A program made the translations under genes and the position numbers. The notes below the pieces were generated by a model, which was not told the origin of the DNA, made no database searches, and saw only the letters and a list, made by a program, of their open reading frames with translations. This document shows positions 1 through 44,977 of a DNA stretch of 44,977 bases, one piece after another (position 1 is the first letter of the stretch; every line of letters begins with the position of its first letter). Source of the stretch: Candidatus Venteria ishoeyi (GTDB taxonomy: Bacteria; Pseudomonadota; Gammaproteobacteria; Beggiatoales; Beggiatoaceae); assembly GCF_030378065.1 (NCBI RefSeq), contig NZ_JAUCGJ010000019.1:1-44977 (forward strand), in the 5' to 3' direction.

Positions 1-259
1 AATTTTCTCTTTTTTTAGATTCTTCTATAGTTGTATTACGACTTGTAACTTCAGAATGTGCAACTTCAGAATGGTAGTTGATAAAACCTGTAATGATATC
101 ATTTTGTTTCTCACCCATCTTAAATGTAATGGTTTTATATAAGTATTTTCCAATCGTTGTTTTACCTGTATCATTTTTACCAGCAATAACGGTTAACCCA
201 GAAAATTCAATACTGGCATCTTTTATTATTTTGATGTTATGTAACGTAAGTCTTATCAT
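1..259 (-). CDS. AAA family ATPase, N-terminal part (runs off the window)
   Basis: Reading leftwards from the ATG at 259, 86 codons are open to the window edge, so only the N-terminus is present. It begins MIRLTLHNIKIIKDASIEF and continues with GLTVIAGKNDTGKTTIGK, a Walker A P-loop (GKNDTGKT) at about residues 27-34. A short strand-rich start of the form 'nIKiikda.iefsGLTVIaGkNdtGKTT' is typical of the AAA_15/AAA_21 group of SMC/RecF-like ATPases, often found in defence or nuclease modules. Substrate and partner cannot be told from this piece. A remnant of an upstream gene (265-354) ends 5 bases before this ATG, so an original operon partner seems to have been mostly lost. ATPase call secure; subfamily uncertain. 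Confidence 0.75.
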   Translation of the reverse strand, partial: MIRLTLHNIKIIKDASIEFSGLTVIAGKNDTGKTTIGKYLYKTITFKMGEKQNDIITGFINYHSEVAHSEVTSRNTTIEESKKREN

Positions 260-264
260 GCTAT

Positions 265-354
265 TTAATCATAATCAATAATTCCCACAAGAATTTTAAA
301 AATATTTTTAATATCTTCAGGGGTGTTGTATTTGAGTTTGTGGCTTTGCCAAGC
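265..354 (-). pseudogene. C-terminal remnant of the gene upstream of the AAA ATPase
   Basis: An open stretch of 29 codons ending in TAA at 265-267 reads AWQSHKLKYNTPEDIKNIF followed by KILVGIIDYD. It has protein-like composition but no usable start: the only upstream ATG in frame (385-387) is followed by a TGA at 355-357. It ends 5 bases before the ATPase start, as an operon partner would. I infer the tail of a small gene that normally precedes the ATPase, fused by deletion to the fragment at 345-611. Function unknown. Confidence 0.4.
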
Positions 355-611
355 TCAAATAAAACTGGAGCAATTAAAAACTTTCATGTGATTGTCTCAG
401 AATTCAGGTTGATTTTAGGAAGGAATTGATAATAAACATTTTTCAGGATATTAATTGTATCTGTATTACAGGTCTTTAATTCTGGTAAATCAATTTGGCC
501 TAATGCATAGGAATAACTAAATTCTGTAACAATTTGGTCAAAAGGATTTGATAAATCAAAATAATCTTTGAAGGTATATGTTCTTCCCTCTTTGAATATT
601 GATTTTTTCAT
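345..611 (-). pseudogene. N-terminal fragment of a conserved hypothetical protein with a premature stop
   Basis: The ATG at 611 opens MKKSIFKEGRTYTFKDYFDL and runs to a TGA at 384-386. The part 'YTFKDYFDL...ivtEFsYsya...i.LPEl...LPkINLnSETIT' resembles the N-terminus of a conserved hypothetical family of cyanobacteria and sulfur bacteria (recalled, not searched), where the next residues are usually like 'REfLIAPvLfEl'. Immediately after the TGA the same frame reads KFLIAPVLFELGK, as that family would, before similarity stops near 345. So the gene has a nonsense codon and a truncation. A longer ORF could start at TTG 668, but it would be encoded by the palindrome at 630-663, so the ATG is preferred. 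It probably is not functional. Confidence 0.5.
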
Positions 612-629
612 AAAAATTGCTTGGGTAGG

Positions 630-663
630 AAAACCTGACAGGTTTATAAACCTGTCAGGTTTT
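630..663. terminator. Perfect 34-nt palindrome, probable gap terminator
   Basis: Arms AAAACCTGACAGG and CCTGTCAGGTTTT enclose TTTATAAA and are perfectly self-complementary. Read on the minus strand it begins 28 bases after the gap stop codon and ends in TTTT, as an intrinsic terminator would. The perfect symmetry, including the loop, means it could also act for transcription from the other side or be a dispersed repeat unit. Confidence 0.6.
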
Positions 664-691
664 ATCAACTAAATGACTAAAAAAAGGTCAA

Positions 692-3755
<3,064 letters not shown>

Positions 3756-3812
3756 TAATCCCCTCCTTCAAAAATTACGACAAAAAATTCAGATTAAAAC
3801 AAGTTAACTGAT

Positions 3813-3934
3813 GTTACGCAACCTGGTTGTTTTGGGCTTAAAACTTAATATTTTCTTGGACTAACCAAAAAACAGTGCAGTGCAAAAAGTGATTTTTTTG
3901 TACCTTAAAGCACAAAAATTAAGTTTTGCGTAAC
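3813..3934 (-). repeat. Repeat family B, copy 1, in the tkt leader
   Basis: A 122-bp element ends in the inverted repeats GTTACGCAA (3813-3821) and TTGCGTAAC (3926-3934). It aligns along its whole length with 33176-33297, roughly two thirds identical by eye. In gene orientation both contain TTTTT(G/A)TGCTT followed by AAG and a run of A, which forms an ~11-bp stem in each copy despite base changes. It stands 57 bases upstream of the tkt start. No ORF. It is either a MITE remnant or a structured leader. Confidence 0.6.
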
Positions 3935-4039
3935 CCAGAATTAATCTACCCATTCTGCGTTAGTTACCAAGATTGAGCAAGACCAGCTTATTCTATAAGC
4001 CCATAAGAAATATATTATATAGCAATTAAACAGTGGGAT

Positions 4040-4160
4040 TTCGAGTATTTTCCCGTTCATTTTCGTTAAATAGAACCACTATTCGCCTCAAATGAATGAA
4101 AAATTTGCCTCAAATCAGCTTTCCCTCGCTACGATTCCCTAAGTCCGACAGGCTCCTGGC
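4040..4160 (+). repeat. Repeat family A, copy 1
   Basis: The core CGTTAAATAGAACCACTATT (starting 4064), then CGCCTCAAAT and CAGCTTTCCCTCGCTACG (to 4133), recurs at 25988-26068 on the same strand and, reverse-complemented, in 6641-6807. The right end TCCGACAGGCTCCTGG resembles the terminal inverted repeat of the intact copy at 6641-6807. The left end is degenerate. It lies just downstream of the sensor kinase gene, with the intact copy just upstream of that gene. Non-coding. Confidence 0.65.
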
Positions 4161-4187
4161 TGACATCAAACTCAGGCTATTTAGTGT

Positions 4188-6605
4188 TCAATCGCTCTTT
4201 AAACGTTTCGCCAAATCCCGCACGGCTTTGATATCAAAACCTTCCGTTAATGCAACAAATTCGTACAATAATTTGGGAATATTGTCTAATTCTTGCATGA
4301 TTTGTTGCAGATAGTGTGATAAAGCTTCAATATCCCCTTGTTTTGACAAATGTAAAATATGTGCAAGTTGTGCAGAATCTAAGTTTTCCAGAGTCTCATC
4401 CTCTGCGTCCTGAGAGATGCTTGGTAAAGCTTGCGCGGTTTCAGATGATAATATTTTATAGGGCTGCCCAGTATTGCTGTAGCTGTCAGTTTGCACCGGG
4501 TCTAATTGCTGTGTCTGTGAAACGGGTTGTTGCACATCTGCAAGTACTTTGATGGGAAAATGCACTAAAAATTGTGTACCTTGCTCTGGCTGACTATTCA
4601 CTTCCAGTTTACCCCCCATCATATTGATTAATTTATGGGTGATGGATAAGCCTAGCCCCGTGCCCTGGGCACGGTAATGTTCGTTACCTGTTTGTTGAAA
4701 AGGTAAAAATATTTGTTCCAGCGCATCTGCCTGAATACCTATTCCTGTATCCTGGATTTCCAGTAATAAGTTGCTGTGCTGATAATCAGTGAATAGTGCA
4801 ATACGTCCTGATTCCGTAAATTTCAAAGCATTATCTAACAGGTTTGTCAATATCTGACGAAAGCGTTTGGCATCTATTTCAATGACCCTTGGCAGAGGAG
4901 AACGATTTTGATATTCAAAACTGAGACCTTTGCGTTGGGCACGCATTTTGAATAAATCAATAATTTCATCAATACAAGACGGCAAATCACAATCTGTCAT
5001 TTGCAATTCAAAGCGACCCGCTTCCATTTTAGATAAGTCGAGAATTTCGGTAATGAAATGTAGCAAATGTTCACCGCTGCGATAGATGCTTTGCACCTGA
5101 TCTTGCTGGGTGGCACTCAGCCCGGTATCACGGCGTAATAGCTGTGCAAACCCCAGAATACCATTTAATGGTGTACGCAATTCATGACTCATATTTGCCA
5201 GAAAAACACTTTTGGCATGACTTGCTGTTTCTGCTATTTTTTTAGCATCCAGCAATGCTTGTTCTGTTTGTTTTTGCTTGCTGACATCTTGCATCTGTAT
5301 CACAAAATATAGTACGCTTCCCTGTTTATCATAAACCCCGGCAATACCCGCACGAATCCACAGTTCATGCCCCTGTTGGTGGATAGCACGTTTTTCAAGG
5401 TAATAAGTACGGGTTTTCCCAGATAATAAACGCTCAAGTCCACGTAAATTTTCAGCCGCATTATCTAGGTGCAATAAGTTTTGAAAGCGTTGCTGAAGCA
5501 GTCTATGGCTGGGATAGCCCGTAATGGTTTCCATTGCAGGATTCACTTTTAAAAACTGGCCTTGCGCATCAATGAGAGCAACGCCATGCACACCTGCATC
5601 AAATGCTGCGCGAAAGCGTTCTTCACTGGTGCGCAGGGCTTCTTCAATTTTTTTACGCTTGGAAATATCCTGAGCAATGGTTGATAAGCAAATAATCTCA
5701 CCGAGTGGATCACAATTTGGAAACCAGCTTTGGGAAATTGGTAAAAGAGTGCCATTATACAGTAATAATTTGCCATCCATTTTCCACGAAGGCAGACCTT
5801 GTCTATTACAAATTGGTTTTAAGTCACCACTTTTCTGTCTGTTTAACATACCGGAAGCTAAAATAGCTTTAACCGTATCGTCTGTATAAACATCTGTCAG
5901 ACGCAGACTGTCTAATTGGGATTTTTCTGATAAACCCAACATTCTGCGCCCTGCCTGGTTGATATATAACCAATTGCCTTTATGATCGATAGAGCCAATA
6001 AAATCAACCGCATTATCCAGAATATTTAATAGTCTTTGTTGGGTTTGCACCTGTTTGTGGCGTTCACTGCTGTCACGAATAGTCACAATGACAACACGTT
6101 CTAAACTCTGGGTGATTGTATTGAGGTTAATTTCAACAGGTATTTCTTTGCCGCAACTGTTGAGTGCCGTCAATTCACGCCCGGCTGCCATGGTTCTTGC
6201 CTGGGGGTTTTTAAAAAACTGCTGACGTAATTGCTGATGCTGCTCACGCATGGCTGTTGGCAGTAATTCTTCAATCTGCATATTCGCCATGATTTTTTTA
6301 GAATAACCAAATAACAAACTGGCTTGCGTGTTACTGATGACAATGCGTCCATCGCTGGCAACACCCAAAATTGCATCGGGTGAAGATTCTACGAAACGGG
6401 TTGCCATCTGCGAATTAAACACACGGCGTAGCAAATACATCAATACCAGATTGATGAAAATAAAAAACAAAAAATAACTTTCAAACAGATCATCAGCAAG
6501 AATAAAGATAATCGTACCCATGCCAACGAGCAGAATACTGGTTAATATAAAAATTAAGACCAGATTGCAACGTACGCCACAAGCAAATTGATATTTAGAG
6601 CCCAT
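4188..6605 (-). CDS. Membrane-anchored three-PAS sensor histidine kinase
   Basis: An 805-residue protein. Two N-terminal membrane segments (about residues 12-34 and 40-58) are followed by three PAS domains (about 70-185, 190-310, 325-450), a HisKA domain with the phospho-acceptor in NMSHELRTPLNG (near 471), and a HATPase domain with the N box LLDNALKF, G1 box DTGIGI and G2 box GTGLGLS. The last ~110 residues are helical and acidic, with no receiver domain and no clear Hpt histidine motif. PAS2 has the 'WLYINQAGRRMLG' form. The ATG at 6605 is preceded by AGGAAG. No response regulator gene adjoins it and the signal is unknown. The gene is bracketed by family A repeats (4040-4160 and 6641-6807), which suggests insertion between the tkt and T6SS genes. 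Confidence 0.9.
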   Translation of the reverse strand: MGSKYQFACGVRCNLVLIFILTSILLVGMGTIIFILADDLFESYFLFFIFINLVLMYLLRRVFNSQMATRFVESSPDAILGVASDGRIVISNTQASLLFGYSKKIMANMQIEELLPTAMREQHQQLRQQFFKNPQARTMAAGRELTALNSCGKEIPVEINLNTITQSLERVVIVTIRDSSERHKQVQTQQRLLNILDNAVDFIGSIDHKGNWLYINQAGRRMLGLSEKSQLDSLRLTDVYTDDTVKAILASGMLNRQKSGDLKPICNRQGLPSWKMDGKLLLYNGTLLPISQSWFPNCDPLGEIICLSTIAQDISKRKKIEEALRTSEERFRAAFDAGVHGVALIDAQGQFLKVNPAMETITGYPSHRLLQQRFQNLLHLDNAAENLRGLERLLSGKTRTYYLEKRAIHQQGHELWIRAGIAGVYDKQGSVLYFVIQMQDVSKQKQTEQALLDAKKIAETASHAKSVFLANMSHELRTPLNGILGFAQLLRRDTGLSATQQDQVQSIYRSGEHLLHFITEILDLSKMEAGRFELQMTDCDLPSCIDEIIDLFKMRAQRKGLSFEYQNRSPLPRVIEIDAKRFRQILTNLLDNALKFTESGRIALFTDYQHSNLLLEIQDTGIGIQADALEQIFLPFQQTGNEHYRAQGTGLGLSITHKLINMMGGKLEVNSQPEQGTQFLVHFPIKVLADVQQPVSQTQQLDPVQTDSYSNTGQPYKILSSETAQALPSISQDAEDETLENLDSAQLAHILHLSKQGDIEALSHYLQQIMQELDNIPKLLYEFVALTEGFDIKAVRDLAKRLKSD

Positions 6606-6640
6606 TAACTTCCTTTGTCGAGGTTGCTTTCAAAAGTTGC

Positions 6641-6807
6641 CTGGGAGGCTGTCCGAGAACAGAGGCCGTAGCGAGGGAAAGCTGGTTTGAGGCAGATTTT
6701 TTCATTATTTGAGGCGAATATTGGGTATATTTAACGAAAATAAGGGAGAAATCTGACCAAATCCAGCTTTTCCGCAGTAGGTCTTGTGTTCTCGGACAGC
6801 CTCCTAG
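6641..6807 (-). mobile_element. Repeat family A, copy 2: intact MITE-like element
   Basis: A 167-bp non-coding element with near-perfect 21-bp terminal inverted repeats: 6641-6661 and 6787-6807 differ at one base and share GGAGGCTGTCCGAGAACA. Its interior (reverse strand) contains the TTAAATA...ATTCGCCTCAAAT...CAGCTTTCCCTCGCTACG core of family A. The TAG stop of tssM (6804-6806) lies inside the terminal repeat, so the element supplies or abuts the end of tssM. Size, TIRs and lack of coding capacity fit a miniature inverted-repeat transposable element. The parent transposase was not identified. Confidence 0.75.
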
Positions 6808-9800
6808 TGTGATGTTCCTGTAGCACCTGCTTCAGTTGGCACGGCAGGCGTTGCTACTGTTGCAGGCGCATTTTGCGGTGTCAGGCTGAGCAGGCTGGCA
6901 GGTGTCACATTACCTGGCATAAAACGCTGCTGCTGTTGTTTTTTCTGATACAAAGCAAAATCCTGTTCAAAGCCTTCCAGTGGCGGTGCCAGATCCGGGA
7001 ACTCCGGTACTATCAATAATTCCTTTTTATTAGGGTAAGAGACATTAAAACGGATAAATAAACGCGCCTGGGTATTTTCCTGAAACCGCTCTGACTCAAA
7101 AGCATTAAAACGCTCCAGGTTTTCACTGGTCAGCAGATTTTCAGGATTCACCGTAGAAGGATAAGGGGTATCCTGTTTGGCTGCAATAAAATCTTTTTGT
7201 ACCTGTGCTGGTGTTTTCTGATTTTGAATCTTGCTATAGCCCTGTTCCAGGCATCGTGCATCACCATACGCTTCTTCATACCAGTCCAGAAAACATTCTT
7301 CAGGTTCGGTCTGGACATTACCCAAGGCTTCAGCTTGTGGAATCTGTTGTTTTTGTGGCACGGGCTTGGCTGCAAGCAAGCGCCGCACCGGAATTTCAAA
7401 TTTCAAAGTATGTGGCTGCATATCTTCCAGACGACTGAAATCAGCGGCATTACCCTGTTGCTTTTTAATCACTTCCAGCAAGGCCCATTGTCCAGTAAAT
7501 TCAAATACTGCAGTATCATCCTTGTTGCCAACAATGCTCAGGCCAGGGCTGATACCGTCCCAATAAGGTCGGAATGCGGAGTTACGCGCCCAACGGAAAG
7601 AAAAACGCAAGGCCTCACCAAAACGCCAGCGGTCACTGAAATGCCAGGAGCCTTCACGTTCAGCAACTAGATTCGGGCGGCTTGCCGCAAGCGGAATGCC
7701 ATTTTGGAAATAATTGACACCAGGCGTGGTTTTTTCCAGTTCCCAGCCAATAATCTGATTGGCACCTGATTCCTGCCCTTGGTTGACGCGGAAATCAACC
7801 ACAATATCATATACTGGGCGTTTCAACGGCAGTGATTGTATCAATACAGGTTGCAGGAAGATTTTAACGCGCTCGATTTTGTCCAGAAAAGCGATAGCAG
7901 CATTACGGCTTTGCCCAAAGCTGCGGCTGTTGCTGAGATAATCCAGCAAGCCCTGACCATATTGCTCATAAATGGTAAAAAAGTCTTTAATTTCACTGGG
8001 CGCGGCTTCACTGAAAAAGCTTTCTGCGGACGTTTCAGCAAAAGGGAAGCGCGCCGCCAGATTCTGATTAAAATAATCCTGCACGATGTAATAACGTCGA
8101 TAGGCTTCAAAGTCTGCCATAAAGCGACATTGTTGGAACAACAAGTTTTGCAGTTCAGATAAACGTGCCAGGAAATAATCGCCATGTTGACGTCCGGCTT
8201 CAGGTAAGTTGCTGTAACAATTGCCCAGATTAATTTTATCAATTCCAAATAAAATAAAATCTTCCAGTTTCGCCAGAGCATTGTTGGGATCTTCATTATC
8301 GTATTTAAACATTTCAGCATAAATACGTGACCACATAGGCATGGCATTCTGGCTGCCATATTGCGTAGGCAGGGTTTTCTCACCCAGGAATTTTAACAAG
8401 GGCTGGGCATAACGGGTTGCCAGGAAGCGTACTCGGTCTTGCTGCACGCGCAGATAAAATTCCAGCTCTTTTTGATCGCCAGTGCCAAAGGCAACGCTGG
8501 AAAGTTTATTATCACCATTCCAATCGAGGAAAAAGCGCCGCTGTTGGGGACGATATAAGTGGCTGCTGCGCAGTAATTGCGCAGTATGTTTAAGCAGGCG
8601 GTGTGCTTGTATCACCGTCAATTGCGTTACTGCGTCACGACTGTCTGCAAATGTGCCCTGTTCCGTTGTATCAGCCTTAGATACCTGATTAAAAAACTGA
8701 ATCAACCAGTCCAATAAAGGCACGGCTTCATTAAAGTTCTGCATCGCCTGATCAACGCTTTCTTCAAATTGTTGACCACGCCGCCATTGCTGTGGTTTAA
8801 CCCTTTGCGCACGCGCAATCAAGTCAATAATATGGGTATGAAACTGGGCATAACCTTTACTTTTAACCGTGGCTTGCTGTGCTTCCGGCCATTTGGGTAA
8901 TTCTTCCGTCACAAAATTACCAAAATTTTCTGCCGAAGCAACTGCTTGTCCCAAATGCTCAACATCCCAATACAGCCAGCCATTAAGCGGTAACTGCGTG
9001 GTCAATTGGCGCATCCCTTCAGTATTCATGTTACCCGTCAGATACATCTGTGTCTGGCGGCATTGTTCGAGCAGGGTATAACGTAATTTTGCCAGTTTAC
9101 GCTGGAAGAAATCCCCCTGATCCTGCTGGAACTCACTGTCATACAAACGGCTGTAGCAGTTTGTTGGATTAAGCTGATCCATGTCCTGACGGATAAAGGT
9201 TTCCAGCTTCGCCACGGAATTATCCGGGGTTTCCTTTTCGTAACTGAATAATGCCTGGTACAACTGATTCCACAACGGAATATATTCACCGGCCTGATAC
9301 TGTTCCGGCACCGGTTTACCTGCCAGGAAACTCAGCAGTGGCAGGGCGTAAGTTTTTGCCAGACTGCCCACACGCTGGCGCTGACCTGCCAGATAATAAT
9401 CCAGTTCTGCGACATCATTGCTACCAAAAGCCAATTGTGTCAGGCGGAAGGGGCCTTGGCGCGGGATAAAATATTCTTCCTGCGCGGGGGTATATAAGGT
9501 GCTTTGCTGTAATAGTTTAGTGACTTGCTTGAACAGGGTGTAGGCTTGCACTGTGCCCAGTTTCGCCAAGGCTTCGCTGCTTTCGGTGAAGCGTTGCGCC
9601 TGATCCGTATTGGCCTTTGCCACATGATTAAAAAACTGAATCAACCAGTCCAGTAAGGGTTGGGCTTTGCTAAAGTTTTGTGTTGCCTGATCTACACCTT
9701 CTTCAAAACTTTGTCCACTTTGCCAGGCTTTTGGCTGTTCCTGCTGGGCTTTGGCAATGAGGTTCATGATGTGGGTATGAAACTGGGTATAGCCCCTGTC

Positions 9801-12800
9801 ATTGACATTGTTCTGGCGATCTTCTGACCATTTCACCACGTCTTCATCAATGAACTTACCAAAATTTTCCGCTGAAGCAATCGCCTGTTGTAATTTTTCA
9901 AGATCCCAATATAACCAACCATTGAGTGGTATTTTTTTGGCTAAGGGCTGCATACCCGGTACCGGACTGGCAAGATAATATTGAGTCTGGCGGCATTGCT
10001 CAAATAAGGTGTAACGCAGTGCGCTTAGTTTACGCTGGAAGAAATTCCCTTGCTCGCGCTGGAATTCACTGTCATACAAACGGCTGTAACAATTAATGCT
10101 GTTGATTTGATCCAAGTCCTGGCGAATAAAGTGTTCTAATTTTGCGACCGCATTATCCGGGGTTTCATTTTCATACTTGAATAATTCCTGGTATAACTGA
10201 TTCCATAAGGGGATATATTCCCCTGCCTGGTATTGTTCCGGCACCGGTTTACCTGCCAGAAAGCTGAGCAGTGGTAAGGCATAATTTTTTGCCAGATTAC
10301 CCACACGCTGACGCTGGCCGGTGAGATAGTAATCCAGCTCGGTCACATCATTGCTGCCAAATGCGAGTTTTGATAAGGCAACGGGCGTTGCTCTGCTAAT
10401 AAAATATTCAACCTCACCAGGGGTATACAAAGCGCTACTGCTGAGTAATTTTGAGCTATGCTTGAGCAGATGATAAGCCTGCAAAGTGCCCAGTTTAATT
10501 AAAGCATCAAGACTTTGTTGGTATTGTTGTTGCGCGGTGCTTTCTTCGGCACTTAATTGGGTTAGAAATGCAATAAACCAATCCAGCATGGGTGCCGCTT
10601 CAGTGAAATTTTGCACTTCACCACGCAGACCTTCCTCAAATTGTACCCCTTGTTGCCATTGGTGCGGTGCCAGCATTTGTGCGCGGGCAATTTGATCAAT
10701 GATCTTGTCGTGGAATTGGGACAGTGTTTTATTACGGGTTGTCGCCTGCTCCGCTTCCGGTAATTTCGGTACTTCCTCAGTAATAAACTTGGCAAATTTT
10801 TCAGCTTCAGTAACCGCTGAACGCAGTTGATCGGCATCCCAATACATGGCTTCGCTGAGTTTCAACTGCGTGGTCAGGGATTGTAAATTACCCTTATCTT
10901 TGTCTGCGGCAAGATAAATCTGTTCTTTGCTGCAATGTTTCAGCAGCAATAATTGCAATGCCTCGCGTTTTTGCAGAAAATAATCCCCGGTTGCCGGCAT
11001 TTGCTGTATGGCCTGCAAACGACTGTAACAATTATCGGCATTGACATCATCGAGTTCAGTGAGGATGTAATTCTCCAGTGCCGCCAGTGAGTTATCCGGT
11101 TTTTCGCTGTCATACTTAAACAGTTCCTGATAAATCCGGGTCCAACGCGGCACGACAACGCTGCTGCCCAGTGCCGCCGGTAATTTTTTACCGCTGATAA
11201 ACTCTAAAATAGGATGTGCATAGGTTCGCGCCAGATAATAAACGCGATCCCTTTGTACGGACAGGTAATAGTCAAGTTCGGTCTTGTCAGTGACAGCAAA
11301 AGCCAGCAATGGCAGGGATTTCCCCTGGTTTTGTTCAGCAAAGAACTGGGTATCTTTAGGCCGATACAGATCATCTTCATCCAGCAATTTATTGATCCGA
11401 GCCAATAAACGATAAGCCTGTAACGCAGACAAGGCTTCCAGGTCTTTATAAGTATTGGCATATTTTTCCTGGAAACTTTTCGCAGATTTCAGTACGTCAA
11501 AAACCTGTAATAACCAGGATAATAAAGGTGAGGCTTCAGAGAAGTTTTCCACTTCGGTGCGCACACTGCGCTCATATTCCGCGCCTATGGCGCGAGGTGC
11601 CATTTCTACGGTTTGTGCCTGGGCAATCAAATCACGCAAATTGGCATGTAATTGAAAGTGCCCGGCATTTTTGGCAATTTCTTTTAAGTTGTCAGGGAAA
11701 CGTTTTAAGTCTCGATCAATAAAATGTTGGAATGAAGTGGCTAAATTCACCGCTTTTTGTAACTTATCTGTTTCCCAGATCAAACGTTTATTTAAGGGTA
11801 AATCGGCTTGAAACTGGCGCTCACTGCTGACTTCAGCCATAAAATCATTGGCTAAAAATGCACTGAGAATCTTTTTCAGGCGAATAACAGCGGGTGAGAG
11901 CACCAGATTTTTATCTTTACTTTTTTTCTGTTTTTTCTTCTTCTTTTTCTTCAGTAATTTACGCGCTTCTTTGCTCAGTTTTGCTGAGCGGGGTTTCATT
12001 AAGGGGCCGACCAGGTCGCTGCGATAACTTTGTAATTGTGCGCGCAGGGCAAAAAACTCGGTTTTAACGGTTTCCCGAAATTCCTCATACACCGTATCAC
12101 CATATAAGGTATTTTTCCGAATTCCCTGTAATAAATAGTCAAATTCAGCACCCAAATCAAATTTGGCACTACTAACCCAGGCATATTCAGTCTGTTCCAG
12201 ATAGGATTCAATATTGGCAATATCATCATTCAGGCCGCTGAGTATTGTATTCCATTGGGTGTGACGACTGCTTTGCTCCAACTCATCCAGGGCTTGCTGC
12301 AAAGTACTGATGCGTTGATTTAAGGTATTGTTCTGGAATAAGCGATTTAATAATTCCTCTTGCAACTGCACCAATTGTCGATTGGCGTGAGGGCGGTAAT
12401 TATCCAGGTCAAAATGAGGGTAATGGGCATTGGCAATTGCTTTGGTATAAAGCTCAGCATGCGTGTAAAACGTACTGGGCAGCGAAAGATGGTAAAGATA
12501 TTCCACCAAATCAGCCATACTTTTGGTTTTATCTTCCGCTTGCTGCAAATGGTTATAGCGTTGGGTATTTTTTTGCAGCTGCTCTAAACGTTCAATAAAT
12601 GCGGTAATATTTTTAAATTCTGCCAATTCGGTGATGTTTTCACCATCTTCCTGGTTTTCTTCCAGCAATAAGTAATGCTCATGATGCTCCAGAGGTTCAT
12701 CAGTGAGATAACGTGATTGCTCATGCAAGCCAATATACAACCATTTGACTATCAAACGATCATAGGCAGCAGCTAAAGCCAGTACCAGCTTTTTATCCAC

Positions 12801-14480
12801 TTGACTGAATAAAGATGGGGGTATCCAGACAGATTCCAGGGTATCGGTTTCCACTTTTGCCATATTATTGAGCAGATTCATGGCAGCCGTTTGCTGTGCA
12901 CGCTGCAATTCTGCTTTATAAGTATCATCAAAGCGCACATTAATCTTTAGCTCACGCAGGTTTTCAGTATCCGTCATCACCTGCCGATACAGTGGCACCA
13001 GGGTTATTTGCGCTTCATCAACCTGCCGAAAAGCGTACCATTGCAGGCCCACGCCCGTGACTAACACCCCGGCAATTGCAGCCTGAGTTGTCCATAATAC
13101 TTTGTTTTGGCTCTTATATACCCGATTAACTGGGCGGGCAATACCGGATTCCGGGAATACCTTGTCGCGTAAAAAGTGCGTGAGAAAAACTGGTGTTGGT
13201 TTTGGTTGGCGAACTTTCTGCGTCTCTGCGGCAAAGGCTAAGTCATCTGAAGTCGCATGTCCTGTGGCAGATAAGGTATCATCTTCCAGGTTGCCAAGGT
13301 GCTGTATACCGCTGTCGCCAGTAAAATAAATGCCGCGAAAGAAAAAGGGTTCATGATAAGTGCTGGTTTTAAATACACGATCCAGATAAATCCGCAGTTG
13401 TTTAAACACTGGTCGCATTTCATGTGGAAATAATAAAAAGCTGTCATTATTACTGATTTTTTCGTTTGCAACTGTGACCAGTTCTAGTTGCGTTTCATTG
13501 AGATCCTGATACAACTTTTGAAAGGCGGTTTCGACCAGATTACTGTTATAAACCGTTTCCAGCGAAAAGGGATTTGACCAGCCAAATATATCCTGGGTTA
13601 AACGCTCGGGCAATACCTGACAGAAATCCTGGAAACCACTGACGACATCGCATTTGCTAACCAGGATATAAACCGGTACCCGCATCCCCAGTATTTTTTG
13701 TGCAGTACAAAGTTTTTCATAAAGCTGTTCCGCTTTATTTTGCATCACTTCCCGTGCAGCACGTTGCTCACCCACTAAATCAGTGGCCGGGATGGTTAAA
13801 ATGATACCGTCAATCGGGCGCTTGGTGCGTTTATGCTGTAATAAAGTCAATAAGGACTGCCAGCCTTTGTCATCAGACACATATTGGTCGGTGGTTTCAT
13901 CCTGGTACAGGATGCTGTCCCCATTCATATCCAGCACGATGCCTTCATTAAAAAACCACCAGTCACAGCCTTTTTCGTGGCTGGGGTTATCAAAATCAGG
14001 TGGATTACCAAAAGGTTGTGGCAATCCGCTGTTAAGCAACGCAGTACTTTTGCCAGCACCGGTCTCGCCCAGCATTAAAAACCAGGGGATGTCGTAAGGG
14101 CTGGAGACATGATCCTGTAATTGATTAAGGTTCAGTTGGAAAGATTTTTCTAAATTTTTGTTGGAAATGCGGCGAATTTTTGCTTTTGGTTTTTTAGAAA
14201 ATGGCCATAAATCACGTAAACTAAATCCTGGTTTTTCTTTATCTTCGCTGACTTCTGCCGTTTTATCCTTTTTATCCGCCTCAGCGCCTTTTAATAATGC
14301 TGCTGGCGGCTTGGGCATTTTGGGTAAATTGGGGCTTTTGGGAAAAAATTTACGGTACAAGGCGTGAGCTGCGGTCGCTGCAAACACCAAACCAAATACG
14401 GTGATGATAAAACCGGGCATACCGCCAGGTAAATAGCTGAAAATGCCGGAAATATCGTTAACAAGCATCACGGGATTCAT
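6804..14480 (-). CDS. tssM: TssM/IcmF type VI secretion membrane-complex protein, giant repeat-bearing form
   Basis: TssM, with TssL and TssJ, forms the trans-envelope complex of the type VI secretion system. At 2558 residues this one is about twice the usual ~1150-1300. The N-terminus has a membrane segment (about 23-42), a Lys/Pro-rich cytoplasmic stretch, a P-loop MLGETGAGKST near 137, and a Walker-B-like strand NEGIVLDMNGD near 180, where DTAG is more common. A further membrane segment (about 462-480) precedes a very long periplasmic part. A Lys run lies near 845. From about 894 to 2121 come four tandem ~312-residue repeats starting LPLN/LKLS/IPLN/LPLN, then the C-terminal 'PYWDGISPGL...FEFTGQWAL' region typical of TssM. 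The gene starts 2 bases after tssL. Confidence 0.92.
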   Translation of the reverse strand: MNPVMLVNDISGIFSYLPGGMPGFIITVFGLVFAATAAHALYRKFFPKSPNLPKMPKPPAALLKGAEADKKDKTAEVSEDKEKPGFSLRDLWPFSKKPKAKIRRISNKNLEKSFQLNLNQLQDHVSSPYDIPWFLMLGETGAGKSTALLNSGLPQPFGNPPDFDNPSHEKGCDWWFFNEGIVLDMNGDSILYQDETTDQYVSDDKGWQSLLTLLQHKRTKRPIDGIILTIPATDLVGEQRAAREVMQNKAEQLYEKLCTAQKILGMRVPVYILVSKCDVVSGFQDFCQVLPERLTQDIFGWSNPFSLETVYNSNLVETAFQKLYQDLNETQLELVTVANEKISNNDSFLLFPHEMRPVFKQLRIYLDRVFKTSTYHEPFFFRGIYFTGDSGIQHLGNLEDDTLSATGHATSDDLAFAAETQKVRQPKPTPVFLTHFLRDKVFPESGIARPVNRVYKSQNKVLWTTQAAIAGVLVTGVGLQWYAFRQVDEAQITLVPLYRQVMTDTENLRELKINVRFDDTYKAELQRAQQTAAMNLLNNMAKVETDTLESVWIPPSLFSQVDKKLVLALAAAYDRLIVKWLYIGLHEQSRYLTDEPLEHHEHYLLLEENQEDGENITELAEFKNITAFIERLEQLQKNTQRYNHLQQAEDKTKSMADLVEYLYHLSLPSTFYTHAELYTKAIANAHYPHFDLDNYRPHANRQLVQLQEELLNRLFQNNTLNQRISTLQQALDELEQSSRHTQWNTILSGLNDDIANIESYLEQTEYAWVSSAKFDLGAEFDYLLQGIRKNTLYGDTVYEEFRETVKTEFFALRAQLQSYRSDLVGPLMKPRSAKLSKEARKLLKKKKKKKQKKSKDKNLVLSPAVIRLKKILSAFLANDFMAEVSSERQFQADLPLNKRLIWETDKLQKAVNLATSFQHFIDRDLKRFPDNLKEIAKNAGHFQLHANLRDLIAQAQTVEMAPRAIGAEYERSVRTEVENFSEASPLLSWLLQVFDVLKSAKSFQEKYANTYKDLEALSALQAYRLLARINKLLDEDDLYRPKDTQFFAEQNQGKSLPLLAFAVTDKTELDYYLSVQRDRVYYLARTYAHPILEFISGKKLPAALGSSVVVPRWTRIYQELFKYDSEKPDNSLAALENYILTELDDVNADNCYSRLQAIQQMPATGDYFLQKREALQLLLLKHCSKEQIYLAADKDKGNLQSLTTQLKLSEAMYWDADQLRSAVTEAEKFAKFITEEVPKLPEAEQATTRNKTLSQFHDKIIDQIARAQMLAPHQWQQGVQFEEGLRGEVQNFTEAAPMLDWFIAFLTQLSAEESTAQQQYQQSLDALIKLGTLQAYHLLKHSSKLLSSSALYTPGEVEYFISRATPVALSKLAFGSNDVTELDYYLTGQRQRVGNLAKNYALPLLSFLAGKPVPEQYQAGEYIPLWNQLYQELFKYENETPDNAVAKLEHFIRQDLDQINSINCYSRLYDSEFQREQGNFFQRKLSALRYTLFEQCRQTQYYLASPVPGMQPLAKKIPLNGWLYWDLEKLQQAIASAENFGKFIDEDVVKWSEDRQNNVNDRGYTQFHTHIMNLIAKAQQEQPKAWQSGQSFEEGVDQATQNFSKAQPLLDWLIQFFNHVAKANTDQAQRFTESSEALAKLGTVQAYTLFKQVTKLLQQSTLYTPAQEEYFIPRQGPFRLTQLAFGSNDVAELDYYLAGQRQRVGSLAKTYALPLLSFLAGKPVPEQYQAGEYIPLWNQLYQALFSYEKETPDNSVAKLETFIRQDMDQLNPTNCYSRLYDSEFQQDQGDFFQRKLAKLRYTLLEQCRQTQMYLTGNMNTEGMRQLTTQLPLNGWLYWDVEHLGQAVASAENFGNFVTEELPKWPEAQQATVKSKGYAQFHTHIIDLIARAQRVKPQQWRRGQQFEESVDQAMQNFNEAVPLLDWLIQFFNQVSKADTTEQGTFADSRDAVTQLTVIQAHRLLKHTAQLLRSSHLYRPQQRRFFLDWNGDNKLSSVAFGTGDQKELEFYLRVQQDRVRFLATRYAQPLLKFLGEKTLPTQYGSQNAMPMWSRIYAEMFKYDNEDPNNALAKLEDFILFGIDKINLGNCYSNLPEAGRQHGDYFLARLSELQNLLFQQCRFMADFEAYRRYYIVQDYFNQNLAARFPFAETSAESFFSEAAPSEIKDFFTIYEQYGQGLLDYLSNSRSFGQSRNAAIAFLDKIERVKIFLQPVLIQSLPLKRPVYDIVVDFRVNQGQESGANQIIGWELEKTTPGVNYFQNGIPLAASRPNLVAEREGSWHFSDRWRFGEALRFSFRWARNSAFRPYWDGISPGLSIVGNKDDTAVFEFTGQWALLEVIKKQQGNAADFSRLEDMQPHTLKFEIPVRRLLAAKPVPQKQQIPQAEALGNVQTEPEECFLDWYEEAYGDARCLEQGYSKIQNQKTPAQVQKDFIAAKQDTPYPSTVNPENLLTSENLERFNAFESERFQENTQARLFIRFNVSYPNKKELLIVPEFPDLAPPLEGFEQDFALYQKKQQQQRFMPGNVTPASLLSLTPQNAPATVATPAVPTEAGATGTSH
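8117..11801 (-). repeat. Four tandem ~936-bp coding repeats inside tssM
   Basis: Unit starts at 11801, 10865, 9932 and 8993 are 936, 933 and 939 bases apart, all in frame. Each unit has the same landmarks in order: (Y/W)WD.. near the start, QFH..I..LIA.AQ, a 'F.EA.PLLDW.iQ.F' segment, 'LDYYL..QR.RV..LA..YA.P.L.F..GK', 'P.W..(I/L)Y.E.FKY..E.PDN..A.LE..I' and 'NCYSRL'. Units 2-4 are most alike; 3 and 4 share long identical stretches such as LAGKPVPEQYQAGEYIPLW, also present in unit 2. Spacing, not only similarity, shows tandem duplication. Confidence 0.9.
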
Positions 14481-14482
14481 GA

Positions 14483-15304
14483 TTACAACGCCCTGTCTTC
14501 AATAACCTGATCCATTAATTGTTGCAGATCAGCTGTGGAGTATTCCCAGTAAAAATATGATCCCAGTAATAAACCTAATATCACAACTGCCAATAACCAA
14601 TACCATTTTCGCAGCGTAGGCAAGGGTTTGATATGGGTTTCTCTTACGGTAAAGCCATAACTATCGGGAAACAGATGTTTATCCGGGTTAAACATCAAAT
14701 GCTCATGCAGACCTTCGGTATCGCGTTGGGTGATAAAACTGAATAATTGTCGACGATAATCTTCCAACTGACCATGATCAATCTGGTTGCGGTATTTTCC
14801 CTGGAAGCCCAGCGATAAGGTAATTAAATAAATTCTTGCCAAATCCGTATAGACCGGGTTGCGCTCTTGCAGCAGCTTATCCAGATGTAAAAAAACTTTT
14901 TCACCAGAAATGCTGGAGTCAAATAAACGACTTTCCAGCAGATGATGACTCCAGATATCCCGCCCTTCCCAAGCGACAACATGCAGGAAAATTTCATCAG
15001 CCAGTCCCGCCATCAGATACTGGGCTTCGCGGTATAAAGTTGCGCCGTATTCGCCGCCGCGTTGCGCCGCGTCACTGCGTTGCCGCTCCAGAATGGGAAA
15101 CAGGTGTTGCTGGATATAAGCCGGTGTCACCTGTACTAATACGGGTTCATCTGTTGTATTATCAGGTGCTTCCGGTTCAGCTTGATTTGATTGCGCAGGC
15201 ACGCCGCCATTGCGGATTTGTTGCTTTATGCGCACAACTTCACTGTAAAATTCGTGAAAATAAACATAAAGCAAGGATTCAGAATGATCAGCAGAAAATA
15301 ACAT
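14483..15304 (-). CDS. tssL: TssL/DotU type VI secretion inner-membrane protein
   Basis: 273 residues. The family signature is clear: LYREAQYLMAGLADEIFLHV, then W...HLLESRLFDSS..GE..F..LDKLL, then YLITLSLGFQGKYR. A single C-terminal membrane anchor (about residues 233-252) follows a cytoplasmic domain, the usual TssL topology. A Pro/Glu-rich insert lies near residues 35-55. No OmpA-like peptidoglycan-binding domain is fused at the C-terminus. The ATG at 15304 lies downstream of the inserted TA genes, and tssM follows after 2 bases, so tssL-tssM are surely co-translated. Confidence 0.93.
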   Translation of the reverse strand: MLFSADHSESLLYVYFHEFYSEVVRIKQQIRNGGVPAQSNQAEPEAPDNTTDEPVLVQVTPAYIQQHLFPILERQRSDAAQRGGEYGATLYREAQYLMAGLADEIFLHVVAWEGRDIWSHHLLESRLFDSSISGEKVFLHLDKLLQERNPVYTDLARIYLITLSLGFQGKYRNQIDHGQLEDYRRQLFSFITQRDTEGLHEHLMFNPDKHLFPDSYGFTVRETHIKPLPTLRKWYWLLAVVILGLLLGSYFYWEYSTADLQQLMDQVIEDRAL

Positions 15305-15389
15305 ATCATTTTCCCCTTAAAAAATGCGCGAGCCTATTGTTATGGTATACCATAAGCTTCCTGACGCAAGCCCATCATATCGAAATTTA

Positions 15390-15422
15390 AACTAACTGGC
15401 AGTTTTACCAGTCAGTTTTTTT
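15390..15422. terminator. Hairpin between the toxin gene and tssL
   Basis: AACT-A-ACTGG (15390-15399) pairs with CCAGT-C-AGTT (15408-15417) around a loop of 8, and T5-T7 follows on the plus strand. The T-run favours plus-strand termination although the flanking genes are on the minus strand; there the hairpin is followed only by AGTTTAAATTT. It may insulate tssL from the TA genes. Confidence 0.4.
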
Positions 15423-15456
15423 GATAATGGCGATGTGCTTGTGTATGCAAACATAA

Positions 15457-15795
15457 TTATTTACCGCTTTGAATGATGTTAATGATGGATTCCTTGATCT
15501 CATCAACCTTACTGTCCGCTAACATGCCAATCTTCCGCTTAAAAATAATTCTACCTGCAGTAAACAGTTTTCCTGGACGCACATAGCTTACTCGCTGTAA
15601 CGACCCTGTCTTGAAATCAGATTCTTTAATTTTTATTGCCTCAGCATCTGCATAAGGGTTGCTGGTAATTTGAACACAAACCCAATCATCTTTTCCTGAT
15701 TCAGCGACAACAAAAGCCGGTCTGAGCTTGGCATTGGTAAGATCTGAAAATGGAAAAGGAATGAGTACGATAGCGCCTACTGAAGGTGTGACCAT
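15457..15795 (-). CDS. MazF/PemK-family toxin (mRNA interferase type)
   Basis: 112 residues with the PemK-like barrel pattern: VGAIVLIPFPFSDL.NAKLRPAFVV near the N-terminus, VCVQITSNPY in the middle and RVSYVRPGKLFTA.R towards the C-terminus. Members of this family usually cut mRNA at short motifs and are held inactive by a small upstream-encoded antitoxin. The antitoxin gene here overlaps it by 19 bases, the classic TA arrangement. With its partner it sits between tssK and tssL, genes that are commonly adjacent. Toxicity is inferred from family only. Confidence 0.85.
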   Translation of the reverse strand: MVTPSVGAIVLIPFPFSDLTNAKLRPAFVVAESGKDDWVCVQITSNPYADAEAIKIKESDFKTGSLQRVSYVRPGKLFTAGRIIFKRKIGMLADSKVDEIKESIINIIQSGK

Positions 15796-15986
15796 GCTTC
15801 ATCTTCCTCTGGTCGCTCCCAATCAGCAGCAAGGCTGGATTCAGACAGTAACGCGGCCTCAACTGCTTCAGCAGGTGGCTCTTCTAAAATCGTGACCAAT
15901 GCCCTGTGCCAACCTTTTATATCAAGCGGTTGAGTCAGGCGAACTTGACCGCTTTCATTGACGATTGCTTCAAGTGTTTGAATCAT
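15777..15986 (-). CDS. Antitoxin of the MazF/PemK-type pair
   Basis: A 69-residue protein whose first half (MIQTLEAIVNESGQVRLTQ) has the 'vneeGqvrL..plnl..g.ralVtvle' form of small AbrB/DUF2281-like antitoxins: an N-terminal binding strand and then a short linker. The acidic C-terminal half (EEPPAEAVEAALLSESS...EEDEAWSHL) is suited to wrapping the toxin. It precedes and overlaps the toxin gene by 19 bases; its start lies 16 bases inside the end of the secreted-protein ORF. Confidence 0.75.
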   Translation of the reverse strand: MIQTLEAIVNESGQVRLTQPLDIKGWHRALVTILEEPPAEAVEAALLSESSLAADWERPEEDEAWSHLQ

Positions 15987-16344
15987 GTTTATGCTCCGGT
16001 TGATCTATATGCTTTGTTAATACTTTGATGGGGCAAAGTTTTTTGCCTATCTGTTGCGGTGATGTCCACCATTTTGTGTTTTGAAAAAAATCTTTGTCTA
16101 CCTGGTAATCGGTGAGCAAACCAACGAAAAACTTGGCACCGCTACTGCCTGTTTCCTGGACTTTTTCGCCATTCAAACAGGTGTTGACTGCGATGCGCTC
16201 GCGGTTGCTTTCATACCCACCGCCAATCCACTGTGTCACACCGTAATTGGGTTCGGTGAGGTCGGCGGGGAAGTTGGTGCAGGCGGCGTATGCTGTGGGT
16301 GCAAAACTAATCAATAAAATAAGTAACAGAAATAATTTGCGCAT
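15970..16344 (-). CDS. Small secreted protein of unknown function within the T6SS operon
   Basis: The ATG at 16344 (preceded by GGGAG) is preferred to the ATG at 16356, giving 124 residues. A clear signal peptide, MRKLFLLLILLISFAPTAYA, is followed by a mature part of about 100 residues with three Cys and the motif VTQWIGGGYESNRERIAVNTC. It is a periplasmic or secreted protein. I do not recognise the family. Its last codons overlap the start of the antitoxin gene by 17 bases, so the natural C-terminus may have been replaced when the TA pair arrived. Position next to tssK might suggest a T6SS accessory or immunity role; this is only inference. Confidence 0.6.
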   Translation of the reverse strand: MRKLFLLLILLISFAPTAYAACTNFPADLTEPNYGVTQWIGGGYESNRERIAVNTCLNGEKVQETGSSGAKFFVGLLTDYQVDKDFFQNTKWWTSPQQIGKKLCPIKVLTKHIDQPEHKHDSNT

Positions 16345-16356
16345 GAATACTCCCAT

Positions 16357-17706
16357 TCAGGTTAAGTTAGGTGCATAAAATATTAATTCGCCAGGTCGAA
16401 AGCGCTGTTCCGCCGCCGTGTTATTAAAGACTTCCAACACCTCTCCCGGCGTAATAAGGCGATGATCGGTTTCCACCCGAAATAATACCAAGCCTTTACT
16501 GGCGATCAATTCCATTTCATCGTCTTTATCAATGGGCTTACGTGTCGCGCCTAATACGCGTGTTTCTTGTAATTCTTGTACTTGGTCACTGCTGCCAATG
16601 ACAGCACTGGACATCCACTGGACTAATTCTGCATCACCCACGCCCTGCTGTCCACGCATACCCACAATAAAATATTGACCCAGCCAGGCCTCATCCGGGC
16701 GCAAGGTAAAGCGATTATCTGCTTCCAAATGGAAGGCAACGGCAATATAAGATTCATGAATACTGTCTAATATCTTATTAATAAAATTTAATACTGGCGT
16801 AAAACTGGCCTTTAAATCATTTTGCTGGTAAGCCGGAAATACGGGTGGCAATTGCGCACCGGCAAAACCAGCCATACTGCCGGACAGGGCGCATAATGCC
16901 TGATATAAATTATAAGGATGCCCGGTTTTAGCATATAAAATGGCTTCTAGTTGCGGCAATGCTGTGACTAAACCCTGAATAATATTCTGGGTTTCAAATA
17001 ACATGGGCTTTTCCAGGCGCGAGGAATAGCTGGGTAGACGCAGGCGCTCAGATAAAAAGGCCGCTTTTTCTCGTACCCGCGTGGCAATATGCAAGCTCAT
17101 TTCATACAAAGGGGAAGCGGGTAATACATTGAGCGTGGGTGGAATAAAATCGGTTAAAGCAAAGGCTTCATTTTTATAAGCCACTTCTGCCAGCGGCATA
17201 CTGGTATATTTTTTGGGAGGGGGTTCGGTACCGATATACAATTTCAGGTGTGGTTTCAGACGGGGGATACGCAATTCGCCTTCGCCGGTATTATCATCCA
17301 GTATGGTTTTGCCTTCCATCGACAAATAACGTGCCATATCACCTTGAAAAACATTCATATCCGGGCGGCGCGCAGGTACAATCAAATAGACTTTTTGATT
17401 TCCCCTTTTCAAGTCCTCCAGGATTGCTTCAAGATCCAGTTCCAACTCGCCATCGCTTGCCCAATGCCAGGCAACCAAACCATCCGGGAAAATACCTTCC
17501 AGTTCCATAATGCTGAAACGACCATTGAGCAGTAATACCGGATCAATGCGTAAATGGCGTATGCCCCAGAAAAAAGGAATGGACACCATCATGTGATAAT
17601 GCAGCAATTGATCAAAACGTAAAGACATTTGCTGAAAATGTTGCGGAGCCAATAACATCCCTTCATGCCATTGAATCGCATCAGATAACTCGTATACTTC
17701 TTTCAT
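16357..17706 (-). CDS. tssK: TssK type VI secretion baseplate protein
   Basis: 449 residues from the ATG at 17706, chosen over 17715 because AGGA then has proper spacing. TssK trimers connect the T6SS baseplate wedges to the TssL/TssM membrane complex. The N-terminal signature IQWHEGMLLAPQHFQQ and the following 'lhyH......fFWGI..L.ID..lL..G.f.i..le.ifPDG' are diagnostic, and the C-terminal head domain ends FRPGELIFYAPNL. It is the first gene of the partial T6SS cluster; tssA, tssB, tssC and others are not in this window. Transcription starts in the divergent region shared with envC. Confidence 0.93.
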   Translation of the reverse strand: MKEVYELSDAIQWHEGMLLAPQHFQQMSLRFDQLLHYHMMVSIPFFWGIRHLRIDPVLLLNGRFSIMELEGIFPDGLVAWHWASDGELELDLEAILEDLKRGNQKVYLIVPARRPDMNVFQGDMARYLSMEGKTILDDNTGEGELRIPRLKPHLKLYIGTEPPPKKYTSMPLAEVAYKNEAFALTDFIPPTLNVLPASPLYEMSLHIATRVREKAAFLSERLRLPSYSSRLEKPMLFETQNIIQGLVTALPQLEAILYAKTGHPYNLYQALCALSGSMAGFAGAQLPPVFPAYQQNDLKASFTPVLNFINKILDSIHESYIAVAFHLEADNRFTLRPDEAWLGQYFIVGMRGQQGVGDAELVQWMSSAVIGSSDQVQELQETRVLGATRKPIDKDDEMELIASKGLVLFRVETDHRLITPGEVLEVFNNTAAEQRFRPGELIFYAPNLT

Positions 17707-17715
17707 TCTGAGCAT

Positions 17716-18089
17716 TCCTGAGTTTTATTGCAGTCCATTCTGACAGAAAGCAGAAAAGATCAACAGAATATTTTTATTGCATTATGATGGTTTATTTGAA
17801 TTCAGTAAAAGCTTCATTCAGCGCTAAAGACGCTGAAAGCTGCTTTCATTTCATGCCTAAGCTATTGATAGCAGAGACTTGAATTCGATGAAAACTCAAT
17901 TCAATACTTTTATTTTTGTATTTTATCGATATTTAACGTGAATTAGACATAAGGTTTTTTATCCAAAAATGCTAAAATCCAGCACACACTATCAATCAGT
18001 TAGCGTGAGGCGGGAGCAGTTTTCAGCACGATAAGCGATGAAAGGCGTTTACGTCGAACTCAGGTTATTTATGTCTAAGTATACAGAAC
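17716..18089. promoter_or_regulatory. Divergent intergenic region between tssK and envC
   Basis: About 370 A/T-rich bases with no ORF. For envC, an extended -10 of the form TGCTAAAAT (17970-17978) is seen without a convincing -35. The segment 17815-17870 has several short repeated phrases (TTCAGCG, GCTGAAAGC, GCTTTCAT) that could fold, but no clear operator. It must contain the start sites of both transcription units. Confidence 0.35.
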
Positions 18090-19235
18090 ATGATCACTAA
18101 AAACAGGCTACTGTTATTTTTGTTGTTAGCACTGCTTTGTCCACAACTTTCAGTTGCTGCGCAGTCAGCTAAACAAGATACTGAAAAACTAAAAGATATT
18201 AAAAAATCTTTGCAACATTTACAGCAAAAAATACAAAAAAACCGTGCACGTTATCATCCGCTGCAAAAAGAACTGAAAAATACAGAAACCACCATCGGGC
18301 AATTGGCTAAAACCATTGAGCAGCAAACCCGACAATTACGTAAAAGTCAAAGACAAATCAAACAATTAAAAAAACAACAAGTGCAGGCGCAAAAAGATTT
18401 ACAAACCCAGAAAGATACCTTATCCCAGCAAATCCGTGCCGCGTATATGATGGGGCAGCAGGATTATCTGAAATTATTACTCAACCAACAGGATCCCACG
18501 CGATTAGGTCGAATAATGACCTATTATCAATATTTTAACGATGCCAGACTTAGGCAAATGCAAAAAATCAGTCAACTTTTGGAAACCGTACAGGTATTAG
18601 AGCAAAATATTATTTTAGAAAACCAGGCACAACAAAAATTATTGAAAAAACAACAAAGGCGTAAACAGCAACTGGAAAAGAAAAATCAGCAGCGTCAGCA
18701 AGTGTTGACAGCTTTGGGTAAAACCTATAAAAAACAAAAAACACGCTTAGGTACACTGCAACAGGATAAAAAAAATCTACAGGAAATACTTAAACAGGTT
18801 AGCGTGCAGCCTCATTTTACACCACTACCAGACACTAAGGCCTTTGCTGAACTCAAGCGTCAATTACCCTGGCCGGTGCAAGGTAATATTGCCCACCATT
18901 ATGGCAGTGAACGCGGCATAGGCAGTTTGAAATGGCAAGGTTTATTCATTACCGCACCAACCGGGCGCAAGGTACGTGCAGTGGCTAATGGGCGCGTAGT
19001 TTATGCGGACTGGTTTCGCCACTTTGGGCAGTTGATCATCATTGAGCACGATCAAGCTTATATGACTTTGTATGGGCATAATCAAAGTTTATATGTTAAA
19101 ACCGGGGTGCAAGTCAAAGCGGGAAAGATCATTGCCAGCGTGGGTAACAGTGGTGGTAACACTCAAAATGGCTTGTATTTTGAATTACGCAAACGCGGTA
19201 ACCCGATAAATCCTCACCCCTGGTTCAGGCCATGA
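18090..19235 (+). CDS. envC: EnvC-like murein hydrolase activator (degenerate M23/LytM)
   Basis: 381 residues: a signal peptide (ending SVAAQS), a long Lys/Gln-rich coiled coil (about 30-245) and a C-terminal LytM/M23 domain (about 265-378). EnvC is periplasmic and activates the division amidases AmiA/AmiB, recruited by FtsEX. The LytM domain lacks the zinc ligands of true M23 peptidases: the first His is replaced (SLKWQGLF) and the HLHFE motif reads GLYFEL. This is what is known for EnvC, which regulates and does not cleave. The next gene overlaps by 4 bases. Confidence 0.9.
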   Translation: MITKNRLLLFLLLALLCPQLSVAAQSAKQDTEKLKDIKKSLQHLQQKIQKNRARYHPLQKELKNTETTIGQLAKTIEQQTRQLRKSQRQIKQLKKQQVQAQKDLQTQKDTLSQQIRAAYMMGQQDYLKLLLNQQDPTRLGRIMTYYQYFNDARLRQMQKISQLLETVQVLEQNIILENQAQQKLLKKQQRRKQQLEKKNQQRQQVLTALGKTYKKQKTRLGTLQQDKKNLQEILKQVSVQPHFTPLPDTKAFAELKRQLPWPVQGNIAHHYGSERGIGSLKWQGLFITAPTGRKVRAVANGRVVYADWFRHFGQLIIIEHDQAYMTLYGHNQSLYVKTGVQVKAGKIIASVGNSGGNTQNGLYFELRKRGNPINPHPWFRP

Positions 19236-19825
19236 CGACAAACTCCCGGAATGAAGCGAGTAAGCCATTACATCGGATTATTCTTAATTTATTGCGGAAT
19301 CATCCCGCTGGACTGGGTGAATATGAATTGCTTAAAGCATTGCAACAAGCTGAAGTAGCGGGTTTTCCACCGGGCTTATTGAGTGAGCCACTGCTTTTAT
19401 TTCAAATGCATTTTCGCCTGTTTCACCAACTTTATCAGTTACGCGATCAATTGTGGGAACAACAAGCAGGGCATCTGGAAATCTCACCATTGAATATTTG
19501 TTTGCAAATTTATCAGCCCGGTCATAAGGGGCTGATGCAGCATGATCCTTTGCATGACTATTATCTGGATATTAATCATCTGGAAAACACCACGGAAGCA
19601 GACGTACAAACACAATTACAGACATTCTGGGTAAAGTTTTATGCAGGGGAACAACGCTTTGCCGCATTGGCAGTTTTGGGGTTGAAGGAACCTATTGATT
19701 ATGCTGCGATTCGCTATCGCTACCGACAACTGGCTGCCAAACATCATCCTGATAGAGGAGGAGATACACAGCGCTTGCAAAAAATCAATCAGGCAATGGA
19801 TACTTTGGAGAAATATTATCGTTAA
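19232..19825 (+). CDS. DnaJ-related protein with C-terminal J domain
   Basis: 197 residues. The N-terminal ~125 residues (ILNLLRNHPAGLGEYELLKAL..., LLFQMHFRLFHQLYQLRDQL) match the DNAJ_related domain found before J domains in gammaproteobacteria. The C-terminal ~50 residues form a compact J domain (IDYAAIRYRYRQLAAKHHPDRGGD) with the HPD motif that stimulates DnaK ATPase. There is no membrane segment, G/F region or zinc finger, so it is a specialised cytoplasmic co-chaperone. Its start overlaps the envC stop (ATGA), and its stop overlaps the convergent ychJ stop. Confidence 0.85.
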   Translation: MTTNSRNEASKPLHRIILNLLRNHPAGLGEYELLKALQQAEVAGFPPGLLSEPLLLFQMHFRLFHQLYQLRDQLWEQQAGHLEISPLNICLQIYQPGHKGLMQHDPLHDYYLDINHLENTTEADVQTQLQTFWVKFYAGEQRFAALAVLGLKEPIDYAAIRYRYRQLAAKHHPDRGGDTQRLQKINQAMDTLEKYYR

Positions 19826-20229
19826 CTTGCTGCCTGCACATAAAACCATTGCCCATTCATTTTTTCAAAAGAACTGTTTTCTTCCATTTTCTGTGCCTGA
19901 CCGTTGATTTTATAAAATGCAATAAAGTGCACTGAACCCAGAACTGCCTCAGCTTGACCAGCCAGAGTTTCTAATATTTTTAAACGCAGCCAAGCAGGGT
20001 TATCGCTAAAATCCAAGTGTGCTGGGCGGGTTTCGGGGTGCCAGGTTTTCAACAGATAATCTGCATTTTTCAGCACATAAGCGCTGTAGCGTGAGCGCAT
20101 TAAAGCCTCGGCACTGGGTGCAGGTTTTAAGCCATCAAGATAGAGGCCGCAGCAGTTGGCGTAGCTTTGCTTCGTCCCGCATAAACAGGTTTCAGTGCTT
20201 TGTTGCCGCTTTTTCTTTTTTTTCTTCAT
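19822..20229 (-). CDS. ychJ: YchJ family protein (SEC-C motif, UPF0225)
   Basis: About 135 residues from the ATG at 20229. The zinc-binding SEC-C-like motif ETCLCGTKQSYANCCG is followed by the YchJ core: PSAEALMRSRYSAYVLKNADYLLKTWHPETRP, and later a beta-rich half ending in FVKINGQ-like strands (FEKMNGQWFYV). Function of the family is unclear. The start lies inside the end of yhhQ in another frame and is preceded by a Lys run; an ATG at 20253 is an alternative, and neither has a good ribosome site. Translation is probably coupled to yhhQ. Confidence 0.85.
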   Translation of the reverse strand: MKKKKKKRQQSTETCLCGTKQSYANCCGLYLDGLKPAPSAEALMRSRYSAYVLKNADYLLKTWHPETRPAHLDFSDNPAWLRLKILETLAGQAEAVLGSVHFIAFYKINGQAQKMEENSSFEKMNGQWFYVQAAS

Positions 20230-21052
20230 CTGAGGTGAGTGGTTTTTGACCATTATTATGGGTAGTTTTATAATCTGGCTGAAATTCAAAATGCCAGTCC
20301 CGTTTTGACACATCCCATTCTCGTGCCAGATAAATAAACGGCGTATCAATCAAAGCAATTAACACCTTAAAGAAGTATTTTGCCAGTGCCAGATTAAAAG
20401 CCAGTTGCAAGGCTTCCATATTGCTCAAGTGAGGTTGTGTATCAAGGAACAGTGGCCACCAGACGATTAATGTATATAACACCGTATCAACTGCTTGCGA
20501 GGTTAATGTTGAGATGTTATTACGCAACCATAAATGTCGTCCCTGGGTTTTGTTTTTAATGTAATGAAATATCCACACATCCAGATTTTGGCTGACCAGA
20601 TAAACGAATAGAGAACCAAATACAAAGTGTGGTGTAAAGTTAAATAAAGTGGTTAAGGCATTATGTGTGCTAACCGCCATTTCCCGTTCAGCCGAGGGGG
20701 CAAACATCAGGCTGAAACTCATCATTACCACCACCACGATGCTGGTGGCAAAACCTATCATCACTGAGCGATTGGCTTCTCGCTGTCCATATTTTTCACT
20801 GAGCAAATCGGTTGCAAAATAAATTCCAGCATACAAAATCAGTCCTAAGCTGGTTTCCAGGCCAAAAATAATGGTGAGTTTAGGACCCTGGATATTGCTC
20901 AGCATAATATTGAGCACCACAATGGCATATAAGCCCATTTTTCCAAAAACACGATATAGGATCAGTGTCAGCGAAAGATCGGTGGCAACCACGATCATCC
21001 AAAGAAGATCCTGGTGTGCTGCAAAAAATTCTGAAATAATCGTGGGCAACAT
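20192..21052 (-). CDS. yhhQ: YhhQ/VUT family queuosine precursor transporter
   Basis: 286 residues with about six hydrophobic segments. Family signatures: VLNIMLSNIQGPKLTIIFGLETSLG near residues 40-65, YFATDLLSEKYGQREANRSV near 75-95, and the C-terminal 'ALAKYFFKVLIALIDTPFIYLA'. YhhQ proteins import queuine or preQ0/preQ1-type precursors for tRNA queuosine modification. The C-terminal tail after residue 250 is charged and longer than usual, ending KKEKAATKH, and overlaps the ychJ start. I saw no preQ1-riboswitch-like pseudoknot in its 200-base leader. Confidence 0.9.
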   Translation of the reverse strand: MLPTIISEFFAAHQDLLWMIVVATDLSLTLILYRVFGKMGLYAIVVLNIMLSNIQGPKLTIIFGLETSLGLILYAGIYFATDLLSEKYGQREANRSVMIGFATSIVVVVMMSFSLMFAPSAEREMAVSTHNALTTLFNFTPHFVFGSLFVYLVSQNLDVWIFHYIKNKTQGRHLWLRNNISTLTSQAVDTVLYTLIVWWPLFLDTQPHLSNMEALQLAFNLALAKYFFKVLIALIDTPFIYLAREWDVSKRDWHFEFQPDYKTTHNNGQKPLTSDEEKKEKAATKH

Positions 21053-21201
21053 AGCTTTAAACTCTTGTAGATTATTGACTATCCAGATTAATCTGCAATT
21101 ATTGAACCATATTGGCTCAATCAGATTTTTAGATTTTCAGTATTTTAGATAACAACAGTTAAAATCAGGTGCAGCAAGCATAAAACCAGTATTAGATCAA
21201 C

Positions 21202-21255
21202 TTCGTCATATTTTGGAAATATGACGAAATAGAATGATGTGAAATAGAATGATGT
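21202..21255. repeat. Perfect 12-bp hairpin followed by a 15-bp direct repeat
   Basis: TTCGTCATATTT (21202-21213) and AAATATGACGAA (21217-21228) pair around TGG. Then GAAATAGAATGATGT occurs twice head to tail (21226-21240 and 21241-21255). It lies just downstream of the DHH gene in the yhhQ leader. It may act as a terminator on the minus strand, but no T-run follows. Confidence 0.5.
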
Positions 21256-21262
21256 CACCCCT

Positions 21263-22093
21263 TTAACTTAAATGCAAACTGCTGGCATCTAGTTCAGTAC
21301 GAAACCCGGCAGCATGTTGATGACCGCCACCGCCAAAACGTTGAGCAACCTCTGCCACATTAACGCCCTCTTCAGTGCTGCGCAGTGACCAGCGACGCTC
21401 TAAACCAACTTCACTGTAACCAGCAGCAAACGGCTGATTTTCACCCAGACGATGTAATAATTCGCTGCTTAATACTGGTGGACAGTTCACAATTGGTACA
21501 TCATAGCCTGCAATTTGTCCCATGACTGCACGTTTTTGATATTGTACATAGAGCTGTTCCAGGTAACGTGCAATGGCGGTGCCTGCTTCATGCAATTGTG
21601 CAAGTTTTTCAGGCTGAGTTACAAATTCCCGCCATTGTGCAAAATCAAAATCATAACTGTCCACTGCCAGGTTAATGATACGACTATCTGTTAATTGAAA
21701 ACGCCACAAATCACGATCTTCGATGTAGCGCAGTAATTTAGGTACGGGTGTTTGATGAAAATATTCCCAGGTGATCACCGCACCGGAACGATCCATATCA
21801 AAATTTAAAGTCAGATTGTCATATTCCTGATCTAATCCCGCTAAGTCTTCTACAGCGCTGATATGATGATCCAGCACAATTACTTTTTTTGCTGCCTGGC
21901 AGATTATTTCCATAATGGGACGTTTATAGGAAAAATCCACAATATAAACTACAGCATCCTGGCAATCAGGCGGTGTGTCACCATGCCGCGCAGCAACAAA
22001 GTGTGCTTCTGCGCCTAAAGATTCAAATGCCGCATAAGCAGCCCCAAAGCCATCAGGGCAGTTAGCGTGATAAATCACCAGTGTTTTATCCAT
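21263..22093 (-). CDS. DHH-family phosphoesterase
   Basis: About 277 residues from the ATG at 22093, which has GGATGG upstream; in-frame ATGs further up, such as 22102, are possible. Metal-binding motifs of the DHH superfamily are visible: HANCPDGFGAA near residue 9, a VDF motif near 55, VLDHH near 75, and the C-terminal DHHA1 motif FGGGGHQHAAGF. Such proteins hydrolyse phosphodiesters or short oligonucleotides (NrnA/NrnB-like); the exact substrate is not visible. It stands alone: upstream lie a 13-bp tandem repeat and the tRNA gene on the other strand. Confidence 0.88.
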   Translation of the reverse strand: MDKTLVIYHANCPDGFGAAYAAFESLGAEAHFVAARHGDTPPDCQDAVVYIVDFSYKRPIMEIICQAAKKVIVLDHHISAVEDLAGLDQEYDNLTLNFDMDRSGAVITWEYFHQTPVPKLLRYIEDRDLWRFQLTDSRIINLAVDSYDFDFAQWREFVTQPEKLAQLHEAGTAIARYLEQLYVQYQKRAVMGQIAGYDVPIVNCPPVLSSELLHRLGENQPFAAGYSEVGLERRWSLRSTEEGVNVAEVAQRFGGGGHQHAAGFRTELDASSLHLS

Positions 22094-22149
22094 GAAATCC
22101 ATCCATATTAATGCAATAAGCGAGTAGTCAAGCTGAGAGTCTATGTTAT

Positions 22150-22201
22150 CAAGGTGTAAGTGCAAGGTGTAAGTGCAAGGTGTAAGTGCAAGGTGTAAGC
22201 G
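22150..22201. repeat. Four tandem copies of a 13-bp unit
   Basis: CAAGGTGTAAGTG occurs four times end to end (starts 22150, 22163, 22176, 22189); the last copy has one change at its second-last base. It lies in the leader of the DHH gene. There are no spacers, so it is a slippage-prone microsatellite-like tract and not CRISPR. Confidence 0.85.
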
Positions 22202-22277
22202 ACTTTCACTACCTTTAGTTTTATACCGAATTCAGGTTGCTCAGTATATCACGGAAAGAAAATATCATTTTCAATGC

Positions 22278-22306
22278 TTGACAAAGCCGCTTTGAGTTTG
22301 CATAAT
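22278..22306 (+). promoter_or_regulatory. Sigma-70 promoter of the tRNA-Met gene
   Basis: A perfect -35 TTGACA (22278-22283) is separated by 17 bases from CATAAT (22301-22306). A G/C-rich stretch follows (ACGCGCC), resembling the stringent discriminator of stable-RNA promoters. The tRNA begins 18 bases after the -10. Confidence 0.75.
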
Positions 22307-22324
22307 ACGCGCCTTCTTATAGAT

Positions 22325-22401
22325 GGCTATGTAGCTCAGCTGGTTAGAGCGCGGCACTCATAATGCTGAGGTCGGTGGTTCAAGTCCACCCATAGCCACC
22401 A
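22325..22401 (+). tRNA. tRNA-Met (CAT anticodon), elongator type
   Basis: A 77-nt cloverleaf. The acceptor stem GGCTATG pairs with CATAGCC, then discriminator A and encoded CCA. The D arm has AGCTCAGCTGGTTAGAGC, the anticodon loop is CTCATAA, and the T arm is GGTGGTTCAAGTCCACC. The overall sequence resembles E. coli elongator tRNA-Met. A CAT anticodon could also be a tRNA-Ile2 with lysidine, but stem identities favour Met. Confidence 0.95.
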
Positions 22402-22440
22402 TTCTTTCTGTTTGAATATTTCTTTTGTTCAAACACGCTT

Positions 22441-23007
22441 ATGCAAGATTCTCCCGTGATTACACTACTACGCTTTTTACGTGATGGGATTGAAACCCTG
22501 GTGGAAGGGGTGGGACGCCTCACCGCCTGGTTGGTATTATGCATGGTTTTGCTCATTGCCTACGATGTGATCATGCGCTACCTGTTTAATGTCAGCAATA
22601 TTGCTATTCAGGAACTGGAATGGCATTTTTTCTCATTGATATTTTTGCTGGGCGCTGCCTACACCCTAAAACATGATGGTCATGTTCGCGTGGATATCCT
22701 CTATCAGAGCCACTGGGTTTCAGAGCGCGGTCGCGCCTGGATAAATCTGCTTGGTCATATTTTCTTATTATTACCATTTTGCCTGCTGGTCATTCAAGCT
22801 GCTTACCCCTGGGTAGATAATGCCTATATTCGTGGAGAAATATCCCCAGACCCTGGTGGCCTGCCATCACGCTGGCTATTGAAATCTGCGATTATTGTCG
22901 GATTTTCTTTATTATTGCTGCAAGGTATCGCTAACCTCATTCATCAAACCCTGTTTTTAGCCGGTTTTGAAACCACCGCTTCTACGATAAAACGCCCCGA
23001 GGAATAA
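22441..23007 (+). CDS. TRAP transporter small permease (DctQ-like)
   Basis: 188 residues with four membrane helices and the DctQ-family pattern: AYDVIMRYLFNVS, IQELEWHFFSLIFLLGAAYTLK, HDGHVRVDILYQ, and a C-terminal helix after GGLPSRWLLKS. It is the small membrane subunit of a tripartite, sodium-driven TRAP importer. The ATG lies only 39 bases after the tRNA, with no good ribosome site, so it may depend on read-through transcription from the tRNA promoter. No dctP periplasmic binding-protein gene is adjacent. Confidence 0.88.
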   Translation: MQDSPVITLLRFLRDGIETLVEGVGRLTAWLVLCMVLLIAYDVIMRYLFNVSNIAIQELEWHFFSLIFLLGAAYTLKHDGHVRVDILYQSHWVSERGRAWINLLGHIFLLLPFCLLVIQAAYPWVDNAYIRGEISPDPGGLPSRWLLKSAIIVGFSLLLLQGIANLIHQTLFLAGFETTASTIKRPEE

Positions 23008-23009
23008 GC

Positions 23010-24323
23010 ATGGTAGCCCTATTAATGTTTGCAGTTTTAATGCTGCTGCTATTGCTGGGTTATCCGGTCGCCATTACCCTGGGCGCTGTGGCCCTGCTGT
23101 TTGGTGGTATTTTTCTGGAACTGAGTTTTTTTGATCTGCTGCCGCTACGCATTTGGGGCATCATGACCAATTTCACCCTGCTGGCAGTGCCACTGTTTAT
23201 TTTTATGGGTATTGTGCTGGAAAAATCCGGGCTGGCAGAAGATTTACTGGAAACGATGGGACAATTATTCCGTCCCTTGCCTGGTGGCTTGGCTATTTCC
23301 ATTGTTTTAGTTGGTGCCTTATTAGCTGCGGCTACCGGCGTTGTCGGCGCAACCGTCGTAACAATGGGGGTTATCGCCCTGCCCAGCATGTTGAAATATG
23401 GTTATGCACCAAGTCTGGCTACAGGCACGATTGCAGCCTCCGGCACCCTGGGACAAATTATTCCGCCCAGTATCGTCTTAATCCTGCTGGGGGATGTCAT
23501 CGGCGTGCCGGTAGGACGTGTATTCATGGCCGCTGTAGTACCCGGTTTGCTAATCGTCTTGCTGTTTTTATTGTATATTTTATGGAATGCCTGGACAAAT
23601 CCAAAATCAGCCCCGGCAATTACGCTGGAAGATCCAGAACAACAATTAACCCTGCGCAAGCTGCTGCTGAGTTTATTACCACCACTGCTGCTGATTTTAC
23701 TGGTGCTGGGTTCTATTTTTGCCGGTATCGCCACGCCGACAGAATCTGCGGCAATGGGTGCTTTAGGTGGTTTATTGTTGGCACTGTCACATCGTCGCCT
23801 GAACTTGAAAAACCTTAATGCTGCCATGTTACAAACCCTCAGGCTCACCAGTATGGTGTTTTTGATTTTGGTGGGGGCAACGGCCTTTGGCCTGGTGTTC
23901 CGGGGCTTGGGTGGGGATGCCTTGATGCATGATTTATTTACCCAGTTACCCGGCGGCGTGTGGGGCTTTCTGGGGTTCAGCATGTTATTAATTTTCATCC
24001 TGGGTTTTTTCCTGGATTTTATTGAAATCTGTTTTGTAGTGGTGCCTATCCTGGCTCCAATTGCTGCTTTCTTCCAGATTGATTTACTCTGGTTTGCCAT
24101 CTTGATTGCGGTTAATTTGCAGACCTCTTTTCTGACCCCACCGTTTGGCTTTTCTTTGTTTTATCTTAAAGCAGTTGCCCCGGATAACTTGCCGATACAA
24201 ACCATTTACCGTGGTGTATTACCTTTTGTTGCATTACAATTAATTGCTTTGGCTTTGTTATTAATATTTCCAAAACTGGTCGTGTGGTTACCTGACTTAA
24301 GTGATCAATTGCGGGGTTTATAA
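23010..24323 (+). CDS. TRAP transporter large permease (DctM-like)
   Basis: 437 residues, about 12 membrane segments. DctM signatures: LLGYPVAITLGAVALLFG, AVPLFIFMGIVLEKSGLAEDLLE, ATGVVGATVVTMGVIALPSML, GTIAASGTLGQIIPPSIVLILLGD, and near the end LQTSFLTPPFGFSLFYL. It follows the small permease after 2 bases and precedes a PIG-L deacetylase after 2 bases, so the three form one operon. The solute-binding subunit must be encoded elsewhere. The substrate cannot be read from the permeases alone. Confidence 0.93.
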   Translation: MVALLMFAVLMLLLLLGYPVAITLGAVALLFGGIFLELSFFDLLPLRIWGIMTNFTLLAVPLFIFMGIVLEKSGLAEDLLETMGQLFRPLPGGLAISIVLVGALLAAATGVVGATVVTMGVIALPSMLKYGYAPSLATGTIAASGTLGQIIPPSIVLILLGDVIGVPVGRVFMAAVVPGLLIVLLFLLYILWNAWTNPKSAPAITLEDPEQQLTLRKLLLSLLPPLLLILLVLGSIFAGIATPTESAAMGALGGLLLALSHRRLNLKNLNAAMLQTLRLTSMVFLILVGATAFGLVFRGLGGDALMHDLFTQLPGGVWGFLGFSMLLIFILGFFLDFIEICFVVVPILAPIAAFFQIDLLWFAILIAVNLQTSFLTPPFGFSLFYLKAVAPDNLPIQTIYRGVLPFVALQLIALALLLIFPKLVVWLPDLSDQLRGL

Positions 24324-24325
24324 AC

Positions 24326-25111
24326 ATGGGCGTGGAACAGGCATTTATTCCTTATACCGCAGAAACCTGTCCGCCACCCGGCAACGTGCTGGTATTAGCG
24401 CCGCACCCGGATGATGAAGTATTTGCCTGTGGTGGCGCAATTATGCGCCATGTGGCACAAAATGATGAGGTACATTGTCTGCTGGCAACCGATGGCAGTG
24501 CCGCGATTGTGCATGAAAATGAAACGGCAAAACAAGCCTACATCCAATTACGTCGCCAGGAAAGTGTGGAAGCTGCCAAGGTGTTGGCTTATCAGCACAT
24601 CAGTCACTGGGACATTGCTGATAGAGCACTGGTTTTTAATGAAAAGCAGGTTGCAGCCCTGCTTAAACTCATTCACGATACTCAGGCCACTCGGGTGTAC
24701 GCGCCCTCTCTGCATGAAATTCATCCTGATCACTATGCATTGGCACAAATAGCCTGTGCAGCCGTTTCACGTTGCGGCGCAGTGGTAACGCTATGCATGT
24801 ATGAAGTGGGCGTACCGCTAAATCCCAATTATTTACTGGATATCACAGATTTGCTTGAAAAAAAACACCAGGCTATTCATTGCTTTGTTTCTCAGCTACA
24901 GCTTAATGATTATACCCGGCATATGGAAAGCCTGAATGCTTACCGCTGTTATACCTTGCCTGCACACATCACGGCTGCCGAAGCATTTTTTTGCCTGGAT
25001 GGTGAAACGCTAAAAAGACATCCTGAATTGCATTACGGCAGCAGTCGGCAAAGCCATGCGCTACAATCCCAAAAGGGATTAGCCCAGTACCTAAAGCGGT
25101 TTTTTAATTAG
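24326..25111 (+). CDS. PIG-L/LmbE-family deacetylase
   Basis: 261 residues. Zinc-ligand motifs of the family are present: VLAPHPDDEVFACGG near residue 30, ATDGSA near 55, and EIHPDHYALA near 137. Members remove acetyl groups from N-acetylglucosamine-type sugars or related conjugates. Two-base spacing from the TRAP permease gene implies a functional link: an imported acetylated sugar or amine may be deacetylated inside the cell. That link is inference. The stop overlaps the convergent outer-membrane protein stop by a few bases. Confidence 0.9.
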   Translation: MGVEQAFIPYTAETCPPPGNVLVLAPHPDDEVFACGGAIMRHVAQNDEVHCLLATDGSAAIVHENETAKQAYIQLRRQESVEAAKVLAYQHISHWDIADRALVFNEKQVAALLKLIHDTQATRVYAPSLHEIHPDHYALAQIACAAVSRCGAVVTLCMYEVGVPLNPNYLLDITDLLEKKHQAIHCFVSQLQLNDYTRHMESLNAYRCYTLPAHITAAEAFFCLDGETLKRHPELHYGSSRQSHALQSQKGLAQYLKRFFN

Positions 25112-25797
25112 AACTGATACGCCAAACTAGCGCGAATTGATAAGAGCTTTTCGTGAATATCAAAATTAATCTGATCAAAATTCTCATAAAAATAATCATG
25201 GCGCACCATGGATAATTGAGAAAACAGGTGTTTGTTCATATTCCAACGCCAGGCAATGGCTAAGCTGGTACCGGAAACATCCCCGCGCGCACTGTTAATA
25301 GTGGCATCCTGGTATTTTGACTGCATATCGGCATAAGCCACCGTAAAACTGAAAATATTGTTTTCGCTGGCACGCCAGCCAGCACCCGCGCCAATGTAAG
25401 GGCCGTATTCCTGTAAGTTAATAATATTATCCGGCACACCACTTTGAGAATAAATTTTGGTTTTACCTTGTTTAAATCCGGTAAATAAACTGACATTGTC
25501 ATAAATGCCATAGCCCAGCGTGACTGAAATATCCTGACGATCAAATGCTATCTGGGTATTACGCTGTAAATTATCAATACTATTTTCTCCCGCAAAATCC
25601 AGATAAAAACGCTCACGTATCAGCGTTAGGCTGGCACCCGCTGAGAGTACGTCGCCAGTGATTTTCACTGGCGCAGCAGAATAAGAAAGATCCCGGTAAG
25701 ATAATGATAATTTAGGTTGAAGCTGTATTTCAGCAGCGTCTAAATTATGAAAGAAACTGAAAAAAAACAGGATAATAAGGACTAATAAAGCATACAT
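25108..25797 (-). CDS. Outer-membrane beta-barrel protein, unknown function
   Basis: 229 residues: a signal sequence (MYALLVLIILFFFSFFHNLDA) then alternating strands with many aromatics and a C-terminal LAYQF, the terminal Phe used as an outer-membrane insertion signal. Glycines recur in the pattern of small 8- to 10-stranded barrels (YGPYIGAGAGWRASENNIFSF). Not recognised beyond that; a porin-like or adhesin-like family member is possible. It converges on the PIG-L gene. Confidence 0.7.
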   Translation of the reverse strand: MYALLVLIILFFFSFFHNLDAAEIQLQPKLSLSYRDLSYSAAPVKITGDVLSAGASLTLIRERFYLDFAGENSIDNLQRNTQIAFDRQDISVTLGYGIYDNVSLFTGFKQGKTKIYSQSGVPDNIINLQEYGPYIGAGAGWRASENNIFSFTVAYADMQSKYQDATINSARGDVSGTSLAIAWRWNMNKHLFSQLSMVRHDYFYENFDQINFDIHEKLLSIRASLAYQF

Positions 25798-25987
25798 AAA
25801 TAGGCGGTCTTAAAATGAGGGGGTAAACAGGCATTGTACGCTTTTTCTTGCTATCAGGTAATTTTTAAGGGTGCTTTTTGTGCGGCAAAGCACCATTTCC
25901 ATTCGCTGATACTGTTTTTGTGTATACCAAAAATCTGCACAGTTGCCTGTATTCCCCTTAGAATATTTCAGTACACTTTTTATACGC

Positions 25988-26068
25988 TCGTTGAATAGAA
26001 CCACTATTCGCCTTAAATAATGATAAAATTGACCTCAAATTATCTTGTTCTCGCTACGGTTTCTAAGG
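25988..26068 (+). repeat. Repeat family A, copy 3
   Basis: An 81-base stretch matches 4064-4143: both have AATAGAACCACTATTCGCCT, then AAAT..ATGA.AAAATT, CCTCAAAT and CTCGCTACG. The outer inverted repeats are missing or too degraded to see. It lies directly upstream of the patatin gene, whose ribosome site follows within a few bases, so the promoter may lie in or before the repeat. Confidence 0.65.
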
Positions 26069-26080
26069 AATAATCAATAG

Positions 26081-27781
26081 ATGGCTAAACAAAAGAATCC
26101 TGAATTTGAAATTGGTTTAGTAATGGCGGGCGCAGTTTCAGCAGGCGCTTATACTGCCGGGGTACTGGATTTTCTACTGCAAGCTTTAGAAGTTTGGGAA
26201 GAGGCGAAAAAACAAACACCAGAAACCACGCCGCAACATCAAGTCAAAATCAAAGCAATTTCCGGCGCTTCAGCAGGTGGTATTTCTGGCGCTTTGCTGG
26301 GTACCTTGGCAACACGTAGCTTAGATCCCGTAACCAGCCCGGAAGTTGCAACCCATGCCGACAATAAGCTGTATCGCTCCTGGGTGGAATTAGCCGATAT
26401 TTTTCGTATGCTGGAAGATAAGGACTGTCAGGATGAGAAATCACCACTGGCTTCATTATTAGACGTATCGGTACTCAATGAAATTGCAGACTATGCCTTT
26501 AGTCCCAGTGGTGAACTCAAGCACCGGCCTTATTTTGATAAGGAGTTGCATATCCTGTTAAGCATCACCAATCTGCGCGGTGTACCTTATCAGATTCGTT
26601 TTGGCAGCAACACCTCAGCTGCCCATGATTTATCTTATCACGCAGATCATATTCACTTTGTTTTTGCCAGCGATGATGATAATTTACCCGCTGGCGCTTT
26701 TCGTCTCGACCCCTTTGACTTCACCACGCCAGAATGGCTGCTCTTAAAACAAGCCGCTCTAGCTACCAGCGCCTTTCCCGGTGGTTTGGCACCCCGGGTT
26801 TTGCATCGTCCACTGGGTGATTACGCGAAACGCACCTGGTGGATGCCAGTTGCAACGGAAGACAAAAACCATCGTTGTTATGCCCCGGAACATATTAAGC
26901 CACATTGGCCAGAAGCCTATCAAACCCAGCCCGATCAGGAATATGAGTTTTTATGCGTGGACGGTGGGGTAATGAATAACGAGCCTTTGGAGTTGGCGCA
27001 TAAGGTGCTGGCTGGCGAAGGCGGCTCCAACCCCCGCGAAGGTGATAAAGCGCACCGCGCGGTATTAATGGTGGATCCCTTTCCTGATCCCATTCCTTTT
27101 GCAACTGACTATGAACCGGATACGAATATTCTCTCGGTATTGCAGCAGATGTTTGGCAGCCTGCTTAATCAAGCGCGTTTTAAGCCGGACGAACTGGCTT
27201 TGGCCTGTCAGGATGATGTTTACAGCCGTTTTATGATTGCCCCCAGTCGCTCATCGGATGAAGGTGCAAAAAATACTGCACCACTTGCCAGTACTGCTTT
27301 AGGCGCTTTCGGCGGCTTTCTGGATCAGTCTTTCAGAGAGCATGATTTTCACTTGGGACGGCGCAATTGCCAAAGTTTTTTAAAGCGTTATTTTACTTTG
27401 CCTGAATGTAACCCCTTGTTTGAAAACTGGACAGAAGAACAGAAACAAAGTTTTTATATTCGTAATAAATCAGGGGAAATTTACCAGAATGCACAGGGCC
27501 ATCGTCACCTGCCTGTTGTGCCACTGATGGATGAAAGTTTATGTAAACCCATCCCGTTCCAGGAATGGCCCACTTTATCCACCAAGGTTTTAAAAACCAA
27601 ATTAAAAGCAGCAGTGCGCGCACGCGCAACGGTGGTGGTTAAAAAACTATTACCACGTTCCATGCCCGTATTGCGCTGGATACTGCTATCGCTTTGGTGG
27701 CTGTTAGGTAAACGCAGATTCAGCAATAAAATCATTAATACGATTTACCAGGACTTAAAACAACGGAATTTGCTGGATTAA
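26081..27781 (+). CDS. Patatin-like phospholipase
   Basis: 566 residues. The glycine-rich oxyanion stretch VMAGAVSAGAYTAG is at residues 14-27, the nucleophile elbow GASAGG near 63, and the catalytic Asp motif VDGGVMNNEPLEL near 290. This is the Ser-Asp dyad of patatin lipases. The protein is longer than a bare patatin domain; the C-terminal ~200 residues include a hydrophobic basic segment (LPVLRWILLSLWWLLGKRRF) that could bind membranes. No signal peptide, so it acts inside the cell. AAGGAA precedes the ATG. Target lipid unknown. Confidence 0.9.
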   Translation: MAKQKNPEFEIGLVMAGAVSAGAYTAGVLDFLLQALEVWEEAKKQTPETTPQHQVKIKAISGASAGGISGALLGTLATRSLDPVTSPEVATHADNKLYRSWVELADIFRMLEDKDCQDEKSPLASLLDVSVLNEIADYAFSPSGELKHRPYFDKELHILLSITNLRGVPYQIRFGSNTSAAHDLSYHADHIHFVFASDDDNLPAGAFRLDPFDFTTPEWLLLKQAALATSAFPGGLAPRVLHRPLGDYAKRTWWMPVATEDKNHRCYAPEHIKPHWPEAYQTQPDQEYEFLCVDGGVMNNEPLELAHKVLAGEGGSNPREGDKAHRAVLMVDPFPDPIPFATDYEPDTNILSVLQQMFGSLLNQARFKPDELALACQDDVYSRFMIAPSRSSDEGAKNTAPLASTALGAFGGFLDQSFREHDFHLGRRNCQSFLKRYFTLPECNPLFENWTEEQKQSFYIRNKSGEIYQNAQGHRHLPVVPLMDESLCKPIPFQEWPTLSTKVLKTKLKAAVRARATVVVKKLLPRSMPVLRWILLSLWWLLGKRRFSNKIINTIYQDLKQRNLLD

Positions 27782-27802
27782 TTCAAGCTGCACTTGAATT
27801 AA
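27778..27802. repeat. 10-bp perfect hairpin at the patatin stop codon
   Basis: TTAATTCAAG (27778-27787) pairs with CTTGAATTAA (27793-27802) around CTGCA. The patatin TAA lies at its left edge and ftsB starts 17 bases later. There is no T-run on the plus strand, so it more likely attenuates or stabilises the transcript between the two genes than ends it. Confidence 0.5.
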
Positions 27803-27818
27803 AAACTCAGGTTAAATT

Positions 27819-28091
27819 ATGTTACGACCATTCATACTGGGTACTTTGTTGTTACTATTACTGGTTTTACAATATGCCTTGTGGTTAGGTGATAATGGCT
27901 TTGCGGAACACCAGCAGTTACAACAACAAATTCAACAATGGGAAGGCAAAAACCAGCAGCTAAAAGAACGTAATGCACGCCTGATAGCAGAAATCAGTGA
28001 TTTAAAAAATGGGCTGGATGCGATTGAGGCGCGGGCGCGGCTGGATTTGGGCTTGGTTAAACCGGGGGAGCAATATATTTCACTGGATTGA
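27819..28091 (+). CDS. ftsB: Cell division protein FtsB
   Basis: 90 residues: a short cytoplasmic start, one membrane helix (FILGTLLLLLLVLQYALWLG), a coiled coil (LQQQIQQWEGKNQQLKERNARL), and the FtsB C-terminal pattern 'dAIEARARLDLGLVKPGEQYI'. FtsB joins FtsL and FtsQ in the divisome. It normally follows eno; here it follows a patatin gene and precedes a repeat element, so the usual gene order is broken. Confidence 0.92.
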   Translation: MLRPFILGTLLLLLLVLQYALWLGDNGFAEHQQLQQQIQQWEGKNQQLKERNARLIAEISDLKNGLDAIEARARLDLGLVKPGEQYISLD

Positions 28092-28150
28092 GGGTGTGTT
28101 TACAGAACTGACTAAACATAAGTCATAATAATTCCATAGGTGCCTATTCA

Positions 28151-28577
28151 GCGAACTTCCGCGTCTTCTGCGGCTAAAGTACTAAACAACCACCCGCTAA
28201 AAGACGGGTGGGTTAGAGCGTTTGGCGGCTGAAAGCCGAGATACAGGGCGGACAAGCCCTGTTGTTTAGCCCCAACGGGGCGCATTAATATAGCCAGGGG
28301 TAACACCCCTGGAATTGTATCCGTGCCATTCACGCCCTGAAAGGGCAGATTAAAATATTGCAATCATTTTAACCTGCCCTTTCAGGGCGTAAACGTGTCA
28401 TTTTCTACCTTGGGGCGTTGCCCCAAGCTATATTAAAATACCCCTTTGGGGTGTTAGCGCTAAAACCCATATTTTAAGTTTTACCGTTAAACATTAGAGA
28501 TAAATCTGTTCGCCTGAAAGGCGAAGGTTTTAACCTTGTGCATGGAAAATAAAGCCGCAGAAAGCGCGGAAGTTCGC
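28151..28577. mobile_element. Non-coding stem-loop mosaic bounded by 25-bp inverted repeats
   Basis: Ends 28151-28175 (GCGAACTTCCGCGTC...) and 28553-28577 are inverted repeats differing at two bases. Inside are about ten perfect hairpins with 2- to 9-base loops, for example CCACCCG/CGGGTGG (28190), CGGCT-GAA-AGCCG (28226), GCCCC-AAC-GGGGC (28269), CCAGGGGT-AAC-ACCCCTGG (28294), CTTGGGGC-GTT-GCCCCAAG (28409), ACCCC-TTT-GGGGT (28440) and TTCGCCT-GAA-AGGCGAA (28509). Two 25-base arms (28332-28356 and 28366-28390) form one large palindrome. No ORF of note. Similar stem-loop mosaics occur in other bacterial phyla, as I recall. Confidence 0.75.
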
Positions 28578-28600
28578 AGAAATAATCAGGCGTGTTCAGC

Positions 28601-29629
28601 TTAAATACTTACCTGCCCCCGCTTCCGGCTGTTCCAGGCCAAAGCCAGCAATAACAACAAAGCAATACCCAAAGGATAACGATACAAAGATTCTGGTATC
28701 CACACCGTGCGGCTTTCCGCTTCAGTTTTTTCCAGTTGATTAATTTGTTCGTAAATCTGCTCCAAAGCCTTGGCATCAGTGGCGCGGAAATAAGCGCCGC
28801 CACTGTATTGGGCGATTTTTTGCAGGATGCCTTCATCCATGCTCATGGCTTCCATGGTAATTTGACCACTTTCATCCGGGAAAGGCACGGTTTCCTGTTC
28901 GCTACCAACGCCGATGGTATAAATGCGTATGCCGTGCTGCGCGGCTAACATAGTGGCAACATTAGGGGGTAAGCTACCAGCGGTGTTTTCGCCATCCGTT
29001 AACAGAATCAACACCCGCGAACCTTCCGGGCGCTCGCGTAATTTTTTAACCGCCAGGGCAATCGCATCACCAATCGCCGTGCCATCACCTGCCAGACGCG
29101 GCACGGTGGCATCCAGCATTTTACGCACGGCGCGGGTATCGAGGGTCAGCGGGGATTGCAGATAGGCACCATCGCCAAATAAAATCAAGCCGATGCGATC
29201 ACCTTCACGCTGTTCGATAAATGTCCCCATCACGCCTTTGACCACTTGCAAGCGGTTAACGCGATTGCCACGCACACTAAAATCCAGTGCCAACATGGAG
29301 CGGGATAAATCCACTGCCAGCATCAAATCATAACCCCGGCTTTTCATTTCGGTATGCGGTCTGAGCCATTGCGGTTGCATTAAGGTCAATACCAAAAATA
29401 CCCACAGCAATGAGAGCAAAAACAAGGGTAGCCATAAACCTTTGGGCATGGCAGGTTCGGCTTTGGCATAAGCGGCTTCCAGACGCTCTAAGGCCGGATG
29501 AATCAAAGCGGGTTGTGATTCTTCATCATCCAGGCTGGTTTGGTGCTGGGGTTTTAGCGGCCATAACCACCAAATCAATAAGGGCAAAGGCAATAATAAT
29601 GCGAAATAGGGCCAGTAAAAGGTAAACAT
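28601..29629 (-). CDS. VWA-domain membrane protein (BatA-like)
   Basis: 342 residues: two N-terminal hydrophobic segments, a von Willebrand A domain (about 100-285) and a C-terminal membrane helix. The MIDAS metal site is visible as AVDLSRSM (DxSxS), then DGTAIG (Thr) and LLTDGEN (Asp). BatA-type proteins work with MoxR ATPases, DUF58 and DUF4381 proteins, often in envelope or stress-related assembly. Only the DUF4381 gene adjoins it here (10 bases upstream). No moxR, DUF58 or batB gene is nearby. Confidence 0.9.
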   Translation of the reverse strand: MFTFYWPYFALLLPLPLLIWWLWPLKPQHQTSLDDEESQPALIHPALERLEAAYAKAEPAMPKGLWLPLFLLSLLWVFLVLTLMQPQWLRPHTEMKSRGYDLMLAVDLSRSMLALDFSVRGNRVNRLQVVKGVMGTFIEQREGDRIGLILFGDGAYLQSPLTLDTRAVRKMLDATVPRLAGDGTAIGDAIALAVKKLRERPEGSRVLILLTDGENTAGSLPPNVATMLAAQHGIRIYTIGVGSEQETVPFPDESGQITMEAMSMDEGILQKIAQYSGGAYFRATDAKALEQIYEQINQLEKTEAESRTVWIPESLYRYPLGIALLLLLALAWNSRKRGQVSI

Positions 29630-29639
29630 GAAAAGCTTC

Positions 29640-30209
29640 TTATGGATTTCGGTTGGGCAATTGTTTAAGGAATTGCCAGAATGATTTCAGGGCAGCGCGA
29701 ATACGGGCTTTTTTCTGTGCGCGTTTAGGTAATTCTGCATCCACCCAGGCACGGGCGGCGCGAAATAAGGTACGTACCTGTTTTTCCTCTTTACGGTTAG
29801 TTGCAATTGGGGCATCGGGTGGCGCGTAAGGCAAAGATAATAATAACTGTCCACGCTCCTGCCAGCGAAAACGTTTGGGATCGTGCGCCTGCAACCAACT
29901 CAACCAAGCTTCCCCTTGCAGACCCGCGCAGCTTTCCCGACCATAACGGGCAATTGCCAGTCGCCGCATCAGTTCGGAGAATTCTGCCAGGGTGGCCTTG
30001 TCAGGCTGGCGTTTGATTTGGCGGTATAGCTTGTTCAGTTGTGAGCGGGCATCGGGACGCCAATCCAGGCGCCTACGGATTTTTCCTGCGAATAATAACA
30101 ACAGGACAACGACAGTCAGCAACAACCACCAACCCGGTGCCAGCGGCCACCAGGGGATGCTGTCCAGACCGTGTATATCGCGTAATTCTCCAGAAATAAA
30201 TGGTTCCAT
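29640..30209 (-). CDS. DUF4381-family membrane protein
   Basis: 189 residues. The start 'LRDIHGLDSIPWWPLAPGWWLLL' (residues 8-30) followed by a membrane helix is the DUF4381 hallmark, and a basic, helical cytoplasmic region follows with 'ELMRRLAIARYGRE.CAGLQGEAWLSWL'. It normally sits between DUF58 and VWA genes in MoxR operons. Here the pair stands alone after an 84-base gap from the sigma-54 regulator's partner gene, so it has its own promoter or reads through. Confidence 0.85.
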   Translation of the reverse strand: MEPFISGELRDIHGLDSIPWWPLAPGWWLLLTVVVLLLLFAGKIRRRLDWRPDARSQLNKLYRQIKRQPDKATLAEFSELMRRLAIARYGRESCAGLQGEAWLSWLQAHDPKRFRWQERGQLLLSLPYAPPDAPIATNRKEEKQVRTLFRAARAWVDAELPKRAQKKARIRAALKSFWQFLKQLPNRNP

Positions 30210-30293
30210 TGTTATACCTTATGCTGCCTGCCTTTGTGGCTCTGTAACTAACATGCTTTCTATGCTTAAATAATAATGTTAATACACTTTTGC

Positions 30294-30674
30294 TTACCTA
30301 CTTAAGTTTTGTTCGCATAATTTCAGTTTTTTACACACAAAGTTCACGTCATTGGCTGTTAAATTCCCGGCAGCCTGACGAAAAGACTCAATGAGGTATT
30401 TTGCGCGAAAAACACCATCAGGTAGCAGGATAGGGCTGCTTTTATAACGTCCGGGACGGTTTTCGCCATCATCCATTCGATCATGACTACAACCTTTATC
30501 ATGCTGCCAGGTAATTACCCGTGCCTCGCGCGTTTTATTATAAACCAACTGAAAGCCAATGATTCTGACATGTGTTTCGTCAAGCCACAACATTAAATCA
30601 AATTCCTGATCCATAAACCAGCGGCGCAATGGTTCACCTTTGACTTGTTTCACTTGTAAAATTTCATATAACAT
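30294..30674 (-). CDS. Conserved hypothetical protein coupled to the sigma-54 activator
   Basis: 126 residues, soluble, no signal peptide. Features seen: 'RRWFMDQEFDLMLWLDE', 'GFQLVYNKTREARVITWQHDKGCSHDRMDDGENRPGRYKSSPILLPDG' and a helical C-terminus with two Cys. I recall similar uncharacterised proteins in other gammaproteobacteria. The start codon shares its A with the activator's stop (TGATG), so the two are translationally coupled; it may modulate the activator or share its signal. Function unknown. Confidence 0.7.
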   Translation of the reverse strand: MLYEILQVKQVKGEPLRRWFMDQEFDLMLWLDETHVRIIGFQLVYNKTREARVITWQHDKGCSHDRMDDGENRPGRYKSSPILLPDGVFRAKYLIESFRQAAGNLTANDVNFVCKKLKLCEQNLSR

Positions 30675-31969
30675 CAGGATTCAAGGCCCTTTAATTTACG
30701 ATATAAGGTGCGTTCGCTCATGCCCAGTTGTTCGGCTAAAGAAGCACGATCCCCCGAGTGAGTGCATTGCGCCCACTGTAAATAATCCCGTTCCAAGGTT
30801 TCTAATGGGATGATTTTTTCACCAAAAAAAGGCGGCTTAGACGTTGGTATACAGGTTTGGCAGGTGTCAGGTAAATGCACGGCTAAGATGCTGTCACCAT
30901 CTGCTAATAAGCTGGCACGTTCGAGAATATTACGCAGTTCTCTGATATTTCCGGGAAAAGCATAATGCTTTAAACATTCCAGTGTTGTTTCACTGGCCTT
31001 TAACTCGCGTTGACCAACAATACGTTTTAACAAGGTTTCCACCAACAGAGGCAGATCTTCCATACGTTCCCGTAATGCTGGCAAATGAATGGGAAAAGCA
31101 CTGATCCGGTAATATAAGTCCTGGCGAAACTTACCTTTTTCCACCATTTTATTTAGCTTTCTATGGGTTGCACACACCAAACGGAAGTTTGCCTGACGTG
31201 GTTCAACCTCACCGACGCGACGATAAGTTCCAGTTTCCAGCAAGCGTAATAGCTTAACTTGTAAGTTTAATGGAATATCACCAATCTCATCCAGAAACAA
31301 GGTGCCGCCGTGTGCCGCCTCAACCAAACCCGTTTTGGTATCAAAGGCACCGGTAAACGCCCCTTTACGATGACCAAATAATTCACTTTCAAACAAGGTT
31401 TCTGACAAACCGGAGCATTCCACGGGTACTAACGGTCCTTCAAGGTGACTGCTATCGTGTACTGCTTTAGCCACCAACTCTTTCCCGGTACCGGATTCAC
31501 CCAGCAATAAAACCGTGGTTAATGTCGGTGCTACCCGTTGTAATAAGGCCAACATACGATTAAATGCAGGTGCCGTACCCACTAAATCTACATTGCCAGG
31601 CTGGGTGCTGGCAACGGCAGGATGGCGCATAATTTCAACAAAAAACTGAATATTACCCTGGTTGTCTTTCAGTGGAATGGTTTCCACTTCAACGTGTTCT
31701 CGTCCCTTAGGGGTGTAATGTAAATGCAAAACCCGGTGCGGTTGTTTGGTTTCCCGGCAGGTATCCATCGGGCAACTTTCACCAGACAGGTTACAAGGAC
31801 GATCATAGTTATGTGATACTTCGTAACAGTGTTTTCCTAAAATGACACTGGAGTTTGCATAATGTGACTGATAACTCTGATTGGCACATAAAATACGGTA
31901 TTCCGGTGATAATAAAATGGCCGGTTCGCGTAAACAATTGAGGAAAATATTTGCTTCATCTAATTTCAT
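30674..31969 (-). CDS. Sigma-54-dependent activator with a cysteine-rich PAS domain
   Basis: 431 residues in three parts. The N-terminal PAS domain (about 1-115) carries KHCYEVSH, then [14 protein letters not shown]; this Cys/His cluster is typical of PAS sensors linked to redox or sulfur compounds, but the ligand is unknown. The AAA+ domain (about 128-350) has Walker A GESGTGKE, the sigma-54-contacting loop GAFTGAF and [11 protein letters not shown]. The Fis-type HTH ends [19 protein letters not shown]. There is no receiver domain, so it is not a classic two-component regulator. The nearest -24/-12 promoter (32136-32151) faces away from it and precedes a candidate small RNA. Confidence 0.93.
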
Positions 31970-32015
31970 GGTAAGGCTTTTTCTGACAGATTAGGCTTTA
32001 AACACATTTTAATTG

Positions 32016-32029
32016 TGTCATTATTGACA
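32016..32029. promoter_or_regulatory. Candidate activator binding site TGTCA-N4-TGACA
   Basis: A perfect inverted repeat, TGTCATTATTGACA, lies about 107 bases before the -24/-12 promoter and about 50 bases from the activator's own start codon. A further TGACA half-site is at 31984-31988. Upstream placement at 80-150 bases is normal for sigma-54 activator sites. It could be shared by the small RNA promoter and autoregulation. Inference from symmetry and position. Confidence 0.45.
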
Positions 32030-32135
32030 GTCAATCATTATTTTCTGGAAAGGGTCACACCTGAAAATTTAAAATGAAAGGATAAAAGTATTTAATATCA
32101 AATAGTTAAGCTAGTGACTGGGTTTTCCATGAAAT

Positions 32136-32151
32136 TGGCATAGACACTGCA
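32136..32151 (+). promoter_or_regulatory. Sigma-54 (-24/-12) promoter
   Basis: TGGCAT-AGACA-CTGCA has the invariant GG and GC exactly 12 bases apart (32137 and 32149). It keeps TTGGCA and TGCA of the consensus, with three mismatches elsewhere. Expected start of transcription is about 32162. It lies on the opposite strand from the sigma-54 activator gene. Confidence 0.65.
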
Positions 32152-32161
32152 TTTATTAAGT

Positions 32162-32282
32162 AAGATTTTAAGTGCATCACAAAACATAAGTCAGTATTAA
32201 ACAGGTGAGTTTTTCACCTTATTTAGCCTCCTAAGCCAAGCCTTTGAAGCGGGAAGAGTTGATCTTCACCGCTTCTTTTTTT
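32162..32282 (+). ncRNA. Candidate sigma-54-dependent small RNA
   Basis: From the predicted start (~32162) to the end of the terminator T-run is ~121 nt with no plausible ORF. A 6-bp hairpin AGGTGA/TCACCT (32203-32219) is followed by an apparently unpaired stretch with CCTCCT (32227-32232), complementary to Shine-Dalgarno sequences, and then a strong intrinsic terminator (32246-32282). The next plus-strand gene is 4 kb away, so the transcript is autonomous. Size, sigma-54 promoter, terminator and proximity to an activator gene parallel known cases such as qrr1 beside luxO or crcZ under CbrB. Not matched to any known RNA family. Confidence 0.6.
32246..32282 (+). terminator. Intrinsic terminator of the candidate small RNA
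   Basis: GAAGCGG (32246-32252) and GAAGA (32253-32257) pair with TCTTC (32263-32267) and CCGCTTC (32269-32275), leaving one bulged A and a 5-base loop. Seven T follow (32276-32282). The T-run is only on the plus strand, so it serves plus-strand transcription and not the LytTR gene. Confidence 0.85.
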
Positions 32283-32295
32283 GTCTGTTTTCAGG

Positions 32296-32376
32296 TTAGG
32301 AACGAGGATAAAATAAGAAGTGAAACCGGGCGTAGGATTTTCATTTATTTTCAGGACAAATAAATAGTTACATCGC
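32296..32376 (+). repeat. Repeat family C, copy 1 (partial)
   Basis: TTAGGAACGAGGATAAAATA (32296-32315), then GAAACCGGGCGTAGGATTTT and CATTTATTTTCAGG, match the reverse complement of the right end of 42627-42802 closely (for example GAAACTGGGCGCAGGATTTT). Similarity fades before the LytTR stop codon. It lies between the small RNA terminator and the convergent LytTR gene. Confidence 0.65.
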
Positions 32377-32380
32377 AAGC

Positions 32381-33151
32381 TCAGGTTTTAGCATTACGGC
32401 GCGCGCCACACATATCGCGGATAGTATGTTTAACATTTTGCAGATGGCGGCGACTGATTTCCAATTGCTCATCAATCCCAGTAAACGTAATATAATGCTG
32501 ACCGTTATCATCTTTTTTCCAGCCAGCGACATGTACCAGCGCAACCAGCGCATTACGGTGTATCCGTAAAAACTGCCCGGAAAACTCTTCTTCCAGATTT
32601 TTTAAAGATTCATCCAGTAATACTTCACCGCCTGACCAGGCCATCGTGACATATTTTTGTTCAGCACGAAAATAATAAGCTTTTTCTACCGGTATCAAGC
32701 GTACTTCGCCATGCATATTGATACTGATATGGGTACGCGCCCTTTTGCTGTGATCGGTATTATTCAGGTCTTTTTCCACCTGTGGTTTTTTATGCCAGGC
32801 TTTTGCCCGATCCAGCGCCTGCTCAAGGCGCTCGCGGCGAATCGGTTTGAGCAAATAATCCACAGCTTGTTGCTCAAAAGCATCCAGCGCATACTCACTA
32901 TATGCTGTGGTAAAAATAATAATCGGCGGATGTGGATAGGTGCTGAGCTTTTTAGCCGCATCCATGCCATTAATACTGGGCATCCCAATATCCATGGTCA
33001 CAATATCTGGTTTATAGGCTTTACTCATTTCCAGAACTTCGCGTCCATTGGCTGCTTCTATTTCTAATACTTCATGACCGCCAATTTCATTGAGCAAGGC
33101 ACGCAGGCGTCGCCTTGCTAACGGTTCATCATCTGCAATCAGAATTCTCAT
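32381..33151 (-). CDS. LytTR-type response regulator (AlgR-like)
   Basis: 256 residues. Receiver domain with DDEP (residues 7-10), phospho-acceptor Asp in IVTMDIGMP near 54, Thr in FTTAYSEYAL and Lys in YLLKPI; then a LytTR DNA-binding domain (about 150-250) with 'FLRIHRNALVAL' and 'LEISRRHLQNVK'. The layout matches AlgR. Its usual partner kinase gene (algZ/fimS) is not adjacent, and the lone kinase at 4188-6605 is of another class. Repeat B copy 2 ends 24 bases before its start. Confidence 0.9.
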   Translation of the reverse strand: MRILIADDEPLARRRLRALLNEIGGHEVLEIEAANGREVLEMSKAYKPDIVTMDIGMPSINGMDAAKKLSTYPHPPIIIFTTAYSEYALDAFEQQAVDYLLKPIRRERLEQALDRAKAWHKKPQVEKDLNNTDHSKRARTHISINMHGEVRLIPVEKAYYFRAEQKYVTMAWSGGEVLLDESLKNLEEEFSGQFLRIHRNALVALVHVAGWKKDDNGQHYITFTGIDEQLEISRRHLQNVKHTIRDMCGARRNAKT

Positions 33152-33175
33152 CCAAATTTATCCATTATAACGGGT

Positions 33176-33297
33176 GTTATGCAACCCAATTGTTTTGATA
33201 GGAATCTTATACACGCTTTGATTATCCAAAAATCAGTGTGGCGCAAAAGTATTTTTTTTTGTGCTTTCAAAGCATAAAAATGAAGCTTTTATATCAC
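33176..33297 (-). repeat. Repeat family B, copy 2, in the LytTR gene leader
   Basis: The element aligns end to end with 3813-3934: GTTATGCAACC at the gene-proximal end, AAAAATCAGTG.GGCGCAAAAGT in the middle, and TTTTTTGTGCTTTCAAAGCATAAAAATGAAGCTTT further on. The far end (TATATCAC) has lost the inverted repeat. In gene orientation an 11-bp stem (TTTTTATGCTT against AAGCACAAAAA, one mismatch) is retained. It fills the gap between the membrane protein gene and the LytTR gene. Confidence 0.6.
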
Positions 33298-33303
33298 ACC
33301 TTA

Positions 33304-34080
33304 TCATAAGTTTTTTCTGGAAAAATCAATTTGCATCATAGTAAATAATAATAGGCCATAAACCCCTGTTTGTAGTAATAAACTATTTAACAGACTGAGA
33401 TTGGCAGTATGGTAAACCAACCAGCCTGAATTCGTAAACTGATGTAAATTAGGTAATAGTTTATCCAGTATGGATAAAAAATTTTCCAGCAACCAGCCAC
33501 TATGACTGGTTTCGGCTAATAACAGATTGGCACTGATCGTTAGCAGGTTATCCAAACTCCGGGAGAGCAGATAAAACCCCAAAACCAGCACTAAAGCGGC
33601 GTTGCTTTGCCGAAAGTTAATGGCCAGCAGCAGGCTGAACAAGGTGATCAACAATAACTCAGCCCAAAAGGAAACCGCCCAGTACAGTAGCTGCAACAGG
33701 CTATCAGCCCAGGCACTGATAACAATAACACTGGCAAGTACTAATAAAGCAGCCAGTACGGCAAACCCCAAAAATTTACCAAATAACCATAAACGACGGG
33801 AAATTGGTAAAGACAACACACGATAAATATCCTGGCGGGTAAATTCTGAGATCACGCTATGAATAATCCAGCTTGCCAGCCAGTAAACCAGCAATAAGCG
33901 CAAACTACCCGCCAGAAATATTAAGTGCGTTTGCGCCACTTCCGTAATTGCCAGACTGGCGGCAAACTGTGCCAACCCTAACATCATTACTAATAACGCG
34001 GCACTGAGCGTAAAAAAAGATTTACGCCAGGCTTCCAGTAATACGGAGAAAATCAGAATCCGAATCACGGGTTTGCGCAA
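33304..34080 (-). CDS. ABC-2-type membrane protein (permease-like), no ATPase nearby
   Basis: 258 residues with about six to seven hydrophobic helices. The central 'HSVISEFTRQDIYRVLSLPISRRLWLFGKFLGF' is the amphipathic connecting motif seen in ABC-2 transporter permeases. No ABC ATPase gene adjoins it. The ATG at 34080 lies inside the end of the LRR gene (16-base overlap), so translation is coupled to the secreted LRR protein. Role unknown; export or assembly of the neighbour's product is a guess. Confidence 0.65.
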   Translation of the reverse strand: MRKPVIRILIFSVLLEAWRKSFFTLSAALLVMMLGLAQFAASLAITEVAQTHLIFLAGSLRLLLVYWLASWIIHSVISEFTRQDIYRVLSLPISRRLWLFGKFLGFAVLAALLVLASVIVISAWADSLLQLLYWAVSFWAELLLITLFSLLLAINFRQSNAALVLVLGFYLLSRSLDNLLTISANLLLAETSHSGWLLENFLSILDKLLPNLHQFTNSGWLVYHTANLSLLNSLLLQTGVYGLLLFTMMQIDFSRKNL

Positions 34081-36227
34081 TCTGAAGGCTGCTGCATTGC
34101 TTCCCAGTCTTTATTTTTTTGCGTCAATAAGGTCTTCAGTTTTTCATTATCAGTACTGAGGCGGTTATTATTCAACTCAATGACGCTACCTGGTGCATTC
34201 AAACTACTGGATAACAGCCACTCAGGCACACTACCGCATAATTGATTATCAGCCAGATTTAAAGTTTCCAGACGCTTTAAAACACGCCAATCAGGAATGG
34301 GGCCGGTGAAGTGATTATGCTGTAATTGTAACCATTTCAGATATTGCAGGGCGCTCAATTGCGTTGGCAAGTCGCCGTTAAATTGATTATGAGCGAGGTT
34401 TAAGGACTCTAGCCAACGTAAGCTGCTGATGTCCGGTATCCCACCTGTAAGTTGATTATTTGCCAAATGAATACTTTTCAGGCGTTTCAAGGTGCTGAGA
34501 TCCGGTAATTCGCCATCCAGCTTATTTTTATTCAAAACCAAAACCTGTAATGTAGTTAATTTTTCAATACTACTTAATGCCCCGTTTAACCGGTTATGAC
34601 TGAGGTTTAATTTCTCCAGAGCTGATAAACCTGTCATATCAGGCAAGCTGCCATGAAAATCATTATGTTGCAGTTCCAGCACCTTAAGCTGGCTTAATTG
34701 CGCGATAGCAGCCGGTAACTTACCCGTAAACTGATTATGGTAGGCTTTCAGCGTTTCCAGTTGCTTTAGCTTATCAAGCCCCTGCCATGTACCAGAAAGT
34801 TGATTACGTGACAAAATTAAGGTTTTGAGTTTATCCAGCTTACCAAGATCCGGCAGCGTCCCTGATAATTTATTTTTTGCCAGGTTTAGGGTTTCTAAAT
34901 GCGAGAAGACACTTAAATCCGGCAGCTCACCTTGCAGGCGATTACCCGGTAATTTCAAACTGATTACCTGAGATTTCTGGCAGCCTACACCACGCCAGTT
35001 ACAGGCTTTTTTGTCTGCTTTCCAGCCATTATTATTACGCCAACTGGGGCCATTGGTTTGCTCAAATAAAGCCACCAGCGTATGGCAAGCCGCTGCTGGA
35101 ATATCGCTTACTTGCTTGCAAAATGCAGACTCGGCCACTTGTTCACCAATTTTTGCAGGCTCTGTGGCAGTGCTTTCTTGAGTCGCCGCAGGCTGTTCAG
35201 CTATGGCTGTTGGATCTGCTGCTTGTTTAATGGTGGGTGTGGTTGCTGTTTCGGCACTACTTTGCTCGGCTTCTATTGCAATCTCAGGCGTGACTTCTAG
35301 CGGCGTTGTTGCAGGTTCTGCAACAATGGCTTCAGGCGCAGGTGTTGCTTCTTGTAAAATCTGCATTAATACTTTGTATAAACGCAATTGCGCATCTTCC
35401 TGCACAAAAAAACTGGTTTCATTAAAACGCCGGGTACTTTTCAGGCCGTTGGCAAATTCCAGTTTAACCTGCACCGTTGAATTGACTTGTCCACTTTGTC
35501 CGTCCTCATCAATTTGCACTTTTATCTGTTCGTGCTGAATAGCGTAATGCACCAGTTTCTCTAATTGCTCTTCCAGCAGATGCACATAAGCATCGCGTGC
35601 AATGTCATCTGAGCGGGTTTTTCCTTCCGCTGTGGTTTCCTGGATATTTAATTGCGCCGCTAAATATTGCTGATAAGTCTGCATATCTTTGCGCCCTAAG
35701 GCACTGTCCATACTACCGATGGCATCTTCCAGCATCGCCTCAGTCATTTTAAGTTGTGCCGCTTCCACTTCAGGCGTTGCTGCAACGGCTGTTTCCACAG
35801 TGGGTGCAGGCTCAATTACAGGTGTTGGTTCAGGAGATACTATGGGCGTAATCGCAGGTTCAGGGACAGGTTCAACAGGTAAAGGTTCGGGCATTTGTGG
35901 CACCTGTTTCTGGCTGGGTAAAATAGGTGGCGGAACCGTAACTGGTGCAGGTTTGGATACTGCTGGTTTTTTTGATTTAGGTTGCTCAAACTGAAATGGT
36001 CTAAGATCGCAATAGCTTATATCCGGGCTGATAATTAAATAACCCAGACTGGCGCGCCTTGCCTGTTCTTTTTTAGAGAGCTTATCTGCTGGATAACTGA
36101 GATCATACGGTGGGAATACTGAAGAGCGCTCGTTACCTTCTGCATCAATTAAATAATAACAACTGGCCTGCGCCAGCAACGGAAAAAATAACAGCAGAAT
36201 GCTGAAAGTGATAACAGGCCGATTCAT
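34065..36227 (-). CDS. Secreted leucine-rich-repeat protein (plant-type LRR)
   Basis: About 720 residues from the ATG at 36227, which has AGGGG upstream and gives a clean signal peptide (MNRPVITFSILLLFFPLLAQA). Residues ~85-145 and ~300-370 are Pro/Ala/Glu/Thr-rich linkers around a helical region. An LRR N-cap (ALFEQTNGPSWRNNNGW, CNWRGVGC) near 400 is followed by about 12 repeats of the LxxLxLxxNxLxGxLPD type, as in plant receptors and some bacterial surface proteins. The C-terminal Cys may cap the array. It overlaps the downstream membrane-protein gene. Likely binding or surface role; partner unknown. Confidence 0.85.
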   Translation of the reverse strand: MNRPVITFSILLLFFPLLAQASCYYLIDAEGNERSSVFPPYDLSYPADKLSKKEQARRASLGYLIISPDISYCDLRPFQFEQPKSKKPAVSKPAPVTVPPPILPSQKQVPQMPEPLPVEPVPEPAITPIVSPEPTPVIEPAPTVETAVAATPEVEAAQLKMTEAMLEDAIGSMDSALGRKDMQTYQQYLAAQLNIQETTAEGKTRSDDIARDAYVHLLEEQLEKLVHYAIQHEQIKVQIDEDGQSGQVNSTVQVKLEFANGLKSTRRFNETSFFVQEDAQLRLYKVLMQILQEATPAPEAIVAEPATTPLEVTPEIAIEAEQSSAETATTPTIKQAADPTAIAEQPAATQESTATEPAKIGEQVAESAFCKQVSDIPAAACHTLVALFEQTNGPSWRNNNGWKADKKACNWRGVGCQKSQVISLKLPGNRLQGELPDLSVFSHLETLNLAKNKLSGTLPDLGKLDKLKTLILSRNQLSGTWQGLDKLKQLETLKAYHNQFTGKLPAAIAQLSQLKVLELQHNDFHGSLPDMTGLSALEKLNLSHNRLNGALSSIEKLTTLQVLVLNKNKLDGELPDLSTLKRLKSIHLANNQLTGGIPDISSLRWLESLNLAHNQFNGDLPTQLSALQYLKWLQLQHNHFTGPIPDWRVLKRLETLNLADNQLCGSVPEWLLSSSLNAPGSVIELNNNRLSTDNEKLKTLLTQKNKDWEAMQQPSDCANP

Positions 36228-36382
36228 GCCTTGCCCCTTTGAATACTGAAATGCCATGTAAAATATTAGGTTTCAATATACTGCAATTTATGATTAGAGT
36301 AAATTAAGCGCACTTGTATTCTCAGGTGCCCCCCTATATAGATAATAAATTCTGACAACTCAATATAAAGTGCTTAGCAATA

Positions 36383-37348
36383 ATGAATCGATATAACACA
36401 ACTGCCATTATCACCTGCATGATATTCATGCCCCTATTTGCATATGCCTGGGACTTAGGCGAAACCGGAACCTATCATTTTGAAGCTATTAACCAGCAGG
36501 TTTATGTTATGCATGGCCCACTGGAGGAACCGAACAAAAAAAATCAGGGCTTTATGAATAATCCGGCAATCATTGTGAGCAAAACCGGTATTATTGTGAT
36601 TGATCCTGGTAGCAGCCACCTGGTCGGCAAACAAGTCTTAGCTGAAATTAAAAAAGTCAGTAGTTTGCCGGTTGTTGCGGTATTTAATACCCACATCCAC
36701 GGCGATCATTGGCTGGCAAATCAAGCTTTGCGGGAAGCCTATCCTGAAGCCAATATTTACGCACATCCTAAAATGATTGAACAAGCTAATGGTGAACAAG
36801 GCATTATCTGGCTTGAATCAATGGAGCGCATGACCGAAGGTCTGAGTCGAGGTACGCAAGTTATCGCACCTGAGCACGCAGTGATTCAGGATAACATCAT
36901 TACAGTGGCTGGCGCGCACTTTCGGATACACGCGATGATACCCACGCATACTGATACCGACATCATGATAGAGCATGTGGAAACAAAAACCTTATTTCTG
37001 GGTGATAACTGTTTTTATCAGCGCTTAGGACGTTTTGATACTACTGCCAGCATTCACGGTAATATTGCCGCTCTGGAATATGCCAATAAGCTGAAAATGG
37101 CTTATTACGTGCCTGGACATGGACAAAGCGGCAGCGCAGAGAGCACAGTGTTACCCTTTTTACATTATTTACAAAAATTAAAGCAAGTGGTTAAAGCCGG
37201 ATTTGAGGCAGACTTAAGTGATTATGAAATTAAAGCAAAATCTGCACAACAATTTGATGCTTGGCGCAACTGGTCAGGTTTTGATGTCAATTTTGGGCGA
37301 CACATCAATAAAATGTATCTGGAAATAGAAAGTCTGGAAGGCTTTTAA
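36383..37348 (+). CDS. Periplasmic metallo-beta-lactamase-fold hydrolase (SoxH/quinoprotein-relay-like)
   Basis: 321 residues with a signal peptide (cleaved near AYAWD). Zinc motif FNTHIHGDHWLANQAL (HxHxDH) near 110, another His near 197 (PTHTDTD), Asp in LFLGDNC and His in YVPGHGQSG. The start 'YVMHGPLEEPNKKNQGFMNNPAIIV' resembles the family near SoxH and quinoprotein relay proteins, found with sulfur or alcohol oxidation genes. No sox genes lie nearby. The substrate is not known; a periplasmic thioester or similar hydrolase is plausible. Confidence 0.85.
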   Translation: MNRYNTTAIITCMIFMPLFAYAWDLGETGTYHFEAINQQVYVMHGPLEEPNKKNQGFMNNPAIIVSKTGIIVIDPGSSHLVGKQVLAEIKKVSSLPVVAVFNTHIHGDHWLANQALREAYPEANIYAHPKMIEQANGEQGIIWLESMERMTEGLSRGTQVIAPEHAVIQDNIITVAGAHFRIHAMIPTHTDTDIMIEHVETKTLFLGDNCFYQRLGRFDTTASIHGNIAALEYANKLKMAYYVPGHGQSGSAESTVLPFLHYLQKLKQVVKAGFEADLSDYEIKAKSAQQFDAWRNWSGFDVNFGRHINKMYLEIESLEGF

Positions 37349-37486
37349 ATTTTGGATTAAGGCTTTTCCCGCAATAGACAAAGCCGATATCAAGATGGCA
37401 CAATATTTTTTACGATAAAAAACCTTTAATAGCTGAAGTTCTACCGCAGGTCAAACAAGCACAACTATCCAGCATTAGATTTTGGT

Positions 37487-37492
37487 TATAAT
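37487..37492 (+). promoter_or_regulatory. Possible -10 element of the repeat-protein operon
   Basis: TATAAT followed by GGGGGC lies 55 bases before the ATG at 37547, which has GAGGA as ribosome site. No good -35 is seen at the proper distance. The 200-base gap 37349-37546 otherwise shows nothing I can name. Confidence 0.35.
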
Positions 37493-37546
37493 GGGGGCGT
37501 ATTAACAAGCTTTACCTACTTTTAATAATACCGAGGAATTGTCTTA

Positions 37547-38704
37547 ATGAATAAAAAAACCTTGATCAGCAGCCAGACCCTGGCTTTAGTGGCAGCAGGT
37601 AAATTGGCCGTGCAATCCAGCACCGTATCCGCCGAAGATATGATGGATACCAGTTCCAAACTGACAGGTGCCAACCAAACGGAACAGGATCCTAATCACG
37701 TCCCACCGATGCGCTCGGATCAACTCTGTACGCCTTTAGACGTTTGTATGCCGCCGACTAAAGATTTTATTAATGATTTTGATGATGCTGAATTTTCCGG
37801 AAAAATAGGGGGTATGCGTCGCCAGATGGGTTCAGGCAAAATGCCAGAGTCAGAGCCTGTTGATAAACCGCGTTATTTTGCCAGTAATGGTGTAATTTTT
37901 GCCGGTGATGTGGATGACTTTGGCGAAGCTGGCCCACGTCCTAAAATTGATTTTATTATCAGTGGCGTACCGAATAAAACAACTGACATATTCCTGATGT
38001 ATTCTGATCGACCAATGGGTAAAAAAAAGCCAGGCATGGATGGTATTCCCGGTGAAGATATGCCGGAAGACGATGTACTGGCACCGATGTTTGACAACCC
38101 TGAAGGCAGTGGCGACCTGGGCATTCCTTTGTTGGATTCCAGCGGCAATCTGGAAGCCGATCTGAAATTCATCACCGGTATCCGCGCCGAGCCTGTTAAA
38201 CCCATACCTGGTTTTGACGTTGACAATAACGGCGTATTTGATATGCCTCCTTCACCTTTGGGTAAACCCCAAATTAACCAGCGCACGGTTGTTATTTCCG
38301 TAAACCTGGATAAATTAGGCCAGATGGTACAAGACGGTCAACTACCTCATAATGTTTATTTCCAGGTAGCAGCTTTCCCGGTTGGAGAAGATGACGCACC
38401 GAATATTGACTTTGCCAAAGCCCAGTTCTCTGATGTGGATCATTACATTATTGAAGTACCCGGTGATGAAGGCGATTTGAGCACTGATCCAGGCACTAAA
38501 GGTGGCACCATGACCGCAGATTCAGCCAGCAAATCAGATGGTTCTACCGGCGACTCTACTGGCGGCAAATCAGATGGTTCTACCGGCGACTCTACTGGCG
38601 GCAAATCAGATGGTTCTACCGGCGGCTCTACTGGTGGCTCTACTGGCGGCAAATCAGATGGTTCTACTGGCGGCTCTACTGGCGGCTCTACTGGCGGTAA
38701 ATAA
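37547..38704 (+). CDS. Secreted protein with Gly/Ser/Thr-rich C-terminal repeats
   Basis: 385 residues. The N-terminus (MNKKTLISSQTLALVAAGKL...TVSA) resembles a signal sequence though only weakly hydrophobic. The middle is acidic and beta-rich, with a calcium-loop-like DVDNNGVFD near residue 225 (DxDxNGxxD). The last ~60 residues repeat GKSDGSTGDSTG and GGSTGGSTG. Such tails are seen in surface proteins and are flexible or glycosylated. Function not recognised. The GNAT gene follows after 9 bases. Confidence 0.6.
   Translation: MNKKTLISSQTLALVAAGKLAVQSSTVSAEDMMDTSSKLTGANQTEQDPNHVPPMRSDQLCTPLDVCMPPTKDFINDFDDAEFSGKIGGMRRQMGSGKMPESEPVDKPRYFASNGVIFAGDVDDFGEAGPRPKIDFIISGVPNKTTDIFLMYSDRPMGKKKPGMDGIPGEDMPEDDVLAPMFDNPEGSGDLGIPLLDSSGNLEADLKFITGIRAEPVKPIPGFDVDNNGVFDMPPSPLGKPQINQRTVVISVNLDKLGQMVQDGQLPHNVYFQVAAFPVGEDDAPNIDFAKAQFSDVDHYIIEVPGDEGDLSTDPGTKGGTMTADSASKSDGSTGDSTGGKSDGSTGDSTGGKSDGSTGGSTGGSTGGKSDGSTGGSTGGSTGGK
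38529..38701 (+). repeat. In-frame coding repeats encoding the Ser/Gly/Thr tail
   Basis: A 33-base unit beginning AAATCAGATGGTTCTAC with GGCGACTCTACTGGCGGC is repeated, with later units expanded by 12-base GGCTCTACTGGC steps. All copies keep the frame, so length can change without loss of function. Confidence 0.85.
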
Positions 38705-38713
38705 GGCTAAACT

Positions 38714-39442
38714 ATGTTAGAAACTCACCTGTTAGGTTTTCAGGCCATCCGTGGACCACGGGTGAGTTTGTTGCGCAGAGCACCGGAACACGCGAAGTTT
38801 CTGCGTGACTGCTGGGATGATAAAGACTTTATGGCCTTGTATCGTCTGGCGCAAAACCGCCGCGAAGGTATTGCGCAAATTCGCAAACGTCTGGCCCGGG
38901 AATACAAAAAACTACCTAAAGACCTGCGTAAATTTGAATGGGTTATAGAACGCAACGCCACGCCAAGCCAGGAAGCGCGTTTAATTGGTCTGGCTGCCAT
39001 TGCTGATTATCAACCCAGCCACCAGCGTGGCGAGTTTCTTATCGGTATCTTAGACCCTGAAGAACAAAAAACCGGCGTTGGCCTGGAAGCCAGCCTATTG
39101 GTGCTGGACTTTGCCTTTAACGTGGTCAAACTACACAAATTTATGAGTTTTGTTTATGGTCATAATCAAGCCTCGCAAAACAACACCCAGCATTTAGGTT
39201 TTATTCAGGAAGCCCTGCTGCGCGAGCATATTTATTACCAATCCCACGGTTATGTGGACATGTATCAAAACGGTATGCTAGAAAGTGATTTTCGCGGTAA
39301 TCGCCGTTTAAGTCGTTTATCCAGGCGCATCTTAAAACGCGACATCACCCAGGAAGTACCGGAACCCAAGGTGCTGCCCGATGATTATCTCAAACAAGCC
39401 GAGCAGCAATTTAAAGCGGCTTTGCAAAAAAATACAGCATAA
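38714..39442 (+). CDS. GNAT-family acetyltransferase
   Basis: 242 residues. The N-terminus 'LLGFQAIRGPRVSLLRRAPEHAKFLRDCWDD' and the body 'ARLIGLAAIADYQPSHQRGEFLIGIL', 'GVGLEASLLVLDFAFNVVKLHKFMSFVYGHN..SQNNTQHLGF' match the RimJ/RimL-like GNAT fold, although motif A (usually RxxGxG) reads QKTGVGLEA. The C-terminal ~50 residues are basic and extra. It follows the repeat-protein gene closely, so it may modify or help make that product; the substrate is not known. Confidence 0.75.
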   Translation: MLETHLLGFQAIRGPRVSLLRRAPEHAKFLRDCWDDKDFMALYRLAQNRREGIAQIRKRLAREYKKLPKDLRKFEWVIERNATPSQEARLIGLAAIADYQPSHQRGEFLIGILDPEEQKTGVGLEASLLVLDFAFNVVKLHKFMSFVYGHNQASQNNTQHLGFIQEALLREHIYYQSHGYVDMYQNGMLESDFRGNRRLSRLSRRILKRDITQEVPEPKVLPDDYLKQAEQQFKAALQKNTA

Positions 39443-39454
39443 ATAATGTGGGAC

Positions 39455-39487
39455 TTTCCCGGAAACTTGCTCAAGTGCTCCGGGAAA
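39455..39487. terminator. Hairpin between convergent GNAT and GspE-type genes
   Basis: TTTCCCGGA (39455-39463) pairs with TCCGGGAAA (39479-39487), and ACTT/AAGT extends the stem inside. It lies between two converging genes, as a shared terminator should, but no T-run follows on either strand. Confidence 0.55.
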
Positions 39488-39516
39488 TACGCTACGCGCC
39501 ATTCCTGAAGCCATTG

Positions 39517-41328
39517 TTAATCCGCCAGCTTCACCACCCCAAACACTTCTTCAAAAGTCGTCACACCGGCTGCAATTTTGGTAGCACCATCTAAACGCAA
39601 CGGGCGCATCCCTTCTTTTAAGGCCAGGTTCTCCAGTTGCTGTAAATTGGTATTATCATTAATCGCCATTTTTAAGCTGGGCGTGATGGTCAGCAGTTCA
39701 AATAAACCGATACGCCCGGAAAAACCCGTATGACGGCAATCATCACAGCCACCAGCTTCATAAATACGCTTGGGCAGCGGGGCGTTATGTGGCGCAATTA
39801 AAGACTGCCATTTTGCCGGATCGGGGGCCACCGGTTTTTTACAATGCAGGCACAGGGTGCGTACCAGACGTTGTGCAACGATTGCCAATAAGCTGGCATT
39901 GAGCAGATACGCCGGTAATCCCAGATTGAGCAGGCGGGTGATAGCGGAGGGCGCATCATTGGTATGCAGGGTGGATAAAACCAGATGCCCGGTGAGTGCC
40001 GCCTGCATGGACACTTCCGCCGTTTCCATATCACGGATTTCCCCCACCATGATAATGTCCGGGTCTTGCCGCAGCAGGGTGCGCACCCCGCTGGCAAAAT
40101 CCACATCAATGGTATGATTGACCTGCATCTGGTTAAAGCGATCATCCATGATTTCTATGGGATCTTCAATGGAGCAGATATTGAGTTCGGGTTTATGAAT
40201 AAAGCGCAAAGTGGAATACAAGGTGCTGGTTTTGCCTGAGCCGGTGGGGCCGGTGACCAAAACCACGCCATGAGGTTTGCCGATGATGTTAATCCATAAT
40301 TTGCGCTCACGCAGACTTAAACCCAGCGCCTTAAAATCTCGCACCAGAATTTCCGGGTCAAAAATACGCATTACCAGTTTCTCACCAAATGCCGTGGGCA
40401 TAGTCGATAAACGCAGTTCCACATTACGCCCGGTATCCGGGGTCAGGGTTTTGATGCGCCCATCCTGCGGTCGTCTGCGCTCTGCCAGATTCATCCTGCC
40501 CAGCAGTTTCAGGCGGCTGACCATCGCGGTCATGATAACGCCCGGCACTTCATGCACCAGATGCAATTTGCCGTCTATGCGAAAACGAATCTGGCCTTGT
40601 TCACGGCGCGGTTCCATGTGTATATCACTGGCGCGTTGTTCAAAAGCATATTGCAGCAGCCAATCCACAATGCGCACAATATGCTGATCACCGGCATCCA
40701 CTTCCCCGCCAGTCTTGCTGCTGACCTTGCCCAGTTCCATCAACTGTTCCACACCGCTCAGGCTGTCATTGAGGTTGCGCTCTTTTTCCCCCGCGCCTTT
40801 GATGGAATATTGCAGTTTGTAAAACTCATCCAGATAACGCGCAATATCCTGAGGATTGGCGAATACGCGCTGGATGGTTTTTTTCAGGGTATGTTCAAGC
40901 TCTGGCAACCATTCATAAATGTATGGCTCGGCACTGGCAATCACTAAACGCTCTCCCGCTTCCAGCCTTATCGGCAGAATTTGAAAGCGTGAGGCATAGG
41001 CGTAAGACACAAACGGCGTCAGTGCGGAAAAATCAGTTTTTAAGGGATCGATATGCAGATAAGGCAGACCGGTTTTTTCCGCCAGCCAGCGGGTGAGGCG
41101 TTCCAGGCTTAAGGGATAAGTGGGCGTTGTTGCGCTTTGCCAGTTCATTTGCGCAATCGCAACCAGCGGATGTATGCCTTTACGCGCATTACTATCTGAC
41201 TGCCCCAGCAACCAGTTGTACTGCATTTTCGTGATAATTTTTTCTTCGCGCAGGCTCACCAGCACTTCGCGCAGCGTCAGTTTATGGGCTTCTATCCGGG
41301 TATCACTGGCAAGTGGCAGATTACTCAT
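39517..41328 (-). CDS. GspE/PilB-family secretion or pilus assembly ATPase
   Basis: 603 residues. The N-terminal domain (about 70-150, 'LTRWLAEKTGLPYLHIDPLKTD...') is of the GspE_N type. The ATPase has Walker A GPTGSGKTSTLYS, Asp box SIEDPIEIM, Walker B DIIMVGEIRD and a His box GHLVLSTLHTNDA. A zinc-binding four-Cys motif CLHCKK...CDDCRH is present near 490-530. This matches type II secretion or type IV pilus motors. No other gsp or pil gene adjoins it. Start follows the AEC transporter stop by 1 base, so the two are coupled. Confidence 0.92.
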   Translation of the reverse strand: MSNLPLASDTRIEAHKLTLREVLVSLREEKIITKMQYNWLLGQSDSNARKGIHPLVAIAQMNWQSATTPTYPLSLERLTRWLAEKTGLPYLHIDPLKTDFSALTPFVSYAYASRFQILPIRLEAGERLVIASAEPYIYEWLPELEHTLKKTIQRVFANPQDIARYLDEFYKLQYSIKGAGEKERNLNDSLSGVEQLMELGKVSSKTGGEVDAGDQHIVRIVDWLLQYAFEQRASDIHMEPRREQGQIRFRIDGKLHLVHEVPGVIMTAMVSRLKLLGRMNLAERRRPQDGRIKTLTPDTGRNVELRLSTMPTAFGEKLVMRIFDPEILVRDFKALGLSLRERKLWINIIGKPHGVVLVTGPTGSGKTSTLYSTLRFIHKPELNICSIEDPIEIMDDRFNQMQVNHTIDVDFASGVRTLLRQDPDIIMVGEIRDMETAEVSMQAALTGHLVLSTLHTNDAPSAITRLLNLGLPAYLLNASLLAIVAQRLVRTLCLHCKKPVAPDPAKWQSLIAPHNAPLPKRIYEAGGCDDCRHTGFSGRIGLFELLTITPSLKMAINDNTNLQQLENLALKEGMRPLRLDGATKIAAGVTTFEEVFGVVKLAD

Positions 41329-41329
41329 A

Positions 41330-42232
41330 TCAGGCTGCCGGACTCAAGCCGCCAGATAACACCAGACTTAAAGCCAGTGGCATACTCAGCAGACTGAATA
41401 AATTGCCCAGCATCACGATAGAAGCCACTTTATGCGGTTCCTGCTGATATTGCTCGGCGAGTATGTAATTGACAATCGCCGGAGGTAACAAGGCAAACAT
41501 TAATAATAAACCCATTTGTTCTACAGATAAGGGCAGCCAGGGATACAAGATTAAAAACACCAAACCACCAGTAAAAGGTGATAACACCGCGCCCAGCAAA
41601 CCAATTTTCCAATGTGTAAAATCAATTTCTGTCAGGCGCACGCCCAGGGCAAACAGCATTAAAGGAATGGCAATCTGCCCCAGCATGTCAACGGGCGCTA
41701 ACAGCCAATCGGGACTATTTATACCGCTGATACTGAAAAGTATACCCAGCACGCTGGCGGGTAAAATCGGCAGACTATATAAGGTGCGCCAATTAAACTG
41801 CTGGCTTAAAATCGTTGTGCCCACAGAAAAATGCACCAGATTACTGACAATAAATAACACAATCGCAGCGGGTAAAATGGATTCACCAAAGGTAAATAAA
41901 GCAATCGGAATACCCATATTGCCGCTGTTCTTAAACATCATCGGCGGCAGCAGGGTTTGCACGGAAATGCCCAGACTACGCGCCACCGGCCAGCTCAGCA
42001 AGGTACTACCGAGCATCACCAAAGCACCGCCCAGCGCCAAGGCCCCGGCATTTTCCAGGGTGATTTGTTGCTTAGCCATCACACTGAACAATAAGGCCGG
42101 GATAAAGATTTCCATGTTCAGGCGATTGGCAACTTCCATATCCGTATTGCGCCAACGGGCGTACACATAACCCGTGGCAACAATAATAAAAACGGGAAAT
42201 AAGATGGTAAAAATTTGGAAAAACAAAGCCAT
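41330..42232 (-). CDS. AEC (auxin efflux carrier)-family transporter
   Basis: 300 residues with about ten membrane helices. The family pattern is visible in the N-terminal VFIIVATGYVYARW and 'NRLNMEIFIPALLFSVMAKQ', the central MMFKNSGNMGIPIALFTFGE and the C-terminal 'ALLPPAIVNYILAEQYQQEPHKVASIVMLGNLFSLLSMPL'. Members export organic acids or related solutes, some by exchange. The substrate cannot be told. It is co-transcribed with the GspE-type gene, a combination I do not know to be functional. Confidence 0.9.
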   Translation of the reverse strand: MALFFQIFTILFPVFIIVATGYVYARWRNTDMEVANRLNMEIFIPALLFSVMAKQQITLENAGALALGGALVMLGSTLLSWPVARSLGISVQTLLPPMMFKNSGNMGIPIALFTFGESILPAAIVLFIVSNLVHFSVGTTILSQQFNWRTLYSLPILPASVLGILFSISGINSPDWLLAPVDMLGQIAIPLMLFALGVRLTEIDFTHWKIGLLGAVLSPFTGGLVFLILYPWLPLSVEQMGLLLMFALLPPAIVNYILAEQYQQEPHKVASIVMLGNLFSLLSMPLALSLVLSGGLSPAA

Positions 42233-42268
42233 TCAATTGAACTCAACATAAATTCGCATGGCGGATTT

Positions 42269-42625
42269 TTATCCTGCTTCAGGATAATAACCCTGACATA
42301 AAATGCTATCCAATTCAAACAGACAAAGGACAGGGAAGGTTTTTTCTGGCAAGCCGGTTTCACGTTTGGCATCACGCACGGCTTTTTTATAAATATCCGG
42401 CAAGGTGTCAGATAAAGCATTACGCAGGCTGGGGCTGTCTATCAGTATTTGTTCGATTTCATCACGTTGATGATCAATGGTTGCAAGCCAACTTCTACCC
42501 TGAAATTGTGCCTGATATTTCCATTTCAGCAAATACATCAACAACACCTGTAAACGGCTTAATAATACCCGACGATCACGTTTTCCCATGCTTTCCAGTT
42601 CTTCTGCAATATGAACGATGTCCAC
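42269..42625 (-). pseudogene. DUF29 protein, N-terminally truncated
   Basis: 118 residues beginning at a GTG. The text DIVHIAEELESMGKRDRRVLLSRLQVLLMYLLKWKYQ matches DUF29 from about its residue 28 onward; the normal start (of the form 'YETDFYAWTQ.QA.LLR...') is missing. An in-frame stop lies ten codons upstream. The repeat element C2 begins at 42627, 2 bases from the GTG, so its arrival or a linked deletion removed the 5' part. DUF29 genes are common in multi-copy in cyanobacteria and sulfur bacteria; function unknown. Confidence 0.7.
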
Positions 42626-42626
42626 C

Positions 42627-42802
42627 TTAGGAGCGAGAATTTTATAACTTCAGCAACCTGGCTGGTCTTTTTCTCCATTTTCTGCGTTCCGCCTGTTTGG
42701 ACTTAGGCAGTTACATAGCTTGCTATGCGCCTGTTTTCACGCCTTGAAAATGAATAAAAATCCTGCGCCCAGTTTCTGTATTTATTTTATCCTCACTCCT
42801 TA
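42627..42802. mobile_element. Repeat family C, copy 2: MITE-like element
   Basis: A 176-bp non-coding element with imperfect 20-bp terminal inverted repeats: TTAGGAGCGAGAATTTTATA (42627-42646) and, reversed, TAAGGAGTGAGGATAAAATA (42783-42802). Its right part, reverse-complemented, matches 32296-32350. The left end abuts the truncated DUF29 gene and the right end lies 6 bases from repeat D1. Internal pairing AGCAAGCT/GCATAGC occurs near 42718. Confidence 0.7.
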
Positions 42803-42807
42803 TCGCA

Positions 42808-42845
42808 GAAGTTTAACACGGCAAGCGGGGCTTGCAAGGCAGGCA
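42808..42845 (+). repeat. Repeat family D, copy 1
   Basis: The 38 bases GAAGTTTAACACGGCAAGC...GGCAGGCA match 44243-44280 at 36 positions, same orientation. A CAAGC/GCTTG hairpin lies inside. The end of the 240-residue ORF is encoded within it. Confidence 0.75.
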
Positions 42846-43535
42846 CTTGGTAATAAGTGTTTTTAATTTATTTTCCTGCCACCAGTTTTTTAAGTCTTCA
42901 AATTCCGGGCGTTCCTGCCAGGGGTTTGCCTTTTCTAAATGCGAAACAATAAAAAACGCAGGGGTGCGGACGCTTTGCGCCTGCTCCCCCAACTTTGCCT
43001 CACTGTGCATGGCGAGCAACCATTCATGCTCTTCCTGTTCCTCGCTGTGTTGAATGCGGTCCTGATGTTGTTTAATCAATTCCGCGCTGCGGCTGGGGTT
43101 TAAATGCAGCAGGGCGGTCAATAATTGGGATTTGCGCAGGGTTTCCAGTTTTAACCAGGCGGGGCAGGTTTTGCTGTAACAGCCAATCAGCTTGCTGAGC
43201 CGGGTGACTCTGCCGGGGTATTTGCGGTACAGGTGTTTGAGTAGTTCACCACGCGCTTCCGGCAGCAGTTCGTATAAATCCGCGCCGATTTCCCGGCATA
43301 GAGGCGAGAGCAGGAGTTCAGCTTCAGCGGTGTAATCCAGTAACGGCGCGTTGTGAAAAAAGTTCAGGCGAATCAAATGCAGTAATTCGCTGTTGAGCGC
43401 CACCGGCAGCGCGGCATGACTGGCAAAATCCAGCATGGCTGCGGTTTGTTGCTCGCCAAGGCGTTGTTTACACCAGGTGAAAGCTGAGGGGGTGTCGGTT
43501 GTGGCGTTCATGTTTATATCATTTATTTCTGTCAT
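42813..43535 (-). CDS. Hypothetical protein resembling an N-terminal domain of conflict-system proteins
   Basis: 240 residues. The section 'MPLVLN.ELLHLIRLNFF...EAELLLSPLCREIGADLYEL...R..LL..L' resembles a domain that, as I recall, precedes SUMF1, caspase or VMAP-type modules in cyanobacterial and sulfur-bacterial counter-invader systems. Here it stands alone, without such a module. The last ~12 residues (KCLPCKPRLPC) are encoded by repeat D1, so the original C-terminus may be lost. It looks more G/C-rich than the flanking genes, consistent with transfer. A TA pair lies upstream. Confidence 0.45.
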   Translation of the reverse strand: MTEINDINMNATTDTPSAFTWCKQRLGEQQTAAMLDFASHAALPVALNSELLHLIRLNFFHNAPLLDYTAEAELLLSPLCREIGADLYELLPEARGELLKHLYRKYPGRVTRLSKLIGCYSKTCPAWLKLETLRKSQLLTALLHLNPSRSAELIKQHQDRIQHSEEQEEHEWLLAMHSEAKLGEQAQSVRTPAFFIVSHLEKANPWQERPEFEDLKNWWQENKLKTLITKCLPCKPRLPC

Positions 43536-43557
43536 TCCCGTGCAGTTCCCGCCTGCG

Positions 43558-43848
43558 CTAAATGTTTTTCTTTAAGTCTTTATAAAAGTTTTCATGTACG
43601 CCTAATGCAATCAGCAGTCTTTTAGTTTCATCCCATTGATAGGCTAGGAGGCTTTCTTGTTTTGCCATGCGAAACTTATAAACCCAAATATCCTGCAAAT
43701 CACCTTTTTTCTGTTCCCCAATTGTTGGGTTTTTGATAATCGCTTTAATTGCATTATCCAGGTCTTTCAGTTGATTGGTTTTTAGTTTTTTTCTTTTTCG
43801 GGCAAAAATTGCGGTTTGCAAAACCTCAATATGGGCATCAGTCTTCAT
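43558..43848 (-). CDS. RelE/ParE-family toxin
   Basis: 96 residues. The pattern 'FARKRKKLKTNQLKDLDNAIKAIIKNPTIGEQKKGDLQDIWVYKFRMAKQESLLAYQWDE...LIALGVHENFYKDLKK' has the RelE/ParE form: helical N-terminus, core beta-sheet with KF and LLAYQ strands, then a C-terminal 'H.nFY.dLK' segment. Family members cut mRNA on the ribosome or poison gyrase. The gene overlaps the upstream antitoxin gene by 11 bases. Confidence 0.8.
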   Translation of the reverse strand: MKTDAHIEVLQTAIFARKRKKLKTNQLKDLDNAIKAIIKNPTIGEQKKGDLQDIWVYKFRMAKQESLLAYQWDETKRLLIALGVHENFYKDLKKNI

Positions 43849-44065
43849 GATTGAATTGGTAGGGTGTTAAATCTCCTGCATTAACCTGCTCACGTCCAAC
43901 CATGATTTCTTGCACAAAGGCGAAGGAGAGATCGGGATTTTCTTCAAGAATTTCCCCCATTTTTGCCCAATATTCAATTTGCCCGGAAAGTGATCTGTGG
44001 AAAACACGGGATTGAATACGCGCTTTATTGGCAAGGGGGTCGGATATTCTTATTGCAGTAGACAT
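43838..44065 (-). CDS. ParD-like antitoxin
   Basis: 75 residues from the ATG at 44065, preferred because GGAG is 6 bases upstream; an adjacent ATG at 44068 is possible. MSTAIRISDPLANKARIQSR then HRSLSGQIEYWAKMGEILEENPDLSF is the ParD-like antitoxin pattern (ribbon-helix-helix-type 'R.lsgQIeyWakmG'). The acidic C-terminus (GDLTPYQFNHED) would bind the toxin. The TA unit probably represses itself. Confidence 0.8.
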   Translation of the reverse strand: MSTAIRISDPLANKARIQSRVFHRSLSGQIEYWAKMGEILEENPDLSFAFVQEIMVGREQVNAGDLTPYQFNHED

Positions 44066-44242
44066 CATTGACTCCAGATATTTATTCAGGATACTTGTTT
44101 CATTGTGTGATGAAATGCAGCAAATTGCAACAATTTTACAGAGATAGGCAACATCATAAACTTGCCTGCGCAACACCTTTCCCCTCATTCCCAAGCTCTG
44201 CTTGTTGAATTACTCAATCTGAACGCTTTCCCTGTGCATTCG

Positions 44243-44280
44243 GAAGTTTAATACGGCAAGCGGCGCTTGCAAGGCAGGCA
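44243..44280 (+). repeat. Repeat family D, copy 2
   Basis: A near-identical partner of 42808-42845 (36 of 38 bases). Here the internal hairpin GCAAGCGGCGCTTGC is perfect apart from its centre. After it a second CTGGCGCTTGC phrase appears. The two copies bracket the unknown ORF and the TA pair. Confidence 0.75.
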
Positions 44281-44306
44281 TTACCAGGCTGGCGCTTGCT
44301 AATAAG

Positions 44307-44364
44307 GAGTCCAATCCTCGGATTGGGCGTCTAAAAAACACACCCAAGCCGAGGCTTGGCCTCC
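44307..44364. repeat. Inverted pair of 24-bp hairpin repeats
   Basis: GGAGTCCAATCCTCGGATTG (starting 44307) and, on the other strand, GGAGGCCAAGCCTCGGCTTG (ending 44364) are versions of one 24-bp motif. Each is itself a hairpin: CCAATCC-TC-GGATTGG and CCAAGCC-GA-GGCTTGG. The stem changes are compensatory (T-A to G-C), so the pairing is conserved. They lie between the TPR gene and the TA pair and may end transcription. Confidence 0.6.
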
Positions 44365-44416
44365 TTTAAGATTTGTGCCAGCATAAGCTTAGTGTTTAAG
44401 TTAAGGGTTGCGTCTC

Positions 44417-44977
44417 CTATTCCTGCGTTGCCGCGCGTTGCGCCAAATCCGCCCACCCCGCCAGACCACCCGGTAAACCCAACTGCTGCGCCAGCCCTTC
44501 CAGTGCATCCAGCACCTGCTTTAACTGCATGGGTTGGGCGAGTTGATAAACCTGAACCCAGGCTGATACCGCTGCCTGCTGTTCCTCATTCTGCCAGTGG
44601 ATATGCCCCATATTAAACAAAGTGGCGCATAAACCTGCTACGTCCCCGATTTCCTGTGTTATCAGCAGCGACTTTTTCAAATAATCCAGCGCGGTGTCGT
44701 AGTCGCCGCGGGCATGGGCAGTTGTCGCCATATTGTTAAGCGTTGTCCCTTCACCGGATTTATCCCCGATTTCCTGTGTTATCAGCAGCGACTTTTTCAA
44801 ATAATCCAGCGCGGTGTCGTAGTCGCCGCGGGCATCATAGATTTGCGAGATATTGTTAAGCGTTATCCCTTCACCGGATTTATCCCCGATTTCCTGTTGA
44901 ATCAGCAGCGACTTTTTCAAAGTGTCCAGCGCGGTGTCGTAGTCGCCGCAGGCATGGGCAGTTGCCGCCATATTGTT
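44417..44977 (-). CDS. TPR protein, C-terminal part (start beyond the window)
   Basis: 187 codons are open to the window edge. Four TPR units of 40 residues, of the TPR_12 form 'GDYDTALDYLKKSLLITQEIGDKSGEGTTLNNMA', lead into a C-terminal part 'HWQNEEQQAAVSAWVQVYQLAQPMQLKQVLDALEGLAQQLGL'. Such proteins often carry an N-terminal ATPase or CHAT/NACHT-type domain, which cannot be seen here. It acts as a protein-protein interaction scaffold; partner unknown. Confidence 0.85.
   Translation of the reverse strand, partial: NNMAATAHACGDYDTALDTLKKSLLIQQEIGDKSGEGITLNNISQIYDARGDYDTALDYLKKSLLITQEIGDKSGEGTTLNNMATTAHARGDYDTALDYLKKSLLITQEIGDVAGLCATLFNMGHIHWQNEEQQAAVSAWVQVYQLAQPMQLKQVLDALEGLAQQLGLPGGLAGWADLAQRAATQE
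44641..44977 (-). repeat. Near-identical 120-bp DNA repeats inside the TPR gene
   Basis: Segments starting 44641, 44761 and 44881 share long identical runs such as ATCAGCAGCGACTTTTTCAA and GCGGTGTCGTAGTCGCCGC, with only a few changes. Near-identity at DNA level, including silent positions, shows recent duplication or gene conversion. The array continues past the window edge. Confidence 0.9.

Follow-up and report, generated by a model that had tools for sequence, protein, structure and literature searches.

A FisR-linked sigma-54 promoter and its predicted small RNA in Candidatus Venteria ishoeyi

In the genome of Ca. Venteria ishoeyi a gene encoding a FisR-type sigma-54 activator stands divergent from a -24/-12 promoter whose product is most likely a non-coding RNA of about 121 nt (Table 1; the window is the whole stretch of DNA analysed, 44,977 nt long). 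We consider it rather probable that FisR senses reactive sulfur and drives this promoter to produce a short non-coding RNA, which would probably act in trans. A more tentative proposal is that a sulfane-sulfur-sensing FisR has come to drive a small RNA in place of a protein target, which would then constitute an RNA arm of the FisR regulon and a post-transcriptional relay. If transcribed, such an RNA would join reactive-sulfur sensing to RNA-based control within the sulfane-sulfur regulon. In favor of the small RNA we count the invariant cysteines of the sensory domain, the recurrence of site and promoter, and the sulfide and respiration genes divergent from fisR in relatives, as well as a strong plus-strand terminator, the lack of an ATG and the lack of any other plus-strand gene before position 32381. 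The preliminary description, which had read the region as a candidate sigma-54-dependent small RNA beside its probable activator, stands with respect to the promoter, the binding site, the activator, the lack of an evident ORF and the terminator, but not with respect to ribosome-site blocking.

Table 1. Features of the fisR locus and the predicted RNA (positions in the window)
Feature	Position	Strand	Remarks
FisR-type sigma-54 activator, 431 aa	30674-31969	-	PAS, AAA+, Fis-type HTH (Pfam)
Probable FisR binding site TGTCATTATTGACA	32016-32029		perfect palindrome TGTCA-N4-TGACA; recurs upstream of relatives' fisR
-24/-12 sigma-54 promoter TGGCATAGACACTGCA	32136-32151	+	GG-N10-GC, 9/12 consensus letters; spacing to site matches relatives
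Predicted non-coding RNA, ~121 nt	32162-32282	+	start placed from the promoter; no ATG
6-bp hairpin of predicted RNA	32203-32219	+	inner pairs probability 0.96-1.0, closing pair 0.88
CCTCCT, mostly unpaired, putative role	32227-32232	+	predicted mean unpaired probability 0.80
Intrinsic terminator, 12-bp stem with one bulge and seven T	32246-32282	+	-18.5 kcal/mol
LytTR regulator gene, convergent with predicted RNA	32381-33151	-	

The activator and its sensory cysteines

The divergent PAS/AAA+/Fis activator of sigma-54 with a cysteine-containing PAS domain, as described earlier, is confirmed by Pfam and by a GAFTGA motif (residue 203) in the AAA+ domain, and its assignment can be sharpened to the FisR type. 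The PAS domain carries Cys48, Cys59 and Cys66, all of which are conserved without exception in the 44 aligned PAS domains (14 from the family, 29 from the class and one from Cupriavidus metallidurans), while the remaining three PAS cysteines are present in eight, one and five of the 44. Cys48 and Cys59 are spaced by 11 residues, as are Cys53 and Cys64 of Cupriavidus FisR, whose third conserved cysteine we take to be Cys71. According to excerpts of the published accounts, Cupriavidus FisR has three conserved cysteines (PMC9774590) and a tetrasulfide forms between Cys53 and Cys64 (PMC9495516), and in both Cupriavidus pinatubonensis and Acinetobacter baumannii FisR acts as a sigma-54 activator in response to sulfide or sulfane sulfur (PMC7315123). 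Judging from its residues and from the genes beside fisR in relatives, the window activator is probably a FisR-type sensor of persulfide or sulfane sulfur and, by analogy with the Cupriavidus protein, would detect persulfide or polysulfide by means of the cysteines in its PAS domain.

Orthologues of the activator were found in 13 other genomes among the 42 of the family, with 56-63% identity, and a search with the PAS domain alone gave a clear gap after the fourteenth match (E 5.5e-26, then 7.2e-13). Of 369 genomes drawn from across the class, 65, including the source, had a PAS match at E 1e-15 or better, and 29 of these loci outside the source genome were examined. Genome contigs scanned with the activator yielded two distant loci only, and a scan of viral contigs gave no match. 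Within the source genome there are 15 matches to the activator protein, itself included, and another sigma-54 activator could use the window promoter. A 126-aa ORF (30294-30674, minus strand) without a match in Pfam or NCBIfam overlaps the fisR stop codon and looks co-transcribed.

Site, promoter and their recurrence beside fisR

Both the -24/-12 promoter and the perfect TGTCA-N4-TGACA site are present, the latter lying 106 bases before the promoter (about 107 in the preliminary description). Taken alone, the promoter is weak evidence, because 22 sites of equal or better score exist on the two strands of the window; a plus-strand site of such score also occurred in 3.1% of shuffled intergenic regions (n = 2000), and with its nine matching letters the promoter falls below most of the family's best ones. 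The combination of site and promoter is specific. The perfect palindrome occurs seven times in the 4.4 Mb of the source genome, of these seven only the one in the window is accompanied, within 300 bases, by a -24/-12 of score 9, and the two elements at this spacing were found at this single place, with none in the reversed control.

A search of the 42 family genomes for TGTCA-N4-TGNCA followed after 92-122 bases by the promoter gave six matches and none in the reversed control. Five of these lie upstream of fisR orthologues (in G000, G033, G034, G037 and G038), and the sixth is in G031, where the PAS search detected no fisR orthologue. Among 43 FisR-type loci, window included, a divergent -24/-12 of score at least 9 lies within 660 bases at 28, a site with at most one mismatch at 26 and both at 19, counts that are mechanical and may include some false promoters. 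The layout of a divergent sigma-54 unit with an upstream site thus recurs beside fisR in relatives, and the predicted FisR/sigma-54 control of the window promoter is well supported by these comparisons: the motif, its spacing and the recurring layout suggest that FisR at the palindrome would drive sigma-54 RNA polymerase at the promoter.

The genes divergent from fisR in relatives differ from locus to locus. A Pfam scan of 20 of the 40 candidate divergent ORFs gave Pyr_redox_2 (SQR-like, five), cytochrome bd subunit I (two), the metallo-beta-lactamase fold (two, persulfide-dioxygenase-like), YgaP-like TM (two), the FeMo-cofactor family (one), globin (one), Tll0287-like (one), no family (five) or sub-cut-off matches only (one). 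With NCBIfam, CydP was above cut-off in L074, and below cut-off L121 resembled CydP, L114 sulfur dioxygenase and L101 type III SQR; more CydP/CydA frames were identified by eye. On a Pseudoalteromonas plasmid, the genes divergent from a 32%-identical PAS activator are annotated as cydP and cydB. The frames divergent from the activator of C. metallidurans look dioxygenase-like and SQR-like by eye, and by script this locus has no -24/-12 of score 9 and sites only with two mismatches. The comparison presents one sensor, with a recurring site and promoter layout, that switches targets between genera. Since the window protein groups with two YgaP-TM-linked proteins in the PAS tree (support 93/92), an RNA here would be derived. 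Two relatives (L075 and L102) likewise have no ORF soon after the promoter, and L075 looks rearranged.

Two further observations concern these loci. FisR-type activators are divergent from cydP/cytochrome bd genes at ten of them (L009, L071, L073, L074, L076, L077, L105, L107, L117 and L121, partly by eye), which suggests that FisR directly controls a sulfide-resistant oxidase in those relatives. In G028 (L078), fisR and its promoter are separated by an insertion that has a copy of a repeated segment, ATCATAAGCCAAATTTGTCAG, on either side (about positions 113 and 266 of the upstream sequence, by eye).

The predicted transcript and competing readings

The transcript would begin near 32162, carry no evident coding sequence and stop at the terminator. 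The 6-bp hairpin, the CCTCCT, predicted to be mostly unpaired, and the 12-bp terminator with seven T are all present, as listed in the preliminary description. By script the terminator, whose stem spans 32246-32275 before the seven T, ranks second in stability among 17 in the window and first on the plus strand, and it is absent from the output of a separate terminator scan of the window. The fold of the whole RNA is more stable than that of shuffles (z -2.21), most of which is accounted for by the terminator, and in the minimum-energy fold CCUC sits in the loop of a weak hairpin. At the gathering score of Rfam, a tRNA elsewhere was the sole match, with none to the predicted RNA, and at E up to 5 only suhB/mmgR, InvR and rpfG appeared, all far under the gathering score.

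The claimed lack of an ORF is supported: the stretch has no ATG and the script found no plus-strand ORF of at least 35 codons with a ribosome site after the promoter. The missing ATG, also seen in 52% of shuffles (n = 2000), is uninformative alone. Without the ribosome-site filter, the first frames of at least 40 codons begin at about 32426 and 32657, past the terminator and antisense to the convergent LytTR gene, and no further plus-strand gene precedes that gene's end at 32381. That the stretch is translated, as a very short peptide or leader, we regard as highly improbable: a 9-codon GTG frame runs across the hairpin and the promoter of L102 may be followed by a frame of 29 codons (by eye), but the predicted RNA offers just four GTG or TTG triplets as starts and no clear ribosome site (by eye).

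The transcript might instead mainly meet the 3' end of the LytTR regulator mRNA, as a cis-antisense or convergent-terminator element. The two units do converge, and the minus strand from 32381 to 31970 offers no convincing terminator, so that the LytTR mRNA could run through the stretch; the predicted RNA, however, ends about 100 bases short of the LytTR stop codon and any overlap would therefore be in untranslated sequence only, and we find this reading improbable.

Just right of the terminator, 32293-32400 resembles two other places in the genome (L002 and L003), with 25-29 bases at 93-96% identity and a longer likeness by eye, and looks like a dispersed repeat reaching the end of the LytTR gene. 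Farther along the window, a secreted-looking protein (37547-38704, plus strand) ends in GGKSDGSTGDSTGG-type repeats.

The chief weakness of the small RNA reading is the missing conservation of the RNA, which the preliminary description had named as a check. Blastn of 141 bases against the 42 family genomes gave no accepted homologue beyond the window, the other 41 being none of them congeneric; a single-sequence covariance model, run on the same genomes with stricter filters, gave no accepted match except the window, and on the 43 fisR-type loci the covariance model had none in the other 42. Only the site and promoter recur. In several relatives blastn repeatedly matched query positions 48-69, which cover the hairpin, the best match being in G024 (E 2.1e-4). 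These matches were rejected as homologues because at five of the nine loci examined the flanking sequence is a common one that looks like the 5' end of a gene encoded on the opposite strand, by eye presumably panB. The sole covariance match in a relative, also in G024 with E 0.33 and 26 bits, overlaps this place and was likewise discarded, and short blastn matches at E up to 10, present in all 42 genomes, were taken as chance.

Because no acceptable homologue of the RNA was found, in family genomes or at fisR-type loci, the main rival remains an orphaned promoter: the protein gene that FisR once drove would have disappeared or changed place, and the short transcript now made between promoter and terminator would have no meaning. 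We judge this unlikely, although several observations fit it. Targets change or vanish within the family: G007 keeps the site without promoter or evident target, and in G037 the promoter is followed by rearranged sequence. For cytochrome bd subunit I the source genome yields only a single, weak match (59 bits, ~620 aa). In addition, two relatives have a NifX-like protein beside fisR, 27 residues of which resemble a stop-interrupted frame at 32145-32225 (41% identity, E 0.001), and for the two NifX-like queries a score of at least 18.9 bits was reached in 0 of 120 shuffles. Over all 358 query frames, however, 52 of 120 shuffles reached E 0.001 or better and 35 reached at least 20.4 bits, so that the resemblance, the one candidate for a decayed target gene, fits chance; moreover it overlaps the -12 element of the promoter. 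Also against an orphaned promoter stands the well-formed terminator, which follows the promoter at the usual length of an sRNA. The single cytochrome bd subunit I match (L134) is itself a divergent protein of about 620 aa, followed by a protein with CxxCH motifs.

Under the preferred reading, a short RNA would be produced as reactive sulfur rises, where relatives instead would make sulfide-handling proteins directly, and, more speculatively, this RNA would probably pair with mRNAs in trans via its single-stranded stretches. The accessible CCUCCU expected of an anti-Shine-Dalgarno sRNA is indeed predicted, but the blocking of ribosome sites proposed earlier found no backing in the genome: complementary start sites of the form TTAGGAGG-N3-10-ATG are not enriched (four vs. 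11 for the reversed control, for one 8-mer), with a frame of more than 20 codons opening at one of the four.

Comparison with known systems

Among the matches listed, the open-licence literature showed no FisR-controlled small RNA, and PMC8469610 was the sole paper naming both FisR and "small RNA" (once). The window protein keeps the Cys53-Cys64 spacing of Cupriavidus FisR (excerpts of PMC9495516). In A. baumannii, FisR is likewise a sigma-54 activator divergent from its target with a predicted sigma-54 promoter, and is described there as lacking the regulatory cysteines; the targets named in these excerpts (PMC7315123) are protein-coding sulfide-oxidation genes, whereas here a predicted RNA takes their place.

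Closer in product are two sigma-54-dependent sRNAs. Qrr1 of Vibrio is transcribed by sigma-54 polymerase and its activator LuxO has palindromic upstream sites (excerpts of PMC10162802). LuxO, however, works in quorum sensing as a phosphorylated response regulator, and the predicted RNA has no Rfam match to Qrr. The qrr1 gene adjoins luxO. In Pseudomonas and Azotobacter, the RpoN-dependent sRNA gene crcZ adjoins the gene of its activator CbrB, but CrcZ is encoded downstream of cbrB and acts by relieving Hfq-Crc repression (excerpts of PMC6292655), and the predicted RNA has no Rfam match to CrcZ. Conservation of the RNA, a trait of the Qrr/CrcZ kind, was not found in the 41 other family genomes, none of them congeneric; the traits present are a -24/-12 promoter with an upstream site, no evident ORF and an intrinsic terminator.
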